From positions 124,001-188,000 of the forward strand of contig NZ_RQVN01000001.1 in assembly GCF_003992135.1 (NCBI RefSeq): a DNA stretch of 64,000 nt. The letters are read 5' to 3'. A program made the position numbers and the translations under genes. Position 1 is the stretch's first letter. Every line of letters begins with the position of its first letter. Under the pieces are notes generated by a model. It was not told the DNA's origin and did no database searches. It saw only the letters and a program-made list of their open reading frames with translations. Source of the stretch: Veillonella sp. VA142. Its GTDB lineage: Bacteria; Bacillota; Negativicutes; Veillonellales; Veillonellaceae. Positions 1 through 64,000 of the stretch are shown here, in pieces.

Positions 1-556
1 AATACGTATCCCAGCTGTCTTCACAAATAACAGGAGCAATAGTGAAAGCTCCGTGACGCGTGAAAATCGTGAGAGGCTGATTGATATCCGACAAGGATAG
101 ATTACGCTCTTTCGCCACTACATTGGCACTAGTGAAATACCGAGGTTCATTAAAGTACCGATAACAGGGCAACAAAGTTTTAATGGTAAATGGATAAGGC
201 TGAGATGGATTAGATACCAGCTGTCCTTTGGATGCTACATATAGGGCATTATATTTGCGAAGACTGCCGTCTAGATTACGGAGACTTTCATCCACACCGA
301 CATTACCAAAGATAATAGTGAGGTTTGTGTTAGTGGTAGCTTTCACAATTTCGTCACCATAGTAGAGACAATCGTTTATAAAAGGCACTTGGTCCCACAT
401 ATCACCTACCATGTATCCGCTGAGACACAATTCGGGGAAGATCAGGATGTCCGTACTCACTGCCTTCGCATAGTCGATGGCTTGTATCATAGATTGAAAG
501 TTTGTAGCAGGCTCACCAGGGTGGACCTGAATTTGACCAAAAGCAATACGAATCAT
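1..556 (-). CDS. nadE: Glutamine-dependent NAD+ synthetase, N-terminal part (runs off the window)
   Basis: Only the first 185 residues are present; the gene continues beyond base 1. The protein begins MIRIAFGQIQVHPGE and shows the nitrilase-type glutaminase fold: FPELCLSGY carries the catalytic Glu near residue 46, and PVICEDSWD carries the nucleophile Cys178. The CEDSWD context is typical of the amidase domain of glutamine-dependent NAD synthetases, which supplies ammonia to convert deamido-NAD to NAD. The start at 556 is preceded, on the minus strand, by a good TAAAGGAGTT ribosome site. The synthetase domain is outside the window, so a stand-alone nitrilase-family amidase is possible though less likely. 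The gene is divergent from the accessory island that starts at 828. Confidence 0.8.
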   Translation of the reverse strand, partial: MIRIAFGQIQVHPGEPATNFQSMIQAIDYAKAVSTDILIFPELCLSGYMVGDMWDQVPFINDCLYYGDEIVKATTNTNLTIIFGNVGVDESLRNLDGSLRKYNALYVASKGQLVSNPSQPYPFTIKTLLPCYRYFNEPRYFTSANVVAKERNLSLSDINQPLTIFTRHGAFTIAPVICEDSWDTY

Positions 557-788
557 GGGGAACTCCTTTATTGTATAGATTACAGTGTTGATAGTTATTG
601 AGTATATTATAGCATTTTATGAGGGACTTGTAGTGGGGAGCGGAAAATAAAGAAAAATTGGAGTATCTCATGTGTGAGGCCTTGTTATTGAGGAGATGGT
701 GTGTATAAGCTGTATTTGAATGAAAGATTGTGTACTGGCATGACGTAAAAATATGAGATGCATACTAGTTTTTAATTGAAAGATTAAG

Positions 789-794
789 TATAAT
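789..794 (+). promoter_or_regulatory. Candidate -10 element for the secreted-protein gene
   Basis: A consensus TATAAT lies about 34 bases upstream of the start at 828. No convincing -35 hexamer is found 16-18 bases upstream, so this rests on the -10 alone. Confidence 0.35.
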
Positions 795-827
795 GAACTC
801 ATATAGTTTTTGCTTGAGAGAGGACGT

Positions 828-1439
828 ATGTATATGAATAAATTAATAAAAGCGACAATATGCGTAGGGTTAGGCGTAGCTTTTCTAGGGGGATTTTCTT
901 CTGAAGCAAAGTTTAGCAATGTGGATTCAGCAACAATTGATTTTAAAAACTATGATAACGATTATAAGATATGGTTTAATAACGATGCAGATGAAGTGTA
1001 TATGTACCCAAATGATGGTAAGCTTGAATTGCGAGCTAAAGGAAAGAAAACACAGGTACCAACAACATTAGGGGAAGATACATTTCGGATTAGATCCTAT
1101 TATGATGTTAATCGTGATATTACTTTATATGTGATTGATGCAGGCATAAAAAATGGTAATAGAGGTACATCGACCCGTACTTTTATATATAGATATAATC
1201 GACAAGCAAAGATATGGGAGAAATTAGTAGACTCTGCTAACTATTATAGTCCGTATACAGTGCAAAATATCTATACAAGATTCGCTGAAGATTTAGGGTT
1301 TAAACACGCTGACTTTATGTTAATATTCTCGGATATGGAACATCATAAAGAAGAGTTTTGGTATCCATTAGATTGGAACAATAGTACAGGAAAAATAGAA
1401 TATCAAGCACCTCGTCAAGTTATGATTGATTATGAATAA
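828..1439 (+). CDS. Small secreted protein of unknown function
   Basis: About 203 residues (201 if translation begins at 834). A GAGAGAGG ribosome site at about 816-823 fits the in-frame ATG at 834 somewhat better than the one at 828. The N-terminus is a classic signal peptide: Lys near the start, hydrophobic core ICVGLGVAFLGGF, then a small-residue cleavage region (SSEA). The mature protein is rich in Tyr, Asp and Asn (FNNDADEVYMYPNDG) and looks like a small beta-rich exported domain, but I do not recognise a family. No lipobox Cys is present, so it should be soluble or periplasmic. It has no terminator of its own before the RNA promoter at 1455. It sits between nadE and the defence genes; a link to defence is not shown. 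Confidence 0.7.
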   Translation: MYMNKLIKATICVGLGVAFLGGFSSEAKFSNVDSATIDFKNYDNDYKIWFNNDADEVYMYPNDGKLELRAKGKKTQVPTTLGEDTFRIRSYYDVNRDITLYVIDAGIKNGNRGTSTRTFIYRYNRQAKIWEKLVDSANYYSPYTVQNIYTRFAEDLGFKHADFMLIFSDMEHHKEEFWYPLDWNNSTGKIEYQAPRQVMIDYE

Positions 1440-1454
1440 AAGATAGAACAAGTA

Positions 1455-1483
1455 TTGACAATTTGTGAAAATAGGATTATTCT
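1455..1483 (+). promoter_or_regulatory. Consensus sigma-70/SigA promoter driving a short structured RNA
   Basis: TTGACA (1455-1460), a 17-base spacer, then TATTCT (1478-1483). Transcription would begin near 1489-1491, just before the folded RNA at 1498-1537. It is one of the best promoter matches in the window and lies only about 80 bases upstream of the Abi_2 start codon. Confidence 0.75.
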
Positions 1484-1488
1484 ATAGG

Positions 1489-1547
1489 TGAGACAAACCC
1501 CCCACATCCGCAAGGACAGATATATTCTGACGTGGGGCTTTTTTTAT
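1489..1547 (+). ncRNA. Short structured RNA upstream of Abi_2/AbiF-like gene (candidate RNA antitoxin)
   Basis: About 55 nt between a consensus promoter and a T-run. It folds by eye into a closed three-way junction. P1 is CCCCAC (1500-1505) with GTGGGG (1532-1537). P2 is TCC/GGA (1507-1509, 1514-1516) capped by a GCAA tetraloop. P3 is CAGA/TCTG (1517-1520, 1526-1529) with loop TATAT. P1 plus seven T (1539-1545) also works as an intrinsic terminator, so the RNA would be made as a discrete transcript. Structured RNAs are known upstream of some abiF-type genes; from memory an abiF RNA motif has been described. Assignment to that class, and an antitoxin role, are inference. It could instead be only a terminator or leader. 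Confidence 0.6.
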
Positions 1548-1563
1548 ACTGAGAGGAAATGCT

Positions 1564-2481
1564 ATGAAAGAACCTAGATCGTTATCTTATGATGAATTGC
1601 TAGAGTTATTTTCCAAGCGTGGTATGAGTATTTCTGGAGTAAATAATTCTATTATTCAACACATAAACTATTATAAATTAAAAGACTTTGCAACGCCATT
1701 TGCTAATTATGATGATAATGGAGAATTACATTATAAAAATTTAATCTTTTCTGATATACTAAAACGGTATTATCAGGATAAAAATTTAAGATATTTTATT
1801 ATGCATGCTATTGAACTTATTGAAGTGTCTATTAAAGCAAACTTCTCACATATTTTAGGCGAAAGGTATGGTGCATTTGGTTATTTAGATTTTAACAAAT
1901 GGTATAATAGGCGAAAAATGACTCGATACACAGTTGAAAGATTACAATATCGAGTGAAGGAAGAATTGCAAAAGTCTATAAGGCGACTTGAGCATAAAGA
2001 TAATTATCATGGAAATAATTTTGATGAAGATGGTTTTCCCACAGTATGGCTAGCGATAGATTGCTTGACCTTTGGTGCAGTTGTAAAAATGTTAGACATA
2101 TTGAATGAGAAGAGTTTATTATCTATTTCTAGGATATATGGCTGTAATAATAGTGAACTGTTGTCGTGGTTAAAGTGTATTTATTTTGTTCGGAATATAT
2201 GTGCGCATAATGATAATTTAATTGACATACAGATTAAAACTAAACCAAAAATTAGAACTTCTTGGTACGATATAATCTACTATCAAGAATTTAATGGAGC
2301 GAAGAAAGCAACAAATAGATTTGCTATAATTTTATTAATTATTATGGAGTTAGTACATAAAATCAATCCAGAGTATAATTGGAGTTATCTATATCAGACT
2401 TTTAATGAGATATGCATTAATGACAAAAGCGCGAGATTATTAGGTTTTCAAAGCAAAGAAAAAGTAGAGTCTCTACTATAA
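1564..2481 (+). CDS. Abi_2 / AbiF-AbiD-like HEPN-domain protein, candidate abortive-infection RNase toxin
   Basis: 305 residues. The N-terminal third matches the Abi_2 pattern (LLELFSKRGM ... INYYKLKDFATPF, residues about 13-48). The C-terminal half carries the HEPN signature R-x4-H as RNICAH (Arg210, His215), the catalytic motif of HEPN RNases. Abi_2 proteins (AbiD, AbiF) cause abortive infection by halting the phage-infected host cell. The ATG at 1564 follows a GAGAGGAAA ribosome site. Directly upstream is a short RNA with its own promoter and terminator, the arrangement expected of an RNA-antitoxin/HEPN-toxin unit. No protein antitoxin is adjacent. The gene is rich in ATA, AGA and TTA codons. 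Family call is strong; the RNA partnership is inferred from position. Confidence 0.82.
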   Translation: MKEPRSLSYDELLELFSKRGMSISGVNNSIIQHINYYKLKDFATPFANYDDNGELHYKNLIFSDILKRYYQDKNLRYFIMHAIELIEVSIKANFSHILGERYGAFGYLDFNKWYNRRKMTRYTVERLQYRVKEELQKSIRRLEHKDNYHGNNFDEDGFPTVWLAIDCLTFGAVVKMLDILNEKSLLSISRIYGCNNSELLSWLKCIYFVRNICAHNDNLIDIQIKTKPKIRTSWYDIIYYQEFNGAKKATNRFAIILLIIMELVHKINPEYNWSYLYQTFNEICINDKSARLLGFQSKEKVESLL

Positions 2482-2503
2482 AATTTAATACATATGTAAA
2501 AAC

Positions 2504-2542
2504 ATCCCCACATGGAATCCGATTCCCATGTAGGGATATTTT
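2504..2542 (+). terminator. Intrinsic terminator after the Abi_2 gene
   Basis: ACATGG (2510-2515) pairs with CCATGT (2526-2531), and the stem continues below with TCCC/GGGA across one mismatch. It is followed by TATTTTTG. It shares the 8-mer CCCCACAT with the P1 strand of the upstream structured RNA. Confidence 0.7.
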
Positions 2543-2695
2543 TGTCAAAATATTCTTAAAATTAATGAAAAAGGATTTTTTTGAAGTATGTCGAATATGT
2601 AATAAGAAGAAAAAGTAATTGTAGGATAGTATGTGCTATCCCGTAGTGCCATAGTAATAGTATATCTTGATAATCATCGATAAGAGGAGTATGTG

Positions 2696-5248
2696 ATGGA
2701 AACAGAAAAGGATACGAAACAAACATTGCCAGACCATGTGCTAGAGTATATAGCTACCATATTTGCCTTTGATACACTATTTAATACGTTATTAGATGCA
2801 GTATATGAGACTACACAATGTAAGAAAGATGAAAGTGTAGTGCGTTCTCTATCAAATATGATAGGAGGTGTATGGTTTAGGATTCTTTTTGCAAATAATC
2901 TAGATCAGTATTCACATAATAATCGAGGTCAAGTAGATTTAGAAGGAATTGCTAGTGCTCTTACATCTGATGAAACTACTAAGGAATTCATAGACATTGG
3001 AATTTCTACTTATCAGAAAGCTATTGAAGAAACTTTTGTAGATATTTGTGAAGATGTATATTCTAGATTTTCCCAGATTGTAGAGTTAATTGGACAAGAC
3101 ACATATACTAGTACATTGTTTGTTGATTTAGAGGAATATGATGTAACAGTCACTGTGTTAACTTGTGGTTTGTTGATGCGTTCTTATTTTGATGTTATGA
3201 GAGAAAAGTTCTATGGTGAAAGTGAATATCCAGAAGACTTTCTTGACGTTCAAAAAGAGACGTGGGAGGGATTATGCTGGCTAGAAGATTCCAAGCATGA
3301 TTTCAATTCGGAGGAGATTAGACAGTTAGCTATTATGTGTCGCCATGTTCAACCACTTAGCATCGTGAGAGGTATGCAGTATGTCTATCATGGTCTGCCG
3401 AATTTATTGAAAGCACATATTGGTGGCGTAGATATATACATCGATGACCTAGTGGCTGAAAAGATAGAGGATTTAGAATACCTAGAATGTTTGCTGACCC
3501 TTGAAAAGGCTAAGGCAAAGAATTGGTTTCATAGCCAACAGAAAACGCTTATTTCTAACAGATTAGCAGAGCTTTTAGGAAAACGGATTATCATAAACAC
3601 TCCTGACATGAGTGAAGCAATCTTAGAAGCGGGACAGATACCGTACTGTCTATCCATTGAAGAAACCTTGGAGTACCTAGAGTCAAGAGAAGATGAGACA
3701 TTATATCTTAGAATGTTCCAAGTGCTTGAACTATTCCTAGAGCAAGTATTATTCTTTTCCATGAAATATCCAGCAGATATGTTGACAGAACATATTTTAT
3801 CAGGTGGTGATGATAAAGAGGAAGATTGGAAGGTCATTCGTGATTTGCAAGATGAAGAGAAAGAGGAATTTCATGTAGGCAATCTATTTGAAAGTATAAT
3901 ACTTGGGACATGTCAACCATCTCATAAGGAAAATTCTGATATAGTTGATTATACCGAAGATGATACCACAACCAATAGTGATGCTGAGTGCGATAATTAC
4001 GATAATCTGATGGATTTTTCAGATAATGACGAAGATGAAGGCTCCATAGATTTATTAGATACTAACACAGTAGAAAGTATACGGGAATTTTTTGCAGATT
4101 TGTATGAAGAGTATCAAGAGTCACGAAATGTGTTTTATGAATCATCAGATTTTGATACTTTCATCATGGATAGTACGTACATTAAACAATGTGAATATGT
4201 AGGTGGTTCAGATGTCACTTCCTATTTTAAAGTGGAAATTGATGGAGATTATTATAATACCTATTATAACTACGGTAGAGTGTATGTACGTGATCAAAAT
4301 GACCCTGTTAATTTTGATGCGGATTGGAAGACGGAAGAAGAAAATGGTGAACCTATAAGAGCTCGTATCAAAGAGAGTGAAAAAATCTATCTGTATCGTG
4401 TAAGTTATGATTTTATCTATTCTATTATGAAAGATATGATTGAATATGCTTTATCATCGTTTGAGGATATATATATAGATGGGGATTTGATACGGAAAGC
4501 AAGGGAATTGATACGGGAAGAGTGGAAACGTGTAGGAAACAAAGGTTGGAGAGCTAAAAGTCCAGTTGAGATCAATCTAAAAGTCTACAAAAAGATGTTT
4601 GAAAATATAGGCACTATCTTGATGAATTTAGTAGGAAACTTAAAGCCTAAACATCTAGAAGATTTAAAAGATTCTTTAGAAGAGAAAACAATAGATGAAC
4701 AAATTCTTGCGGGCGTTATGGGCTTGGCAAAATTAATGTATCCAATGTTTATACTGATGGTACAATCCGATGTGAATAGTGTATTAGATGAAGGGTATGA
4801 TATGTACATCGAAATACCTGAAGACACAAGTACGGAAGACTTACTGTATACGTTATATTTAGCCTTATATGCTTTTGGGAGTTATCGGACTCCTTTAACA
4901 GAAGAAAGGTGGTTTTCTAATCTTAAGAGTAAAATTGATGCATATCATCCATTAAAGAAAATAGAAGTGTATATTCAAAATGCTATGGAAGGAACGCTTG
5001 AAAGTTGGAGTACATTAAGAGAATTATACACATATATAAAATATGAGTGGGAAGAGCCATATACGTACTGCATTAACTTGAAATATCAATTGTTGAACGA
5101 TACAGATGATCTGACGGATGATGAATATGATTCGTATAATGCTATTTTCCATGCCTATGAAGGTAGCCAAGCTGGCCTTGAACGTATGGTGCGATGCTTT
5201 ATGGCGTTATATCCGGTAGTGTTGGAAATAGAAGCGGATCAAATGTAA
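2696..5248 (+). CDS. Large acidic protein of unknown function in the defence island
   Basis: About 850 residues, starting at the ATG at 2696 behind AAGAGGAG (an in-frame GTG at 2693 is the alternative). I do not recognise a family. The sequence looks mostly helical and strongly acidic. An Asp/Glu-rich, low-complexity stretch at about residues 365-460 (containing EDDTTTNSDAE and FSDNDEDEGS) separates an N-terminal helical part from a C-terminal part of about 390 residues. No signal peptide, membrane segment, Walker motif, HEPN, nuclease or helicase motif is visible. The C-terminal region has recurring helix ends with aromatic-Pro, for example LMYPMF and ALYPVV; the next gene ends in the similar SLFPAV. 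It lies 20 bases upstream of that gene and they are probably co-transcribed. Position between Abi_2 and Zorya suggests defence, without direct evidence. Confidence 0.7.
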   Translation: METEKDTKQTLPDHVLEYIATIFAFDTLFNTLLDAVYETTQCKKDESVVRSLSNMIGGVWFRILFANNLDQYSHNNRGQVDLEGIASALTSDETTKEFIDIGISTYQKAIEETFVDICEDVYSRFSQIVELIGQDTYTSTLFVDLEEYDVTVTVLTCGLLMRSYFDVMREKFYGESEYPEDFLDVQKETWEGLCWLEDSKHDFNSEEIRQLAIMCRHVQPLSIVRGMQYVYHGLPNLLKAHIGGVDIYIDDLVAEKIEDLEYLECLLTLEKAKAKNWFHSQQKTLISNRLAELLGKRIIINTPDMSEAILEAGQIPYCLSIEETLEYLESREDETLYLRMFQVLELFLEQVLFFSMKYPADMLTEHILSGGDDKEEDWKVIRDLQDEEKEEFHVGNLFESIILGTCQPSHKENSDIVDYTEDDTTTNSDAECDNYDNLMDFSDNDEDEGSIDLLDTNTVESIREFFADLYEEYQESRNVFYESSDFDTFIMDSTYIKQCEYVGGSDVTSYFKVEIDGDYYNTYYNYGRVYVRDQNDPVNFDADWKTEEENGEPIRARIKESEKIYLYRVSYDFIYSIMKDMIEYALSSFEDIYIDGDLIRKARELIREEWKRVGNKGWRAKSPVEINLKVYKKMFENIGTILMNLVGNLKPKHLEDLKDSLEEKTIDEQILAGVMGLAKLMYPMFILMVQSDVNSVLDEGYDMYIEIPEDTSTEDLLYTLYLALYAFGSYRTPLTEERWFSNLKSKIDAYHPLKKIEVYIQNAMEGTLESWSTLRELYTYIKYEWEEPYTYCINLKYQLLNDTDDLTDDEYDSYNAIFHAYEGSQAGLERMVRCFMALYPVVLEIEADQM

Positions 5249-5268
5249 TAGTGTTAGGAGTAAAACGT

Positions 5269-6117
5269 ATGTCTAAAGATAGAACGGTAGATGCTTTATT
5301 TAGAATATGGATTGAAGGCATGTACATCATGTTTACTGATATTAGATGGGAACTAGAAAAGTTGCATGCGGCAGGTGGTAGCAAGTTTCGAGATATTGTT
5401 AAAGATGTAGTATTAGGGATGATAGAGGATCAAGATAAATGGATACCATTAGATAATAAGGAGGATATCCTGCAAAAAAAGAAAGAGGTTATGGAGTATT
5501 TACATCCTTTGAAAATGGCAGTTTTAAAATTTTTGAGTAAATTTCCAGATATTGATGAAAATGAACTTACTGGAATTACCCTAGAGCTGGAAACTATATA
5601 TGAAAGTGTACAGACAGTACCTACCATGTTTTCCTATGCATATATAAAGGATGAAGTAGTAGAAAATGAAGACAATAATCAGGTATTAAAAAGCATTATT
5701 TTTAGTGATGATAAAGATAGTAATACTCAAATGCTAATGTTTTGGGAATATATCATAAAACGGTTTGCTCATAAGATTCTACAAATCTTAGATTACAGTT
5801 CTCCTAAAACAAAAGAATATCCTATTTGCTTTTTACGGATGGAAGCGATATTAGATCGTACTTTCAAGAAGTTTAGAAATGGTGAAATGCAAGCTTCTGG
5901 TTTAGAAGATTTATCTATAGAGTATGCAAGACCTGTTGACGAGGCAATAAAGAGATTTGTGCGTCATGTAGAACGGTGGATGGTATATCATGAAGATATT
6001 GATGAGCAAAAAAGGGAAGCATCTTTGGAACTTATAGAAAATCTAAAGATATTAGCAGATTTTTATTGCAGTCTATTCCCCGCAGTGATTTCTATGTCAT
6101 TTGAAAATGAAGAATAA
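5269..6117 (+). CDS. Unknown helical protein paired with the preceding gene
   Basis: 282 residues from the ATG at 5269, which has a TTAGGAG ribosome site at 5254-5260; longer in-frame starts would overlap the upstream gene and lack such a site. No recognised domain, signal peptide or membrane segment. It appears all-helical and mildly acidic. Segments resemble the C-terminal part of the upstream protein (YLHPLKMAV against AYHPLKKIEV, and terminal SLFPAVISM against ALYPVVLEI), so the two may be distant relatives or share a helical repeat; this is a by-eye impression. Together they form a two-gene unit closed by a large hairpin at 6136-6179, ahead of zorA. They could be an independent system or Zorya accessories. 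Confidence 0.7.
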   Translation: MSKDRTVDALFRIWIEGMYIMFTDIRWELEKLHAAGGSKFRDIVKDVVLGMIEDQDKWIPLDNKEDILQKKKEVMEYLHPLKMAVLKFLSKFPDIDENELTGITLELETIYESVQTVPTMFSYAYIKDEVVENEDNNQVLKSIIFSDDKDSNTQMLMFWEYIIKRFAHKILQILDYSSPKTKEYPICFLRMEAILDRTFKKFRNGEMQASGLEDLSIEYARPVDEAIKRFVRHVERWMVYHEDIDEQKREASLELIENLKILADFYCSLFPAVISMSFENEE

Positions 6118-6135
6118 AATGATGAGATAGTTATT

Positions 6136-6179
6136 ATGCCTAACGTATGTGAGCAGTGTATGCTTACTACGTTGGGCAT
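6136..6179 (+). terminator. Long near-perfect hairpin between the unknown pair and zorA
   Basis: ATGCCTAACGTA (6136-6147) pairs with TACGTTGGGCAT (6168-6179), with one G-T wobble. An inner stem GTGAGCA/TGCTTAC follows (6149-6155, 6161-6167), with a five-base loop and one bulged T: 19 pairs in 44 bases. The 3' side (TGTTGTG) is a poor T-run, so termination is likely but not certain. Confidence 0.5.
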
Positions 6180-6214
6180 TGTTGTGTATGCTCGTTTTAT
6201 ATCAGCAAATAATG

Positions 6215-6220
6215 TATAAT
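6215..6220 (+). promoter_or_regulatory. Candidate -10 element for the Zorya operon
   Basis: TATAAT preceded by TG, 54 bases upstream of the zorA GTG. Only a weak -35-like TCGTTT is present at 6192-6197, 17 bases upstream. Confidence 0.4.
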
Positions 6221-6273
6221 AAAAGAAATTCAAAGTATGATTAAAGAGGGTAAAAGCAGTAGGAGGCGTAACG

Positions 6274-8364
6274 GTGCAAGAAATTTTGAAAAGTGAATAT
6301 AATGCATATATAAGAGCGATATTTCTCACAGTAATTATAGAAGGCATCTACATATCATTAACAGGGGTTCCAAAGGGACTTAATGCTTGGGTGACGGTAG
6401 TTTTTATAGGATTTATTTTGTTTGTTGGATTCTATAGAGGTATTTGCGATTATAGTATATTGAAAGAAAATGAAACTGCCTTAGAACAATTAAAAAATGA
6501 ATTAATGAACCTATTTGAAACAGAACAGTATAGCTTTTCGGAGTTTAATTTATATAATGAAGATCGATTAAATCAAATATTAGGTGACTCTATTTTGGAT
6601 AAAGATTGGGAAGCGACAATAAGAAATGAGAAGTATTTATTACAATATAGTAAAACAGGAATAAAAGATTCTTCACAATTATATTTTACCGTTGATATTA
6701 GAGAAATATTTGATGTGGATTCAGCCTATGACAGTATAAAGTCTAATGACTTAAGAAATAATATGCCTGCTATTATGACTGGTCTAGGTATTCTGGGCAC
6801 ATTTGTAGGCTTAACACTAGGTTTATATACGTTAAACTTAAATAGTACAGGTGCTGATGGCTTGCAGACACAAATTAATAATTTGATTAGTTCATCGGGG
6901 ACGGCATTTATAACATCGTTATTTGGTATCTTGTTTTCTTTGGCATATTCTTGGAAACTAAGTTCCTTTAAGGATACTTTTTTTGATTCCTATTCTGATG
7001 TTATTGATTATCTGTACTCAAAATTACCATATTTATCAGAGTCTCAATTATTAATTGATTCAGTGAATACTTTACATGCTCAAACAAACTCAATTAATGA
7101 TTCATTAGAACTGTATGCAACTACATTGGGAGCAAGCTTATCATCTAATATTGGTGATGTGATTGAAGAAAAATTAATTCCTAAATATGATACATTAAAT
7201 GAAAATTTATTGGGTCTAAATCAAAAAATGGAAGATTTGTCTACAAACTTCTCAGAGTTTCATAAAATAACTTCTAATAGTGTAGGAGAAGCCTTAGTGA
7301 GTGGCGTCGGGTCAGAGATAGAAACATTAGGTCATACGTTACAACAATTCTCAGAAGGATTAATTGCTCATGAGAACGAAAGAAAAGCGACCTTAGAAGG
7401 GTTACAATCATCGATGGATACTATGATGAAAAATACAGAAGGATTATCGAATAGTATCTTTGAATCTATGAAACAACAGTATGAGCATACATCTCAAATA
7501 ATGGAAAATAAAATTCAACTCTCTATAGATGAATATGAAAAGATTGGTCAAAGCCAAAGAGGAGAGCTGGATCATTTTATCACTATTATGATCAACGCAA
7601 TATCTAAAAATGCAACAGAGTTACAAACTACGGCAAAACAAATGACCGAAGATATACATAAGGTTACACATGAAGGAATAACTGATATTATAGAGGGATT
7701 AAATAGTGTACTGTCAGATTCCTTGCATATTAGTAAAGGGTTTATTGCACAACAAAAAGAATCTACAGAGTCTATCAAAGGATTATCGGGTATTGTTGAA
7801 ACTGTGATGAAAGACTCTGAAGTTATTTTAGATGGGATGAATGATGCTATGAAAGAAACTAAGAATGTGCTTACGGAAGTAAAAGATTCAAGTGGATTAA
7901 TTACCCGTAATATTCAGGGCTTAACTACATTAAATGGTAATTTAATTACCTACGAAGAAAAAATGAAAACATCCATACAGGCAATGGAAGCCACGTTAAT
8001 GAATTATCAACAAAGTTTACAAAGTACGCTGACACCATTGTTAGAAGGATTAGAACGCGTAACTTCTGTAACAACAGTGGGAGCAGAAGAAATGCGATTA
8101 ACCATTAAAGAGCTTGAAGAACTTTGGCAAGATCATGAACAATCCTATAGTAATTTTACGGCACAACTACAAGATGTATTTACTCTTATAAATGAAAATA
8201 TAAATGGGACTTATAATGATTTACATACTAATTTAAACACTACATTACGAGACTTCGATTTGGCTATGGGTAAAGGTGTTGAAGGATTGAAAACATCTAT
8301 TGCAGACTTATCTGAAAGTAAAGAAACCTTAAAAGAGTATTTAGATAAGCGATTAAAACACTAA
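6274..8364 (+). CDS. zorA: ZorA, MotA/TolQ/ExbB-like motor subunit of type I Zorya
   Basis: 696 residues from a GTG start with AGGAGG at 6261-6266. Two hydrophobic segments (about 13-31 and 38-56) are followed by a soluble stretch, then two more (about 165-187 and 208-230). The third, MPAIMTGLGILGTFVGLTLG, is the MotA/TolQ/ExbB signature. The remaining roughly 450 residues form a long predicted helical tail rich in Glu, Lys, Ser and Thr. ZorA forms a five-subunit ring around the ZorB dimer in the inner membrane, and its tail projects into the cytoplasm to signal invasion by phage. It is the first gene of a tight four-gene operon; zorB starts 18 bases after its stop. Gene order and domain content identify the system well. 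Confidence 0.93.
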   Translation: MQEILKSEYNAYIRAIFLTVIIEGIYISLTGVPKGLNAWVTVVFIGFILFVGFYRGICDYSILKENETALEQLKNELMNLFETEQYSFSEFNLYNEDRLNQILGDSILDKDWEATIRNEKYLLQYSKTGIKDSSQLYFTVDIREIFDVDSAYDSIKSNDLRNNMPAIMTGLGILGTFVGLTLGLYTLNLNSTGADGLQTQINNLISSSGTAFITSLFGILFSLAYSWKLSSFKDTFFDSYSDVIDYLYSKLPYLSESQLLIDSVNTLHAQTNSINDSLELYATTLGASLSSNIGDVIEEKLIPKYDTLNENLLGLNQKMEDLSTNFSEFHKITSNSVGEALVSGVGSEIETLGHTLQQFSEGLIAHENERKATLEGLQSSMDTMMKNTEGLSNSIFESMKQQYEHTSQIMENKIQLSIDEYEKIGQSQRGELDHFITIMINAISKNATELQTTAKQMTEDIHKVTHEGITDIIEGLNSVLSDSLHISKGFIAQQKESTESIKGLSGIVETVMKDSEVILDGMNDAMKETKNVLTEVKDSSGLITRNIQGLTTLNGNLITYEEKMKTSIQAMEATLMNYQQSLQSTLTPLLEGLERVTSVTTVGAEEMRLTIKELEELWQDHEQSYSNFTAQLQDVFTLINENINGTYNDLHTNLNTTLRDFDLAMGKGVEGLKTSIADLSESKETLKEYLDKRLKH

Positions 8365-8382
8365 TAAATTGAGGTATCATTC

Positions 8383-9135
8383 ATGAAATTCATAAAACGA
8401 AGTAAATCTAGTAAGCGTAATGATCCTTTTAGTATATCTATAAGTGATTTGATGGCTGGCATTTTGATGATTTTTATTTTGGCTTTGATTTCCATGTTTT
8501 TTATTAATAAAAGTGAGAATGAACGCAATAATCATCAAGTGGAACAACGGAAAGAAATATTAGAGTTCATGCAAGATTTGCCGGAAGCGAAATCAGGCAA
8601 GATTACGATTGATGCAGAAAATGGAGTTATTCTTATAACTACAAATGATTCAGGTGGAAACAATAAGGAGAAAACACCTATTTTTGAATCCGGAGAGTCA
8701 AGGTTAACGCCGGAAGGGGAGAAGTTAATTAGGGCTATAGCCGCAAAAATTGATGACAGCAGAAATAAGAAAAAAGAAGCATGGCAATCCATTGATACGA
8801 TTATCATTGAAGGACATACAGATAATGTGCAGTATAATGATCCTAGTTCCGATAAAAATAACCTGAAATTATCTGTAGATAGAGCGATCGCTACTTATAA
8901 GGTTACTTTAAACGCTTTATCTTTAAATCCAGAGAATCCAAACCAAGATATAGCCAATAATACTAACAGTAATGTTGTTAATAAATGGAAGAATGCTGAT
9001 GATCAGTTTATATTTTCTGTCGCTGGATATGGTGAAAGTCGTTTAATTAATAAGGCAGCTCCTAGTAGTGCTGAAAACCGTCGCATTGAGTTTAGATTTT
9101 TACTGAAACATCATAAGATAAAGGATTTAAAATGA
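8383..9135 (+). CDS. zorB: ZorB, MotB/OmpA-like peptidoglycan-anchored stator of type I Zorya
   Basis: 250 residues. A short basic N-terminus is followed by one membrane helix (about 20-42). Asp22 in ISDLMAGIL is the expected proton-carrying residue of the ZorAB motor. The C-terminal half is an OmpA-like peptidoglycan-binding domain: IIIEGHTDNVQ, then the SVDRA helix, and GYGES with the closing NRRIEFRF. ZorB anchors the complex to the cell wall and, with ZorA, converts ion flow into movement of the ZorA tail. Its stop overlaps the zorC start by four bases (ATGA), indicating translational coupling. Confidence 0.93.
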   Translation: MKFIKRSKSSKRNDPFSISISDLMAGILMIFILALISMFFINKSENERNNHQVEQRKEILEFMQDLPEAKSGKITIDAENGVILITTNDSGGNNKEKTPIFESGESRLTPEGEKLIRAIAAKIDDSRNKKKEAWQSIDTIIIEGHTDNVQYNDPSSDKNNLKLSVDRAIATYKVTLNALSLNPENPNQDIANNTNSNVVNKWKNADDQFIFSVAGYGESRLINKAAPSSAENRRIEFRFLLKHHKIKDLK

Positions 9136-10535
9136 AAAAGCTATTTTCACTTGATATAGCAAAATCTAAATTAAAATATAATTTTCATAGACCTAAAGAA
9201 ATCATATTAGCCACCCATCAATTTGAGGAGGTATCTGAGATTCTTATAGAGTCAGAAGCTGAAAAAGATGAACTATATGATACATTTGTAACATTTCAAA
9301 CTGCATATACATATGACGTTTTAGATTATGAATTACCACGTAGTGATATAAAGAAACTTTGTACTTTATATATTAATAGAGATATATTGCGCTCCATTAA
9401 AAAAGATTACTTTCATAAAAATTTTGATGATTTTTTGTGGAAGTATATAAAAGATAATCTGCATAAAGTATTGTCCTATGCAATTAATTTGTATATTCAA
9501 ATACGGGATTATAGTCGCGAGTATGTACAACGATTTGGAAATCTTATTGTAGAATGTCTAAGTGTCAATACACAAGAACTACTTCGACCTTGGCGAGAAG
9601 CTAATTTTATATTCAGCCCAAATGCGAGTCAAATGATAGCTGATAAGTTTTTTGAAAATCAAAAATTCGATGAGGTATTAAGAGAACTACCGTTTTCTAA
9701 TGAAATGCAGTTACAGTCTCCAATTCTGTTGAATGCCGTTAGGTTAATTTTCAATAGTAGCATATTCATAGGGAATACTAAAATTTTGATGCTACGGGAT
9801 ATTTTTAAAGGGGAACGGTATCGAGAAATTTTGCCAGAATGTATTACTGCAATATGCCAAGATGATATTATAAAAAATAATATGATAAAAAAAGAACTTC
9901 CTACGGAAGATACATATATGCATCAATTGATTAATTTTTTGGTAGAAAAATGGGGAGATCCAAGACAATCGAATTTTAATGATAATGGGTGGAGATTTCT
10001 TGATAACCAACTATTAAGTTATTTGAGATTTATATTTGCAAAGTCTGATTTAGAATTATTTATGATGATTATGGCTAAGTGTCATAAAGAGACAAATTGG
10101 AAATATCGAGAAAAGTTTTGGAATGCCTATTTAAAATATGTGAGAAGGACTAGAGTATTCTTAACTGATGAAGGGGCATATGAAGCTCGTCGTTATATGC
10201 TAGATAACCCTAATAAGCAATTGTATTATGGAGAAATTTCAAGAGATAAATCGATGATTCTTTTAGAGTTTGATGACTTTTATATCGTTGAATGGAGCCA
10301 TAGTGGTAAACTTTTAATTTTAACAGATTTAAATAAGTATCAAGTAGAAGCTATTTTTTCATCTATGAGTATGCGGGAAGAAAATATGAAAAAGCCTGGA
10401 TATTATTATGCATGGAATAATGTAGTAGATGAGATAGCACATTCCTCACCAGATACATACAGTTGGCAACGTAAAGTAGAAACTATATTAGAAGATAAAT
10501 TTAATTTAATTCCAACGCAAAGTTATCGTTTATAG
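9132..10535 (+). CDS. zorC: ZorC, EH-signature protein of type I Zorya
   Basis: 467 residues, starting inside the zorB stop. Little can be read from the N-terminal two-thirds, which look helical. The C-terminal part carries the EH signature that names the family: FYIVEWSHSGK with Glu387 and His390, preceded by a conserved-looking REKFWNAYLKYV. ZorC is a DNA-binding cytosolic effector partner that acts with ZorD. Its presence, with a SNF2-type ZorD and no HNH ZorE, makes this type I rather than type II. zorD follows after nine bases. Confidence 0.87.
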   Translation: MKKLFSLDIAKSKLKYNFHRPKEIILATHQFEEVSEILIESEAEKDELYDTFVTFQTAYTYDVLDYELPRSDIKKLCTLYINRDILRSIKKDYFHKNFDDFLWKYIKDNLHKVLSYAINLYIQIRDYSREYVQRFGNLIVECLSVNTQELLRPWREANFIFSPNASQMIADKFFENQKFDEVLRELPFSNEMQLQSPILLNAVRLIFNSSIFIGNTKILMLRDIFKGERYREILPECITAICQDDIIKNNMIKKELPTEDTYMHQLINFLVEKWGDPRQSNFNDNGWRFLDNQLLSYLRFIFAKSDLELFMMIMAKCHKETNWKYREKFWNAYLKYVRRTRVFLTDEGAYEARRYMLDNPNKQLYYGEISRDKSMILLEFDDFYIVEWSHSGKLLILTDLNKYQVEAIFSSMSMREENMKKPGYYYAWNNVVDEIAHSSPDTYSWQRKVETILEDKFNLIPTQSYRL

Positions 10536-10544
10536 GAGTACGCT

Positions 10545-13500
10545 ATGTGGACAGTTACAGAGGAAGCATATGAAATTGACAGCTCAAAGCTTTCTGATTA
10601 TGGTAAACAGTTAGTAGATGAATATTTTTTATATTCAAAACATGGTGAAAATGGACAGAATATCTATTTATTACCGCATGATATAGCGGTTAACCTTTCT
10701 TACGAAGATCAAGCAACTTTACAACTACCACTTAGATATAGTTTTAATTTAAACCTCACTAATACTGGAAGTATTATTAGAGAAATGGGGTTCAAAGTGT
10801 GTCTACAGGATATGACTGGACATGAAACTTCTGAATATTTGAGAAAGGGATCCTATATTCGGTTTCGTGACGGTAAAGAATACATTTTATCTGCGCCGCA
10901 CTATAGAGTGTTTGAAATCGTCGAATATTATGATAGAGAAATTAGAGCAAAACAAGATAAAGATGAAAAAATATACCAGAACTATATATCGATATCTGAA
11001 ATACAAGAGTTTTCCAATGATTTATCTATAGGTGTAAGCGAAACTATAGGTAGTAAACCTGTTATTTCTCCAGGAAAAATGTCTATTAATATAGCGCCTA
11101 ATGAAGATGAGACATACAGCTTTAGGATAGACTTTGAAAACAAAGATATCAACGAAGAAATCAATAAAAATCTACATAAAAGAGGTTGGGGAGATCCTCA
11201 GAAACGTTATGCCTTTGATCCAGAACAAAGAGAAGCATTAAAAACTATAGAATCAATCAGTAAAAAATTTGATAAAGAGAAAGCTCAACGTATTATTAAG
11301 CAGGCTGATACCTATTTCCCATTTGAAGGACCAAGTGTAGATATTGAAGGTATTGATGGACTATCAGAACGTGTTGTTGGTATTGGCGAGTTCAAGGGTC
11401 GATTTATTCCAACAGATATGATGCATACCGAATGGGTACCTGAAGGATTATCCGGGGTTGAAAAAACTGGTGGTTTAGAATCTAGAGAAAATAATGAAAA
11501 AGTATTACTTATTAAGGATAATCTAGATGATTCAGATGTTTTTATTACGGAAACCCCGCATCCACGAGATAAAGATGATATGACAATTGATATTCTGAAA
11601 CCAGATATTACATTAAAATCATATCAGAAAAAAGGTGTATCTTATTTGCAAGAATTATGGATAAAGGGTTATAAAGGGGCGCTATTAGCAGACGATATGG
11701 GGCTAGGGAAAACGCTACAAACATTGGCTTTTTTATCGTGGCGAATAAAACATGATCAGTATAAAGAAAAGCACCCTATTTTGATTGTTGCACCAGTAAG
11801 TTTGTTGCAAAATTGGAAAGAGGAGTGCTGTAAATTTATTGATACCTCTTGTGGTATTGGAGAGCCTTTAATTTTACATGGTAATACACTAGAACCGTTT
11901 AAACTTAATACACCACCTCCATCTCTATTGAGAAAGTATGGGCAGTTATCTGATGATGAACTAAAAGACAATGCCTTTTTAAATACAGATAGAATTTGTA
12001 AATATTCGCTAGTTATTACAAATTATGAAACGGTGAGAAAATACCAACTTTCACTAGGTGTCATCAAATGGAATATGCTGATTTTAGATGAGGCGCAAAA
12101 TATAAAGAATCCTTCCAGTAGGGTTAGTCATGCAGTACGTGGTATGAATTATGATTTTGGGCTAGCATTAACAGGTACGCCAGTGGAAAATTCTTGGGTC
12201 GATTTGTGGACCATTATGGACTTCTGTAGTTCTGATAGATTTGGAACATTACAGGCCTTTAATAAGGAATATATTGCACCAGTTTCTAAAGCCGAAGGAG
12301 ATATATTGGTGTTAGAAAAAAAGGGACTTGAACTTAAAGAAAAGATAAAACCCTTATTATTAAGACGAATGAAGCAAGATGTATTATCTGAGTTACCGGT
12401 TAAACATGAGTTGGTGGTACCACGATATATGTCAGATTATCAAGAGACTGCATATATGGATGTAGTGAATCAAGCAGGACGTGCCAATAAAGGAGCTTTT
12501 GAACAACTCATGCAGCTGCGTAATGTTTCTATACACCCATACTTGATGTTTTCAAAGAAAAAATTTTTAGAATTACCTTTTGAAGAGCATTTAAAAGTTT
12601 CCGATAAATTACAATTTTTGTTTGAAACCTTAGATGATATAAAGATGAAGGGTGAAAAAGCTCTAATTTTTATTAGATATAAAAAGTTACAAGAGTTAAT
12701 TAGAAAACTTTGTAAAGAAAGATATGGAGTAGAAATTTTACAACCTATTAATGGGGACATGAAAGGAGAACGCAGACAAGCAACAGTTAACGAATTTAAT
12801 CGGACTTGTGGATTTAATGTGTTGATACTTTCACCAGAAGCTGGTGGAGTAGGTTTAAATATAACGTCGGCCAATCATGTGATTCATTTAAGTAGAGAGT
12901 GGAATCCAGCAAAAGAAGATCAATCCACGGACAGAGCTTATAGAATTGGTCAGACAAAAGATGTATATGTATATTATCCTGTTGCAACATTAAAACATTT
13001 TAATCACCCTAGTTTTGATGAATTACAACATGAACTATTAACAAGAAAACGTAAGTTGAGTAGATCAGTTATTGTACCTAATAGTGCTAGTGAAACAGAT
13101 GGAGCGTCGTTGTATAATTCTCTATTTAGTAAGGATTACACGCAATCCACTAGTTATGTTGAAACAAGTGAAAATAAGGATATGTTAGAGATGTATGACA
13201 TAGATAATATGGCTGAAATTTTAAAAGCTATTTATCGAAAAAAAGGATACACCATTGATGATAAATTTAGGGATGAAAGAGTTGATGTACTCTATACTCA
13301 GAATAATGAATATCATGGCATCATTTTAGTCAATGAAGCAAAACTATCCACAGTAACAGTTCACCCTAGAAAATTTGTTGCTGACATAAAAAAATCTCTG
13401 AATAGAAAAAAGAACGTGAGTGCAGTTACGCTAACCTTATGTGGAATTGGAGATATAAGTAAAAAGCAAATTGAGTCATTACGTATTTTTCAATACTTTG

Positions 13501-13592
13501 ATGACATATTAGATGTGACGGATGTAAGACAAGCACTTAAAGAAAATAATATGAAGCGATCAGATTATATTTCTTATTTAACTACTGAATAA
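10545..13592 (+). CDS. zorD: ZorD, SNF2-family helicase with Mrr-like nuclease tail, type I Zorya effector
   Basis: 1015 residues. The first 340 or so are family-specific and unrecognised. A SNF2 ATPase follows: Walker A in DDMGLGKTLQT (about 382-392), DEAQ at about 515, ALTGTPVENS, then the second RecA-like lobe with SPEAGGVGLNI and DRAYRIGQT. The last 130 or so residues resemble an Mrr-like PD-(D/E)xK nuclease: RVDVLY with Asp914, then ILVNEAK with Glu931 and Lys933. ZorD is the DNA-attacking effector of Zorya. The helicase motifs are clear; the nuclease assignment rests on the D...ExK pattern only. It ends the operon; no T-rich terminator hairpin is evident in the 96 bases before the next gene. 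Confidence 0.9.
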   Translation: MWTVTEEAYEIDSSKLSDYGKQLVDEYFLYSKHGENGQNIYLLPHDIAVNLSYEDQATLQLPLRYSFNLNLTNTGSIIREMGFKVCLQDMTGHETSEYLRKGSYIRFRDGKEYILSAPHYRVFEIVEYYDREIRAKQDKDEKIYQNYISISEIQEFSNDLSIGVSETIGSKPVISPGKMSINIAPNEDETYSFRIDFENKDINEEINKNLHKRGWGDPQKRYAFDPEQREALKTIESISKKFDKEKAQRIIKQADTYFPFEGPSVDIEGIDGLSERVVGIGEFKGRFIPTDMMHTEWVPEGLSGVEKTGGLESRENNEKVLLIKDNLDDSDVFITETPHPRDKDDMTIDILKPDITLKSYQKKGVSYLQELWIKGYKGALLADDMGLGKTLQTLAFLSWRIKHDQYKEKHPILIVAPVSLLQNWKEECCKFIDTSCGIGEPLILHGNTLEPFKLNTPPPSLLRKYGQLSDDELKDNAFLNTDRICKYSLVITNYETVRKYQLSLGVIKWNMLILDEAQNIKNPSSRVSHAVRGMNYDFGLALTGTPVENSWVDLWTIMDFCSSDRFGTLQAFNKEYIAPVSKAEGDILVLEKKGLELKEKIKPLLLRRMKQDVLSELPVKHELVVPRYMSDYQETAYMDVVNQAGRANKGAFEQLMQLRNVSIHPYLMFSKKKFLELPFEEHLKVSDKLQFLFETLDDIKMKGEKALIFIRYKKLQELIRKLCKERYGVEILQPINGDMKGERRQATVNEFNRTCGFNVLILSPEAGGVGLNITSANHVIHLSREWNPAKEDQSTDRAYRIGQTKDVYVYYPVATLKHFNHPSFDELQHELLTRKRKLSRSVIVPNSASETDGASLYNSLFSKDYTQSTSYVETSENKDMLEMYDIDNMAEILKAIYRKKGYTIDDKFRDERVDVLYTQNNEYHGIILVNEAKLSTVTVHPRKFVADIKKSLNRKKNVSAVTLTLCGIGDISKKQIESLRIFQYFDDILDVTDVRQALKENNMKRSDYISYLTTE

Positions 13593-13635
13593 AACTATTT
13601 ATTGAGATAATTATCATCAAATATCCCGTTTTCCA

Positions 13636-13644
13636 TGCTATAAT
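13636..13644 (+). promoter_or_regulatory. Extended -10 promoter for the nucleoside phosphorylase gene
   Basis: TGCTATAAT, a perfect extended -10, lies 44 bases upstream of the start at 13689. The -35 region is poor, as is usual for extended -10 promoters. It marks the return to housekeeping genes after the defence island. Confidence 0.55.
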
Positions 13645-13688
13645 AAATTCATACAGATATTTTTCTATCTTTCACAAGGAGGAACTAT

Positions 13689-14483
13689 ATGTCAGCTATT
13701 GCTATTATTGGTGGTACCGGTGTGTACGATCCAAATATGTTTGATACGATGACGGAATCGTCTTTGATGACGCCCTATGGTGAGATTCATTATGTATGTG
13801 GAACCTATGAGGGCAAGACGGTATACTTCTTAGCTCGTCATGGTCGTGATCATTCGATTCCACCACACAAGATTAATTATCGCGCCAACATTTGGGGCTT
13901 GAAAAAGTTAGGTGTTAAGTTCATCGTATCTACCACAGCGGTAGGTTCTTTGGATGAGAACTTTGGACCTGGTCATTTTGTGTTGACTGACCAGTTTCTA
14001 GACTTTACGAAGAACCGCGTGAATACATTCTACGAAGGTGGGGACCGTCCAGTGGCACATGTGGATGTGACGAATCCATACAGTCCTGAGTTGCGCGGTA
14101 TTGTTGAAAGCGCCGCAAAATCCCTAGGTTTAACGGTTCACAATGGTGGTACGTACGTATGTACAGAAGGCCCTCGTTTTGAATCTCCTGCTGAAATTCG
14201 CATGTATGCTATGTTAGGAGGTCAAACGGTGGGTATGACGAACGTACCAGAGGTGACCTTAGCGAATGAAGCGGAAATGGCATATATGACAATTTCCATG
14301 GTCACAAACTACGCAGCGGGTATTTCTGAGTCTGCTTTGACGCATGCTGAAGTGGTGGACATGATGCAACAAATGGCAGACCAATTACAATCGCTTGTAA
14401 AAGAAGTCATCAAGGGCATCGATGTAAATGCTGATTATCCTGCTCATCATCGTATGGCTGAGTATGGTGGCTTTCAATTATAA
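13689..14483 (+). CDS. mtnP: MTA phosphorylase-family purine nucleoside phosphorylase, probably 6-oxopurine/MTI type
   Basis: 264 residues, full length for the MTAP/PNP family. The phosphate-binding start AIIGGTGVYD, the RHGRDHSIPPHKINYRAN block and TEGPRFESPAEI are all present. The family cleaves methylthioadenosine or related purine nucleosides with phosphate. At the base-recognition loop, MTAP has two Asp residues (TDYDCW in the human enzyme); here the loop reads TNYAAG with Asn207 and Ala209. Asn there is typical of enzymes that use 6-oxopurines such as methylthioinosine, inosine or guanosine. The symbol is therefore provisional. It sits 32 bases before adenosylhomocysteinase, consistent with salvage of S-adenosylmethionine by-products. 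The start has AAGGAGG at 13677-13683. Confidence 0.82.
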   Translation: MSAIAIIGGTGVYDPNMFDTMTESSLMTPYGEIHYVCGTYEGKTVYFLARHGRDHSIPPHKINYRANIWGLKKLGVKFIVSTTAVGSLDENFGPGHFVLTDQFLDFTKNRVNTFYEGGDRPVAHVDVTNPYSPELRGIVESAAKSLGLTVHNGGTYVCTEGPRFESPAEIRMYAMLGGQTVGMTNVPEVTLANEAEMAYMTISMVTNYAAGISESALTHAEVVDMMQQMADQLQSLVKEVIKGIDVNADYPAHHRMAEYGGFQL

Positions 14484-14515
14484 TTTATGATGAAGAATTT
14501 AAAAGGAGAATGGTA

Positions 14516-15760
14516 ATGCAATCTTTAATTCGAGATATTTCTTTAGCGGCTGAAGGTCGTAAAAAAATTGACTGGGTAGCTAATTTCATGCCTACTTTGA
14601 ACACATTAGGGGACCGTTTTGAAAAAGAGCAAACTTTCAAAGGGCAAACCATCGTTGTGTCCGTTCATTTAGAGGCGAAAACTGCGTACTTATCTACAGT
14701 GTTACAACGTGGTGGTGCTGAGGTTATCGTCACTGGTTCTAATCCACTGTCTACACAAGATGATGTAGCAGCAGGATTGGTAGATATGGGCTTAACAGTG
14801 TATGCTTGGTACAACTGTACAGACGAAGAATATACGATGTTCCTTAATAAAGCGTTAGACCATAAACCGCATATTATCATCGATGACGGTGGCGATTTGG
14901 TCAGCTTGTTACATACAACACGAACTGATGCAAAGGAACGTCTATTGGGCGGTAGTGAAGAAACCACAACAGGTGTACACCGTTTGAAAGCTTTGGCTGA
15001 AGCGGAACAATTAACATTCCCAATGATTGCTGTGAATGATTCTAACTGTAAATACTTATTCGACAATCGCTATGGTACAGGCCAATCTGTTTGGGACGGT
15101 ATTATGCGGACTACAAACTTAACAGTTACTGGTAAAAATGTGGTAGTTGCTGGTTATGGCTGGTGCGGTAAAGGTGTGGCATTGCGTGCCAAAGGATTAG
15201 GTGCCCACGTATATGTTACTGAAGTAGATTCAATTAAGGCCATCGAGGCTGTATTCGATGGTTTCAAAGTTTTACCAATGGTGGAAGCGGCTAAAATCGG
15301 GGATATTTTCTGTACTGTCACAGGTTGTAAAGATGTTATCACAGAAGAACATTATGCCGTGATGAAAGACCGCGCTGTTCTTTGTAATGCAGGTCATTTC
15401 GATTGCGAAGTGAATATAAAAGATTTAGAAGCAATGGCTGTCTCTCACGAACGCGTACGTAAAAACATCGAAGCCTACCATATGCAAGATGGTCGACAAT
15501 TGTATGTACTAGCAGAAGGTCGCCTTGTAAACCTAGCAGCAGGTGATGGACATCCAGCAGAAATCATGGATTTGTCCTTTGCTATGCAGGCATTAGCAGC
15601 AGAATATATTTTGCACCATGGGGCAGACATGGCAGATGATGTGCATGTATTGCCATATGAAGTAGACGCAGAAATTGCGAAATTAAAATTGCAGTCTATG
15701 GGTTATGACTTAGATACATTGACACAAGAGCAATATGATTATTTGTATACTATAAATTAA
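14516..15760 (+). CDS. ahcY: Adenosylhomocysteinase
   Basis: About 414 residues from the ATG at 14516, which is seven bases after AAGGAG; an in-frame ATG at 14510 is too close to that site. The substrate region SVHLEAKTAYL and SEETTTGVHRL, the NAD-binding loop GYGWCGKGVALRAKG, and the closing NLAAGDGHPAEIMDLSFA are diagnostic. The enzyme splits S-adenosylhomocysteine to homocysteine and adenosine, relieving inhibition of methyltransferases. The GDGHP form is the shorter bacterial/archaeal type, lacking the insert of about 40 residues found in many proteobacterial enzymes. Given the Asn in the neighbouring phosphorylase, a preference for the inosyl form (after deamination) is possible but unproven. 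Confidence 0.93.
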   Translation: MQSLIRDISLAAEGRKKIDWVANFMPTLNTLGDRFEKEQTFKGQTIVVSVHLEAKTAYLSTVLQRGGAEVIVTGSNPLSTQDDVAAGLVDMGLTVYAWYNCTDEEYTMFLNKALDHKPHIIIDDGGDLVSLLHTTRTDAKERLLGGSEETTTGVHRLKALAEAEQLTFPMIAVNDSNCKYLFDNRYGTGQSVWDGIMRTTNLTVTGKNVVVAGYGWCGKGVALRAKGLGAHVYVTEVDSIKAIEAVFDGFKVLPMVEAAKIGDIFCTVTGCKDVITEEHYAVMKDRAVLCNAGHFDCEVNIKDLEAMAVSHERVRKNIEAYHMQDGRQLYVLAEGRLVNLAAGDGHPAEIMDLSFAMQALAAEYILHHGADMADDVHVLPYEVDAEIAKLKLQSMGYDLDTLTQEQYDYLYTIN

Positions 15761-15832
15761 AAGTCTGCCTATATTATTAAGTAGAATTATGTAAAAAGTT
15801 TTTTATGTAAAAAATCATACGGAGAGGGCATT

Positions 15833-16663
15833 ATGTCTTATATTTTTTTCTTTTTGATTATTATTTCAATATTAGCTTTTTTTGTATCATTAATTCTGGC
15901 AGTAATAAAGCCAAAATTGTTGATGAAAAAATTTAGTGAGAAATATAAAACTAGAAAATATGCGTTTGCGTTGACAGGTTTATTTTTTATATCTACGATA
16001 GGACTTATATTTGCCTTTAATGCTACTCTTACGCCAGAAGAGAAGGCTGCAATTCAACAACAAAGAGAGGCTCGACAAGCAGCTGAAGCAAAAACTCAGG
16101 CGGAAAAAATAGCAGCTGAGGAGCAAAAGCAAGCAGAAGAAAAAGCTTTAGAACAAAAAAAGGCAGAAGAAGAACAAAAGAGAGCAGAGGAAGAACAAAA
16201 GAAAGCAGAAGCGGAAAAACTACAAAAAACTTATGATGATCAAAAAGAGTATGAAGAATGGGTACCAAAAGAGTTAGAAAGAAGAGCACAAGATGCTGCA
16301 GGAGAAAATTTCTTGTCTATATCAGTTAATAAAAATCTTGGAAAGGATCCGGGAGCCTATATTATTTTAATTCAAACTAAAGCTTCCGATGGATTTTCTA
16401 ATAATCAAGCGAGAAAAGGTACATGGCGTATGGACACCAAAATTTTTAGTGCTCTTTATTCATCAGAAATTAGCATTTCTTCTATTAAAATCGTTAACAG
16501 TGCGACACTTGTTGATAAATATGGCAATAAATCCGATGAAGCGGTTATGATGGCTACAGTTTCTCAAACATTAGCCCAAAAGATTGCATGGGAAAACTTT
16601 AATTCTGATAACTTACCAATTGTAGCAGAAGATTATTGGATTCATCCCGCTATGTTGAGATGA
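15833..16663 (+). CDS. Membrane-anchored coiled-coil protein of unknown function
   Basis: 276 residues. Two membrane segments (about 2-25 and 43-63) flank a short basic loop. A highly charged Ala/Glu/Lys/Gln helix of about 75 residues follows (repeats such as AEEEQKKAEAEK), a TolA-like rod. The C-terminal domain of about 125 residues (from about 150) looks mixed alpha/beta and is not recognised. The start at 15833 has GGAGAGGG just upstream. Composition is AT-rich and codon use resembles the defence island more than its neighbours. It stands alone between ahcY and the liv operon. Confidence 0.65.
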   Translation: MSYIFFFLIIISILAFFVSLILAVIKPKLLMKKFSEKYKTRKYAFALTGLFFISTIGLIFAFNATLTPEEKAAIQQQREARQAAEAKTQAEKIAAEEQKQAEEKALEQKKAEEEQKRAEEEQKKAEAEKLQKTYDDQKEYEEWVPKELERRAQDAAGENFLSISVNKNLGKDPGAYIILIQTKASDGFSNNQARKGTWRMDTKIFSALYSSEISISSIKIVNSATLVDKYGNKSDEAVMMATVSQTLAQKIAWENFNSDNLPIVAEDYWIHPAMLR

Positions 16664-16781
16664 TTATATATGGTAGTTTTCTTTATACCAAAAATATATC
16701 CGCCATATAAGAGCAAAAATAAAGAAAATATACTCTACTAGTTTACTAACTAAACTCATATATAAATTCTTATAATTATAT

Positions 16782-16811
16782 TTGACAAACTACTCATGTT
16801 ACGGTCATAAT
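16782..16811 (+). promoter_or_regulatory. Promoter of the livJHMGF operon
   Basis: TTGACA (16782-16787), 18-base spacer, CATAAT (16806-16811). It leaves an untranslated leader of about 115 bases before livJ. The leader contains a small GTGAAA/TTTCAC hairpin near 16865-16890, but no riboswitch I recognise. Confidence 0.55.
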
Positions 16812-16935
16812 AGGAAAGCATAGATTTTCTACAGGAGTATACATTGCTCTTTATGTTAATGAAGTGAAATGAAAAAGTGAGACTTTCACGGGGAGAAAAT
16901 CCAAACGAAGAGTTATTAAAAAGGAAGGGTGTAAC

Positions 16936-18084
16936 ATGAAAAAATCCATGTTCAAACGTGCACTAGCATTGGGTGCCACGGCTATTTTAGCTGCAGCGAT
17001 CGCTGGTTGCGGTGGCAATAGTTCATCAACAAACAATGCAAACGAAGCAAAAGTAGCCTTATTGACAACAACGTCCGGCGCAGCAGCTGCCTATGGTGAG
17101 TCCATTAAAAATGGTGCAGAGTTGGCAGTAGCTCAAATTAATGGTGATGCTAATAATGTGAAAATCAACTTATTAGTGGAAGACACAAAAGGTGATAAAA
17201 ACGAAGCCATCAATGCTATGAATAAAGTGATTTCTAAAGATAAAGTAGTGGCTGTTATTGGACCTATGTTATCTGGTGAAATGATGGCAGCTGGCCCAAT
17301 TGCTAATAAAAACAAAGTAGTAGCATTGGGTACTTCCACAACAGCAGAAGGTATCACTGATATCGGAGAATACATTTTCCGTAATGCAGTACCTGAATCC
17401 TTAGCGGTGGATGCAGCCATTCGTCAAGCTCACAAAGTATTAGGTTACAAAACAGCAGCGATTATGTACTCCAACAACAATGACCAAATGGTATCTGTAA
17501 ATAATACAGCGAAAAAAGCATTGGAATCTGAAGGAGTTCAAATCGTAGCCACAGAAACATTTGCTGATAAAGATACAGATTTCTCTGCACAGTTGACAAA
17601 AATTCAACAAGCAAAACCTGATATCATCATCGTTGCTTCCTTGTACCAAGAAGGTGCATTGATTATGAAAAAAATGCGTGAACTTGGCATGAACCAACCA
17701 GTAGTAGGTTCTAATGGTTTCAACAGCCCAGCATTCATTAAAAATGCAGGTGCCGCTGCCGATGGTGCTATCGTAGGTACACCTTGGTTCCCTAATAAAG
17801 ATGAACAAAAAGTTCGTGATTTCCGCAAAGCTTATGTAGAAAAATATGGTCATGAACCAGACCAATTTGCAGCACAAGCATATGATGCTGTGTTCTTGTA
17901 TGAAGCAGCTTTAAAAGCCGCAGGTTCTACAACAGATCGCGAAAAATTCCGTAACGCATTGAAAGGCATTACAGACTTCGTAGGGGTAACTGGTAAATTC
18001 CAATTCAACGAAAAACGTGACCCATCTATGGAAGTTCAAGTTTTACAAATTAAAAACGGTCAGTTCGACGCATTACAAAAATAG
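16936..18084 (+). CDS. livJ: Branched-chain amino-acid ABC transporter substrate-binding lipoprotein
   Basis: 382 residues. The signal peptide ends in the lipobox AIAGC with lipidated Cys25, followed by a Gly/Ser/Asn linker (GGNSSSTNN). The rest is a type I periplasmic-binding-protein fold of the Leu/Ile/Val-binding kind: ALLTTTSGAAAAYG, the GPMLSGEMMA phosphate-like loop, then the hinge region and AAQAYDAVFLYEAA near the end. It captures leucine, isoleucine or valine and delivers it to LivHM. Ribosome site AAGGAAGGG at 16921-16929. First gene of a complete five-gene operon. Confidence 0.92.
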   Translation: MKKSMFKRALALGATAILAAAIAGCGGNSSSTNNANEAKVALLTTTSGAAAAYGESIKNGAELAVAQINGDANNVKINLLVEDTKGDKNEAINAMNKVISKDKVVAVIGPMLSGEMMAAGPIANKNKVVALGTSTTAEGITDIGEYIFRNAVPESLAVDAAIRQAHKVLGYKTAAIMYSNNNDQMVSVNNTAKKALESEGVQIVATETFADKDTDFSAQLTKIQQAKPDIIIVASLYQEGALIMKKMRELGMNQPVVGSNGFNSPAFIKNAGAAADGAIVGTPWFPNKDEQKVRDFRKAYVEKYGHEPDQFAAQAYDAVFLYEAALKAAGSTTDREKFRNALKGITDFVGVTGKFQFNEKRDPSMEVQVLQIKNGQFDALQK

Positions 18085-18094
18085 GAGTTAAACG

Positions 18095-18976
18095 ATGTTT
18101 TTACAGCAATTAGTGAATGGCCTTACTTTAGGCAGTCTCTATGCAGTATTAGCGATCGGATTGACACTTGTGTTTGGTGTATTGAACATCATCAACATGG
18201 CTCACGGAGGCATCTTTATGATAGGTGCCTTCGTGGGTTTATTTATGGTGACAGTCTTTGAAGCTAATATTTTCGTGGCCATTCTTGTGGCTATGATTGT
18301 AGGGGCAGTTCTTGGATATTTGTTAGAATTTGTGGCACTTCGTCCACTTCGCAAAAAAAATGTATCTCATTTGGCGCCATTGATTTCTACGATTGGTGTC
18401 TCTATTTTTCTTGAAAGTATAGCCTTGCTTGTATGGGGCCCACAAACACGTTCATTCCCACCTGATTTCATTGGTGGACTTATCGATTTTGGTATGTTCA
18501 AAATCTCCATGGTTCAAATTATTGGCCTTGGCGTATCCGTAGTGTTAATGTTGATTTTAAATGTACTTATTAAAAAGACTAAAATCGGTAAAGCGATTCG
18601 TGCCGTATCCTTGAGTACAGAAACAGCTTCTTTATTGGGTATTAACCCTACGTTAGTTATTTCTGTAACAGTGATGTTGGCATCTGCCTTAGGATCTGCC
18701 GCTGGTGTATTGGTGGGCTTATCCTTCGATGCGGTAGAGCCTATGATGGGTGTTGTCATCGGTTTTAAAGGCTTAGCCGTGTTAATTCTCGGTGGACTTG
18801 GAAACATCACTGGTGCCATGGTGGGTGGATTCATTTTAGGTGTATCTGAAGTATTCTCCGTAGCTTATGGAGCATCGTCCTACCGTGATGCTGTAGCCTT
18901 CGGGTTAATCATTCTCTTATTATTCTGGAGACCACAAGGGTTATTCGGATCCAAAGATAAGGGGGGACGACCATGA
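18095..18976 (+). CDS. livH: Branched-chain amino-acid ABC transporter permease LivH
   Basis: 293 residues with about eight hydrophobic segments. The opening LVNGLTLGSLYAVLAIGLTL and the loop GVLNIINMAHGGIFMIGA are hallmarks of LivH/BraD permeases. The EAA-like coupling loop appears as FKGLAVLILGGLGNITGA. It forms half of the membrane channel together with LivM. It starts ten bases after livJ and its stop overlaps the livM start by four bases. Confidence 0.94.
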   Translation: MFLQQLVNGLTLGSLYAVLAIGLTLVFGVLNIINMAHGGIFMIGAFVGLFMVTVFEANIFVAILVAMIVGAVLGYLLEFVALRPLRKKNVSHLAPLISTIGVSIFLESIALLVWGPQTRSFPPDFIGGLIDFGMFKISMVQIIGLGVSVVLMLILNVLIKKTKIGKAIRAVSLSTETASLLGINPTLVISVTVMLASALGSAAGVLVGLSFDAVEPMMGVVIGFKGLAVLILGGLGNITGAMVGGFILGVSEVFSVAYGASSYRDAVAFGLIILLLFWRPQGLFGSKDKGGRP

Positions 18977-19986
18977 GTGAAATTTTAAATCCATATTATC
19001 TACAAATTGTGATGTTCTTCATCATCAATGCCATTATGGGTATTTCTATTTTCTTCACCCTTTCTACAGGGCAGTTGACATTGGGTGCGGCAGGTTTCAT
19101 GAGCGTAGGTGCCTACGTGGGTGCCTTGCTTACTTTGAAAGTTGATCTACCGATTCCGATTGCTATCTTTATTGGAGGCATTGTAGCGGCATTAGTAGCT
19201 ATTGTGATTGGACTTCCAACGACACGCTTGAAAGGTTTATACTTGGCGATTGCTACGTTAGGCTTTGGCGAAGTAGTGCGTGTTATCTTCTTGAACTTAG
19301 AAGTGACACATGGGGCCTTGGGTCTTTCAGGGATTCCAGCGATTGCTCAAGAATTGACGAACTATGTTTATGAATTTGATATGGATGGTTTGTTAGACAT
19401 CGATGCATTGACATGGGGTAATTTATTAACTATCGTTATTTTGTTAGTCATTTTAGCCTTAGTTATACTATTCTGTCTACGTATTCACAATAGCCGTATT
19501 GGTCGTGCATTCCAAGCTATTAAAGCAGATGACCATGCGGCAGAATTAATGGGTATTAATGTAGTGTATTACAAAATGTTAGCATTCGTCATCGGTGCTT
19601 TCATCGCAGGTATTGGCGGTGGTTTGTATGCCCATATTACAAACTTCATTAACCCTACAGATTTTAGCTACCACAAAGTAGTACAAATCTTATTATTCCC
19701 AGTATTTGGTGGTTCCAATGTAGTGTGGGGCTCTGTACTAGGTTCTTTCATTTTGACATTGTTACCAGAGGTATTGCGTTTCTTGGCAGATTATCGCGAT
19801 ATTATTTACGGTGCACTCTTAGTCATCTTGATGGCTGTTCGTCCTGATGGTATTTTGACAGAAGAGTTGATGGATAAAATCTACCGTAAATTAGGTGTAA
19901 AAAAGACACCGTATATTCCAGAATCACAAGTATTAACAGAACGCTTTGAAGCTTATAAAGCACAAAGCAAGTCTGGTCAAGAATAG
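18973..19986 (+). CDS. livM: Branched-chain amino-acid ABC transporter permease LivM
   Basis: 337 residues with about nine or ten membrane segments. Family markers are FTLSTGQLTLGAAGFMSVGA, GLPTTRLKGLYLAIATLGF and AFQAIKADDHAAELMGI, ending in a hydrophilic tail of about 40 residues. It pairs with LivH as the translocation channel. The start ATG overlaps the livH stop (ATGA). Confidence 0.94.
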   Translation: MSEILNPYYLQIVMFFIINAIMGISIFFTLSTGQLTLGAAGFMSVGAYVGALLTLKVDLPIPIAIFIGGIVAALVAIVIGLPTTRLKGLYLAIATLGFGEVVRVIFLNLEVTHGALGLSGIPAIAQELTNYVYEFDMDGLLDIDALTWGNLLTIVILLVILALVILFCLRIHNSRIGRAFQAIKADDHAAELMGINVVYYKMLAFVIGAFIAGIGGGLYAHITNFINPTDFSYHKVVQILLFPVFGGSNVVWGSVLGSFILTLLPEVLRFLADYRDIIYGALLVILMAVRPDGILTEELMDKIYRKLGVKKTPYIPESQVLTERFEAYKAQSKSGQE

Positions 19987-19995
19987 GAGGGTACC

Positions 19996-20754
19996 ATGCT
20001 ATTACAATTAGATGATGTAAGTAAAAGCTTTGGCGGCGTGGCTGCTTTGACAGGCGTTACCTTCCAAGTCAACCAAGGTGAAGTGTTTGGTGTGATTGGA
20101 CCAAATGGTGCTGGTAAAACAACGCTATTCAACTTAATTACTGGTGTATTCCCTGTCAGCACTGGTAATATTGTGTTCGATGGTATGAATGTAGTAGGTA
20201 TTAAACCACATCGTACTGTGGAAATGGGGATTGCTAGAACATTCCAAAATATTCGTTTGTTCGGTAATATGACGGCATTGGAAACTGTACTAACAGGCAT
20301 GCATTGTCGTACAGGCTCTGGCGTGCTATCTAGTTTCTTCCGTACAAAACGCCAACGTATTGAAGAAGAACGTTGCCGTGGCATTGCGTATGAGTTTTTA
20401 AAGCTTGTTGGTTTAGAAGAAGATGCTGAAGAAGTAGCTACATCTTTACCGTATGGTAAGCAACGTCGTTTGGAAATTGCTCGTGCATTAGCAACGCATC
20501 CACAATTGATTTTATTGGATGAACCTGCAGCAGGTATGAATGATAGCGAAACAGAAGTGCTCCGCCAATTAATCGGTAAAATCCGTGATTTAGGTATCAC
20601 TGTTGTGGTCATAGAACATGATATGGCATTGATGATGAATATTTGTGATCGCTTAGCAGTGTTGAACTTCGGTAAAAAGATTGCTGAAGGAACTCCGCAA
20701 GAAATTCAAAACAATCCGGATGTTATCGAAGCCTACTTAGGAAAGGAGGAATAA
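19996..20754 (+). CDS. livG: Branched-chain amino-acid ABC transporter ATPase LivG
   Basis: 252 residues. Walker A is GPNGAGKTT, the ABC signature region is LPYGKQRRLEIA, Walker B is LILLDEPAAGMN and the switch His is in VVIEHDM. The Arg-rich insert near residues 115-130 (FRTKRQRIEEER) and AYLGKE at the end fit LivG. It energises LivHM with LivF. Ribosome site AGGAGGG at 19985-19991. Confidence 0.94.
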   Translation: MLLQLDDVSKSFGGVAALTGVTFQVNQGEVFGVIGPNGAGKTTLFNLITGVFPVSTGNIVFDGMNVVGIKPHRTVEMGIARTFQNIRLFGNMTALETVLTGMHCRTGSGVLSSFFRTKRQRIEEERCRGIAYEFLKLVGLEEDAEEVATSLPYGKQRRLEIARALATHPQLILLDEPAAGMNDSETEVLRQLIGKIRDLGITVVVIEHDMALMMNICDRLAVLNFGKKIAEGTPQEIQNNPDVIEAYLGKEE

Positions 20755-20755
20755 T

Positions 20756-21466
20756 ATGTTAACAATTGAAAATGTAGTGGCTGGTTATGGTCATATTACA
20801 GCGTTAAAATCTATTAACTTAGAAGTTCCTCAAGGTTCCATTGTATCTTTGATTGGCGCTAATGGCGCTGGTAAATCTACAACTATGCGTTCCATCATGG
20901 GCTTGGTAAAACCAACAGAAGGTCGTATTACCTTTGAGGGTCAGGATATTACCTCTATGAAGACTCATGATATTGTGAAAGCAGGCATTTCTCTAGTTCC
21001 AGAAGGACGACAAATTTTACAGGACATGAGTGTCTATGAAAATTTAGAAATGGGTGCTTATATTCGTAAGGATAAAGATGTGGAAGCTGATATTAAGAAA
21101 GTATTCAAACGTTTCCCTATCCTTGACGAACGTAGTTACCAATTAGGTGGTACTTTATCTGGTGGACAACAACAGATGTTGGCCATCGGTCGTGCCTTGA
21201 TGGCTCGTCCTAAATTGTTGTTGTTGGATGAACCATCCATGGGTTTGGCTCCATTGGTAGTAAATGAAATCTTTGAAGTTATCAAGGAAATCAGTGCCGA
21301 AGGAACGACAGTCTTGTTAGTAGAGCAAAACGTACGTCAAGCGTTAAAAATTGCGGACTATGCATATGTACTAGAAACAGGTAAAATTGTTCTTTCAGGA
21401 CCAGCTGAAGAAATTCGTCACGATCCTAGAGTGATGGAAGCATACTTAGGTGGTAGAGTAGAATAA
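20756..21466 (+). CDS. livF: Branched-chain amino-acid ABC transporter ATPase LivF
   Basis: 236 residues. Walker A GANGAGKST, the SLVPEGRQI loop specific to LivF, signature LSGGQQQMLAIG, Walker B LLLLDEPSMGLAP and switch VLLVEQNVRQAL. It is the second ATPase of the importer. It begins two bases after the livG stop, behind AAAGGAGG, and closes the operon. Confidence 0.94.
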   Translation: MLTIENVVAGYGHITALKSINLEVPQGSIVSLIGANGAGKSTTMRSIMGLVKPTEGRITFEGQDITSMKTHDIVKAGISLVPEGRQILQDMSVYENLEMGAYIRKDKDVEADIKKVFKRFPILDERSYQLGGTLSGGQQQMLAIGRALMARPKLLLLDEPSMGLAPLVVNEIFEVIKEISAEGTTVLLVEQNVRQALKIADYAYVLETGKIVLSGPAEEIRHDPRVMEAYLGGRVE

Positions 21467-21569
21467 TTAGCTAGATTTCTGCTGTATTTCCTTGAGGTAA
21501 AATGCAGAAACTAGTTAAACTATAGACGTATAATCTACTCCTTACTAGAAAAGTATATAAAGATAGAAG

Positions 21570-21609
21570 GCAGATATATAATCCAAGTTGGTTATGTATC
21601 TGCTTTTTT
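21570..21609 (+). terminator. Terminator of the liv operon
   Basis: GCAGATATATAA (21570-21581) pairs with TTATGTATCTGC (21592-21603), with one wobble, followed by TTTTTT. An earlier inverted repeat at about 21471-21514 (TTTCTGC/GCAGAAA with flanking CTAG) lacks a T-run and may be an mRNA 3' end-protecting hairpin. Confidence 0.85.
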
Positions 21610-21830
21610 GTTTGCGTAGTCTGAACTGATAGTTACTGTAGATAGGAATGGAGTATACATACTATCATAAGAATGTATAAAAAGGGGATATGCTTTCAAC
21701 ATAAAGAAAATAGAATGGACTGAAAAACTATTGTGTATACATGAGTCACATGTCTTGTAGGAGAATCATTTTTCTTGTAAACTAGTAATATAGGTATAAA
21801 ATAGATAACAAATATAGGAAGGTGTTTACT
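21610..21830 (+). other. Intergenic region upstream of the aminotransferase
   Basis: The gap between livF and the aminotransferase is 364 bases. Its first part holds the hairpin and terminator described above. The rest is AT-rich with no gene. A weak promoter, TTGTAA at 21775-21780, 16 bases, TAAAAT at 21797-21802, is the best candidate for the next gene. Confidence 0.35.
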
Positions 21831-23075
21831 ATGAGTATGGCAGCAAAACAAGCGCGTGGGAAAAAAGCAAATGATGTGATCTTTGCCACTAACTCACAAG
21901 CTCAAGAGGCAGCGAAACAATATGGAAAAGAAAACGTGTTAATTGGAACTGTGGGATCTATCCTAGATGAAAATGGTGATATCGTTTTCTTGAAAGTGGT
22001 AGAAGAGGAGTTCCGTAACTTGCCTCGTAATGAATATGTTGCGTATGCACCGATTGAAGGGTTAAAGGAGTTTGTGGAAGCATGTAAACAAGAATGCTTT
22101 GGACAATCTAGACCAGATGCCTATATTGAAGGGATAGCCACAGCCGGTGGCACGGGTGGTATTCATCATTTGGTACACAACTATACGGAACTAGGTGATA
22201 AAGTCATTACTGCTGATTGGTACTGGGGGGCTTATAAACAAATATGCCGAGATAATGGACGAGAACTTATTACCTATCCTTTATTTGATGAAAACTATGG
22301 GTTTAATTTTGAAGCTTTACAATCTTTGATGTTAGAGCTTGCTGAGAAACAAGAAAATGTGGTAGTAATTTTTAATACGCCTGGTAATAACCCAACCGGT
22401 TTTTCTTTATGCGAAAGTGATTGGGATAAGGTATTAGATTTGGCGAATCGTATTGTTAATACTGGTAAGAATAAAGTTATTATTGGTGTGGATGCAGCCT
22501 ATATTGATTTCTCTGGACCTAAAGAAGATGTACGTCGATTCTTTAAAAAGTTTGAACATTTGTCAAAAGATATTTTAACAGTAGTATGCTACAGTATTTC
22601 TAAAGGATTTACTATGTACGGTCAACGTGTTGGTTGTATGTTAGGGATTACTTCTGATAAAGAAGTGGCACAAGAGTTTTTTGATATTAATCAAATGGCT
22701 TCGCGTGGTACATGGTCTAACATTAATCGACCAGCCATGCGCACAGTAGCCAATATTGTGCATGATCCTGAAAAATTGAAATGCTATGAAGAAGAGCGTA
22801 ATTGTTATTCTCGTCTTGTAGAAGAACGATCAGGTATTTTAGAGTGTGAAGGAAAAGCGATTGGGTTACCAATGTTGCCATATATGGGTGGTTTTTTTGC
22901 TACGATTCCATGTGATAATCCAAAAGCTGTGGTAGAGGAATTGAAAAAAGAAAATGTATTTTTAATTCCTGTATCTGGCGGTATTCGTATAGCCGTATGT
23001 TCTATTCCTAAACGACAAATCACAGGATTGGCACAACGTATTTATGATGCGATGAAACGAGTAGGTCAATTATAA
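21831..23075 (+). CDS. Class I PLP-dependent aminotransferase, probably aromatic/aspartate type
   Basis: 414 residues from the ATG at 21831, eight bases after TAGGAAGG; the upstream in-frame GTG is too near that site. Fold-type I features are seen in order: GGTGGIHHL, FNTPGNNPTGFS (the NPTG substrate loop), GVDAAYIDF, the PLP lysine in CYSISKGFTMYGQRVG, and the carboxylate-binding Arg in SGGIRIAVC. The YGQRVG stretch after the lysine resembles subgroup Ialpha (AspC/TyrB-like) enzymes. The substrate cannot be settled from sequence. Monocistronic, bounded by terminators on both sides. Confidence 0.82.
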   Translation: MSMAAKQARGKKANDVIFATNSQAQEAAKQYGKENVLIGTVGSILDENGDIVFLKVVEEEFRNLPRNEYVAYAPIEGLKEFVEACKQECFGQSRPDAYIEGIATAGGTGGIHHLVHNYTELGDKVITADWYWGAYKQICRDNGRELITYPLFDENYGFNFEALQSLMLELAEKQENVVVIFNTPGNNPTGFSLCESDWDKVLDLANRIVNTGKNKVIIGVDAAYIDFSGPKEDVRRFFKKFEHLSKDILTVVCYSISKGFTMYGQRVGCMLGITSDKEVAQEFFDINQMASRGTWSNINRPAMRTVANIVHDPEKLKCYEEERNCYSRLVEERSGILECEGKAIGLPMLPYMGGFFATIPCDNPKAVVEELKKENVFLIPVSGGIRIAVCSIPKRQITGLAQRIYDAMKRVGQL

Positions 23076-23126
23076 AAGAAGAGCTTACGGCAAAGATATT
23101 TGAATAGTTATTAGAATAGTGAAAAA

Positions 23127-23160
23127 GATAGTTGAATCTATGATTCGACTATCTTTTTTT
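23127..23160 (+). terminator. Terminator after the aminotransferase gene
   Basis: GATAGTTGAATC (23127-23138) pairs with GATTCGACTATC (23142-23153), with one wobble, followed by an unbroken run of T. Confidence 0.9.
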
Positions 23161-23239
23161 ATTACTATGTATCTATTTGGGGGAATGTTACCCAATTAAG
23201 TCTCATCTTAGGGAGATATTGGCAAAATATGGAAAAAAT

Positions 23240-23257
23240 CTCCCACTTTTTACCACT
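23240..23257 (-). promoter_or_regulatory. Candidate MraZ operator on the minus strand
   Basis: Read on the minus strand, GTGGT (23256-23252) and GTGGG (23246-23242) are exactly ten bases apart, the spacing of MraZ boxes. It lies about 220 bases upstream of mraZ and opposite in direction to the operator next to the gene. The intergenic stretch 23161-23400 otherwise shows only AT-rich DNA and no gene. Confidence 0.35.
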
Positions 23258-23392
23258 ATGGTTTTTATTGAAAAGTGTTCGATAATAAAGTTAAATATAC
23301 GAACATATATATAAATATTATACTTAGTTTTCGATATTATTAGAGATAAAGATAAAATTTGTATAATTATCTATAATTTAAGTGTTTTATTT

Positions 23393-23443
23393 GTTGTTAA
23401 AAGTGGGGAAATGTGGTAAAATTTACCATATAGTGGTAATAAG
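23393..23443 (+). promoter_or_regulatory. mraZ promoter with overlapping MraZ operator repeats
   Basis: GTGG repeats begin at 23403, 23413 and 23433 on a ten-base period; the missing unit at 23423 is replaced by the inverted TTACCA. MraZ autoregulates dcw clusters by binding such ten-base-spaced GTGG/TGGG repeats. A promoter, TTGTTA (23393-23398), 18 bases, TAAAAT (23417-23422), overlaps the repeats, so binding would block transcription. Confidence 0.6.
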
Positions 23444-23478
23444 GGCGAGAAGGTGTAGAAAAAGGAGGTGTCCTTGCT

Positions 23479-23916
23479 ATGTTTAAAGGTGAATTTTCAC
23501 ATACAATAGATAGTAAAGGGCGCATGATCATTCCTGCCAAAATGCGTGAACAACTAGGAGAAACTTGCGTTGTTACACGATATTTTGATCACACCTTAGC
23601 CATTTATACACAAGAAAAATTTGAAGAATTAGCCAAAAAATTAAGTTCTCAAAGCTCGAATAAAGCCAACCAACGTGGTTTAGTACGTTTTTTTGTGGGC
23701 GGTGCGGCAGATCTTGAATTTGATAAACAAGGCCGTGTTTTGATACCGAGTAATCTTCGTGCTCACGGTGAGTTAAAAAAAGATGTAGTTGTGGTTGGTA
23801 ATGGCGAACGCATCGAAATTTGGAGTAAAGATCGTTGGCAAACATATAACAATGAAATTTACGGCAATATTGAGGCGATGGCAGAAGAACTTGATTTGGA
23901 TGATATTGGATTTTAA
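23479..23916 (+). CDS. mraZ: Transcriptional regulator MraZ
   Basis: 145 residues, normal length. Two SpoVT-AbrB-like repeats are present: HTIDSKGRMIIPAKMREQLG near the start and LEFDKQGRVLIPSNLRAHG near residue 75, each with the conserved GR-hydrophobic-IP core. MraZ forms a ring-shaped DNA-binding oligomer and represses the division and cell-wall cluster by binding repeats upstream of its own gene; such repeats are visible at 23403-23437. Strong ribosome site AAAGGAGGTG at 23461-23470. rsmH follows after ten bases. Confidence 0.95.
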   Translation: MFKGEFSHTIDSKGRMIIPAKMREQLGETCVVTRYFDHTLAIYTQEKFEELAKKLSSQSSNKANQRGLVRFFVGGAADLEFDKQGRVLIPSNLRAHGELKKDVVVVGNGERIEIWSKDRWQTYNNEIYGNIEAMAEELDLDDIGF

Positions 23917-23926
23917 GTGAGGAACT

Positions 23927-24859
23927 ATGGACTTTCATCATGTGAGTGTATTGCTCAATGAAACGCTTGACGGATTGGCGATTAAACCAGATGGAACCTA
24001 TGTGGATTGTACATTAGGTGGTGGGGGACATTCCCATGCTATTGGTGAACGATTATCTTCAGAGGGTATGATTATCGGTTTAGATCAAGACGTAGCGGCA
24101 TTAGAGGCAGCATCTCAGCGGTTGTCTGATTTGTCTTGTCAGGTGAAAGTCATACAAACTAATTTTTCTAACTTAAAAACAGCTTTGCAAGAGGCTGGTA
24201 TTACCAAAGTAGATGGATTTGTTTTCGATTTAGGTGTATCTAGCCATCAGCTAGATACAGCAGATAGAGGCTTTTCCTATATGCAAGACGGTCCTTTGGA
24301 CATGCGTATGAATCAAAGTGGAACTTTAACCGCAGAAACTATTGTGAATACCTATTCTGGTGAGGATTTGTATCGCATCATTTGGGAGTATGGTGAAGAG
24401 CGATGGGCCAAACGAATTGTCCAATTCATTCTTGAGGCAAGAGAAGAAGCACCCATAATGACCACCTTTCAGTTAGTGGATATTATAAAACGTGCCATTC
24501 CTGCAAAGGCTAGACAAGATGGTCCACATCCTGCAAAACGAACGTTCCAAGCACTTCGTATAGAGGTGAATCAAGAACTTCAAATTTTACATGATGCTTT
24601 TGTAGATGCTGTATCTATGTTACAAGCAGGTGGAAGAATTGCAGTGATTACATTCCATTCCTTAGAGGATAGAATTACAAAGCAAACTTTTAAAGAGTTA
24701 GCACAAGGGTGTACATGCCCACCGAACCTACCGGTATGTGTATGTCATCATGTACCCCTAGTAAAAGCGAAGAATAAGGCCATTGAGCCAACCAAAGACG
24801 AAGTAGAAGAGAATCCACGGTCCCGTAGTGCCAAGTTGAGGGTAGCTGTGAAAGTATAG
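23927..24859 (+). CDS. rsmH: 16S rRNA (cytosine-1402-N4)-methyltransferase RsmH
   Basis: 310 residues, typical. HVSVLLNETLDGL opens the protein, then the SAM-binding DCTLGGGGHS, FDLGVSSHQLD, the family block YSYMQDGPLDMRM-like FSYMQDGPLDMRM, and RTFQALRIEVNQEL. It adds the N4-methyl group to C1402 in the ribosomal P site, in the cytoplasm. The Cys-rich segment CTCPPNLPVCVC near residue 265 is usual for the family. Second gene of the cluster. Confidence 0.95.
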   Translation: MDFHHVSVLLNETLDGLAIKPDGTYVDCTLGGGGHSHAIGERLSSEGMIIGLDQDVAALEAASQRLSDLSCQVKVIQTNFSNLKTALQEAGITKVDGFVFDLGVSSHQLDTADRGFSYMQDGPLDMRMNQSGTLTAETIVNTYSGEDLYRIIWEYGEERWAKRIVQFILEAREEAPIMTTFQLVDIIKRAIPAKARQDGPHPAKRTFQALRIEVNQELQILHDAFVDAVSMLQAGGRIAVITFHSLEDRITKQTFKELAQGCTCPPNLPVCVCHHVPLVKAKNKAIEPTKDEVEENPRSRSAKLRVAVKV

Positions 24860-24874
24860 TTGGGAGGAATAGTT

Positions 24875-25282
24875 ATGTTAGTACGAAAGGCTGCGTATTG
24901 GGAACAATCAGCACCTTATGTAGAGCCTGTCAGAAGGAAGAAAGTAAAAACACAAGCGTTCATCTGGGATGTAACACCAGATATGCGCCAGTGCTTGTTA
25001 ACTGTATTACTGGGGCTGGTCTTAGGGTTGACTTGCTTACTCTTAACAGGAGTAACAGAAAATGCACGTAAAGAGACAGTCAATTTGCAGGAACAAATCG
25101 TGTTAGAAAATCGTACTAATTATGAATATAACTTAGGTTTAGCAGAATTAAGATCTCCTACGCGTATTCAAAAAATAGCGCAGCAAAAACTTGGCATGGT
25201 ATTACCAGATAATTTCGTTTACACTAGCAAAAACACAGTGGAAGAACGCAATGTGACGATGAAAAAGGATATTAGAGAATGA
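24875..25282 (+). CDS. ftsL: FtsL-like cell-division protein
   Basis: 135 residues from the ATG at 24875, seven bases after GGGAGGA; a TTG at 24860 has no such site. The topology is that of FtsL/DivIC: a basic cytoplasmic head of about 45 residues, one membrane helix (about 45-66), then an extracytoplasmic leucine-zipper-like helix and a closing RIQKIAQQKLGMVLP typical of FtsL. It would bridge FtsQ and the division-site peptidoglycan synthase. Sequence conservation in this family is low; topology and position between rsmH and murE carry the call. The usual next gene, ftsI, is absent. Confidence 0.8.
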   Translation: MLVRKAAYWEQSAPYVEPVRRKKVKTQAFIWDVTPDMRQCLLTVLLGLVLGLTCLLLTGVTENARKETVNLQEQIVLENRTNYEYNLGLAELRSPTRIQKIAQQKLGMVLPDNFVYTSKNTVEERNVTMKKDIRE

Positions 25283-25284
25283 TG

Positions 25285-25310
25285 AAGGCAGTCCTTTTGG
25301 GCTGCTTTCT
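25285..25310 (+). terminator. Terminator-like hairpin between ftsL and murE
   Basis: AAGGCAGTCC (25285-25294) pairs with GGGCTGCTTT (25299-25308) around a TTTT loop, then CTCT. The 3' side is a weak T-run, so partial termination or RNA processing is more likely than a full stop. It fills the place where ftsI normally lies. Confidence 0.45.
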
Positions 25311-25330
25311 CTATGATTGGAGGAATCAAT

Positions 25331-26815
25331 ATGAAACGAGTAGAAGACATTGTAAAGGTGGTATCTCCTACAAAGGTAGAAGGTCCTTTAACAGCTACTG
25401 TTAGCCATATTACGGCTGACTCTAGAACGGTACAGCAAGGTAGTTTGTTTATCTGTTTGGTAGGGGCTACGGTGGATGCTCATAATTTTGTAGATAAAGC
25501 TGTGGAGGACGGCGCGGTAGCAATTATTGCGTCTAAACCAGTAACAGTACCAGAACATGTGGCTGTACTATACGTTGAGGATACAAGACAAGCATTACAA
25601 GATGCGGTCCCTTTTTTCTACGATTATCCAGCTTCAAAAATGCGTATGATTGGTGTTACAGGAACAAATGGTAAAACTACAACGACGCATATCATTGGTC
25701 ATATGTTGCGTTCTCAGGGATATACGGTGGGAATTATTGGTACAGTACATATCTTAATTGATGACCAATCCTATCCGATTCATAACACCACACCAGATGT
25801 AGCAGATTTACAACAAATTTTACAACAAATGGTGGATGCTGGTGTCACACATTGTGTTATGGAAGTTTCCTCTCATGCCCTAGCGTTAGGACGTACAGCA
25901 GGTGTAGAATATGATACGGCTGTGTTTACTAATTTAACGCAGGATCACTTAGATTTTCACAAAACATTTGATAATTATTTAGCTGCAAAATCTAAACTTT
26001 TCAAACAAGTGAGTGCTTCCTATCAAGTGAAAGAAGGTAAGGGGGCTGTTATTAATGTGGATGATGCCTATGGTCAAGCTATTGTAGATGTAACCACAGC
26101 ACCTATGATTACCTATAGTGCAGAGGGCAAAGGTACAATGAATGCATCAGATTTAGTTATTACTGCTAAGTCTTCCCAATTTACTTTATCCTATGAAGGT
26201 AAACAGTATCCAATTTCTACAAAAATTGCAGGCATGTTCAACGTATATAATACCTTGGCGGCTGTAGGAGCTGCCTTGTATGAAGGGTTGACAATGGAAC
26301 AAATTGTGAATGCATTGTCTACTTTTACAGCAGTACCAGGACGTTTTGAGCTAATTGAAGAGGGTCAAGATTTTGCAGTCGTTGTGGATTATGCTCATAC
26401 ACCAGATGGGTTAGAAAATATTTTGCAAACAGCAAAAAAGATTGTAGAAAATCGCATCTTAGTTGTTTTTGGTTGCGGTGGTGATAGAGATGCTACTAAA
26501 CGTCCAATTATGGGACGTATTGCAGCACAATTTGGAGATCGTGTATTTGTCACTTCAGATAATCCGCGTACGGAAGATCCTGTACAAATTGTAAAAGATG
26601 TAGAGGTAGGCGTGAAAGAAGGCTTACATGATGATGTAACTTATGAAGTCATTGTAGATCGTCGTGAGGCTATTTATAAGGCCATCAAAGAAGCTTCTGC
26701 TGGTGATGTAGTAATCATTGCTGGTAAGGGCCATGAAGATTATCAAATTTTAAAAGTGGAAACTATCCACTTTGATGATCGTGAAGTGGCAAGAGAAGCC
26801 TTGAAGGAGAGATAA
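25331..26815 (+). CDS. murE: UDP-MurNAc-L-Ala-D-Glu:meso-diaminopimelate ligase MurE
   Basis: 494 residues from the ATG at 25331 with GGAGGAATC before it (an ATG at 25313 lacks a ribosome site). N-terminal Mur-ligase domain with ITADSRTVQQGSLFICL, ATP loop GVTGTNGKTTTTH (about residue 112), central ligase domain and C-terminal domain. DNPRTEDP near residue 409 contains the DNPR motif that selects meso-diaminopimelate rather than lysine, so the cell wall is of the A1-gamma type. Adds the third residue of the stem peptide in the cytoplasm. murF begins two bases after its stop. Confidence 0.96.
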   Translation: MKRVEDIVKVVSPTKVEGPLTATVSHITADSRTVQQGSLFICLVGATVDAHNFVDKAVEDGAVAIIASKPVTVPEHVAVLYVEDTRQALQDAVPFFYDYPASKMRMIGVTGTNGKTTTTHIIGHMLRSQGYTVGIIGTVHILIDDQSYPIHNTTPDVADLQQILQQMVDAGVTHCVMEVSSHALALGRTAGVEYDTAVFTNLTQDHLDFHKTFDNYLAAKSKLFKQVSASYQVKEGKGAVINVDDAYGQAIVDVTTAPMITYSAEGKGTMNASDLVITAKSSQFTLSYEGKQYPISTKIAGMFNVYNTLAAVGAALYEGLTMEQIVNALSTFTAVPGRFELIEEGQDFAVVVDYAHTPDGLENILQTAKKIVENRILVVFGCGGDRDATKRPIMGRIAAQFGDRVFVTSDNPRTEDPVQIVKDVEVGVKEGLHDDVTYEVIVDRREAIYKAIKEASAGDVVIIAGKGHEDYQILKVETIHFDDREVAREALKER

Positions 26816-26816
26816 T

Positions 26817-28181
26817 ATGGCACAATTTACAGTGCAAGAAGTGTTAGAGGCAACACAAGGTTCCTATACAGGGACGAATACATGTACCTTTGCTGATGTA
26901 TCAACAGACACACGTACAATTGGAAAAGATGGATTATTTGTTGCTTTAGAAGGAATGACATTTGATGGTCATGACTTCTTAACAGTTGCCAAAGAACGTG
27001 GTGCTATCGGTGCTGTGGTGAAACGTGGTAAAGCGATTGATGGCTTGGTGTGTATTGAAGTAGAAGATACATTACGAGCTTATCAACAACTGGCAACGTA
27101 CCATCGTAGACGTTTTCCCATCCCTGTCATTGGGATTACTGGTTCCTCAGGGAAAACAACGACAAAAGAAATGATCAGCTCCGTATTGGGAAAAGCTTTT
27201 ACAGTTTTGAAGACTGAGAAAAACTACAATAATGAAATTGGCGTACCTAAAATGCTATTACAATTGACAGAAGACCATGATGTATGTGTTCTTGAAATGG
27301 GGATGCGTGGGCTTGGACAAATTGCAGAATTAGCAGAAATTGCAGAGCCCACTATGGGTGTTATTACGAATGTAGGTACCAGTCATATTGAATTGTTAGG
27401 ATCTCAAGAAAATATTGGGAAAGCGAAACAGGAGTTAATTGAAGCGTTACCATCTACAGGAACTGCTATCCTAAATCACGACGACCATTTTGTGTTACCA
27501 ATGGCTAACGTAACGGATGCTAACGTGATGACCTATGGTATGAAAGAGGGGTCTCATGTACAAGGAACTCACTTGGAATATACGTCGAAAGGGATTACCT
27601 TTACTGTTCATGATACATCAGGTGATTGGAATATATTTTTACCAATGATTGGGATTCACAATGTATATGATGCCTTATCAGCGATTGCAGTGGGTACTGT
27701 TTTGGGGGTACCACAAGAAGAAATTGTAGAAGCTTTTAACGAGTTTCCTGGGATTCCTATGCGTCAAGAGATTGTAGCATTTCCAACTTTCACAGTATTA
27801 AATGATGCGTACAATGCAAATCCCAATAGTATGGCAGAGTCCATTCGAGCCATAGAGCAGTTGCAAGGGACTCGTAAAATTGCTATGCTAGGAGATATGT
27901 TAGAGTTAGGTGATCATTCTAAAACAGCTCATGAGGAGATTGGCAGGATTCTTGGAGAAGAGCACTATGATATGGTGTTCACCTTTGGCGATATGATGAA
28001 GATAACGGCCTCCGTAGCAAAGCAAGCTGGAGTTCCTTATGTTTATGTAGGGAAAAGTCATCTTGATATTGCCAATGCCTATTGTGATGTGAAACAAGAA
28101 GGCGATGTGATTCTAGTGAAAGGGTCACGAGGTCTAAAAATGGAACGTATTATAGAAGATTTTAAAGAACGACATGAATAA
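26817..28181 (+). CDS. murF: UDP-MurNAc-tripeptide:D-Ala-D-Ala ligase MurF
   Basis: 454 residues. N-terminal VSTDTRTIGKDGLFVAL, ATP loop GITGSSGKTTTKE (about residue 107), EMGMRGLGQIAELA and LNDAYNANPNSM are MurF hallmarks. It joins the D-Ala-D-Ala dipeptide to the UDP-MurNAc-tripeptide made by MurE, finishing the soluble precursor. Ribosome site GGAGAG overlaps the end of murE. Confidence 0.96.
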   Translation: MAQFTVQEVLEATQGSYTGTNTCTFADVSTDTRTIGKDGLFVALEGMTFDGHDFLTVAKERGAIGAVVKRGKAIDGLVCIEVEDTLRAYQQLATYHRRRFPIPVIGITGSSGKTTTKEMISSVLGKAFTVLKTEKNYNNEIGVPKMLLQLTEDHDVCVLEMGMRGLGQIAELAEIAEPTMGVITNVGTSHIELLGSQENIGKAKQELIEALPSTGTAILNHDDHFVLPMANVTDANVMTYGMKEGSHVQGTHLEYTSKGITFTVHDTSGDWNIFLPMIGIHNVYDALSAIAVGTVLGVPQEEIVEAFNEFPGIPMRQEIVAFPTFTVLNDAYNANPNSMAESIRAIEQLQGTRKIAMLGDMLELGDHSKTAHEEIGRILGEEHYDMVFTFGDMMKITASVAKQAGVPYVYVGKSHLDIANAYCDVKQEGDVILVKGSRGLKMERIIEDFKERHE

Positions 28182-28198
28182 GTAAGGAGACATGTGAC

Positions 28199-29161
28199 AT
28201 GAATATGGACTATGCAGTAGCCTTTGGCTTAGCCCTGGTAAGTACATTAGTATTCGGTAAAATAGGGATACCTCTGTTGCAACGTTTGAAAGCACAACAG
28301 TCGATTCGTGAAGACGGGCCTCAGGCGCATTTAGCTAAAGCAGGTACACCAACCATGGGTGGGTTATTTATGATGCTAGCTTTAGTCGTTGCAGTTTGCA
28401 TAGTACCGCCCTATTCTGTAACATTGTGGATGCTATTATTTCTAACATTAGGGCATGGTGCATTAGGATTTAGTGATGATTTTATTAAAGCTGTGAAACA
28501 CCGTAATTTGGGATTAACGGCAAAACAAAAATTACTAGGTCAAGCGGTGTTAGCGATTATCTTTTGCTATATTTCTATCGCTTATGCAGCGTTGCCAACG
28601 ACTTTATGGATTCCTCTAGTAGACATCACTGTAGATCTTGGTTATGCTTATTATGTATTAGCATTTATCATTATTTTGGGGACAACAAATGCTGTTAACT
28701 TAACAGATGGTTTAGATGGATTGGCAACTGGTATTTCTGCTATTGCAGGAGCAGCTTTTGCAGTGGTAGGATTATTAGTAGGTTCCTTAAGTGTTACCTT
28801 TTTTGGTATTATTGTAAGTGCAGTTTGCTTAGGATTCTTATACTTCAATGCGAATCCTGCGAAAGTATTTATGGGTGATACAGGATCTTTGGCATTAGGT
28901 GGTGCTTTCGCAGGAATGGCTATTGCTACGAAGACGGAACTATTGTTAATTGTGATAGGTTTTGTGTTTGTAGTAGAAGCATTATCTGTTATTTTACAGG
29001 TAGTCTCTTTTAAAACTAGAGGGGTTCGTATTTTCCGTATGAGCCCAATTCACCATCATTTTGAATTAGGTGGCTGGAGTGAGCGGAAAGTGGTATATGT
29101 ATTCTGGGCCGTTTCGTTAGTGATGGCTTTGTTAGGTATAGCACTGTTAGGCATGAAATAA
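28199..29161 (+). CDS. mraY: Phospho-MurNAc-pentapeptide transferase MraY
   Basis: 320 residues with about ten membrane helices. Catalytic signatures are present: GTPTMGG, the Asp pair in FSDDFIKAVKHRN, NAVNLTDGLDGLA, VFMGDTGSLALGG and the family-specific MSPIHHHFELGGW. MraY moves phospho-MurNAc-pentapeptide onto undecaprenyl phosphate at the inner membrane, forming lipid I. Ribosome site TAAGGAGA at 28183-28190. Confidence 0.96.
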   Translation: MNMDYAVAFGLALVSTLVFGKIGIPLLQRLKAQQSIREDGPQAHLAKAGTPTMGGLFMMLALVVAVCIVPPYSVTLWMLLFLTLGHGALGFSDDFIKAVKHRNLGLTAKQKLLGQAVLAIIFCYISIAYAALPTTLWIPLVDITVDLGYAYYVLAFIIILGTTNAVNLTDGLDGLATGISAIAGAAFAVVGLLVGSLSVTFFGIIVSAVCLGFLYFNANPAKVFMGDTGSLALGGAFAGMAIATKTELLLIVIGFVFVVEALSVILQVVSFKTRGVRIFRMSPIHHHFELGGWSERKVVYVFWAVSLVMALLGIALLGMK

Positions 29162-29169
29162 TATAGATT

Positions 29170-29192
29170 ACGGCTCTACTAGTAAGGGCCGT
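29170..29192 (+). terminator. Small hairpin between mraY and murD
   Basis: ACGGCTCT (29170-29177) pairs with AGGGCCGT (29185-29192), one wobble, loop ACTAGTA, followed by TATTCTT. It is an intra-operon attenuator-like or processing hairpin rather than a strong terminator. Confidence 0.4.
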
Positions 29193-29222
29193 TATTCTTG
29201 CATATAGGGTTAGGTGGTTAGA

Positions 29223-30575
29223 ATGGATTATTCAGGTTCTCATGTATTAGTATTAGGTGCTGGACTTAGTGGTATTGGTGTAGCTCATACATTGGCTAAA
29301 CTTGGCGCTACTGTTACGCTTAATGATTATAAACAAATTGATTTTGACCCTGCTGAAAGTCAGCGGTTAGCAGAGAATCGTATAGAAGTAATTACAGGTC
29401 AACAAGATTTTGTGCTACTAGATACGGTGACGAGAGTAGTTGTATCTCCTGGTATTTCTTTGGAGATACCTATCATCCAAGAGGCGAAAAAACGACATAT
29501 TCCTGTAGTAGGGGAAGTGGAAATTGCTTATGAAGTGTCAAAAGCTCCTATTTTAGGTGTTACAGGCACAAATGGCAAAACTACGACTACTTCTTTATTG
29601 GCAGAGGTTTTGAAAGAAGCTAAATGGGATGTCTATGTAGGCGGTAATATTGGCTACTCCCTTAGTGAACAAGCCTTGGCAGTGCCTGAAACGGGTGTGT
29701 TGGTGGCTGAACTTTCATCATATCAATTGGAAAGTATAGATAAGTTTCGTACTAAAGGAGCTATCTTGCTGAATGTGACACCAGACCATTTATTACGCCA
29801 TAAAACAATGGAACGATATCAAGAAGCGAAAGAGAATATTTTCCGTAATCAAGAATTAGGGGATTGGACAGTATTAAATTTTGATTCTCCGATTGTGGCA
29901 GATATGGCAAAACGAGTAAAAGGGCATGTGTTGTGGATTAGTCAAGAACGGCCTGTCACAGATGGCGCGTATTTTGAAAATGATACATGCTATGCGGTGA
30001 TGCATGGAAATGCCGTACCAGTGATTACGACAAAAGATATCCATATTCCAGGATCTCATAATATTGAAAATATTCTGAGTGTCATTGCTTTAACCTATGC
30101 TTTGGGTGTGTCAGTAGAAGATATCTATCAGGCGATTGCAAAATTCCATGGTGTAGCACATCGTTTAGAACGTATTCGTACTCTACATGGTGTTACGTAT
30201 TATAACGATTCTAAGGCAACTAATACGGATTCCACCATTAAAGCCTTAGAGTCATTTACTTCACCTCTTGTGCTGATTGCAGGTGGTAAAGATAAAATGA
30301 CAGACCTAGATGAAATGATGGAGTTAGTGAAAACGAATGTAAAAGAACTAATTCTTATTGGTGAAGCAGCACAGCGCTTTGCAGAAGCAGCTGTAAAAGT
30401 GGGCGTACCTCATATTCATCGTTGCGAATCTATGGAAGATGCTGTAGCTTTAAGTGCTCGTATTGCAGAAGAGGGGGATGTAGTATTATTATCTCCAGCC
30501 TGTGCAAGTTTTGACTGGTATGCACGATTTGAAGATAGAGGCGATCATTTCCGAAGATTAGTAGAACGATTGTAA
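29223..30575 (+). CDS. murD: UDP-MurNAc-L-alanine:D-glutamate ligase MurD
   Basis: 450 residues from the ATG at 29223, preceded by TTAGGTGG. N-terminal Rossmann-like VLVLGAGLSGIGVAHTL, ATP loop GVTGTNGKTTTTS, AELSSYQLE, YNDSKATNTDST and SPACASFDWYARFEDRG are diagnostic. It adds D-Glu as the second residue of the stem peptide. The ftsW gene that commonly follows murD is not here; murG follows after ten bases. Confidence 0.96.
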   Translation: MDYSGSHVLVLGAGLSGIGVAHTLAKLGATVTLNDYKQIDFDPAESQRLAENRIEVITGQQDFVLLDTVTRVVVSPGISLEIPIIQEAKKRHIPVVGEVEIAYEVSKAPILGVTGTNGKTTTTSLLAEVLKEAKWDVYVGGNIGYSLSEQALAVPETGVLVAELSSYQLESIDKFRTKGAILLNVTPDHLLRHKTMERYQEAKENIFRNQELGDWTVLNFDSPIVADMAKRVKGHVLWISQERPVTDGAYFENDTCYAVMHGNAVPVITTKDIHIPGSHNIENILSVIALTYALGVSVEDIYQAIAKFHGVAHRLERIRTLHGVTYYNDSKATNTDSTIKALESFTSPLVLIAGGKDKMTDLDEMMELVKTNVKELILIGEAAQRFAEAAVKVGVPHIHRCESMEDAVALSARIAEEGDVVLLSPACASFDWYARFEDRGDHFRRLVERL

Positions 30576-30585
30576 GGGGTCATAC

Positions 30586-31692
30586 ATGAATATCATGATT
30601 TCAGGTGGAGGTACTGGTGGACATATTTATCCAGCCCTCACGATTTATAAAACATTAGATACAATGGTAGATGCTAACTTTCTCTATGTAGGAACTGAAA
30701 GAGGCCTTGAGTCACGGATCGTTCCTAAAGAAGGGGTTCCATTTACTACATTACCTGTGCAAGGATTGCAACGTAAATTGTCTTTAGATACTTTGGTAAC
30801 AGCAGGTAAAACATTGTCCTCCTTGTGGAAAGCCAATCAATTAATCTCTGAGTTTAAGCCGGATATTGTCATTGGTACTGGAGGTTATGTATGTGGTCCT
30901 CTGCTATTAGCAGCTGCCTTGCGTGGTATTCCTACATTAATTCAAGAACAGAATGTAGTGCCAGGTATCACAAATAAAATTTTGAGCCGATTTGTCGATG
31001 TGGTGGCTGTAGGATATGAAGAAGCGACCCGTCATTTTCCAAAGGCAAAGCAGGTTGTATATACTGGAAATCCAGTGCGTCCTAGTGTAGTTGCAGCGAA
31101 TCGAGAAGAGGCTAGAACATACTTTGGCTTACGTGAAAACCAAACTGCGATTTTAGTAGCTGGTGGTTCTCGTGGCGCACGCAGTATTAATACGGCTATG
31201 CAGTCTGTTCATGAACAATACAAAGGTAGAGAGGATGTTAAAATTATTCACGCTACAGGTACCGATGAATACGGTCGCGTTTGTGAAAGTTTAGGTATAC
31301 AAGAAGGAGATGTTTACAGCCCAACATCATATATAGTTCCTTACTTAGACAATATGGATATGGCCATGTCTGCATCTGACATGGCTATATTCCGATCTGG
31401 AGCTATAGGGCTAGCAGAATTAGCAGTGCGTGGTATACCATCTATTTTAATCCCTTATCCGTATGCAGCCGCTGACCATCAAACTTTTAATGCAAAAGCA
31501 TTCGTAGAGGCAGGTGCTTCCAAGATGATAGTAGATAAAGAATTAGATGGTACAAGACTACTACAAGCGGTCGATGCAATGCTACAGGATCAAGTTTGCC
31601 GTCAACGTATGGCTGAGGCTACATTACAATTAGGAAAGCCTCAGGCAGCTATGGAAATTGCTAAGTTGGCTATATCTATTAAGAAATCATAG
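30586..31692 (+). CDS. murG: UDP-GlcNAc:lipid I GlcNAc transferase MurG
   Basis: 368 residues. Gly-rich loops SGGGTGGHIYPAL at the N-terminus and GTGGYVCGPLLLAA, the linker region GNPVRPSV, GGSRGARSIN and the donor-binding ILIPYPYAAADHQ match MurG (GT28). It converts lipid I to lipid II on the inner face of the membrane. Short 5' gap after murD and a weak GGGG ribosome site suggest coupling. Confidence 0.96.
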   Translation: MNIMISGGGTGGHIYPALTIYKTLDTMVDANFLYVGTERGLESRIVPKEGVPFTTLPVQGLQRKLSLDTLVTAGKTLSSLWKANQLISEFKPDIVIGTGGYVCGPLLLAAALRGIPTLIQEQNVVPGITNKILSRFVDVVAVGYEEATRHFPKAKQVVYTGNPVRPSVVAANREEARTYFGLRENQTAILVAGGSRGARSINTAMQSVHEQYKGREDVKIIHATGTDEYGRVCESLGIQEGDVYSPTSYIVPYLDNMDMAMSASDMAIFRSGAIGLAELAVRGIPSILIPYPYAAADHQTFNAKAFVEAGASKMIVDKELDGTRLLQAVDAMLQDQVCRQRMAEATLQLGKPQAAMEIAKLAISIKKS

Positions 31693-31706
31693 GAAGGAGT
31701 ATCTCT

Positions 31707-33080
31707 ATGTTAGATACCTATCAACGCATACATTTAATCGGAATTGCTGGTTCTGGCATGCGTGCTATTGCACATGTATTAATTGAAAAAGGCTTTATTG
31801 TATCTGGTTCTGATATCCAAGAATCTGCTATTACAGAAAAATTCAGAAATGCAGGGGCTACTATTTTTATGGGCCATGATGCTGCACATGTAGAAGGGGT
31901 AGACGTGGTCATCCGCTCAACAGCAATCCACGATGATAACCCTGAAATTGTAGGAGCCAGAGAACGAAATATACCAATTTTACATCGGTCCGACGTGGTG
32001 AAAGCTGTGTTAGATGAAACGTATGGTATTGCTGTGGCTGGAGCACATGGTAAAACTACAACTACGTCTATGATTGGTCAAATTTTCATGGAAGCGAAGC
32101 AAGATCCTACTATCATCATCGGTGGAGAAGTAGATTATTTAAATGGTAGTAGTCATGTGGGGCAAGGTAAATATAGTATCGCTGAAGCTGATGAAAGTGA
32201 TGGGTCTTTCTTACACTTAAATCCTAAGCGCATCGTGATTACAAATATTGAAAATGACCATATGGACCATTATCGGACGGTGGAAAACTTATTGCGAGCT
32301 TTTACAGAGTTTTCTATGAAATTACCTGAAGATGGTGTTGCTGTCGTATGTGGTGATAATCCATCGATTCGGCGGATTATGCCAGATATTAAACGTCAAT
32401 GTATTACATATGGTTTAGGACCAGGCAACGATTACCGCATTGAGAACTTGCGCATTGAACAAGGGATTACTACCTTTGAAGTGGTTCATAAAGATAGTGT
32501 ACTAGGTACCTTACGTTTAGCTGTACCGGGTCAACATAATGCATTAAATGCATTAGGTGCACTTGTAGTTGCCTTGGGAGAAGGAATCTCCTTTGAAGTA
32601 GTTGCTCAAGCTTTGCGTAAATTTATTGGTGCTAAACGTCGTTTTGAAACAAAAGGTCATGTAAAAGACGTTTGGGTGGTAGATGATTATGCTCATCACC
32701 CTACAGAAATTGCAGCTACTATTAAGGCGGCAAAATCTTTGGAAGATCATCGTGTAGTAATTTTATTCCAGCCGCATCGGTATAGCCGCACAAAATTATT
32801 GTTACGTGAGTTTGGAACAGCTTTCAAAGAGGCTGATCTGGTGTTCATTACAGATATTTATAGTGCTGGTGAAAAGCTTGAGGCGGGAATTGATGGTATG
32901 TCTATCCCATTGATGATTAAAGAACTGACAGGTCAAGAGATTCATTATGTGGCGGATGTGAATACATTGCCAGAAACTGTACTAGAGTTTATTCAACCTA
33001 ATGATTTAGTTATCACTATGGGGGCAGGTAATATTAATCAATTTGGACCTAAACTATTAGCTTTATTGGAGGAAAAATAA
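31707..33080 (+). CDS. murC: UDP-MurNAc:L-alanine ligase MurC
   Basis: 457 residues. IHLIGIAGSGMRAIAHVL opens the N-terminal domain; the ATP loop is AGAHGKTTTTS (about residue 111), then EADESDGSFLHL, NIENDHMDHY, DDYAHHPTEI and FQPHRYSRT. It adds the first L-Ala to UDP-MurNAc. Ribosome site AGGAAGGAG at 31691-31699. murB, which often neighbours murC, is absent from the cluster. Confidence 0.96.
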   Translation: MLDTYQRIHLIGIAGSGMRAIAHVLIEKGFIVSGSDIQESAITEKFRNAGATIFMGHDAAHVEGVDVVIRSTAIHDDNPEIVGARERNIPILHRSDVVKAVLDETYGIAVAGAHGKTTTTSMIGQIFMEAKQDPTIIIGGEVDYLNGSSHVGQGKYSIAEADESDGSFLHLNPKRIVITNIENDHMDHYRTVENLLRAFTEFSMKLPEDGVAVVCGDNPSIRRIMPDIKRQCITYGLGPGNDYRIENLRIEQGITTFEVVHKDSVLGTLRLAVPGQHNALNALGALVVALGEGISFEVVAQALRKFIGAKRRFETKGHVKDVWVVDDYAHHPTEIAATIKAAKSLEDHRVVILFQPHRYSRTKLLLREFGTAFKEADLVFITDIYSAGEKLEAGIDGMSIPLMIKELTGQEIHYVADVNTLPETVLEFIQPNDLVITMGAGNINQFGPKLLALLEEK

Positions 33081-33081
33081 A

Positions 33082-34014
33082 GTGAAGGATAAACGTATCA
33101 TTGTCCTCATGGGAGGACCATCGAAAGAAGCCGATGTATCTAGAAGAACGGCTGCAGCTATTGCGGAAGCATTACAAAGTAAAGGATATAAAGCTACTAC
33201 TTTAGAATGTAATCCTAGTACAGTAGTACAAGACTTACAAGCTTTAGGGTGTAATGTTGTATTTAATGCCATTCATGGCAAGTATGGAGAAGATGGAGCT
33301 TTACAAGGAGCTCTTGAAATGGCAGGTATTCCTTACACAGGATCTGGTGTTATGGCGCATGCAGTAGGAATGAATAAAAAAATGAGCAAGCATGTATTTT
33401 TAGGTGCGCAGATTCCTACAGCAAATTCAAAATCCTATGATAGCCAATTACAATCTGTGGATGCGATTCTAAAAGATATTCATGCTAATTTTAAAGTGCC
33501 TTTTGTTGTGAAAGCAGCTAGTCAAGGTTCTAGTATTGGTGTAGCTATTATTAAAGACGAAACAACTGTTGATGCAGAAGTGAAACAAGTCTTAGACATA
33601 GACCATGTTATTGTAGTAGAAGAATTTGTAGATGGCAGAGAATTTACTGTATCTGTATTAGATGGGAAAGCTTTGCCAGTCATTGAAATTCGACCACATT
33701 CTGGTGAATATGATTATGCCTCTAAATATACGACTGGTGCTACTGAGTATTTAGTGCCAGCACCAATCACAGAAGAGCAAGCGAATGCTATGCAACGTAT
33801 TGGTGAGTCTGTATATCAACAGATGCAATGTGCTGGAGTTATCCGTGTGGATATTATGATGAACAGCGCAGATAATATGTTTGTATTGGAATACAATACA
33901 GTACCGGGAATGACAGCTACTTCTTTGGTACCTAAAGCCGCAAAAGCTGTGGGGATTGAATTTCCTGAATTGTGCGAACAAATTCTTCAATCTGCTGGAC
34001 TACATAAATTTTAG
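33082..34014 (+). CDS. ddl: D-alanine:D-alanine ligase
   Basis: 310 residues from a GTG at 33082, one base after the murC stop and behind the GGAGG at the end of murC. ATP-grasp features: IVLMGGPSKEADVS at the start, NAIHGKYGEDGALQGALE, KAASQGSSIGVAI, and the metal-binding end FVLEYNTVPGMTATSL. EFVDGREFTVSVL forms the ATP-clamp. It makes the D-Ala-D-Ala used by MurF. The Tyr/Ser pair that favours D-Ala over D-lactate cannot be read with certainty, but nothing suggests a depsipeptide ligase. Confidence 0.94.
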   Translation: MKDKRIIVLMGGPSKEADVSRRTAAAIAEALQSKGYKATTLECNPSTVVQDLQALGCNVVFNAIHGKYGEDGALQGALEMAGIPYTGSGVMAHAVGMNKKMSKHVFLGAQIPTANSKSYDSQLQSVDAILKDIHANFKVPFVVKAASQGSSIGVAIIKDETTVDAEVKQVLDIDHVIVVEEFVDGREFTVSVLDGKALPVIEIRPHSGEYDYASKYTTGATEYLVPAPITEEQANAMQRIGESVYQQMQCAGVIRVDIMMNSADNMFVLEYNTVPGMTATSLVPKAAKAVGIEFPELCEQILQSAGLHKF

Positions 34015-34022
34015 GAGTACGT

Positions 34023-34892
34023 ATGAAGGTAAATGGGTTTCAAAATAAGGAGGAACATATCATTCATCCATCTGAGGAACAGCCAATCGGTGAAAGGCCA
34101 ATTCCTGCTATAGAAGAAGATAATTGGGAAGTTGTGACCATAGATACACCTGAGGGCCCAAAACGTGTACGTCGCAGACGAAAGTCAAAACCACACAAAC
34201 GATCAAAGTCAGTATTCTGGAAGGTAGTCGTCGGTGCATGCGTATTGATTGGTCTTTTTACATTACCTCTACCAATAGGTCAAATTCAGGTTACAGGGAA
34301 TAGTCAATTAACATCAGAAGATGTGGTGCATATAGGTGATTTAGGATATCCTGTTAATATTCTGAGAGTGAGAACTGGTGCTTTAGAAGAGCGTTTGCAA
34401 AAAGATTTACGAGTTGATACAGTTCATGTATCTTATGCATTGCCACTTACTTTGCAGGTAGATGTGAAAGAACGGAAAGCTATGGTTGTGGTTCCTTCCC
34501 AATTTGGTTTTGTTTCCTTGGATCGACATGGTATGGTCATTGCTAGTAGTGCTACTATTCCAGATACAACGGTACCTATTATTTCTGGAGTACGCTTAGG
34601 GAATGCGTTATTGGGTGACACTATCGAAGCTGAAGGAATCCGTGGGGCTATTACGTATATGGAAGCTTTCAGTGAAGATACACGAAAACAAATTGGCGAA
34701 ATTAATGTAGGTGATGCTGATAAAATGATTGCCTATACAGTAGAAGGCTTGCCAATTCATATTGGTGATCGAAATAATTTAGAAGAAAAAGCCAAAATTA
34801 CAACAGATATGCTAGTAGATATTTCGCAACGCCACGTATCTGCTGAGTTTATTGATGTGAATATTAAATCTCCCTTTATAAAAACTCAGTAA
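34023..34892 (+). CDS. ftsQ: FtsQ/DivIB-type cell-division protein
   Basis: 289 residues. A charged cytoplasmic head ends in the basic stretch RVRRRRKSKPHKRSK, then one membrane helix (about 64-82). The POTRA domain follows directly: IGQIQVTGNSQLTSEDVVHI, and then VSYALPLTLQVDVKERKA, the standard FtsQ signature. It would scaffold FtsL and the septal synthase at midcell. It starts nine bases after ddl, and a gap of 166 bases then separates it from ftsZ. Confidence 0.9.
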   Translation: MKVNGFQNKEEHIIHPSEEQPIGERPIPAIEEDNWEVVTIDTPEGPKRVRRRRKSKPHKRSKSVFWKVVVGACVLIGLFTLPLPIGQIQVTGNSQLTSEDVVHIGDLGYPVNILRVRTGALEERLQKDLRVDTVHVSYALPLTLQVDVKERKAMVVVPSQFGFVSLDRHGMVIASSATIPDTTVPIISGVRLGNALLGDTIEAEGIRGAITYMEAFSEDTRKQIGEINVGDADKMIAYTVEGLPIHIGDRNNLEEKAKITTDMLVDISQRHVSAEFIDVNIKSPFIKTQ

Positions 34893-34936
34893 ACATAACA
34901 AAGTATAGAAAAAATAAAGTCACTTCTTGACTTTCG

Positions 34937-34965
34937 TTGAAAAAATATAAAATTTATTGTAAAAT
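34937..34965 (+). promoter_or_regulatory. Promoter upstream of ftsZ
   Basis: TTGAAA (34937-34942), 17 bases, TAAAAT (34960-34965), about 94 bases upstream of the ftsZ start. It allows ftsZ to be expressed separately from the mraZ-driven cluster. Confidence 0.5.
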
Positions 34966-35058
34966 AAAAGAAAATTATAAATGATAAGATAAACTAGTAT
35001 CATAGTGTCATTGTCATAGTATATGAAAGATATCTCTAGTAAAGAGGAGGAGCATTCG

Positions 35059-36075
35059 ATGTCAGAGTTTGCAAAAATTAAAGTTATTGGTGTTGGTGGC
35101 GGCGGCGGTAATGCCGTATCTCGTATGATTGGTAGCGACTTGGAAAATGTTGATTTCCTTGTGGCTAATACAGAAACACAAGCCTTGGATGGCACTAATG
35201 TGCCTGTTCGTATCCAAATCGGTGAGAAAGCTACTAAAGGCTTAGGTGCTGGTGCTAACCCAGAAGTAGGCCGTGAAGCAGCGGAAGAAAGTCGCGAAGA
35301 TATTCTTAAAGCATTGCAAGGCGCTGATATGGTGTTTGTAACTGCTGGTATGGGCGGTGGTACTGGTACTGGTGCGGCTCCTGTAGTAGCTGAATGTGCT
35401 CGTGAAGCTGGCGCACTAACAGTGGGCGTTGTGACAAAACCATTTGGCTTTGAAGGTAAAAAACGTAAAGAACAGGCTGAGCGTGGTATTGAAGCGTTGA
35501 CTGGTAAAGTAGACACGATTATTACCATTCCAAACGATCGTTTATTGGGTATCATTGATCGTAAAACTTCTTTAAAAGATGCTTTCTTAACAGCTGATGA
35601 AGTACTACGCCAAGGTATCAAAGGTATTTCTGATTTAATTACAAAACCAGGTTTAATCAATCTTGACTTTGCTGACGTAAAAACAATCATGACTAATCAA
35701 GGTGAAGCATTGATGGGTATTGGCGTTGGTGAAGGTGAAAACCGTGCTGTAGATGCAGCTAAACAAGCCATCAACAGCCCACTATTGGAAACTTCTATTG
35801 ACGGTGCAAAAGGTATCTTGTTAAACATCACTGGTAGCGAAGAATTAAGCTTATTTGAAATCAACGAAGCAGCAGAAATTATTTCTGAAGCAGCAGATCC
35901 AGAAGCAAATATTATCTTCGGTTCTGTTATCGATGAAAATGTTGGTGACAAAGTATTCATCACTGTTGTTGCTACTGGTTTTGGTGATCAAGGTTCTTCT
36001 AATGGTTTTGCTCGTAAAAGCCCATTTGGTGCTACAGGTAACTCTCCAGACGTACCAGCTTTCATGAAACGATAA
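35059..36075 (+). CDS. ftsZ: Cell-division GTPase FtsZ
   Basis: 338 residues from the ATG at 35059, which follows AAGAGGAGGAG; an in-frame ATG at 35023 would add a non-conserved head lacking a ribosome site. [16 protein letters not shown], the tubulin signature [12 protein letters not shown] (about 99-110), NDRLL and the T7 loop [11 protein letters not shown] are present. The C-terminus is unusually short: the core ends in TVVATGF and only about 30 residues follow, including the conserved tail peptide DVPAFMKR. Typical FtsZ proteins are 350-390 residues. FtsZ forms the division ring. ftsA, the usual membrane tether, is not upstream. Confidence 0.97.
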
Positions 36076-36098
36076 GATTCTTATACAAGGAGGATAGT

Positions 36099-36674
36099 AT
36101 GAAGAAAATCGTAGTAGCCACAGCAGTATTAGCTGCCTTTAGTGCTTCTGCATTTGCAGCTGCTGTTCCTGTGACAAAGATTAATGCCGGTGAAACAAAA
36201 GTTGCCGTTGAATATTCTCTATCTAAAAAAACTGCACAAGACATAAAACGTAAAGATGGCTTCGGTGTATCTGCACAACAAGGTATATCTGATAATTTAG
36301 CGGCACAATATTCTTTCAATAAAGTGAATCGTACGGGAACAGATATCAAAGATCACCAGTTAGCAGGTGCCTATGCGGTACATCCGAATGTTAATGTGTA
36401 TGGTGCGGGTACTTATGTAGATATGGGACCTAAACAAAATGGATTTGGTTATCAAGCTGGTGTGATTGGACATACTCAATTAGCAGATAAAGTTGAAGGC
36501 TTTGCTAAAGTAGGTTTTGGTAATGACATTAAAGAAACCTATCAATTAGGTGCGTCCTATGGCTTGCGACCAGATATTGATTTGAATGTATATTATCAGT
36601 ATGATCAATATAATATGAATCAAAACAAAGCCGATGTAAAAGGATTACATGCAGGTGTAGGATATTCTTTCTAA
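36099..36674 (+). CDS. Small outer-membrane beta-barrel-like protein
   Basis: 191 residues. A clear signal peptide (KKIVVATAVLAAFSASAFAA) is followed by alternating polar/hydrophobic strands with repeated Gly and Tyr, for example VNVYGAGTYVDM and LNVYYQYDQYN, and a final VGYSF. A C-terminal Phe is the signal used for insertion by the BamA machinery. Size fits an eight-stranded barrel. This supports a two-membrane envelope. The specific function is unknown. Ribosome site AAGGAGG at 36087-36093; it lies 23 bases after ftsZ and may be partly co-transcribed. Confidence 0.75.
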   Translation: MKKIVVATAVLAAFSASAFAAAVPVTKINAGETKVAVEYSLSKKTAQDIKRKDGFGVSAQQGISDNLAAQYSFNKVNRTGTDIKDHQLAGAYAVHPNVNVYGAGTYVDMGPKQNGFGYQAGVIGHTQLADKVEGFAKVGFGNDIKETYQLGASYGLRPDIDLNVYYQYDQYNMNQNKADVKGLHAGVGYSF

Positions 36675-36717
36675 TAGGAAAGTAAGGTATCTGTTGTAAC
36701 AGTATATATCATATAAG

Positions 36718-36759
36718 GACTGTAGTGTATGAGATGTAACTCTGCACTACAGTTCTTTT
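36718..36759 (+). terminator. Terminator after the outer-membrane protein gene
   Basis: GACTGTAGTG (36718-36727) pairs with CACTACAGTT (36745-36754), followed by CTTTT. A wider outer pairing, CATATAAGGA with TCCTTATATG (36710-36719 and about 36764-36773), could extend or compete with the stem. Confidence 0.75.
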
Positions 36760-36821
36760 GCTTTCCTTATATGACATATATGAACAGGCACTGTATGTAA
36801 ACAATTAATTTGAAAAACAGG

Positions 36822-36851
36822 TTGACTATATGCAGTTTGATTAATTATAAT
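36822..36851 (+). promoter_or_regulatory. Promoter of the hotdog-bioY operon
   Basis: TTGACT (36822-36827), 18 bases, TATAAT (36846-36851), about 75 bases upstream of the first gene. I looked for a BirA-type biotin operator around it and found no convincing palindrome. Confidence 0.6.
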
Positions 36852-36926
36852 AAGGGTGTAACAGAATGTAAGAATCATGTAAGCTTGTAAGATCCAGTAT
36901 AACCCATACTATGGGGAGGAGGCGCT

Positions 36927-37535
36927 ATGCATACACTATGTAAGGGCTTGACAAGTGTAAGGGAAATTCCTAATACCGTGATTGTACGTAATGTACAATT
37001 TAAACGAACTACAAGATCACCACAGTTACAAATTAACTATACCCCAAGAAAGCAAGAACATATAGTGACTGTTTGTAATTCAAAAGGCACCTTAGTGTCC
37101 ACGATGTTAGAACGGTTTGATTCCTTAGAGAATCACCATAATGAAGTTTCATTGGGGGAAATGCCAAAGGTTTGGACAGGTGAATTGAAAGATAAAACAA
37201 GAACAAAGTTTGTGTTTACACCAGAATCAATTCTTGAGTTTGTCGATGCCATTCAAGATGATAATCCTATGTACCGAGAGGAAGTTCCTAGAGTACCAGA
37301 ATTAATGGTTTTATCACATATGGCGCATCACGTATTAGATGAAACTATGTTACTTCAATTAGATATTACATTTTCTGCACCGTTTTATGGTGGAGATGTT
37401 ATTTTAGTAGAAAAATTTATAATCCATTCAGAAAAGCATAGACAAATTGGTGAGTGTGAATTAGTTGGTACCCATGGTGGTCGTGCCCATTGTAAATGGA
37501 TTTATGAAGAGGAGTTAGTGAATGTTAAAGACTAG
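36927..37535 (+). CDS. Hotdog/MaoC-like protein of unknown role, overlapping bioY
   Basis: 202 residues with GGGGAGGAGG just upstream. The first 105 or so residues are not recognised. From about residue 105 the sequence follows the MaoC/hotdog pattern: VDAIQDDNPMYREEVPRVPELMVLSHMA (quoted in parts: the Asp-x-Asn-Pro acid and VP-x-L helix), then TFSAPFYGGDVILVE. MaoC-like domains act on acyl-CoA or acyl-ACP thioesters as hydratases or dehydratases. The catalytic Asp/His pair is not complete here (DDNPMY rather than DxNPxH), so activity may differ. It overlaps bioY by 14 bases, so the two are translationally coupled and may share a role in acyl or biotin metabolism; that is inference. Confidence 0.6.
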   Translation: MHTLCKGLTSVREIPNTVIVRNVQFKRTTRSPQLQINYTPRKQEHIVTVCNSKGTLVSTMLERFDSLENHHNEVSLGEMPKVWTGELKDKTRTKFVFTPESILEFVDAIQDDNPMYREEVPRVPELMVLSHMAHHVLDETMLLQLDITFSAPFYGGDVILVEKFIIHSEKHRQIGECELVGTHGGRAHCKWIYEEELVNVKD

Positions 37536-38052
37536 AGATTTGACAAAAATGGCCTTATTAGTGGCATTAGTTTGTGTAATGGCACAATTATCGATTCCCA
37601 ACCCTATGGGTGTGGGGATGATTTCCTTAATCACCATTGCATTATGTTTGATTGGTCTAATTTTGCCACCAAAACAAGCGTTTTTGACATTATTAGTCTA
37701 CGTACTGCTAGGAGCAGTTGGATTACCTGTATTTACTGGATTTACTGGTGGTATGGGAAAAATACTTGGTCCTACAGGCGGATTTATTTTGATTTGGCCA
37801 ATTGCTTACACTGCAGTGAGTTACTTAAAGGGAACACAAAAAAGTTTTCTTAGATATGCTGTGGTAGCTACGATAGTGAGTATTGTAATTACTTATGTAG
37901 CGGCAGTGCCGTATTTCATGTCTGTTGCAAATATACCATTCACTAGTGATGGATTACAAAAAGCTTTAGGAATTTTGTTCTATCCATTTATCATTGGTGA
38001 CATTATTAAAGCAATTCTATCTGCATGGATTGCTACCAAAATTAAGTTTTAA
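37522..38052 (+). CDS. bioY: BioY, biotin-specific S-component of an ECF transporter
   Basis: 176 residues with about six membrane helices. MALLVALVCVMAQLSIPNP, TLLVYVLLGAVGLPVFTGF and the GPTGGFILIWP block are characteristic of BioY. BioY binds biotin and imports it, alone or with the EcfA/A'/T energy module, which is not encoded here. Start ATG at 37522 lies inside the preceding gene, behind GAGGAG at 37508-37513. Confidence 0.93.
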   Translation: MLKTRDLTKMALLVALVCVMAQLSIPNPMGVGMISLITIALCLIGLILPPKQAFLTLLVYVLLGAVGLPVFTGFTGGMGKILGPTGGFILIWPIAYTAVSYLKGTQKSFLRYAVVATIVSIVITYVAAVPYFMSVANIPFTSDGLQKALGILFYPFIIGDIIKAILSAWIATKIKF

Positions 38053-38068
38053 TTTTGTATGTAGAATG

Positions 38069-38106
38069 GCGATCAAATCCTTTTGGGTTTGGTCGCTTTT
38101 TTATTT
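38069..38106 (+). terminator. Terminator of the bioY operon
   Basis: GCGATCAAA (38069-38077) pairs with TTTGGTCGC (38088-38096), one wobble, followed by TTTTTTATTTT. Confidence 0.9.
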
Positions 38107-38309
38107 TATAGATGTCAAAGAAGGTCCTATATCAATTAGTTATACTTTGAAAATCCTTTTACCAAGCAATTTCATAAATAAAGTTAGGATATATTTCTAC
38201 ATAAAATAGGTGCTTCTCTTATTTTTTACAAGTTTACTATATCTAATTAGCATACATGATATAGTGGTTTTTGTTGAAATTAACTACAAGATGTTGTAAA
38301 CTGAATTTA

Positions 38310-38500
38310 GAGATACCTATTATAGGTACCGTGTAGTGTAAATCTAAAAGAAATACATTAGATAGGTAGACCCTTTACTAAGTGTCGGAAGAAAATAGTC
38401 ATATTTTCGGTATTTATGTAAATGCCTAAACACTAAAAGATAAGTAAGAATTTTCTACATGTGTAGATATAAAATAGACAGAGCAGAAATTGCTCTTTTT
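38310..38500 (+). ncRNA. Candidate structured RNA with terminator upstream of nrdD
   Basis: The gap 38053-38639 holds no gene but several stems. TACCT/AGGTA (about 38315-38329) and ATCTAA/TTAGAT (38342-38362) come first. A three-way junction follows: AGTGT (38381-38385) with ACACT (38430-38434) closes a 7-bp stem GAAAATA/TATTTTC (38391-38408) and a 7-bp stem GGTATTT/AAATGCC (38409-38426). An AGAGCA/TGCTCT hairpin with TTTTT (38480-38500) could terminate it. It may be an independent small RNA or a regulatory leader of nrdD. I do not recognise a known riboswitch or RNA class, and no clear promoter is seen. AT-rich DNA can pair by chance. Confidence 0.35.
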
Positions 38501-38599
38501 ATATGTCTAAATCTTGATTAAATATGCACTGCATATAATAATGTTTTGTTTATACATTGTATGTATAATTCATACTGAATCTAATATACGCCGTATAGT

Positions 38600-38615
38600 T
38601 TGCTATATCTGGTGT
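38600..38615 (+). promoter_or_regulatory. Candidate NrdR box upstream of nrdD
   Basis: TTGCTATATCTGGTGT matches the NrdR consensus (acaCwAtATaTwGtgt) at most core positions and ends 24 bases before the nrdD start. A second box at the usual spacing upstream is not clear, so the call is weak. TATAAT at 38564-38569 is a possible -10 for nrdD. Confidence 0.3.
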
Positions 38616-38639
38616 AATTAGTACATAGGAGGCTCTATT

Positions 38640-40790
38640 ATGATACACGTGATAAAAAGAGATGGTACGATTGCTGATTTCGATAAAGAAAAAATTATTG
38701 TAGCTATAGAAAAAGCTATGCATAGTAGTACAGGAGTATATACGCCAGGATTGGCTTTAAAAATTTCTGATGAAATTGAGAGATATGCTGAAACAATGGG
38801 TCGGAATATTACCATTTATGCTATCGAAGATCAAGTGTACTATAAGCTTCTAGAAAATAATAATCCAGCTACAGCACGGGCTTATGAAAACTATAAAGCA
38901 GTACAAGCTTTCAAACGTGTAGAAAATACAACAGATAAAGATGTATTTGGTTTATTGAATAAATCTAATGTGGCAGTTCTTGATGAAAACTCAAACAAAG
39001 ATGCATCCATTGTGTCCACACAGCGCGATTTAATTGCCGGAGAAGTAAGTAAAGATATTGCCCGTAGAAAGTTAATCCCGACAGATATTGTACAAGCTCA
39101 TGATAGCGGGGCTATCCATTTCCATGATATGGACTATATCATCCAACCTATGTTTAATTGCTGTTTAGTCAATTTAGAAGATATGTTGACGAATGGTACC
39201 GTTATCAATGGGAAACGTATTGATACACCGAAGTCATTTCAAGTAGCCTGTACGGTAACGACACAAATCATTGCACAGGTTGCCTCTGGTCAATATGGTG
39301 GTCAAAGTATTAATGGGATTGATCGGATTTTGGCGCCGTACGTAAGAAAATCCTATGACAAATACTTAGAGTTGACTTTACAAGAGCAGGTCGAAGTGTA
39401 TGGCATGGCTCCAGATACAGCAAAAGCAGAGGAAATTGCTTGGCAACGGACAAAAAAAGAAGTGAAAGATGGGATTCAAACTATCCAATATCAAATTAAT
39501 ACATTGATGACGACGAATGGACAAGCTCCATTTGTGACATTGTTCATGCACTTTGATCCGAATAGCGAACTAGCAAAAGAAGCTGCATTAATCGATGAAG
39601 AAATTTTAAAACAACGTATTCAAGGTATTAAAAATGAGGCAGATGTGTATATTACACCAGCCTTCCCTAAGTTGATATATGTATTAGATGAACATAATGT
39701 ACACCCTAGCAGTGAATACTATTATTTAACAGAATTAGCTGCACAATGTACAGCAAAACGGATGTATCCAGATTATATTTCTGCTAAAAAAATGAAAGAA
39801 ATCTACGAAGGTAATGTATTTGCGCCTATGGGATGCCGCTCTTTCTTATCTCCTTGGAAAAATGAAAAGGGCGAGTATGTATTTAATGGACGCTTTAATA
39901 TAGGTGTGGTAAGTCTTAACTTGCCTCAAATTGGTATTCTAGCACAAGGTAAAGAAGATACTTTCTTTGAAATCTTAGAAAAACGATTAGGATTAGTTGA
40001 AAAAGCTTTATTATTCCGTTATGATTTGTTGAAAGATGTGACTAGTGATGTGTCACCGATTCATTGGCAATATGGAGCGATTGCTCGCTTACCAAAGGGT
40101 GCGCCAATTCGTCCTTTACTAGAAGGTGGATATGCAACGATTTCCTTGGGATATATCGGCCTATATGAGGCAACAAAGCTTATTGTAGGTACATCAAATA
40201 CATCTGATGATGGACATCGTTTTGCTAAAAAAGTAATGGAACGATTGCACCGTGCTACCGAAGAATGGAAAGAGACTCACAATATTGGATTTGCTCTCTA
40301 TGGTACGCCAGCTGAAAGTTTAACAAACCGATTCTCCTCCATTGATAGAGCACGTTTTGGGGAGATTCCGGATATTACCGACAAAGGTTACTATACAAAT
40401 AGCTACCATGTGAACGTTCGCGAAGAAATCAATGTATTTGATAAATTTGCTTTCGAATCGGAATTCCAAAAATTATCTACAGGAGGATGTATTTCCTATG
40501 CAGAAATCCCTAATATGAACAACAATATTCCTGCTTTGTTGACGATGATGGAGTATATTTACGATACGATTTCTTACGCAGAATTTAATACAAAATCTGA
40601 CTATTGTCATGAATGTGGATTTGATGGAGAAATTATCGTAAATGATAAGGTACAATGGGAATGCCCACGGTGCCATAATACGAACCGAGATACATTAACA
40701 GTCATTCGAAGAACTTGCGGTTACTTAGGTGAAAACTTCTGGAATGAAGGACGCACTAAGGAAATTAAAGATCGAGTTATGCACATTTGA
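38640..40790 (+). CDS. nrdD: Anaerobic ribonucleoside-triphosphate reductase (class III)
   Basis: 716 residues. An N-terminal ATP-cone (VIKRDGTIADFDKEKI) handles allosteric control. The catalytic body contains the substrate-site QYGGQSINGID and APMGCRSFLSPW. Near the end are the zinc-binding pairs CHEC and CPRC, then the glycyl-radical loop RRTCGYLGENFWNEGR. The enzyme makes deoxyribonucleotides without oxygen, using a glycyl radical installed by NrdG. AGGAGG at 38627-38632. nrdG follows 25 bases later. Presence fits a strict anaerobe. Confidence 0.96.
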   Translation: MIHVIKRDGTIADFDKEKIIVAIEKAMHSSTGVYTPGLALKISDEIERYAETMGRNITIYAIEDQVYYKLLENNNPATARAYENYKAVQAFKRVENTTDKDVFGLLNKSNVAVLDENSNKDASIVSTQRDLIAGEVSKDIARRKLIPTDIVQAHDSGAIHFHDMDYIIQPMFNCCLVNLEDMLTNGTVINGKRIDTPKSFQVACTVTTQIIAQVASGQYGGQSINGIDRILAPYVRKSYDKYLELTLQEQVEVYGMAPDTAKAEEIAWQRTKKEVKDGIQTIQYQINTLMTTNGQAPFVTLFMHFDPNSELAKEAALIDEEILKQRIQGIKNEADVYITPAFPKLIYVLDEHNVHPSSEYYYLTELAAQCTAKRMYPDYISAKKMKEIYEGNVFAPMGCRSFLSPWKNEKGEYVFNGRFNIGVVSLNLPQIGILAQGKEDTFFEILEKRLGLVEKALLFRYDLLKDVTSDVSPIHWQYGAIARLPKGAPIRPLLEGGYATISLGYIGLYEATKLIVGTSNTSDDGHRFAKKVMERLHRATEEWKETHNIGFALYGTPAESLTNRFSSIDRARFGEIPDITDKGYYTNSYHVNVREEINVFDKFAFESEFQKLSTGGCISYAEIPNMNNNIPALLTMMEYIYDTISYAEFNTKSDYCHECGFDGEIIVNDKVQWECPRCHNTNRDTLTVIRRTCGYLGENFWNEGRTKEIKDRVMHI

Positions 40791-40815
40791 TACTATTATG
40801 AAAGAAGGATGTACC

Positions 40816-41313
40816 ATGCGATACGGACAACTTAGACAATATGATATTGCCAATGGTGAGGGCATTCGTACATCCTTATTTGTCACTGGTTGCACCCATT
40901 GTTGCTATAATTGCTTTAATGAAGAATACCAAGATTTTACTGCTGGCCAAGAATGGACTGAATCGGATATAGAACGATTACTCTCTTATGTTATGGCTCC
41001 TGTATGCAGTGGATTGACCTTACTAGGGGGAGAACCGTTTCAAAATATTGACGGATTGGTACCATTAGTGGACAGAGTATTAGCAGTAGCTTCGGGCAAA
41101 CCAATTTGGGTCTACTCTGGCTATACCTATGAAGAAATCATTGCTTGTCCTAATAAACGAACATTATTAGAGCGATGTCATATATTAGTAGACGGTAGAT
41201 ATGTAGATGAGTTACGCGATCCTGGATTAGCCTTTAGAGGAAGTAGTAATCAGCGCATTATCGATATACAAGCGTCCTTGCGACAAGGGGATATAGTGTT
41301 GTATATGGAATAG
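40816..41313 (+). CDS. nrdG: Anaerobic ribonucleotide reductase activating protein NrdG
   Basis: 165 residues from the ATG at 40816, preceded by AGAAGGATG; upstream in-frame starts overlap nrdD. The radical-SAM cluster motif C-x3-C-x2-C appears in TGCTHCCYNCFNEEY, and LLGGEPFQN follows. It uses S-adenosylmethionine and a [4Fe-4S] cluster to generate the glycyl radical on NrdD. Followed by a strong bidirectional terminator shared with the converging gene. Confidence 0.94.
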   Translation: MRYGQLRQYDIANGEGIRTSLFVTGCTHCCYNCFNEEYQDFTAGQEWTESDIERLLSYVMAPVCSGLTLLGGEPFQNIDGLVPLVDRVLAVASGKPIWVYSGYTYEEIIACPNKRTLLERCHILVDGRYVDELRDPGLAFRGSSNQRIIDIQASLRQGDIVLYME

Positions 41314-41351
41314 TAGATCTTAAGAATATAGGAATAGATATTTAGGAATAC

Positions 41352-41396
41352 AAAAAGAGGAAAGTTGATTGGTTGATATCAACTTTCCTCTTTTTC
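41352..41396. terminator. Bidirectional terminator between nrdG and the gamma-carbonic-anhydrase gene
   Basis: AAAAGAGGAAAGTTGAT pairs with ATCAACTTTCCTCTTTTT (about 17 bp, loop TGGTTGAT). An A-run on one side and a T-run on the other let it serve both convergent units. Confidence 0.92.
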
Positions 41397-41427
41397 GTGT
41401 GTTGTTACAGTTTGAAATTATATTGTT

Positions 41428-41976
41428 TTACACAATAGTTTGGCTAGTATCCCATACTTCGCCATCAGCATCTGGTAAGAATCCATATTCTTTAGTCCAC
41501 AGTGTTTTGTATTTCACGGCTTGGTTATGGATTTTTGTAATCATTGTTTCGTCAGTGCGGATGACCTTAGCAGGGCTGCCCACGACTAAAGAGTATGGTG
41601 GGATTTCAGTGCCTTCTAGTACGAGGGCGCCTGCGCCGATGATGGATCCACGGCCGATGTGGCAACGACTAAGAACGATTGCTCCCATGCCCACTAATAC
41701 GTGGTCCTCTATGGTAGAGGCATGGATGATGGCACTGTGACCAATAGTGACAAAGTCACCAAGGATACAAGCGTGGTCATCGTCTACGTGAAGTACAGAA
41801 TTATCTTGTACGTTGGAGTATCGGCCTACAACGATTTTATTGACATCTCCACGGGCAGATACATTTTGCCATACAGAGGCATATTCTTTTAATTCTACAT
41901 CGCCCGCAAGCTCAGCACCTGGCATAGCGTGACTTCTTGGATCTAATTTTGGATATTTTCCTTTAAATGGTAGCAT
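41428..41976 (-). CDS. Gamma-carbonic anhydrase-like hexapeptide-repeat protein
   Basis: 182 residues. Left-handed beta-helix hexapeptide repeats run from about residue 20 to 140 (for example VVGRYSNVQDNSVLHV, IGHSAIIHA, VLVGMGAIVLSRC). The three His expected to bind the metal are in VLHVD, GHSA and IIHA. Members of the YrdA/CaiE/gamma-CA group hydrate CO2 in some cases, but many have no proven activity. A short helical tail ends the protein. Transcribed away from fabK on the same strand, about 120 bases downstream of it. Confidence 0.82.
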   Translation of the reverse strand: MLPFKGKYPKLDPRSHAMPGAELAGDVELKEYASVWQNVSARGDVNKIVVGRYSNVQDNSVLHVDDDHACILGDFVTIGHSAIIHASTIEDHVLVGMGAIVLSRCHIGRGSIIGAGALVLEGTEIPPYSLVVGSPAKVIRTDETMITKIHNQAVKYKTLWTKEYGFLPDADGEVWDTSQTIV

Positions 41977-42098
41977 ACTATCCTCCTGTATAATGTATGT
42001 GTAGATGAACTATTACGGACTATTATAACTTAGACCGCAAACCAAAGAAATGTATACACATAATAGATGTAATTGTACCAGCTAGTAACCGCAAAAGA

Positions 42099-43037
42099 TT
42101 AGATAAAGCGTTGTGCTTGTTTAATTGCTTCTTTTGCCTCTGCTACAACAGACTCTACGATAGTTTTCGCAGGTTCTACTTTTGTCAAACGGTTTAAGCC
42201 TTGTCCAACTTGAACAACGCCGTTAATAGTGTCACCGTCAACAGCGGCTTTTTTATTCGTGCCGATTGCCATTTCTGTTAACTCACTTTTTGGAGCACAA
42301 TTGTATTCAGCTTCTAAATAACGAGTTGTGAACTCACTTTTAAGACCACGTACACCGTGATTGAAAGTAAGTCCCGTTACTGTGGAGTCTGTATCAGTAG
42401 CATTGATAATAGCATCTTTACAATTTTGATGCATTTTACATTCTTCCGCTAAGATAAAGCGAGAACCCATTTGTACACCAGAGGCGCCCATAGTAAGACC
42501 AGCAGCTAAACCACGTCCGTCCACGATGCCGCCCGCGATAACAACAGGAATATCTACTTCTGGTACAACGTTTTCTAGTAAAGCCATTGTTGTTTGTGTA
42601 CCAATGTGGCCACCAGCCTCTTGGCCTTCGATGATGAGGGCATCGGCGCCAGCTGCAGCTACGCGCTTAGCCAATTTTACATTTGGTACCACAGGGATGA
42701 CTTTGATGCCTGCTGCATGTAATGGTTCAATGAAAGGTACAGGATTGCCGGCGCCTAATGTAACAAACGCAGGTTTCTCTTCTATGATAATAGCTAAGAT
42801 ATCATCTAAGTTTGGTGCCATTAACATTAAGTTTACACCAAATGGTTTGTCCGTTAACGATTTGCATTGACGGATTTCTTGGCGTATCCACTCTGTGTCA
42901 CGACCGCCGGTAGCGATAACGCCAGTAGCTCCAGCGTTGGCAACGGCAGCTGCTAAGGTGTGCTCAGATGTCCAAGCCATAGCACCTTGAATGATAGGAT
43001 ACTGAATACCTAATAATTCTGTTAACTTAGTTTTCAT
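42099..43037 (-). CDS. fabK: Enoyl-ACP reductase II FabK
   Basis: 312 residues from the ATG at 43037, preceded by TAGGAGGAATT on the minus strand; an upstream in-frame ATG at 43061 overlaps that site. FMN-dependent TIM-barrel of the nitronate-monooxygenase/FabK group: LLGIQYPIIQGAMAW, VNLMLMAP, IEGQEAGGHIG, GGIVDGRGLAAGL, and VQMGSRFILAEEC. FabK reduces the double bond in the last step of fatty-acid elongation. FabK is preferred over nitronate monooxygenase because of the GHIG and MGSRF contexts, but no other fab genes are adjacent. Confidence 0.8.
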   Translation of the reverse strand: MKTKLTELLGIQYPIIQGAMAWTSEHTLAAAVANAGATGVIATGGRDTEWIRQEIRQCKSLTDKPFGVNLMLMAPNLDDILAIIIEEKPAFVTLGAGNPVPFIEPLHAAGIKVIPVVPNVKLAKRVAAAGADALIIEGQEAGGHIGTQTTMALLENVVPEVDIPVVIAGGIVDGRGLAAGLTMGASGVQMGSRFILAEECKMHQNCKDAIINATDTDSTVTGLTFNHGVRGLKSEFTTRYLEAEYNCAPKSELTEMAIGTNKKAAVDGDTINGVVQVGQGLNRLTKVEPAKTIVESVVAEAKEAIKQAQRFI

Positions 43038-43221
43038 AATTCCTCCTATATACAATATCATTCCTTAGAATGACAAAGACTTTCAACATGCTTTCATTAT
43101 AGCCTAATAGTATGAAAAAATATAGTTGCTATAAAAGATGTGAAAAACAATGTATAATATAGATATGCCCATCGTGGCCATCATGGATATGTAATATAAG
43201 GAAATGTATAAAGGAGGATAT

Positions 43222-43776
43222 ATGAAAAAATCTTGGATTATTGGTTTAGGCATTATTGGAGTTATTTTAATTTGGATATTCAGCTCCTATAATGGTCTCG
43301 TACAAACAGAAGAGCAAGTAAATGGTCAATGGGCGCAAGTGCAAACACAATTGCAACGACGTTCTGATTTAATTCCTAATTTAGTCAATACCGTAAAAGG
43401 TTACGCCAGTCATGAAAAGGAAACAATTCAAGCGGTAGCAGATGCGAGAGCTAAATTAGGAGGTGCAAAAACAGTGGAAGAAACAGCGAAAGCCAATCAA
43501 GAGTTAAGTAGTGCCTTGAGTCGTTTGCTAGTGGTTGTAGAAAATTATCCGAATTTAAAAGCGGATGCTAACTTTAGAGCCTTGCAAGATGAATTAGCAG
43601 GAACTGAAAATCGTATTGCTGTAGCACGGAAGGATTACAATGGTAGTGTACAAGCCTATAACATGAAGATTCGTACCTTACCAACTTCTCTCATTGCAAG
43701 CCCAATGGGATTTCAAGTAAAACCATATTTCGAAGCAGACCAAGGAGCACAAAGCGCACCTAAAGTACAATTTTAG
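43222..43776 (+). CDS. lemA: LemA family protein
   Basis: 184 residues from the ATG at 43222, behind AAAGGAGG; the ATG at 43204 contains the ribosome site and is not the start. One N-terminal membrane helix (about 5-22) is followed by [37 protein letters not shown] and [11 protein letters not shown], typical of LemA. The soluble part is a helical bundle outside the membrane. Function is not established for the family. It is next to a TPM-domain gene, a common pairing. Confidence 0.92.
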
Positions 43777-43840
43777 TTTGAATTTTCTACTATTTAGAGG
43801 TAGGGATAGCGGACTATTAATATTTACTTAAGGAGATAGA

Positions 43841-44611
43841 ATGGGAAAAACATATAGATGGACTGCTATATGCAGCGGTCTATTAGTTACAATACTATTG
43901 TTCTTTAATAGCTTATCTGTGCTTGCCTTAGATGTGCCCAGTCCACCTAAGAATGGATATGTATTAGATCAAACTCAAACTTTGACAAAAGAAGAAATAT
44001 ATACCATGAACCGCATGGGATTAGAATTACAAAAGAAGACGAAAGCGCAAATTGCCGTCTTAATAATTCCCACCTTAGATGGTGAGGATGTATCAGATTA
44101 CGCGAATCGAGTATTTCGTGCCTGGGGGATTGGAGACAAAGAGAAAAATAATGGCGTGCTGTTTTTAGTTGCCCTAAAAGACAAGCAAATGCGTATAGAG
44201 GTAGGCTATGGATTAGAAGGTGCTATCAACGATGCAAAGGCTGGTGAAATGCTAGATACCTATGCAATACCATACTTTCAAAAAGAGAAATTTGGTACTG
44301 GCGTAACAGAAACATACCGGGTGTTAGTTGGTGAAGTCAGCAAAGAATATGGAGTGACTATCGATGGCAGCAAAAATTATGAAAAACAAAATACTATTGA
44401 ACTAAGTCCATTTCAAATCTTGTTGATTGCCATTGGTATAATTTTCTTAATCATAGTGGATATGACATTCTTTGGCGGTACTATTATACAATCGATTCTA
44501 TGGATCCTAGCTTCCAGTCGTGGAGGTGGCGGTGGTCGTTCTAGTGGAGGCGGTTTTGGCGGATTTGGCGGAGGCTCCTCTGGAGGCGGCGGAGCCAATC
44601 GGCGATGGTAA
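43841..44611 (+). CDS. TPM-domain (YgcG-like) membrane protein
   Basis: 256 residues. A signal peptide (to about residue 31) precedes a TPM domain: DQTQTLTKEEIYTMNRMG, QIAVLIIPTLDGEDVSDYA, NNGVLFLVALKDKQMRIE and GYGLEGAIND. One or two membrane helices lie at about 187-225. The tail is almost pure Gly/Ser with a few Phe and Arg (GGGFGGFGGGSSGGGG). Proteins with this layout are anchored in the membrane with the TPM domain outside; some TPM domains have phosphatase activity. Pairing with LemA is common and suggests joint action, role unknown. Confidence 0.85.
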   Translation: MGKTYRWTAICSGLLVTILLFFNSLSVLALDVPSPPKNGYVLDQTQTLTKEEIYTMNRMGLELQKKTKAQIAVLIIPTLDGEDVSDYANRVFRAWGIGDKEKNNGVLFLVALKDKQMRIEVGYGLEGAINDAKAGEMLDTYAIPYFQKEKFGTGVTETYRVLVGEVSKEYGVTIDGSKNYEKQNTIELSPFQILLIAIGIIFLIIVDMTFFGGTIIQSILWILASSRGGGGGRSSGGGFGGFGGGSSGGGGANRRW

Positions 44612-44803
44612 TGTCTAGATAATTAATTGCTGTAGACTATTGAGATACACAGTCTATTTGTTATGCGTAGTTTGCAAATAAATATCTCAAAAAAACATAG
44701 AAAATGATTGAGAATATATTGAAAGTTTTCGATTGTAGTGGTATACTGTTTACAGATGAAGTATCTGAGAAAAAATCTTTTAGTACGAAAGGTGGTGCAC
44801 ATA

Positions 44804-44941
44804 ATGGATAAAAAATACGTATGCGTAGTATGCGGTTGGATTTATGACGAAGCTGTTGAAGGCGTAAAATTCGAAGATCAACCAGATGATTACCTTTGCC
44901 CAGTTTGTGGGGTTGGTAAAGACCAATTCGAAGAAATGTAA
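44804..44941 (+). CDS. Rubredoxin, shortened form
   Basis: 45 residues from the ATG at 44804, preceded by AAAGGTGGTG. Two iron-binding pairs are seen: Cys7/Cys10 in CVVCG and Cys32/Cys35 in [14 protein letters not shown]. Rubredoxins carry one electron on a Fe(Cys)4 centre and serve oxygen or peroxide detoxification in anaerobes. Most have 52-54 residues with about 28-29 residues between the Cys pairs; here there are only 21, as if the DPxxG loop were deleted. A longer upstream frame exists but lacks a ribosome site. Confidence 0.92.
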
Positions 44942-44974
44942 TTAATTTTTCGATAAATTAATCCACATACATAA

Positions 44975-45001
44975 GGGCTCTCCAAAAGGAGAGCTCTTTT
45001 T
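44975..45001 (+). terminator. Terminator after the rubredoxin gene
   Basis: GGGCTCTCC (44975-44983) pairs with GGAGAGCTC (44988-44996) around AAAA, followed by TTTTT. Confidence 0.92.
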
Positions 45002-45069
45002 CACGTGAGGGTCAACTGCTATGTCTTGTATGAGTTTCATGAAAACTTAACAACATATAGGGCTAGTAT

Positions 45070-45098
45070 TTGACAAAGATAGTATAGGTAGCTATAAT
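45070..45098 (+). promoter_or_regulatory. Consensus promoter of the yceD-rpmF operon
   Basis: Perfect TTGACA (45070-45075), 17 bases, perfect TATAAT (45093-45098). Transcription would start about 14 bases before the gene, so the leader is very short. This is the strongest promoter match in the window. Confidence 0.85.
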
Positions 45099-45118
45099 AG
45101 TATAGTCGAGGTAAAATT

Positions 45119-45631
45119 ATGAAACTGCAAGTAGAGCAAGCAAAAGAACAGATTGGACGAGTAGTCCCTTTTCTATGTACGACATCAGGTGATGATCTTG
45201 GTGACGTATCTGCTTTTCCTTGGAGCCGTCATGATATAACCATTAGTGGTGAGCTTCGTTATGATGGTCAACATTATGTGGTGAATGGTACCATAACAAC
45301 AAATGGACAATATGAGTGCTCAAGATGCTTAACCGATACTAATTATACCCATACTGTTCCATTTGAAGAGACTTTTGGTGTTACACATTCCAACTATGGA
45401 GACGATGATATCATTTCTTTCGATGGGGAAGAAATTGATTTAACGGAGACCATTCGGGAAACATTAATCATCAATGAGCCCTCTCAAGTGTTATGTCAGG
45501 ATGATTGCAAAGGATTGTGTGTTCAGTGTGGAGCTAATCAAAATGTTTCACCATGCTCTTGTGAATCCTTTGTGGTAGATCCTCGATTAGCAGTGCTAAG
45601 AACATTGCTGAAGGAAGAAAATGATGATTAA
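45119..45631 (+). CDS. yceD: DUF177/YceD-family protein
   Basis: 170 residues. Beta-rich N-terminal half, then YECSRCLTD and a Cys-rich segment [19 protein letters not shown] near residue 125, a likely zinc site. [20 protein letters not shown] fits DUF177. Genes of this family are almost always directly upstream of rpmF, as here, and are linked to ribosome assembly or 23S rRNA in other bacteria. The start at 45119 has TCGAGG just upstream. Confidence 0.88.
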
Positions 45632-45663
45632 TACCTAGTGATTATGTTAAGGAGGTGCAGATA

Positions 45664-45843
45664 ATGGCAGTACCAAAGCGTAGACTTTCCAAATGCCGTC
45701 GCGATCGTCGTCGTGCTAACTGGAAATTAGAAGTACCTGGTTATGTAGCTTGTCCACAATGTCACGAACCAATGATGCCGCATCGCGTTTGCCCAACATG
45801 TGGTTCTTACAAAGGAGAACAAGTAGTTTCTAAAAATGCGTAA
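45664..45843 (+). CDS. rpmF: Ribosomal protein bL32
   Basis: 59 residues from the ATG at 45664, preceded by [29 protein letters not shown] is the usual bL32 head. Zinc-binding pairs CPQC and CPTC make this the zinc-containing (C+) form. A part of the large ribosomal subunit. The plsX/fapR genes that often follow rpmF are not present; a terminator follows. Confidence 0.96.
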
Positions 45844-45857
45844 TAGGAACGAATGAG

Positions 45858-45893
45858 AAGACCTTGTAAACTATTGTTTACGAGGTCTTTTTT
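45858..45893 (+). terminator. Terminator after rpmF
   Basis: AGACC and GTAAAC (45859-45871) pair with GTTTAC and GGTCT (45876-45888) around a TATT loop, followed by TTTTT. Confidence 0.9.
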
Positions 45894-45973
45894 GCATGCA
45901 TTTTACAGCTAATTATGATATAATAAAGAAACATTAATATATAACTCAAGTGATGATTATACGAGGTGACATT

Positions 45974-47260
45974 ATGTTAAGAGATACAATTCTAGTAACA
46001 GGACACAAGAGTCCAGATACTGACTCTATTTGTTCTGCTATTTCCTATGCAAACTTAAAAAATCAAATGGGATTTGTGGCACAACCAATTTGTGCTGGTC
46101 AAGCTAATAAGGAAACATCCTTTGCTTTGAAGTATTTTGGTTTTGAACATCCAGAAATTGTAACTTCTTTTGCTGTAACTGTAGAAGATGTACTAGAAAC
46201 AATTCCTGCAGTTGATGTAAAAGCAACCTTACAAGATGTGTTAGCATGGCGTAAACAATATGAAATGAACCGTATTCCAGTTGTAGAAAATGGTACTACT
46301 TATGTCGGTACGATTACAGCACAGCGTTTGATTGATGCTTTAGAAGCTGCTATGGGTGGTAACTCTAGTGTTACAGCTGGTGAAATCTGCACAAAAACTT
46401 CTTGCCAAGTGATTAGCAAAGAAACTAAATTGCGTGATTTCAAAGCTAATTCTCATATCGGTGGATATCCAGTAGTAGATAATGGTACATACTTTGGTAT
46501 CATTCGTTCTAATGTGGAAGCACCAAAGCAAAAAACTAAAGTAGTGTTGGTAGACCACAATGAAAAAGTACAAATTATTGATGATATTGAAGAAGCAGAG
46601 TTAATCGAAAATATTGATCACCATCGCATTGGTGGATTGGTCACAGATAACCCGATTTTCATTCATTATGAAACTGTAGGATGTACTTGTACAATTCTTG
46701 CTAATTTATACTGGCAATATAGTCAAGAGATTCCTAAAAACATTGCAGGTTTAATGTTATCTGCCATCATTTCTGATACAGTATTATTCCGTTCTCCTAC
46801 TTGCACTGAAAAAGATAAAGAAACAGCAAGAAAATTAGCTGACATTGCCGGTGTGAACTTAGAAGAATATGGCATGGAATTATTAAAAGCTGGTTCTGAT
46901 GTATCCGATTTTTCTGATGAAAAAATCGTACGTACAGATTTAAAAGAATTTGAAGCAAATGGTAAAATTATTAGTATTGGTCAAATCCAAGTGATGGATA
47001 CAACAGATATTTTAGGTCGAAAGGGATGCTTGTTAAAAGCTATGGAAGAGTTACGTAATGCTAACAACTATAGCGCATCTTATTTGATGATTACCAATAT
47101 CTTAACAGAAGCCACAAACTTAATTTTTGTTGGCGATGCGAATGATGTGGTAGCAGCCGCATTTAATGCACAACCTGTGGACAATGAAGTATATTTAGAA
47201 CATACATTATCCCGTAAAAAACAAATAGTGCCACCAATCGTGAGTGCTATGAAAGGCTAA
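45974..47260 (+). CDS. ppaC: Manganese-dependent (family II) inorganic pyrophosphatase with CBS domains
   Basis: 428 residues from the ATG at 45974 with ACGAGGTG upstream. The DHH-family core starts with VTGHKSPDTDSICSAIS, and the metal-binding DHH motif is in NIDHHRIGG (near residue 210). It is split by a pair of CBS domains (about 70-185; NRIPVVENGTTYVGTI, GGYPVVDNGTYFGII), which bind adenine nucleotides and regulate activity. The C-terminal DHHA2 domain ends in LSRKKQIVPPI. No DRTGG domain is inserted between the CBS units. It hydrolyses pyrophosphate from biosynthetic reactions. Confidence 0.93.
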   Translation: MLRDTILVTGHKSPDTDSICSAISYANLKNQMGFVAQPICAGQANKETSFALKYFGFEHPEIVTSFAVTVEDVLETIPAVDVKATLQDVLAWRKQYEMNRIPVVENGTTYVGTITAQRLIDALEAAMGGNSSVTAGEICTKTSCQVISKETKLRDFKANSHIGGYPVVDNGTYFGIIRSNVEAPKQKTKVVLVDHNEKVQIIDDIEEAELIENIDHHRIGGLVTDNPIFIHYETVGCTCTILANLYWQYSQEIPKNIAGLMLSAIISDTVLFRSPTCTEKDKETARKLADIAGVNLEEYGMELLKAGSDVSDFSDEKIVRTDLKEFEANGKIISIGQIQVMDTTDILGRKGCLLKAMEELRNANNYSASYLMITNILTEATNLIFVGDANDVVAAAFNAQPVDNEVYLEHTLSRKKQIVPPIVSAMKG

Positions 47261-47271
47261 TTTATCATAGG

Positions 47272-47307
47272 GGGTGCGTTGTAATAAAACACAGCGCACC
47301 CTTGTTA
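47272..47307 (+). terminator. Hairpin between ppaC and pcrA
   Basis: GGGTGCGTTGT (47272-47282) pairs with ACAGCGCACCC (47291-47301), one wobble, then TTGTTAT. Strong stem, weak T-run; partial terminator likely. Confidence 0.6.
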
Positions 47308-47324
47308 TATGCAAGAGAGGTATT

Positions 47325-49508
47325 ATGATATTTGACGGTTTAAATAAAGAGCAACAAGAGGCAGTATACGCAACAGAAGGGCCTCTTCTTATATTAGCTG
47401 GCGCTGGATCAGGCAAAACACGAGTGTTAACATATCGTATCGCCTATTTGTTGACACAAGGGGTAAGCCCCTATGAAATTTTAGCGATTACTTTTACCAA
47501 TAAAGCGGCTAAAGAGATGAAAGAGCGTGTGGAAACCTTAGTGGGAGATACAGCGCACCGTATTTGGCTTAGCACATTCCATTCCTTTTGTGCAAAATTT
47601 TTACGTTTTGAGCTAGATTCTTTTATGGGATATAGTAAAAACTTTTCTATTTATGATTCCAGCGACTCTCAGGCTGTTATCAAACAGGCTATTAAAGCTT
47701 TAAATTTGGACGATAAATATTATCCTGTAGGGGCTATGCAATCACAGATTAGTGATGCGAAAAATAGAATGAAACTAGCTAAAGATTTTCGCAGTGAAGC
47801 TCGTGACTTTTATACGCAACAAGTGTCTAAGGTATATGATTATTATGAAGCAGAATTGCGTAAAAATAATGCTTTAGATTTTGATGATTTATTGCTAGTA
47901 GCTGTTAAATTATTACAGGAAAATTCAGCTGTATTAGAAAAATATAGTCATCGATTCCGGTACATTATGATTGATGAGTATCAAGATACAAACCATGCGC
48001 AATATACGTTAGCATCGTTACTAGCCTCTAAATGGAATAATTTATGTGTGGTAGGTGATGTGGATCAAAGTATTTATGCTTGGCGTGGTGCAGATATTCA
48101 AAATATTTTAGATTTTGAAAAGGATTATCCTAAAGCAATGCTTATTAAATTAGAGCAAAATTATCGGTCTACAAAAACGATTTTAGAGGCGGCTAATGCT
48201 GTTATTGATTACAATGAAGGGCGCCCTAAAAAAGTCTTGTGGACAGATAAAGATGATGGGGCTAAAATCCGTCATTTTGAAGCTCAGTCGGAGCAAGAAG
48301 AAGGAGCTTTCATAGGAGACACCATTAAAAAGCAAAAGGAAATTCATAATCGTAGTTATGGAGACATGGCTATTTTATATCGTACGAATGCTCAGTCTCG
48401 CGTGCTAGAAGAATCCATGATTAAACGTGGTATTCCTTACACCATGGTAGGGGGTACGAAGTTCTATGATCGTAAAGAAATTAAAGATGTGTTGGCCTAT
48501 TTACGTATATTAATCAATCCATTTGATGATATTTGCTTACAACGCATCATCAATGTGCCAAAACGTAGTATTGGATTAACTACAGTCGGTAAATTACAGG
48601 ATTTTGCAAGAGAAACGAATAATTCTCTCTTTATGACCTTGAGTCAATTGAATCAAATTCCTACGATAAAAGGTAAAACGAAAGAAAAATTAGAAGATTT
48701 TATGGGCTTAATTTTTACCTTAGTCAATGAGGGAACAGAGCTTTCCGTACAAGGTATTCTTGAGGCTGTATTAGATCGGACTGGATATGTAGTGGAATTG
48801 GAGAATAGTACAGACCCACAAGACCAAGCTCGGTTGGAAAATATTGGTGAGTTGGTATCGGTAGCGAAGGAGTTTATGGATACAAATCCAGAAGGCACTT
48901 TGCAAGATTTCTTGGAGCAAGTAGCGTTGGTGAATGATGTAGATTCCTTTGAACAAGAAGAATCAAAAGTGACATTAATGACGTTGCATGCAGCGAAAGG
49001 TCTTGAGTTTCCGGTGGTATTTTTAGCTGGCTTAGAAGAAGGATTATTCCCGCATAGCCGTACGCTAATGAATCCAGAAGAGGTGGAAGAAGAGCGCCGT
49101 ATTGCTTATGTAGGGATTACTCGTGCCGAAGAAGAGTTATATGTATCCAACGCTACAACACGGACTGTATTTGGCAAAACTACGGGGTATTTACCATCTC
49201 GTTTCTTGAAAGAAATTCCTAGTGAACTCATGGAAGAAGTACGTCCAAAACGGACTGTTAAGGAAGAATTACAACGAAATGTACCATTCCATCAATCTGT
49301 AGCGAATCGACCTGTTACAAAACCGATGATTCGTAATCCACAAGTAGTAGATTGGACTGTGGGAGATATTGCTATTCATGCTAAATGGGGAGAAGGGACT
49401 GTTGTGGATGTGGTCGGTGAAGGGGCTAATGTAAAGTTAAAAATTGAGTTCCCTACACAGGGATTGCGTCAAATTATGGCTAAGTTCGCTCCTATACGAA
49501 AAAAATAA
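47325..49508 (+). CDS. pcrA: ATP-dependent DNA helicase PcrA (UvrD/Rep family)
   Basis: 727 residues from the ATG at 47325 with AAGAGAGG before it. Superfamily 1A motifs in order: GLNKEQQEAV (Q motif), GAGSGKTRVL (Walker A), TFTNKAAKEM, DEYQDTN, VVGDVDQSIYAWRGA, LEQNYRSTKTI, and LMTLHAAKGLEFPVVFL, then GITRAEEELY. The tail IAIHAKWGEGTVVDVVGEG is the PcrA-type C-terminal domain that contacts RNA polymerase. It acts in nucleotide-excision repair, replication-fork clearance and rolling-circle replication. ligA follows after 12 bases, a usual Firmicutes pair. Confidence 0.96.
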   Translation: MIFDGLNKEQQEAVYATEGPLLILAGAGSGKTRVLTYRIAYLLTQGVSPYEILAITFTNKAAKEMKERVETLVGDTAHRIWLSTFHSFCAKFLRFELDSFMGYSKNFSIYDSSDSQAVIKQAIKALNLDDKYYPVGAMQSQISDAKNRMKLAKDFRSEARDFYTQQVSKVYDYYEAELRKNNALDFDDLLLVAVKLLQENSAVLEKYSHRFRYIMIDEYQDTNHAQYTLASLLASKWNNLCVVGDVDQSIYAWRGADIQNILDFEKDYPKAMLIKLEQNYRSTKTILEAANAVIDYNEGRPKKVLWTDKDDGAKIRHFEAQSEQEEGAFIGDTIKKQKEIHNRSYGDMAILYRTNAQSRVLEESMIKRGIPYTMVGGTKFYDRKEIKDVLAYLRILINPFDDICLQRIINVPKRSIGLTTVGKLQDFARETNNSLFMTLSQLNQIPTIKGKTKEKLEDFMGLIFTLVNEGTELSVQGILEAVLDRTGYVVELENSTDPQDQARLENIGELVSVAKEFMDTNPEGTLQDFLEQVALVNDVDSFEQEESKVTLMTLHAAKGLEFPVVFLAGLEEGLFPHSRTLMNPEEVEEERRIAYVGITRAEEELYVSNATTRTVFGKTTGYLPSRFLKEIPSELMEEVRPKRTVKEELQRNVPFHQSVANRPVTKPMIRNPQVVDWTVGDIAIHAKWGEGTVVDVVGEGANVKLKIEFPTQGLRQIMAKFAPIRKK

Positions 49509-51509
<2,001 letters not shown>

Positions 51510-51576
51510 GCTATCTATTGATAATGAGGTAGTTTTTCCTCTATAATAAAACGATAAGCTTAGAAAGGTTATATAC

Positions 51577-52029
51577 ATGGCACATACAACATTATTAGAA
51601 TACTTTCAAGAACATACAAGTTCACATCCTTTTGAGGTGCTACATCATGTTACCCTTAAGAATGTGTCACCAGGACATGTGGAACTAGACTTTCACAGTG
51701 AAGAACAGTTACATAACAATCCACGAGGCGATGTGTATGGTGGGGTGCATTTGAGTTTGTCAGATTATCTTATGGGATTGGCTTGTATTACATTAGGAAA
51801 ACAAGTGACAACGGCGCAAATCAATGGCAATTTTGTGAAATCATTGCCTAAAAATGCTAGAATCCACGGTGTTTCCAATGTGGAACACAAAGGTCAAAGT
51901 ACGATGGTTACATCTTGTCGTTTGTATAACGATATGGGAGAACTTGTCTATATGGGAAGTGGAACTTTTATGGTTCTTGACGATTTGGTATTACCAGAAT
52001 TACCATGGTCGTTGTTAGATGAAGAATAG
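51577..52029 (+). CDS. PaaI-family hotdog thioesterase
   Basis: 150 residues. The core NNPRGDVYGGVHLSLSDYLMG matches the PaaI/YbgC-type helix with the expected Asn/Gly and Asp residues; TTAQINGNFVKSL and MGSGTFMVL follow. Such enzymes hydrolyse acyl-CoA or acyl-ACP thioesters in the cytoplasm. The substrate is unknown. TATAAT at 51543-51548 may be a -10. pheS begins 17 bases after its stop. Confidence 0.82.
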   Translation: MAHTTLLEYFQEHTSSHPFEVLHHVTLKNVSPGHVELDFHSEEQLHNNPRGDVYGGVHLSLSDYLMGLACITLGKQVTTAQINGNFVKSLPKNARIHGVSNVEHKGQSTMVTSCRLYNDMGELVYMGSGTFMVLDDLVLPELPWSLLDEE

Positions 52030-52046
52030 TTGGAGGATAGGAATCA

Positions 52047-53069
52047 ATGAAAGAACAATTGCAAGCATTGCAAGAGAAAGCAATCGCCCAAATTCAAGGG
52101 GCTAGGAACTTGCAGGAATTACAAGATATTCGTGTTACCTATTTAGGTAAAAAAGGGGAAGTGACATCTTTATTAAAAGGACTGGGTAAACTATCTCCAG
52201 AAGAACGTCCTGCTATGGGGGCCTTGGTAAATACAGTTCGTGTAGCGTTGGAAGAAGCTTTAGATGAAGTGCAACAAAAAATGGAATCTGCTGTACTTTC
52301 AGCTAAATTACAACAAGAAACCATTGATATTACCTTACCAGGTCGTCCTGTTCGTAAAGGACATTTACATCCATTAACGCAAATCAATGAAGAAATCGAA
52401 CAATTCTTTGTGTCTATGGGCTATGCTGTAGAAGAAGGTCCTGAGATTGAGTCGGACTATTTTAACTTTGAATGCTTGAATTTAGCTGCAGATCATCCAG
52501 CTCGTGATATGCAAGATTCTTTCTATATTACTGATTCCGTATTACTTCGTACCCATACATCTCCAGTGCAAGCAAGAACATTGCAAGGTAGTGAAAAAAA
52601 TGCACCTATCCGTATGATTGCGCCAGGAAAAGTATATCGTTGGGACTATGATGCGACGCATTCTCCGGTATTCCATCAAGTGGAAGGTCTTGTAATTGAC
52701 AAGCATATTACCTTCTCTGACTTGAAAGGAACATTGGAATTGTTCTTGAAACACATGTTTGGTGAAGATACAGCGGTTCGTTTCCGTACAAGTTTCTTCC
52801 CTTTCACAGAACCAAGTGCAGAAGTAGATATTTCTTGTTGCATGTGCCACGGTGAAGGATGCCGTGTATGCTCTCATACAGGGTGGTTAGAAATTCTTGG
52901 TTGCGGTATGGTACATCCAAATGTATTGAAATTGAATGGTTACGATCCAAGTGAAGTACAAGGTTTTGCCTTTGGTATGGGCGTAGAACGTATTGCAATG
53001 TTAAAATATGGTATTAATGATTTACGTTTATTCTATGAAAATGATAAACGTTTCTTGACGCAATTCTAG
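52047..53069 (+). CDS. pheS: Phenylalanyl-tRNA synthetase alpha subunit
   Basis: 340 residues. N-terminal coiled-coil arm, then class II motifs: [50 protein letters not shown] and [17 protein letters not shown] (motif 3). A CxxC segment ([11 protein letters not shown]) near residue 262 is common in Firmicutes PheS. It forms the alpha2-beta2 enzyme with PheT. No T-box leader is visible upstream. Confidence 0.97.
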
Positions 53070-53078
53070 GAGGTTATC

Positions 53079-55523
53079 GTGAAAGCTAGTTTACAATGGA
53101 TGAAAGACTATGTATCTGTGAATATTGGCGAGAACCCTCAAGAGTTTGCAGATGCCTTAACACAAGCAGGTATTCCAGTGGAGGAAGTGATCCACTGTGA
53201 TACAGGTATTAAAAAGATATACACAGGAAAAATCGTAGAAATTACGAAACATCCTGATGCAGATAAATTACAAGTGTGCCAAGTAGAATGCTTAACAGAA
53301 GAAGGGGAGCCGGTTACGAAACAAATCGTAACAGCTGCTACTAATGTGGCAGTGGGACAAATTGTTCCTGTAGCGTACCATAAATCTCGTTTAGCAGATG
53401 GTACAGAAATTAAAAAAGGCAAACTTCGTGGAGAAGTGTCGGAAGGCATGTTCTGTTCTGTAGCGGAGTTCGGTTTATCTACCGATGTAGTGTTACCAGA
53501 AGAAGCGACTGGTATTTATATCTTCCCTGAGGGTACAGCTATTGGACAAGATGTAAAAGAAGTGTTAGGTCTTACTGATGTAGTGTACGAATTTGAACTA
53601 ACACCAAATCGTGCAGATTGTTTCTCCATGGTGGGCCTAAGCCGAGAATTTGCCGTATTAGGTAAGTCAGAAACTACTTTCCCAGAGGTAACAGTACCAG
53701 AAGAAGGGGCGTCTATTGAAGGTCGTTTGAATATCTCTATTGACGACACTGAGTTGTGCTCTCGTTTTATGGGACGCTTGATTGAAAATGTAACAGTTCA
53801 AAAATCTCCATTATGGTTGCAAAATCGTTTGCGCAATTGCGGCATTCGTCCTATCAATAATGTGGTGGACGTAACGAACTATGTGATGTTGGAGTTAGGT
53901 CAACCAATGCATGCGTACGACTATGATCATCTACATGGACATAGTTTAGTGGCTCGCAAAGCAACAGCAGGCGAAGTGATTCAAACCTTAGATAGCAATG
54001 ATCGTACATTAACAGATACTATGCTTGTTATCGCTGATGCTACTCGTCCTGTAGGGGTTGCTGGCGTCATGGGTGGTGCTGATAGCGAAGTGTCCAATGC
54101 AACAACAACAGTAGTATTAGAAGCTGCTGTATTCAATGGTGCCTCTATTCGCCGCACGTCTCGTGCATTAGGCTTGCGGTCTGAAGCCTCTGGTCGTTTT
54201 GAGCGCGGTGTGAATAGTGAAATGACTCCGTTAGCATTAGATAGAGCTGCTCAATTGTTGTTGGAAATCACACCAGGTTCTACAGTAGCAAAAGGCGTTA
54301 TCGACGTGTACGCAACACCGAAAGAAGTGCGCACAGTGTCTTTCACAAGCACAGCTGTCAATGCGTACTTAGGAACTGATATCGATGAAGCAGAAATAAT
54401 TAGCATTTTGCGTACTTTATCTTTCACAGTGGAACAAGAAGGTGACCTATTAGCCGCTACGGTTCCATCTTGGCGTGATGATGTAACAGGTATGCCAGAT
54501 ATTGCGGAAGAAGTGGCACGTATTCATAATTATGATGAAATTCAACCAACGACACCATTGGCACGTATCCAAACTGGTACTGTGTCGCCAATGCATGCTT
54601 TGGTACATGATGTGAAACACAGCTTAGCAGCTGCTGGATTAGATGAAATTATTACTTTCAGTTTCATGCATAAAGATAGTTTACAAGATTTGTTGATTCC
54701 TGAAACAGATAGCAGACATCAAGCGATTCCTATTCTGAATCCTATTTCAGAGGAATTCCCAGTGATGCGTACTACATTGGTGCCTAGCGTGTTGGAAACT
54801 GCAAAACGCAATGTAGCGCAAAAGAATTTAGATTTAGCAGTTTTTGAAGTGGCTGCTGTGTATGAACCTAAGGCATTGCCACTTACAGAATTGCCAAAAG
54901 AACGCATGATGGCAGCGGGAGTTATTTTAGGCAAATGGGATCGCCAAGAATGGAATGTACCGGCTAGAAATGTAGATTTCTATGATCTAAAAGGTATTAT
55001 TGAATCTGTATTAGCAAATCTTGGTGTTGAAGAGTATGCAATCAGCCGTAGCAAAGAACATTATTTACATCCAGGTGTGAGTGCTAGTATCTCCGTAGAG
55101 GGTGTTGAAATCGTACGCTTTGGTGAATTACATCCACAAGTAGCAAGTCATTATGACATTAGTGGTAAAGCATATTTATTTGAAATGGATTTAGAAGCAT
55201 TGTTACAACTGAACCGCAAAGGAATTTCTTTCACAGGTATTTCTAAATTCCCAGGTACAAGCCGTGACTTGGCCATTGTGGCACCAAACACAGTACAAGC
55301 GGGTGACATCTTGGCAGTGATGCAAGAAGAAGGCGGCCAGTATATAGAAACTGTTCGTATCTTTGATGTATATGAAGGAGAACATATTCAAGAAGGATAT
55401 CGAAGCTTAGCCTATACGTTATCTTTCCGTTCTCATGAAGGAACATTGGTAGATGCTGATATTGATGATAGAATCCAAGCGATTTTAGCAAGATTAGCTG
55501 ACAAAGGTTGTACATTACGATAG
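53079..55523 (+). CDS. pheT: Phenylalanyl-tRNA synthetase beta subunit
   Basis: 814 residues from a GTG at 53079 with AGGAGG at 53068-53073. N-terminal tRNA-binding (EMAP-like) domain with EITKHPDADKLQVCQV, B3/B4 editing domain, B5 domain, the catalytic-like domain (NPISEEFPVMRTTL), and a C-terminal anticodon-binding ferredoxin-like domain (FPGTSRDLAIV, TLSFRSHEGTLVDADID). Start is nine bases after pheS. Confidence 0.97.
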   Translation: MKASLQWMKDYVSVNIGENPQEFADALTQAGIPVEEVIHCDTGIKKIYTGKIVEITKHPDADKLQVCQVECLTEEGEPVTKQIVTAATNVAVGQIVPVAYHKSRLADGTEIKKGKLRGEVSEGMFCSVAEFGLSTDVVLPEEATGIYIFPEGTAIGQDVKEVLGLTDVVYEFELTPNRADCFSMVGLSREFAVLGKSETTFPEVTVPEEGASIEGRLNISIDDTELCSRFMGRLIENVTVQKSPLWLQNRLRNCGIRPINNVVDVTNYVMLELGQPMHAYDYDHLHGHSLVARKATAGEVIQTLDSNDRTLTDTMLVIADATRPVGVAGVMGGADSEVSNATTTVVLEAAVFNGASIRRTSRALGLRSEASGRFERGVNSEMTPLALDRAAQLLLEITPGSTVAKGVIDVYATPKEVRTVSFTSTAVNAYLGTDIDEAEIISILRTLSFTVEQEGDLLAATVPSWRDDVTGMPDIAEEVARIHNYDEIQPTTPLARIQTGTVSPMHALVHDVKHSLAAAGLDEIITFSFMHKDSLQDLLIPETDSRHQAIPILNPISEEFPVMRTTLVPSVLETAKRNVAQKNLDLAVFEVAAVYEPKALPLTELPKERMMAAGVILGKWDRQEWNVPARNVDFYDLKGIIESVLANLGVEEYAISRSKEHYLHPGVSASISVEGVEIVRFGELHPQVASHYDISGKAYLFEMDLEALLQLNRKGISFTGISKFPGTSRDLAIVAPNTVQAGDILAVMQEEGGQYIETVRIFDVYEGEHIQEGYRSLAYTLSFRSHEGTLVDADIDDRIQAILARLADKGCTLR

Positions 55524-55548
55524 AACGCAAATCCTACGGGATGTATAG

Positions 55549-55583
55549 AATCGGTCATCTCTTTCAGGGATGACCGATTTATT
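55549..55583 (+). terminator. Terminator of the pheST operon
   Basis: AATCGGTCATC (55549-55559) pairs with GATGACCGATT (55569-55579), then TATTAT. The stem is strong, the T-run imperfect. It ends just before the ribosome site of the next gene. Confidence 0.75.
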
Positions 55584-55596
55584 ATAAGGAGTTATG

Positions 55597-58050
55597 ATGG
55601 AATTATTAGCCCCAGCAGGGACAATGGAAAACTTCATGGCAGCCCTTGAGGCAGGGGCTGATGCCATTTATTTAGGCGGTAAAGTATTTAATGCGCGCTC
55701 ACATGCAGGAAATTTTGACTATGATGAGCTACGAGAAGCATTACGTTTAGCACATATATTACAAGTAGGTATTTATGTAACCGTGAATATTCTAGTAGGT
55801 GACCGTGAAAGCAAAGCCTTGGCAGAGCACTTACGTGAGTTAGAACACATCGGTGTAGATGGTATTATTGTGCAAGATCTTGGCGTTGCAAGAATTTCAC
55901 GACAAGTAGCACCTACCTTAGAATTACATGGTAGTACGCAAATGACAGCTGCTAATTTGGAGACTGTACAATTTTTAGAACGATTGGGATTTACACGAGT
56001 GGTTCTATCTAGGGAACTGAGCCTAGATGAGATCCGCCATATCTGTGCACATGCGAAGGCTGAAATTGAAGTCTTTATTCATGGAGCTCTTTGCATTTCT
56101 TATTCTGGACAATGTTTGATGAGTAGCTTTATTGGTGGACGCAGTGGAAATAGAGGTTCTTGTGCACAGCCTTGTCGGTTACCTTATCAACTGGTTTCCT
56201 TAGATGGTGAACAAATTACCCATGATAAAGAGACTTATATCATGAGCCCTAAGGACTTGAACTATAGTGCATATATGAAAGAGCTTATCGAAGCAGGTGT
56301 CGCTTCATTCAAAGTAGAAGGACGCATGAAAAAGGTATCCTATGTGCATGAAGTGATCGGTACATATCGGACTATTATCGATAGATCTGGACAAGCCACA
56401 GAGGCTGATTTTGCTCGTTTAGAAGAAGGATTCAATCGTGGGTTTTCTACTGCCTATTTAGAAAATAATGGCTCTAAGTCCATGATGACTATTAGTGCTC
56501 CTAACCATTTGGGTAAATACCTTGGGAAAGGGCATGTCAAAGGACGTACCTTAACGATAGAAACTACAGAAATAATCAATGTGGGAGATTTACTGAAGGT
56601 GATTTCCCATACCGGTGATGTGCACTATATTACAGTTTCTGCAGATATGATAAGCCAACGTGGTGTTTACAAGATTCCTCTTACTGAAAATATGGAATCT
56701 GGCAAGGTATACCGTGCCAGTCAAGGTGGATATACAAAACAGCGGGGATTGAAAGATTTTACTCGTAAATACAAAACCTATATGTTCTTATATGGCGAAG
56801 AAGGTAGTACTGTTTCATTGACAATGATGTTAGAGTCTGGTCAAACGGTTACGGTTACTGATGAATATGTATTACAAATAGCTAATAACAAACCCACGTC
56901 AACGGATAAAATTATGGAACAATTAGGCCGTTTAGGAAATACATTATTTGATTTAGATCATGTAACGGTTCCAGATGGGCTTTTTATGTGGCCTAGCAGT
57001 GTCTTAAATAACCTTCGTAGAAGTGCTGTAGAAGCTATGGAAGAACTGCTTATCGGTCAATACGTAGAATCCTGGGAAACTCGTAAAAAGAATTTGCCGC
57101 ATGGCATGGAATTACTAGGAGACATGACTAAATCCGTAGGTCAAGTGTTAGGATTTACTCAAATTTCTACCTTAGAATCTGATACAAAATACTTAGAAAT
57201 CCTAGTGGATTCTGTAGAAAGTGTTCAGCAGGCAGTCAAGACACCAGTGGACCGCATTGTATTTGGAGATCCATTACACAGAATCCCCGTGACTCAGACC
57301 GCTTATGAGGAGATTGTACAGCTTTGTCGAGATGCTAAGAAAGATATTATCTTCAGTACCCCAAGGGTAATCAAGGATAATGAAAGCACAGCTTTCAGAG
57401 ATATGCTGTCCTATATGGTACAAGCAAAGCCCGATGGGATTCGAGTCCATTTCTTGGGCGCTTTAGAAGTATTACATCAACTGGGATATAAAGGAATTGT
57501 GGAAGGTGATACAGGATTACAAACGTTCAACTCGCATACCTTAAGTATCTTGAAAGATTTAGGGTTTACTACTACCAACGTATCCTTAGAAGCTACCTTG
57601 CATCAAATGAATACAATGGCGAGTAAAAATATTATGCCTATTGGAGCTATTGTGCAGGGTCGTGTAGAATTGATGATTTCGGAATATTGTCCTATCAGTA
57701 GTTTTGCAGGTACTGGCTATAAACGGGGTTGTCCATTAGTGTGTACGAAACGAGACTATGCGTTACAGGATAGAAAAGGGGAAGTGTTCCCTATCTATAC
57801 AGATCCCTTCTGTCGCACTCATATCATGAATAGTCGTGAGTTAGACATGAAAAGCTATATCGATGATTTGCGTCGTTCTGGATTACAACGTCTAATCATT
57901 GATGGAAGACAACGAAGCCCTCAATGGATTGTTAACGAGGTGAGTATGTATCATCAGTTACTAGAGGGGTCTATGAAAGCACCAAGCAAAGAGGGAGCTA
58001 CTCATATCACACGGGGGCACTTTTTTAAAGGAATTTTAGGGGAATCATAA
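55597..58050 (+). CDS. U32-family protein with C-terminal DUF3656-like region (RNA hydroxylation type)
   Basis: About 817 residues from the ATG at 55597 (ATG at 55594 is too near the AAGGAG site). The U32 domain occupies the first 400 residues: ELLAPAGTMENFMAALEAGADAIYLG, HGALCISYSGQCLMSS, GNRGSCAQPCRLPY and SFKVEGRMK. The Cys residues of the SGQC and GSCAQPC region match those of the U32 enzymes that make 5-hydroxyuridine in tRNA (TrhP) or 5-hydroxycytidine in 23S rRNA (RlhA); the long form with an added region is most like RlhA. The older name, peptidase U32, is probably misleading. A second Cys pair (GYKRGCPLVCTKRD) lies near residue 710. Its stop overlaps the mutS2 start by one base (TAATG). 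Confidence 0.82.
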   Translation: MELLAPAGTMENFMAALEAGADAIYLGGKVFNARSHAGNFDYDELREALRLAHILQVGIYVTVNILVGDRESKALAEHLRELEHIGVDGIIVQDLGVARISRQVAPTLELHGSTQMTAANLETVQFLERLGFTRVVLSRELSLDEIRHICAHAKAEIEVFIHGALCISYSGQCLMSSFIGGRSGNRGSCAQPCRLPYQLVSLDGEQITHDKETYIMSPKDLNYSAYMKELIEAGVASFKVEGRMKKVSYVHEVIGTYRTIIDRSGQATEADFARLEEGFNRGFSTAYLENNGSKSMMTISAPNHLGKYLGKGHVKGRTLTIETTEIINVGDLLKVISHTGDVHYITVSADMISQRGVYKIPLTENMESGKVYRASQGGYTKQRGLKDFTRKYKTYMFLYGEEGSTVSLTMMLESGQTVTVTDEYVLQIANNKPTSTDKIMEQLGRLGNTLFDLDHVTVPDGLFMWPSSVLNNLRRSAVEAMEELLIGQYVESWETRKKNLPHGMELLGDMTKSVGQVLGFTQISTLESDTKYLEILVDSVESVQQAVKTPVDRIVFGDPLHRIPVTQTAYEEIVQLCRDAKKDIIFSTPRVIKDNESTAFRDMLSYMVQAKPDGIRVHFLGALEVLHQLGYKGIVEGDTGLQTFNSHTLSILKDLGFTTTNVSLEATLHQMNTMASKNIMPIGAIVQGRVELMISEYCPISSFAGTGYKRGCPLVCTKRDYALQDRKGEVFPIYTDPFCRTHIMNSRELDMKSYIDDLRRSGLQRLIIDGRQRSPQWIVNEVSMYHQLLEGSMKAPSKEGATHITRGHFFKGILGES

Positions 58051-60425
58051 TGAATAGTGAACAAATCTTAGACTTTCAACATATACGGCAAAAGCTAGCA
58101 GATGTGTGTTCTTCTGCGATAGCTAAAGAATATGCACTAAATTTGCAACCGATGCACAACCGTCAAAAAATTGAAGATGCTCTAGATGAAACAGTGGAAG
58201 CTATGCGCTCTTTAGAGCAAGAAGTGGAGCAACCCATCAGTGGCACGAAAGATATTCGCACAACTTGTACGAAAAGTCGCAAAGAAATTATTTTGACTCG
58301 TGAAGAACTTTGGGACTTGCATACCACTATCTTGGCATATAATCGAATGCATCGTTTTTTTAAAGAAAAGTATTTGCTCTACCCATTACTATCTTTGTGG
58401 GTACAGGATTTGCCAAGTCATGATAAGCTGACTAAGCGATTTGAACGAACTTTTGATGCCTACGGTGTGTTATTGGATAGCGCTACACCCAAACTACAAC
58501 AGTTGCGTATGACCATGAGCCGCACCAAAAATACTATCAAAAATGACTTACAAAGAATATTGCAGGACAAGGATAATCAAAAATATTTTCAAGAAGCCAT
58601 TGTTACTATGCGTAATAATCGCTACGTCATTCCTGTAAAACAAGAATATCGAGGAGCATTTCCTGGTCTTATCCATGACAGATCTGCGACAGGTGCCACT
58701 TTATATATTGAGCCCATGCGATTAGTGGACTTAAATAATGAATTGCAGGAAGCTACCTTGGCAGAAGAACAAGAAGTACTTCGTATCTATAAAGAATTAA
58801 CAGAACTCGTACGAGCTCATGCAGATACATTATTGGATGCTTGTAAACGTGTATCCCATGTAGAATTTGTCTATGGAAAAGCAGAATTAGCCATACGGAT
58901 GAAAGCTGTCCGTGCCACGATTAGTCAAGGTCGAGAGGTAAACCTACTACAAGCTCGCCACCCTATGCTCGCTCCTAATGTAGTCGTGCCTACTACCATT
59001 ACGTTGGGGACGAAATATCGCATTTTGCTGATTACCGGTTCTAACACTGGTGGTAAAACGGTATCGTTAAAGACTTTGGGGCTATTGGCATTGATGAACC
59101 AGAGTGGATTATGTATTCCAGCGGACAGTGGGTCTACGTTACCAATTTTTCACCATATCTATGCAGACATTGGAGATGAACAAAGCATTGAAGCCAGCTT
59201 GAGTACTTTTTCAGCTCATATGACACAAGTGATTGGAATTTTAAAAAGGGTGGGTCCCAATGATTTAGTGCTTCTTGATGAGTTGGGGTCTGGTACAGAT
59301 CCAGAGGAAGGGAGTGCATTAGGGATTGCTATCATTGAATACTTCCGTAAAAAGGGGGCACTCATGATGGTGAGTACCCACTATAATGAGCTCAAAACCT
59401 ATGCCTATCAAACGGAGGGTGTCGAAAATGGTCATGTGGAGTTTGATGAAAGAACTTTACGTCCCACATATCGTTTACATATTGGTGTAGCAGGTAGTTC
59501 ACATGCCCTTAGTATTGCAGCTCGCTTAGGATTACCCCAAGAGGTGGTGGACTTAGCTCGCAAACAATGGGAATTAAACGGACGTAGTGCTATGGAAGAT
59601 ATGCTCCGCGAGTTAAACCAAGAGCTTAGGAAAACGCAAGAGCGAGAACGAGCTTTGAAAAAAGAACAAGAAGAAGTTCGTCGCATGCGCACGCAAGTGA
59701 TGCGCGATAAAAAAGCGTTACAAGATAAGAAAAAGGTCATCTTAGAAAAAGCTCGCGAAGAAGCGCAAAATATGAAACGTTCTGTTCGTATTGAAAGTGA
59801 ACAAATCATTAAAGAGTTAAAAGGTTCTTTCCATGAAACAGATAAACAAAAACGTCAGGATGCGATTTCTAAAGCTAGAAAAGGTGTTTCTAATGTATCT
59901 GTTCCTACAGGTGTTGTGGAAAAACGAGAACGCTTAGATGTGACTAAGGTAAAAGTGGGAGATGTGGTATTTCTAGACAACCTACAATCCATAGGCACTA
60001 TATTGGTGATCCAAGGGAAACGGATTCAAGTGGATATGAATGGACTTACGGTGACTGTGAAAGAAAAAGATCTATTAGCAGCCACTCGTGAGGAAGCTAG
60101 TGCTTTATTACGTAAAGAAAATCCTGTACCTATGTCCAATCGTCAACGCAAACGTTCTGGTATGGCTGTGATTCGTCAACAACAAGCATCGACAGAACTT
60201 AATATCATTGGAAAGACTGTGGATGAAGCCATTGTAGAAGTAGGACGTTTTATTGACCAAGCCATACTAGCCGGATTAAATTCAGTTCGTATCGTTCATG
60301 GCAAAGGAACGGGAGCATTACGTGCGGGGGTTCATGATTATTTACGAACCTTACCAGGAATTAAAAGTTATGACCTAGCTAGTTTAGACGAGGGTGGTGC
60401 AGGTGCTACAACGGTTATCCTATAG
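58050..60425 (+). CDS. mutS2: Endonuclease MutS2
   Basis: 791 residues, full length. MutS-type ATPase with Walker A ITGSNTGGKTVSLKTLG (near residue 330), DIGDEQSIEASLSTFSAHM and VLLDELGSGTDPEEG. A long coiled coil of about 130 residues follows (RERALKKEQEEVRRMRT), then the C-terminal Smr nuclease domain (LNIIGKTVDEAIVEVGRFID, VRIVHGKGTGALRAGVHDYL). It lacks the mismatch-binding domain of MutS. In other bacteria MutS2 suppresses recombination or rescues collided ribosomes. Confidence 0.96.
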   Translation: MNSEQILDFQHIRQKLADVCSSAIAKEYALNLQPMHNRQKIEDALDETVEAMRSLEQEVEQPISGTKDIRTTCTKSRKEIILTREELWDLHTTILAYNRMHRFFKEKYLLYPLLSLWVQDLPSHDKLTKRFERTFDAYGVLLDSATPKLQQLRMTMSRTKNTIKNDLQRILQDKDNQKYFQEAIVTMRNNRYVIPVKQEYRGAFPGLIHDRSATGATLYIEPMRLVDLNNELQEATLAEEQEVLRIYKELTELVRAHADTLLDACKRVSHVEFVYGKAELAIRMKAVRATISQGREVNLLQARHPMLAPNVVVPTTITLGTKYRILLITGSNTGGKTVSLKTLGLLALMNQSGLCIPADSGSTLPIFHHIYADIGDEQSIEASLSTFSAHMTQVIGILKRVGPNDLVLLDELGSGTDPEEGSALGIAIIEYFRKKGALMMVSTHYNELKTYAYQTEGVENGHVEFDERTLRPTYRLHIGVAGSSHALSIAARLGLPQEVVDLARKQWELNGRSAMEDMLRELNQELRKTQERERALKKEQEEVRRMRTQVMRDKKALQDKKKVILEKAREEAQNMKRSVRIESEQIIKELKGSFHETDKQKRQDAISKARKGVSNVSVPTGVVEKRERLDVTKVKVGDVVFLDNLQSIGTILVIQGKRIQVDMNGLTVTVKEKDLLAATREEASALLRKENPVPMSNRQRKRSGMAVIRQQQASTELNIIGKTVDEAIVEVGRFIDQAILAGLNSVRIVHGKGTGALRAGVHDYLRTLPGIKSYDLASLDEGGAGATTVIL

Positions 60426-60446
60426 TAGGGTTTAGAGGAATTCGAT

Positions 60447-60476
60447 TTGTACAAACATCAGCAAATAGAGTATAAT
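60447..60476 (+). promoter_or_regulatory. Promoter upstream of the class A PBP gene
   Basis: TTGTAC (60447-60452), 18 bases, TATAAT (60471-60476), about 45 bases before the start codon. Confidence 0.5.
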
Positions 60477-60520
60477 TAAGGGTGTTCTATAGGAAATAAA
60501 GAGCTTTAGAGAGGTGACAT

Positions 60521-62623
60521 ATGAATCCTAGTTCATCAAGAGCAATTCCTCCGAGGAGACGAGTTGTCAAAAAGAAACCAGTGAAGAAAAAATCATCATG
60601 GAAACGTTCCTTTTGGTTATTCTTCATCTTATTTATATTAATTGTTGCAGGAGCAGGGTGTGGATTTTTAGGTGCCACCATGTCTTCTTTGCCTGATGTA
60701 GCGAATGTAAAACCTGCGGCATCATCTCAAATTTATGATGCCAATGGAGATTTGATCACTACTGTTCATTCAGAGGAAAATCGTGTACCAGTCAAGTTGG
60801 CTACGATTCCTAAGAAACTTCAAAATGCGTTTATTGCTACAGAAGATAATCGTTTTTATAGTCATCACGGTATCGACCCTATTGGTATCTTGCGTGCTAT
60901 ATGGGTTAATATTGTTCACGATGGTGTGACAGAAGGTGGTTCTACGATTACCCAACAATTAGCTAGAAATGCATTCCTAACCCAAGATCGTACTTTCAAA
61001 CGAAAGATTATGGAAGCTTTATTGGCTTTACGTATTGAACAACGCTATACCAAAGATGAAATTCTAGAAATGTATATGAACCAAATTTACTTTGGTCAAG
61101 GTGCGTATGGAGTGCAAACTGCATCTCATGTTTATTTTGGTAAAGATGTACAAGATTTATCGCTAGCGCAAATGGCAATTCTAGCAGGCTTGCCACAAAG
61201 TCCTAATTATTATTCTCCATTTAATAATCTTAAGGCTGCAAAAGCACGTCAAGCTGTTGTATTAGGACAGATGGTAAAATATGAATATTTGTCACAGGGC
61301 GAAGCAGAAGAGGCAAAGAATGCTGATATACATTTGCTAGATAAACCGCAATCCTCTAATGGATATGGTAGTATGGGATACTTTATTAACTATGTAATCA
61401 ATGAAGTGTCGGAACGCTATGGTGATAATGCGATTTATAAAGAAGGTATGAAAATCTATACCACCATTGACATGAAAGCACAACGTGCAGCAGAAAAAGC
61501 GATGGAAAACTTGCCGGATTATTATACTGATGCAAATGGTTTACGCCAGCCACAAGGGGCATTGATTTCTATCAACCCTCATGATGGACATATTGTGGCT
61601 ATGGTTGGGGGTAGAGGAAATGACTCTTTTAATCGCGCTACTATGGCGGTACGTCAACCAGGCTCATCTTTCAAGCCATTTGTGTACTTAGTAGCACTTA
61701 AACATGGTGATAATCCAGGTACTGTGTATGTGGATAAACCGTTGGAGTTCCATGGTTGGAAACCGCACAACTATTCGCGTAAACACTACGGTGCCATGAC
61801 GATGCGTAATGCTGTGGCTCATTCCAATAACATAGTAGCTGTATTGGCAGCTGATAAAGTGGGTATGTCCAACGTGCTAGACTTAGCAGAAAAAATGGGT
61901 ATTACCACATTGGATAAAAAAGGGGATGATAACTTAGCCGTAGCCTTAGGTGGTTTAACAAAAGGTGTGACACCAATAGACATGGCTGTGGCGTACGGTG
62001 TTCTTGCCAATAATGGTGTGAAAGTTAAACCAGTGGCAATTACAAAAATTGTAGACCGCAATAACAATATTGTAGAAGAATCATCCATTGAAGAAACTCG
62101 TGTAGTAGAACCTAAATACGCCTACATAATGACGAATATGCTAGAATCTGGTATTAAATATGGTACTGGTGGTAATGCTTACTTTGGACGTCCTGCAGCA
62201 GGTAAAACGGGAACTACAGACGAAGAAAAAGATGCTTGGTTTGCTGGATATACGCCTGATTTAGTCACAGTTGTTTGGATGGGTGACGATAGTGGTTCTG
62301 AAACATTACATGGTACCACAGGGGCTCAAACGCCAGCGATTATCTGGAGACAATATATGCAAGCAGCCTTAGCTGATACACCTGCATCAAACTTTACCGT
62401 GCCAGATGGGGTAGGACCAGAGGCCTATGCGGGTAATACAAACCCAGCTACAGATAAGAAAAAAGATGACAAAGATAAAAAAGATAAAGATAAGAAAGAT
62501 GGAGATGGAGATTTAGATAACGATGATGGTACAACATCCAATGATGAAAGCCCTTCTAAATCAAAAAGTAATAAAGGGAAAGACCCCGTTATTACTCCTA
62601 AATCCTCTAAAAGTTCACAGTAA
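60521..62623 (+). CDS. Class A penicillin-binding protein (PBP1A-like), glycosyltransferase and transpeptidase
   Basis: 700 residues. A very basic cytoplasmic head (PRRRVVKKKPVKKK) is followed by one membrane helix (about 32-52). The GT51 glycosyltransferase domain has ATEDNRFYSHHGIDP, EGGSTITQQLARN and QIYFGQGAYGVQ. The transpeptidase domain has the SxxK serine in QPGSSFKPF (near residue 382), SNN and KTGTT (near 562). The last 55 or so residues are a low-complexity Lys/Asp/Ser tail (KKDDKDKKDKDKKDGDGD). It polymerises and cross-links peptidoglycan outside the inner membrane. Ribosome site GAGAGGTGA. Confidence 0.94.
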   Translation: MNPSSSRAIPPRRRVVKKKPVKKKSSWKRSFWLFFILFILIVAGAGCGFLGATMSSLPDVANVKPAASSQIYDANGDLITTVHSEENRVPVKLATIPKKLQNAFIATEDNRFYSHHGIDPIGILRAIWVNIVHDGVTEGGSTITQQLARNAFLTQDRTFKRKIMEALLALRIEQRYTKDEILEMYMNQIYFGQGAYGVQTASHVYFGKDVQDLSLAQMAILAGLPQSPNYYSPFNNLKAAKARQAVVLGQMVKYEYLSQGEAEEAKNADIHLLDKPQSSNGYGSMGYFINYVINEVSERYGDNAIYKEGMKIYTTIDMKAQRAAEKAMENLPDYYTDANGLRQPQGALISINPHDGHIVAMVGGRGNDSFNRATMAVRQPGSSFKPFVYLVALKHGDNPGTVYVDKPLEFHGWKPHNYSRKHYGAMTMRNAVAHSNNIVAVLAADKVGMSNVLDLAEKMGITTLDKKGDDNLAVALGGLTKGVTPIDMAVAYGVLANNGVKVKPVAITKIVDRNNNIVEESSIEETRVVEPKYAYIMTNMLESGIKYGTGGNAYFGRPAAGKTGTTDEEKDAWFAGYTPDLVTVVWMGDDSGSETLHGTTGAQTPAIIWRQYMQAALADTPASNFTVPDGVGPEAYAGNTNPATDKKKDDKDKKDKDKKDGDGDLDNDDGTTSNDESPSKSKSNKGKDPVITPKSSKSSQ

Positions 62624-62637
62624 TATAGGAGATACTT

Positions 62638-63846
62638 ATGATTAGCGCAGCAGAGCAGTTTCGCCTCATCTCTCATGGGGTAGCTGATCTTTTACCGGAA
62701 GATGAATTTAAAAAGAAATTAGAAAAATCCGTGGCTACTAATACGCCATTGATTGTTAAATTAGGCTTGGATCCAACAGCTCCAGATATCCATTTAGGTC
62801 ATACTGTAGTATTGCGTAAGTTGAAACTATTCCAAGATTTTGGTCATAGAGTCATCATCCTTATTGGTGACTTTACGGCTCGTATCGGTGACCCAACTGG
62901 TAAAAGTGTAACACGTCCTCCATTGACGGAAGAACAGGTTGTGACTAATGCGAAAACATACCAAGAACAAATTTTTAAGGTCTTAGATCCTGAAAAAACA
63001 GAAGTTCGTTTTAATAGTGAATGGTTGAGTAAATTAGACTTTGCCGATGTATTAAAATTGGCATCGAAATATACAGTAGCTCGTATGTTAGAACGTGATG
63101 ATTTTCATAAACGATACACAGAAGGTCGACCAATTAGCATTCATGAGTTTATGTATCCATTGATGCAAGGGTATGATTCTATTGCTTTGAAAGCTGATGT
63201 GGAATTTGGTGGTACTGACCAAACTTTCAACTTGTTGATGGGTCGTCATCTACAAGGCGAAGAAGGCATGCCAGAGCAAACGATCATCACGATGCCGATT
63301 TTAGAAGGCCTTGATGGGGTTCAAAAAATGAGTAAATCCCTTGGCAACTATATTGGTATTAGCGAGGCTCCTTCTGAAATGTATGGTAAAGCCATGTCTA
63401 TTCCAGACGAATTGATGATGCGTTACTTTATGCTTGTTACCGATATGTCTATTGAGGAACAAGAACAACTGAGCAAAGATTTAGAATCTGGGGCAGCACA
63501 TCCTAGAGATGTGAAAATGAAATTGGCTCATACCATTGTTCGTTTGTACCATGGTGAAGAGGCTGCTAACTTTGGGCAAGATGAGTTTATTCGTGTATTC
63601 CAAAAACATGCAATGCCAACAGATATTCCTGAATATAAAGTGGCTATTACAGAAGAACCTGTTTTCGTACCGCAATTGCTATCTGATGCAGGTTTAACAG
63701 CAAGTAATGGAGAAGCTAGACGATCCATTAAAGCAGGAGCATTTAAGATTGATGGCGAAAAATGCGGTGAAGAGCATATTGTATTGAAAGATGGCATGGT
63801 ATTGCAAATTGGGAAACGGAAATTCATCAAAATCGTCTCTTGCTAG
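62638..63846 (+). CDS. tyrS: Tyrosyl-tRNA synthetase
   Basis: 402 residues. Class I motifs: HLGH (starting at His52) within [15 protein letters not shown] and KMSKS (230-234). FEFGGTDQ-like [15 protein letters not shown] binds tyrosine. A C-terminal S4 RNA-binding domain is present ([19 protein letters not shown]). The KMSKS form and S4 tail put it in the TyrZ-like subgroup rather than the TyrS (KFGKT) one. It charges tRNA-Tyr. GGAGATACTT upstream; 14 bases after the PBP gene, so likely co-transcribed. Confidence 0.95.
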
Positions 63847-63852
63847 TCTATG

Positions 63853-64000
63853 TAGCCTGTGGCGGTTCTAACTAAATAGTGCAAAGGGAAGCCCATGGCA
63901 TACTCCTTCTCAAACGGTATTTCATAATGTTTGTTCAGGAGCACGCCATGGGCTTCTTGTGTTTGTGTGATTTAGGTAGTAAGGGACCGCCACGAGGCTA
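63853..64000. repeat. Large near-palindromic element downstream of tyrS, reaching the window end
   Basis: Four nested stems share one axis. Outer: TAGCCT (63853-63858) with AGGCTA (63995-64000) and GTGGCGGT (63859-63866) with ACCGCCAC (63986-63993). Middle: CTAACTAAAT (63868-63877) with ATTTAGGTAG (63970-63979), 9 of 10. Inner: GAAGCCCATGGC (63888-63899) with GCCATGGGCTTC (63945-63956), perfect. Tip: CTCCT/AGGAG and CAAAC/GTTTG. No T-run lies inside. Its GC-rich arms stand out from the AT-rich surroundings. It resembles a small inverted-repeat (MITE- or REP-like) element; the full extent may continue past 64000. Confidence 0.65.

What the first reader, a model, noticed from the sequence alone, without database searches (positions are those of the whole stretch)
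2696..6117. Unknown two-gene unit (850 and 282 aa) between Abi_2 and Zorya
Both proteins are helical, acidic and lack any motif I can name. They are spaced 20 bases apart, sit inside a run of defence genes, and appear to share short features (HPLK, aromatic-Pro helix ends such as ALYPVV and SLFPAV). The large protein has a central Asp/Glu-rich linker that may mimic nucleic acid or separate two modules. Genes of this kind between known systems are good candidates for an undescribed defence system or a Zorya accessory module.
Basis: inference. Interest (0 to 1): 0.62.

Follow-up and report, generated by a model that had tools for sequence, protein, structure and literature searches.

The report
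Orphan gene pair in defence hotspot
Next to two known phage-defence systems in a Veillonella genome sits a pair of genes of unknown type, found so far only in a few related Veillonella, whose front half stays similar while its back half and its partner gene differ together between strains, as in systems that must keep changing to recognise an enemy; what the pair does has not been tested.

Summary
The two genes are real and as described: BIG (2696-5248, 850 aa, pI 4.3) and SMALL (5269-6117, 282 aa, pI 4.9), 20 bases apart. They match no Pfam, NCBIfam, PADLOC or PHROGs family significantly and were found only in the own genus (Veillonella): SMALL in 4 of 380 class genomes, BIG in 3 of those 4. 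They lie in a hotspot between an NAD synthase gene and a phosphorylase gene (mtaP). That site holds Abi_2+pair+Zorya (window, G005), Abi_2+pair+type III-A CRISPR (G002), CRISPR without the pair (G006), a SMALL relic (G004) or no defence gene (G003). So the pair is not an obligate Zorya part, although both intact copies accompany Zorya. New here: the pair is a mosaic. Between window and G002, DNA of BIG residues 1-385 is about 88% identical, while everything from the acidic linker through SMALL falls to 56%, with near-saturated synonymous divergence: BIG's C-terminal region and SMALL behave as one variable cassette behind a shared front. SMALL is predicted as two four-helix bundles; BIG's C-terminus may share that layout (low confidence). 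Best reading: an undescribed, lineage-restricted anti-phage or toxin-partner unit. Function is inferred; I found no catalytic motif.

The parts
2504..2537 (+). hairpin between Abi_2 and BIG followed by a short T-run; similar hairpins stand at the site without defence genes in G003 and on the mtaP side in G002
   Evidence: fold -18.5 kcal/mol, z -3.6; the consensus terminator scan did not list it, so its role as terminator is inference
2696..5248 (+). BIG, 850 aa orphan protein
   Evidence: no significant family match
2696..3850 (+). BIG residues 1-385, shared (constant) N-terminal module; lies in the block 2445-3856 of 87.7% DNA identity window-G002; dS 0.28
3851..4081 (+). BIG residues 386-462, acidic linker of variable length; 3' boundary of the shared block (change point 3856)
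4082..4396 (+). BIG residues 463-567, variable, partly beta in a low-confidence model
4397..5245 (+). BIG residues 568-850, variable helical domain; predicted helix order like SMALL (low to middling confidence)
5269..6117 (+). SMALL, 282 aa, predicted as two four-helix bundles; two allele classes 30% identical
6136..6179 (+). strong hairpin between SMALL and zorA, possibly the end of the pair's transcript (inference)
   Evidence: fold -28 kcal/mol, z -3.9; one search lists a different, overlapping terminator-like site at 6173-6194

Best explanation
A two-gene, lineage-restricted defence-type unit of Veillonella, unrelated by sequence to known families. BIG has a shared N-terminal module joined through an acidic linker to a variable helical C-terminal region, and SMALL varies together with that region. 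Shown: the two genes, their presence in one genus only among the genomes searched, the hotspot, an island younger than its host species, the sharp boundary at the linker, two deep allele classes, purifying selection. Inferred: SMALL binds the C-terminal domain of BIG, which may have the same double-bundle layout; this variable pair senses a phage cue or holds BIG in check; and the N-terminal module executes the response, so that the infected cell stops growing or the phage is blocked. Defence as the general role: about 0.6. This specific mechanism: about 0.3.
For: Site between NAD synthase and mtaP with different defence contents in six genomes (gene names checked). Island younger than the species: window-G005 dS 0.008 (ZorD), 0.04 (BIG C), 0.07 (Abi_2) against 0.53 (mtaP) and 0.67 (ahcY). 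Shared/variable split: window-G002 change points 2445 and 3856, identity 70.1/87.7/56.2% before/inside/after, log-likelihood ratio 220.8 against at most 10.2 in 20 shuffles (shuffles scanned on a coarser grid); dS 0.28 in BIG 1-385 against 1.61 in BIG 568-end and 1.61 in SMALL. SMALL model pLDDT 83.7; SMALL and BIG 570-840 each align over about 225 residues to PDB 3d19 (Z 7.8, rmsd 6.0; Z 7.1, rmsd 8.5). Abi_2, the other neighbour, occurs without the pair elsewhere, so the pair is a unit of its own.
Against: No activity, catalytic motif or homologue outside the genus was found. Only three BIG and four SMALL sequences exist in the data. The BIG model is poor (pLDDT 38); the Z values lie in the range that helical bundles reach by chance, 3d19 is only rank 20 for SMALL (higher rows cover about 125 residues), and sequence comparison of BIG with SMALL is negative. 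The shared block could reflect one recent gene conversion rather than a constant function. Abi_2 is as divergent in G002 (dS 1.45), so divergence is not special to the pair. BIG in G002 carries an in-frame stop and SMALL in G004 is a relic, so the unit is dispensable.
Confidence: 0.45

Rival explanations
1. Polymorphic toxin-partner (toxin-antitoxin or toxin-immunity) pair: the variable C-terminal region of BIG is toxic and SMALL is its cognate antidote; the shared N-terminal module targets or regulates it.
For: Shared front, variable C-terminus and an adjacent faster-diverging small gene 20 bases downstream (C 51%, SMALL 30% aa identity between classes) is the layout of such systems (recalled). 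In G004 only SMALL is left.
Against: No known toxin or immunity domain in family searches and no hydrophobic N-terminal stretch in BIG. The two C-terminal classes are homologous, not unrelated. SMALL in G004 is itself a relic with a stop codon.
Confidence: 0.22
2. Zorya extension: the pair supplies an extra function to this Zorya variant.
For: Both intact copies (window, G005) sit directly upstream of zorA; the pair is damaged in the two other genomes that hold part of it, which lack ZorB (G002, G004).
Against: G002 carries the pair beside type III-A CRISPR without a ZorB match. 156 bases with a hairpin separate SMALL from zorA. The BIG profile matched none of the 16 other ZorB-positive genomes of the class at E up to 0.1, and none of 10 such loci inspected shows such a pair. 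Between window and G005 BIG 1-385 and SMALL differ more than ZorD.
Confidence: 0.2
3. Non-defence passenger of the hotspot (for example a selfish or counter-defence module carried with the island).
For: Orphan genes without assigned function; decay in two of the four genomes that have any part of the pair.
Against: Signs of purifying selection over the deep split of the two classes (dN/dS 0.25 in BIG 568-end, 0.43 in SMALL, window-G002, with dS near saturation); repeated location inside a defence hotspot.
Confidence: 0.13

Closest known systems
Type I Zorya (zorABCD)
   Same: Directly downstream in the window and in G005, same island
   Different: BIG and SMALL match no Zorya model; the pair occurs without ZorB in G002; not seen at 10 other Zorya loci inspected
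Polymorphic toxin / immunity pairs such as CdiA-CdiI (recalled, not compared by a call)
   Same: Shared N-terminal part, variable C-terminal part that differs together with the small gene just downstream, the small gene diverging faster
   Different: No export domain found, no known toxin or immunity domain, and the variable domains are homologous to each other
Abi_2 / AbiF abortive infection with RNA antitoxin (PMC12373285, abstract and section list seen)
   Same: Neighbour upstream in the three loci that hold BIG
   Different: Separate unit with a structured RNA before it; orthologues occur without the pair in G003, G021, G026
Bacillus cereus metalloprotein PDB 3d19 and its like 3dby
   Same: Near-whole-length layout match of SMALL (226 aligned, Z 7.8, rmsd 6.0) and BIG 570-840 (224 aligned, Z 7.1, rmsd 8.5)
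   Different: 8% and 4% identity; Z in the chance range for helical bundles; no Foldseek E below 0.19 in the PDB for SMALL; metal binding not shown

Membership tests
Zorya component | Match to a Zorya protein model | tested here: not met
   No PADLOC or NCBIfam match for BIG or SMALL at E up to 1
Zorya component | Obligate linkage to zorAB | tested here: not met
   G002 has the pair and no ZorB match at E up to 1e-15; caveat: BIG is stop-interrupted there, and 2 of 2 intact copies are Zorya-linked
Polymorphic toxin-immunity pair | Constant N-terminal part with variable C-terminal part plus adjacent variable small gene | tested here: met
   rests on three sequences and perhaps one exchange
Polymorphic toxin-immunity pair | Secretion or export domain on the large protein | tested here: inconclusive
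   No family match; the most hydrophobic 19-residue stretch of BIG scores 1.83 and lies at residue 670, not N-terminal; no signal-peptide program was available
Polymorphic toxin-immunity pair | C-terminus toxic, small protein neutralises it | not testable with these tools
   needs expression experiments
HEPN RNase | Conserved R-x4-6-H in a four-helix bundle | tested here: inconclusive
   One invariant match in BIG (R225-H232); shuffled BIG sequences have 1.4 on average. SMALL's two matches are not conserved
3d19-like double-bundle protein | Same fold | tested here: inconclusive
   Z 7.1-7.8 over about 225 residues, rmsd 6-8.5, within background for helical bundles
Known anti-phage system with these genes | Protection against phage | not testable with these tools
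   experiment needed

The most novel reading that the evidence does not exclude
An undescribed intracellular immune system built like a polymorphic toxin: a constant executing module in BIG joined by an acidic linker to a variable domain whose structural twin, SMALL, is its cognate partner; domain and partner are exchanged together between strains by recombination at the linker and in the hairpin after Abi_2, so that recognition specificity is swapped while the executing part stays.
Probability: 0.25. Interest if true: 0.72.

Novelty: new variant of a known kind. Interest (0 to 1): 0.45.

Why it matters
If the pair defends, it is a defence unit that the family libraries searched here cannot see (no model matches), and its shared/variable split names the part that changes and the border at which modules can be swapped. 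It also shows that Zorya, type III-A CRISPR and this pair come and go at one Veillonella site between an NAD synthase gene and mtaP, a ready place to look for further systems in that genus.

Tried and rejected
Homologues elsewhere: plasmids, phages and IMG/VR (13, 29) gave none; a pattern scan of GTDB contigs, made with SMALL only, gave only the two known relatives, Veillonella sp. 3891 and VA139. Profile searches gave strong matches only in the genus: BIG 3 of 380 class genomes plus 7 weak ones at E up to 0.1 (27); SMALL 4 of 379 plus one weak; BIG in a phylum sample the own genome of 398 plus two weak. Of these ten weak matches (at most about 15 bits) I looked at one only (G209; it lies in an ORF with a GTPase-like start by my own reading); the other nine were not examined. 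IMG/VR and GTDB scans need exact short peptide patterns, so distant relatives could be missed. The metagenome collection could not be scanned.

PDB sequence searches gave nothing meaningful (best E 0.043, an antibody chain). Fold searches of SMALL: best Foldseek E 0.19 in the PDB and 0.16 among viral models. The second look at BIG (62) rests on a poor model. A fold that Foldseek ranks low could have been missed.

BIG and SMALL as sequence paralogues: not supported (profile-profile E 0.047 over 20 columns, probability 1.1%; local alignments within shuffled range; end-free alignments best z 2.2 and at BIG 100-400, z -0.4 at the C-terminus). Kept only as a layout hint from the models.

HPLK as a shared motif: rejected. 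Linker as nucleic-acid mimic: not supported. Abi_2 as third member of the unit: rejected, since Abi_2 orthologues occur without the pair in G021, G026 and G003. Rfam: no relevant match in window 1-14000. Promoter-like sites in 1400-6400 (19 found) are fewer than in shuffles (27.1 on average), so none is evidence by itself.

Script faults: the search for the stop position failed and the two BIG pieces of G002 were taken from the ORFs; the BLAST labels stayed blank because the script took the wrong record as window, so only its ORF lists and profile scores were used (best E 0.0035, SMALL profile, in a small set and with filters off, in a long ORF upstream of zorC that I take for a ZorA piece; treated as noise). 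Two of the ten loci there are cut short by contig ends (5.8 and 9.0 kb).

For mtaP only the phosphorylase superfamily is shown; the narrower name is recalled. 'Secreted' for the 203-aa gene at 828-1439 is my reading of its N-terminus.

Full report
The observation. Both are acidic (pI 4.3 and 4.9) and of lower G+C (34.8 and 32.4%) than mtaP (44.8%). Neither matches PADLOC, Pfam, NCBIfam or PHROGs significantly. The neighbours are an Abi_2/AbiD protein and zorABCD with type I models as best matches.

Who has it. The window lies in a genome of 1.97 Mb. Two relatives that carry the pair bear names in GTDB: Veillonella sp. 3891 (same contig as G005) and Veillonella sp. VA139 (same contig as G002). 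BIG was found in 3 of 28 genomes of the family and SMALL in 4 of 380 of the class, all in the own genus. Profile searches of 380, 379 and 398 genomes added only weak matches of at most about 15 bits. Plasmid, phage and IMG/VR searches were empty.

The site. In six genomes of the genus the stretch beside mtaP differs. Window and G005: Abi_2, BIG, SMALL, Zorya. G002: Abi_2, BIG with one in-frame TAG, SMALL, then type III-A CRISPR-cas with arrays. G006: type III-A CRISPR-cas with a Csm6, no pair (Cas names). G004: a SMALL relic lacking its start and with a stop. G003: about 1 kb with only a small gene for a protein with a signal-like start. An NAD synthase gene bounds the other side in the window, G005, G006 and G003; in G002 and G004 it lies on another contig. 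ZorB has no match at E up to 1e-15 in G002, G003, G004 and G006. So the pair is not an obligate Zorya part; but it is intact in 2 of 2 Zorya-bearing genomes of the genus and damaged in the 2 others that hold part of it, which leaves that rival alive.

Mobility. Between window and G005 synonymous divergence is 0.53 in mtaP and 0.67 in ahcY but 0.008 in ZorD, 0.056 in ZorB, 0.16 in ZorA, 0.22 in ZorC, 0.038 in BIG 568-end, 0.07 in Abi_2, 0.17 in SMALL, 0.25 in BIG 1-385 and 0.31 in BIG 386-567. The simplest reading is that the island, or pieces of it, was shared between species after they split.

The mosaic. Between window and G002, DNA identity is 70.1% through Abi_2, rises to 87.7% from 2445 to 3856, and falls to 56.2% from there through SMALL (two-change-point fit, log-likelihood ratio 220.8; at most 10.2 in 20 shuffles scanned on a coarser grid, profile). 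Synonymous divergence is 0.28 in BIG 1-385, below that of mtaP (0.52), but 1.61 in BIG 568-end, 1.61 in SMALL and 1.45 in Abi_2. The left border lies at the end of Abi_2 beside a hairpin whose like (79-81% identical) stands at the site without defence genes in G003 and on the mtaP side of G002; the right border is the start of the acidic linker. BIG's C-terminal region and SMALL therefore form two old allele classes that differ together behind a shared front: class A in window and G005, class B in G002 and, for SMALL, G004 (88.4% DNA identity to G002 over 662 bases). With three BIG sequences this may be a single exchange; and since Abi_2 is about equally diverged, the shared block can also be read as one recent conversion of the front. 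Where dS was finite, dN/dS lies between 0.17 and 0.54, so the proteins are maintained. Window and G005 differ most in BIG residues 1-100, around the linker and in the second half of SMALL.

Structure. SMALL is predicted with good confidence (pLDDT 83.7, pTM 0.82) as eight long helices, two four-helix bundles. The BIG model is poor (pLDDT 38); its best part, 566-850, repeats the helix order and roughly the helix lengths of SMALL by eye. Both have PDB 3d19 as near-whole-length match (Z 7.8, rmsd 6.0 over 226 residues; Z 7.1, rmsd 8.5 over 224), though for SMALL nineteen rows rank higher, most of them over about half its length. Such Z values occur by chance among helical bundles, and sequence comparisons of BIG with SMALL are negative. 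I treat a common layout as plausible but unproven.

Mechanism. Most likely, in my judgement, SMALL and the variable domain of BIG bind each other and form the part that recognises a cue or keeps BIG inactive, and the shared front executes a response that protects against phage. No step beyond the anatomy is shown. Rivals are a toxin-antidote pair, a Zorya extension and a passenger; see the fields above.

Literature. A search for papers naming both Zorya and Veillonella gave 1 listing; Veillonella with defense systems, phage and anti-phage gave 3; none of these four was opened. A search for Zorya with accessory gene or defence island gave 37 papers, 20 listed; of these I saw passages of one, PMC11890865, which describe Zorya I to III: ZorA and ZorB with other partners, among them ZorE in type II and ZorF and ZorG in type III. 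From a search on AbiF and Abi_2 (17 listed) I saw the abstract and section list of PMC12373285: an Abi_2-family AbiF protein neutralised by an associated RNA. I found no description of this pair in these searches of open papers, which is not proof that none exists.

Noticed in passing
window 1455-1546, upstream of Abi_2 (1564-2481): A short structured RNA candidate (stem 1500-1537 plus T-run; -17.6 kcal/mol, z -2.8) with a promoter-like site (10 of 12) directly before Abi_2; the same element stands before all six Abi_2 orthologues inspected (window, G005, G002, G003, G021, G026). In a five-sequence alignment two of 13 pairs show a change on both sides, in one sequence, and one pair is broken in one sequence. 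In position it resembles the RNA antitoxin of AbiF (PMC12373285); no Rfam match. More distant Abi_2 matches were not inspected.
   Followed up: partly
L023 12449-12509 (G006); L010 17715-17762 and, less alike, 10929-10979 (G002): Copies of the same RNA element (83-88%, the third 76%) stand beside arrays of type III-A CRISPR loci; in G006 there is no Abi_2 match in the genome. Possibly an orphan or CRISPR-linked RNA antitoxin.
   Followed up: partly
L010 8894-9983 and 15796-16851 (G002): A cas1 segment and a CRISPR array occur twice, on both sides of Abi_2-BIG-SMALL; each cas1 copy is split into two ORFs, while G006 has one ORF of 377 aa.
   Followed up: no
window 10545-13592: ZorD is 99.7% identical between window and G005, whose mtaP has synonymous divergence 0.53: recent transfer of Zorya within Veillonella.
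   Followed up: partly
window 2504-2537; L024 1895-1958 (G003); L010 1860-1925 (G002): The hairpin after Abi_2 is 79-81% identical to one at the site without defence genes in G003 and to one on the mtaP side in G002: a possible homology anchor for exchange of cassettes.
   Followed up: partly
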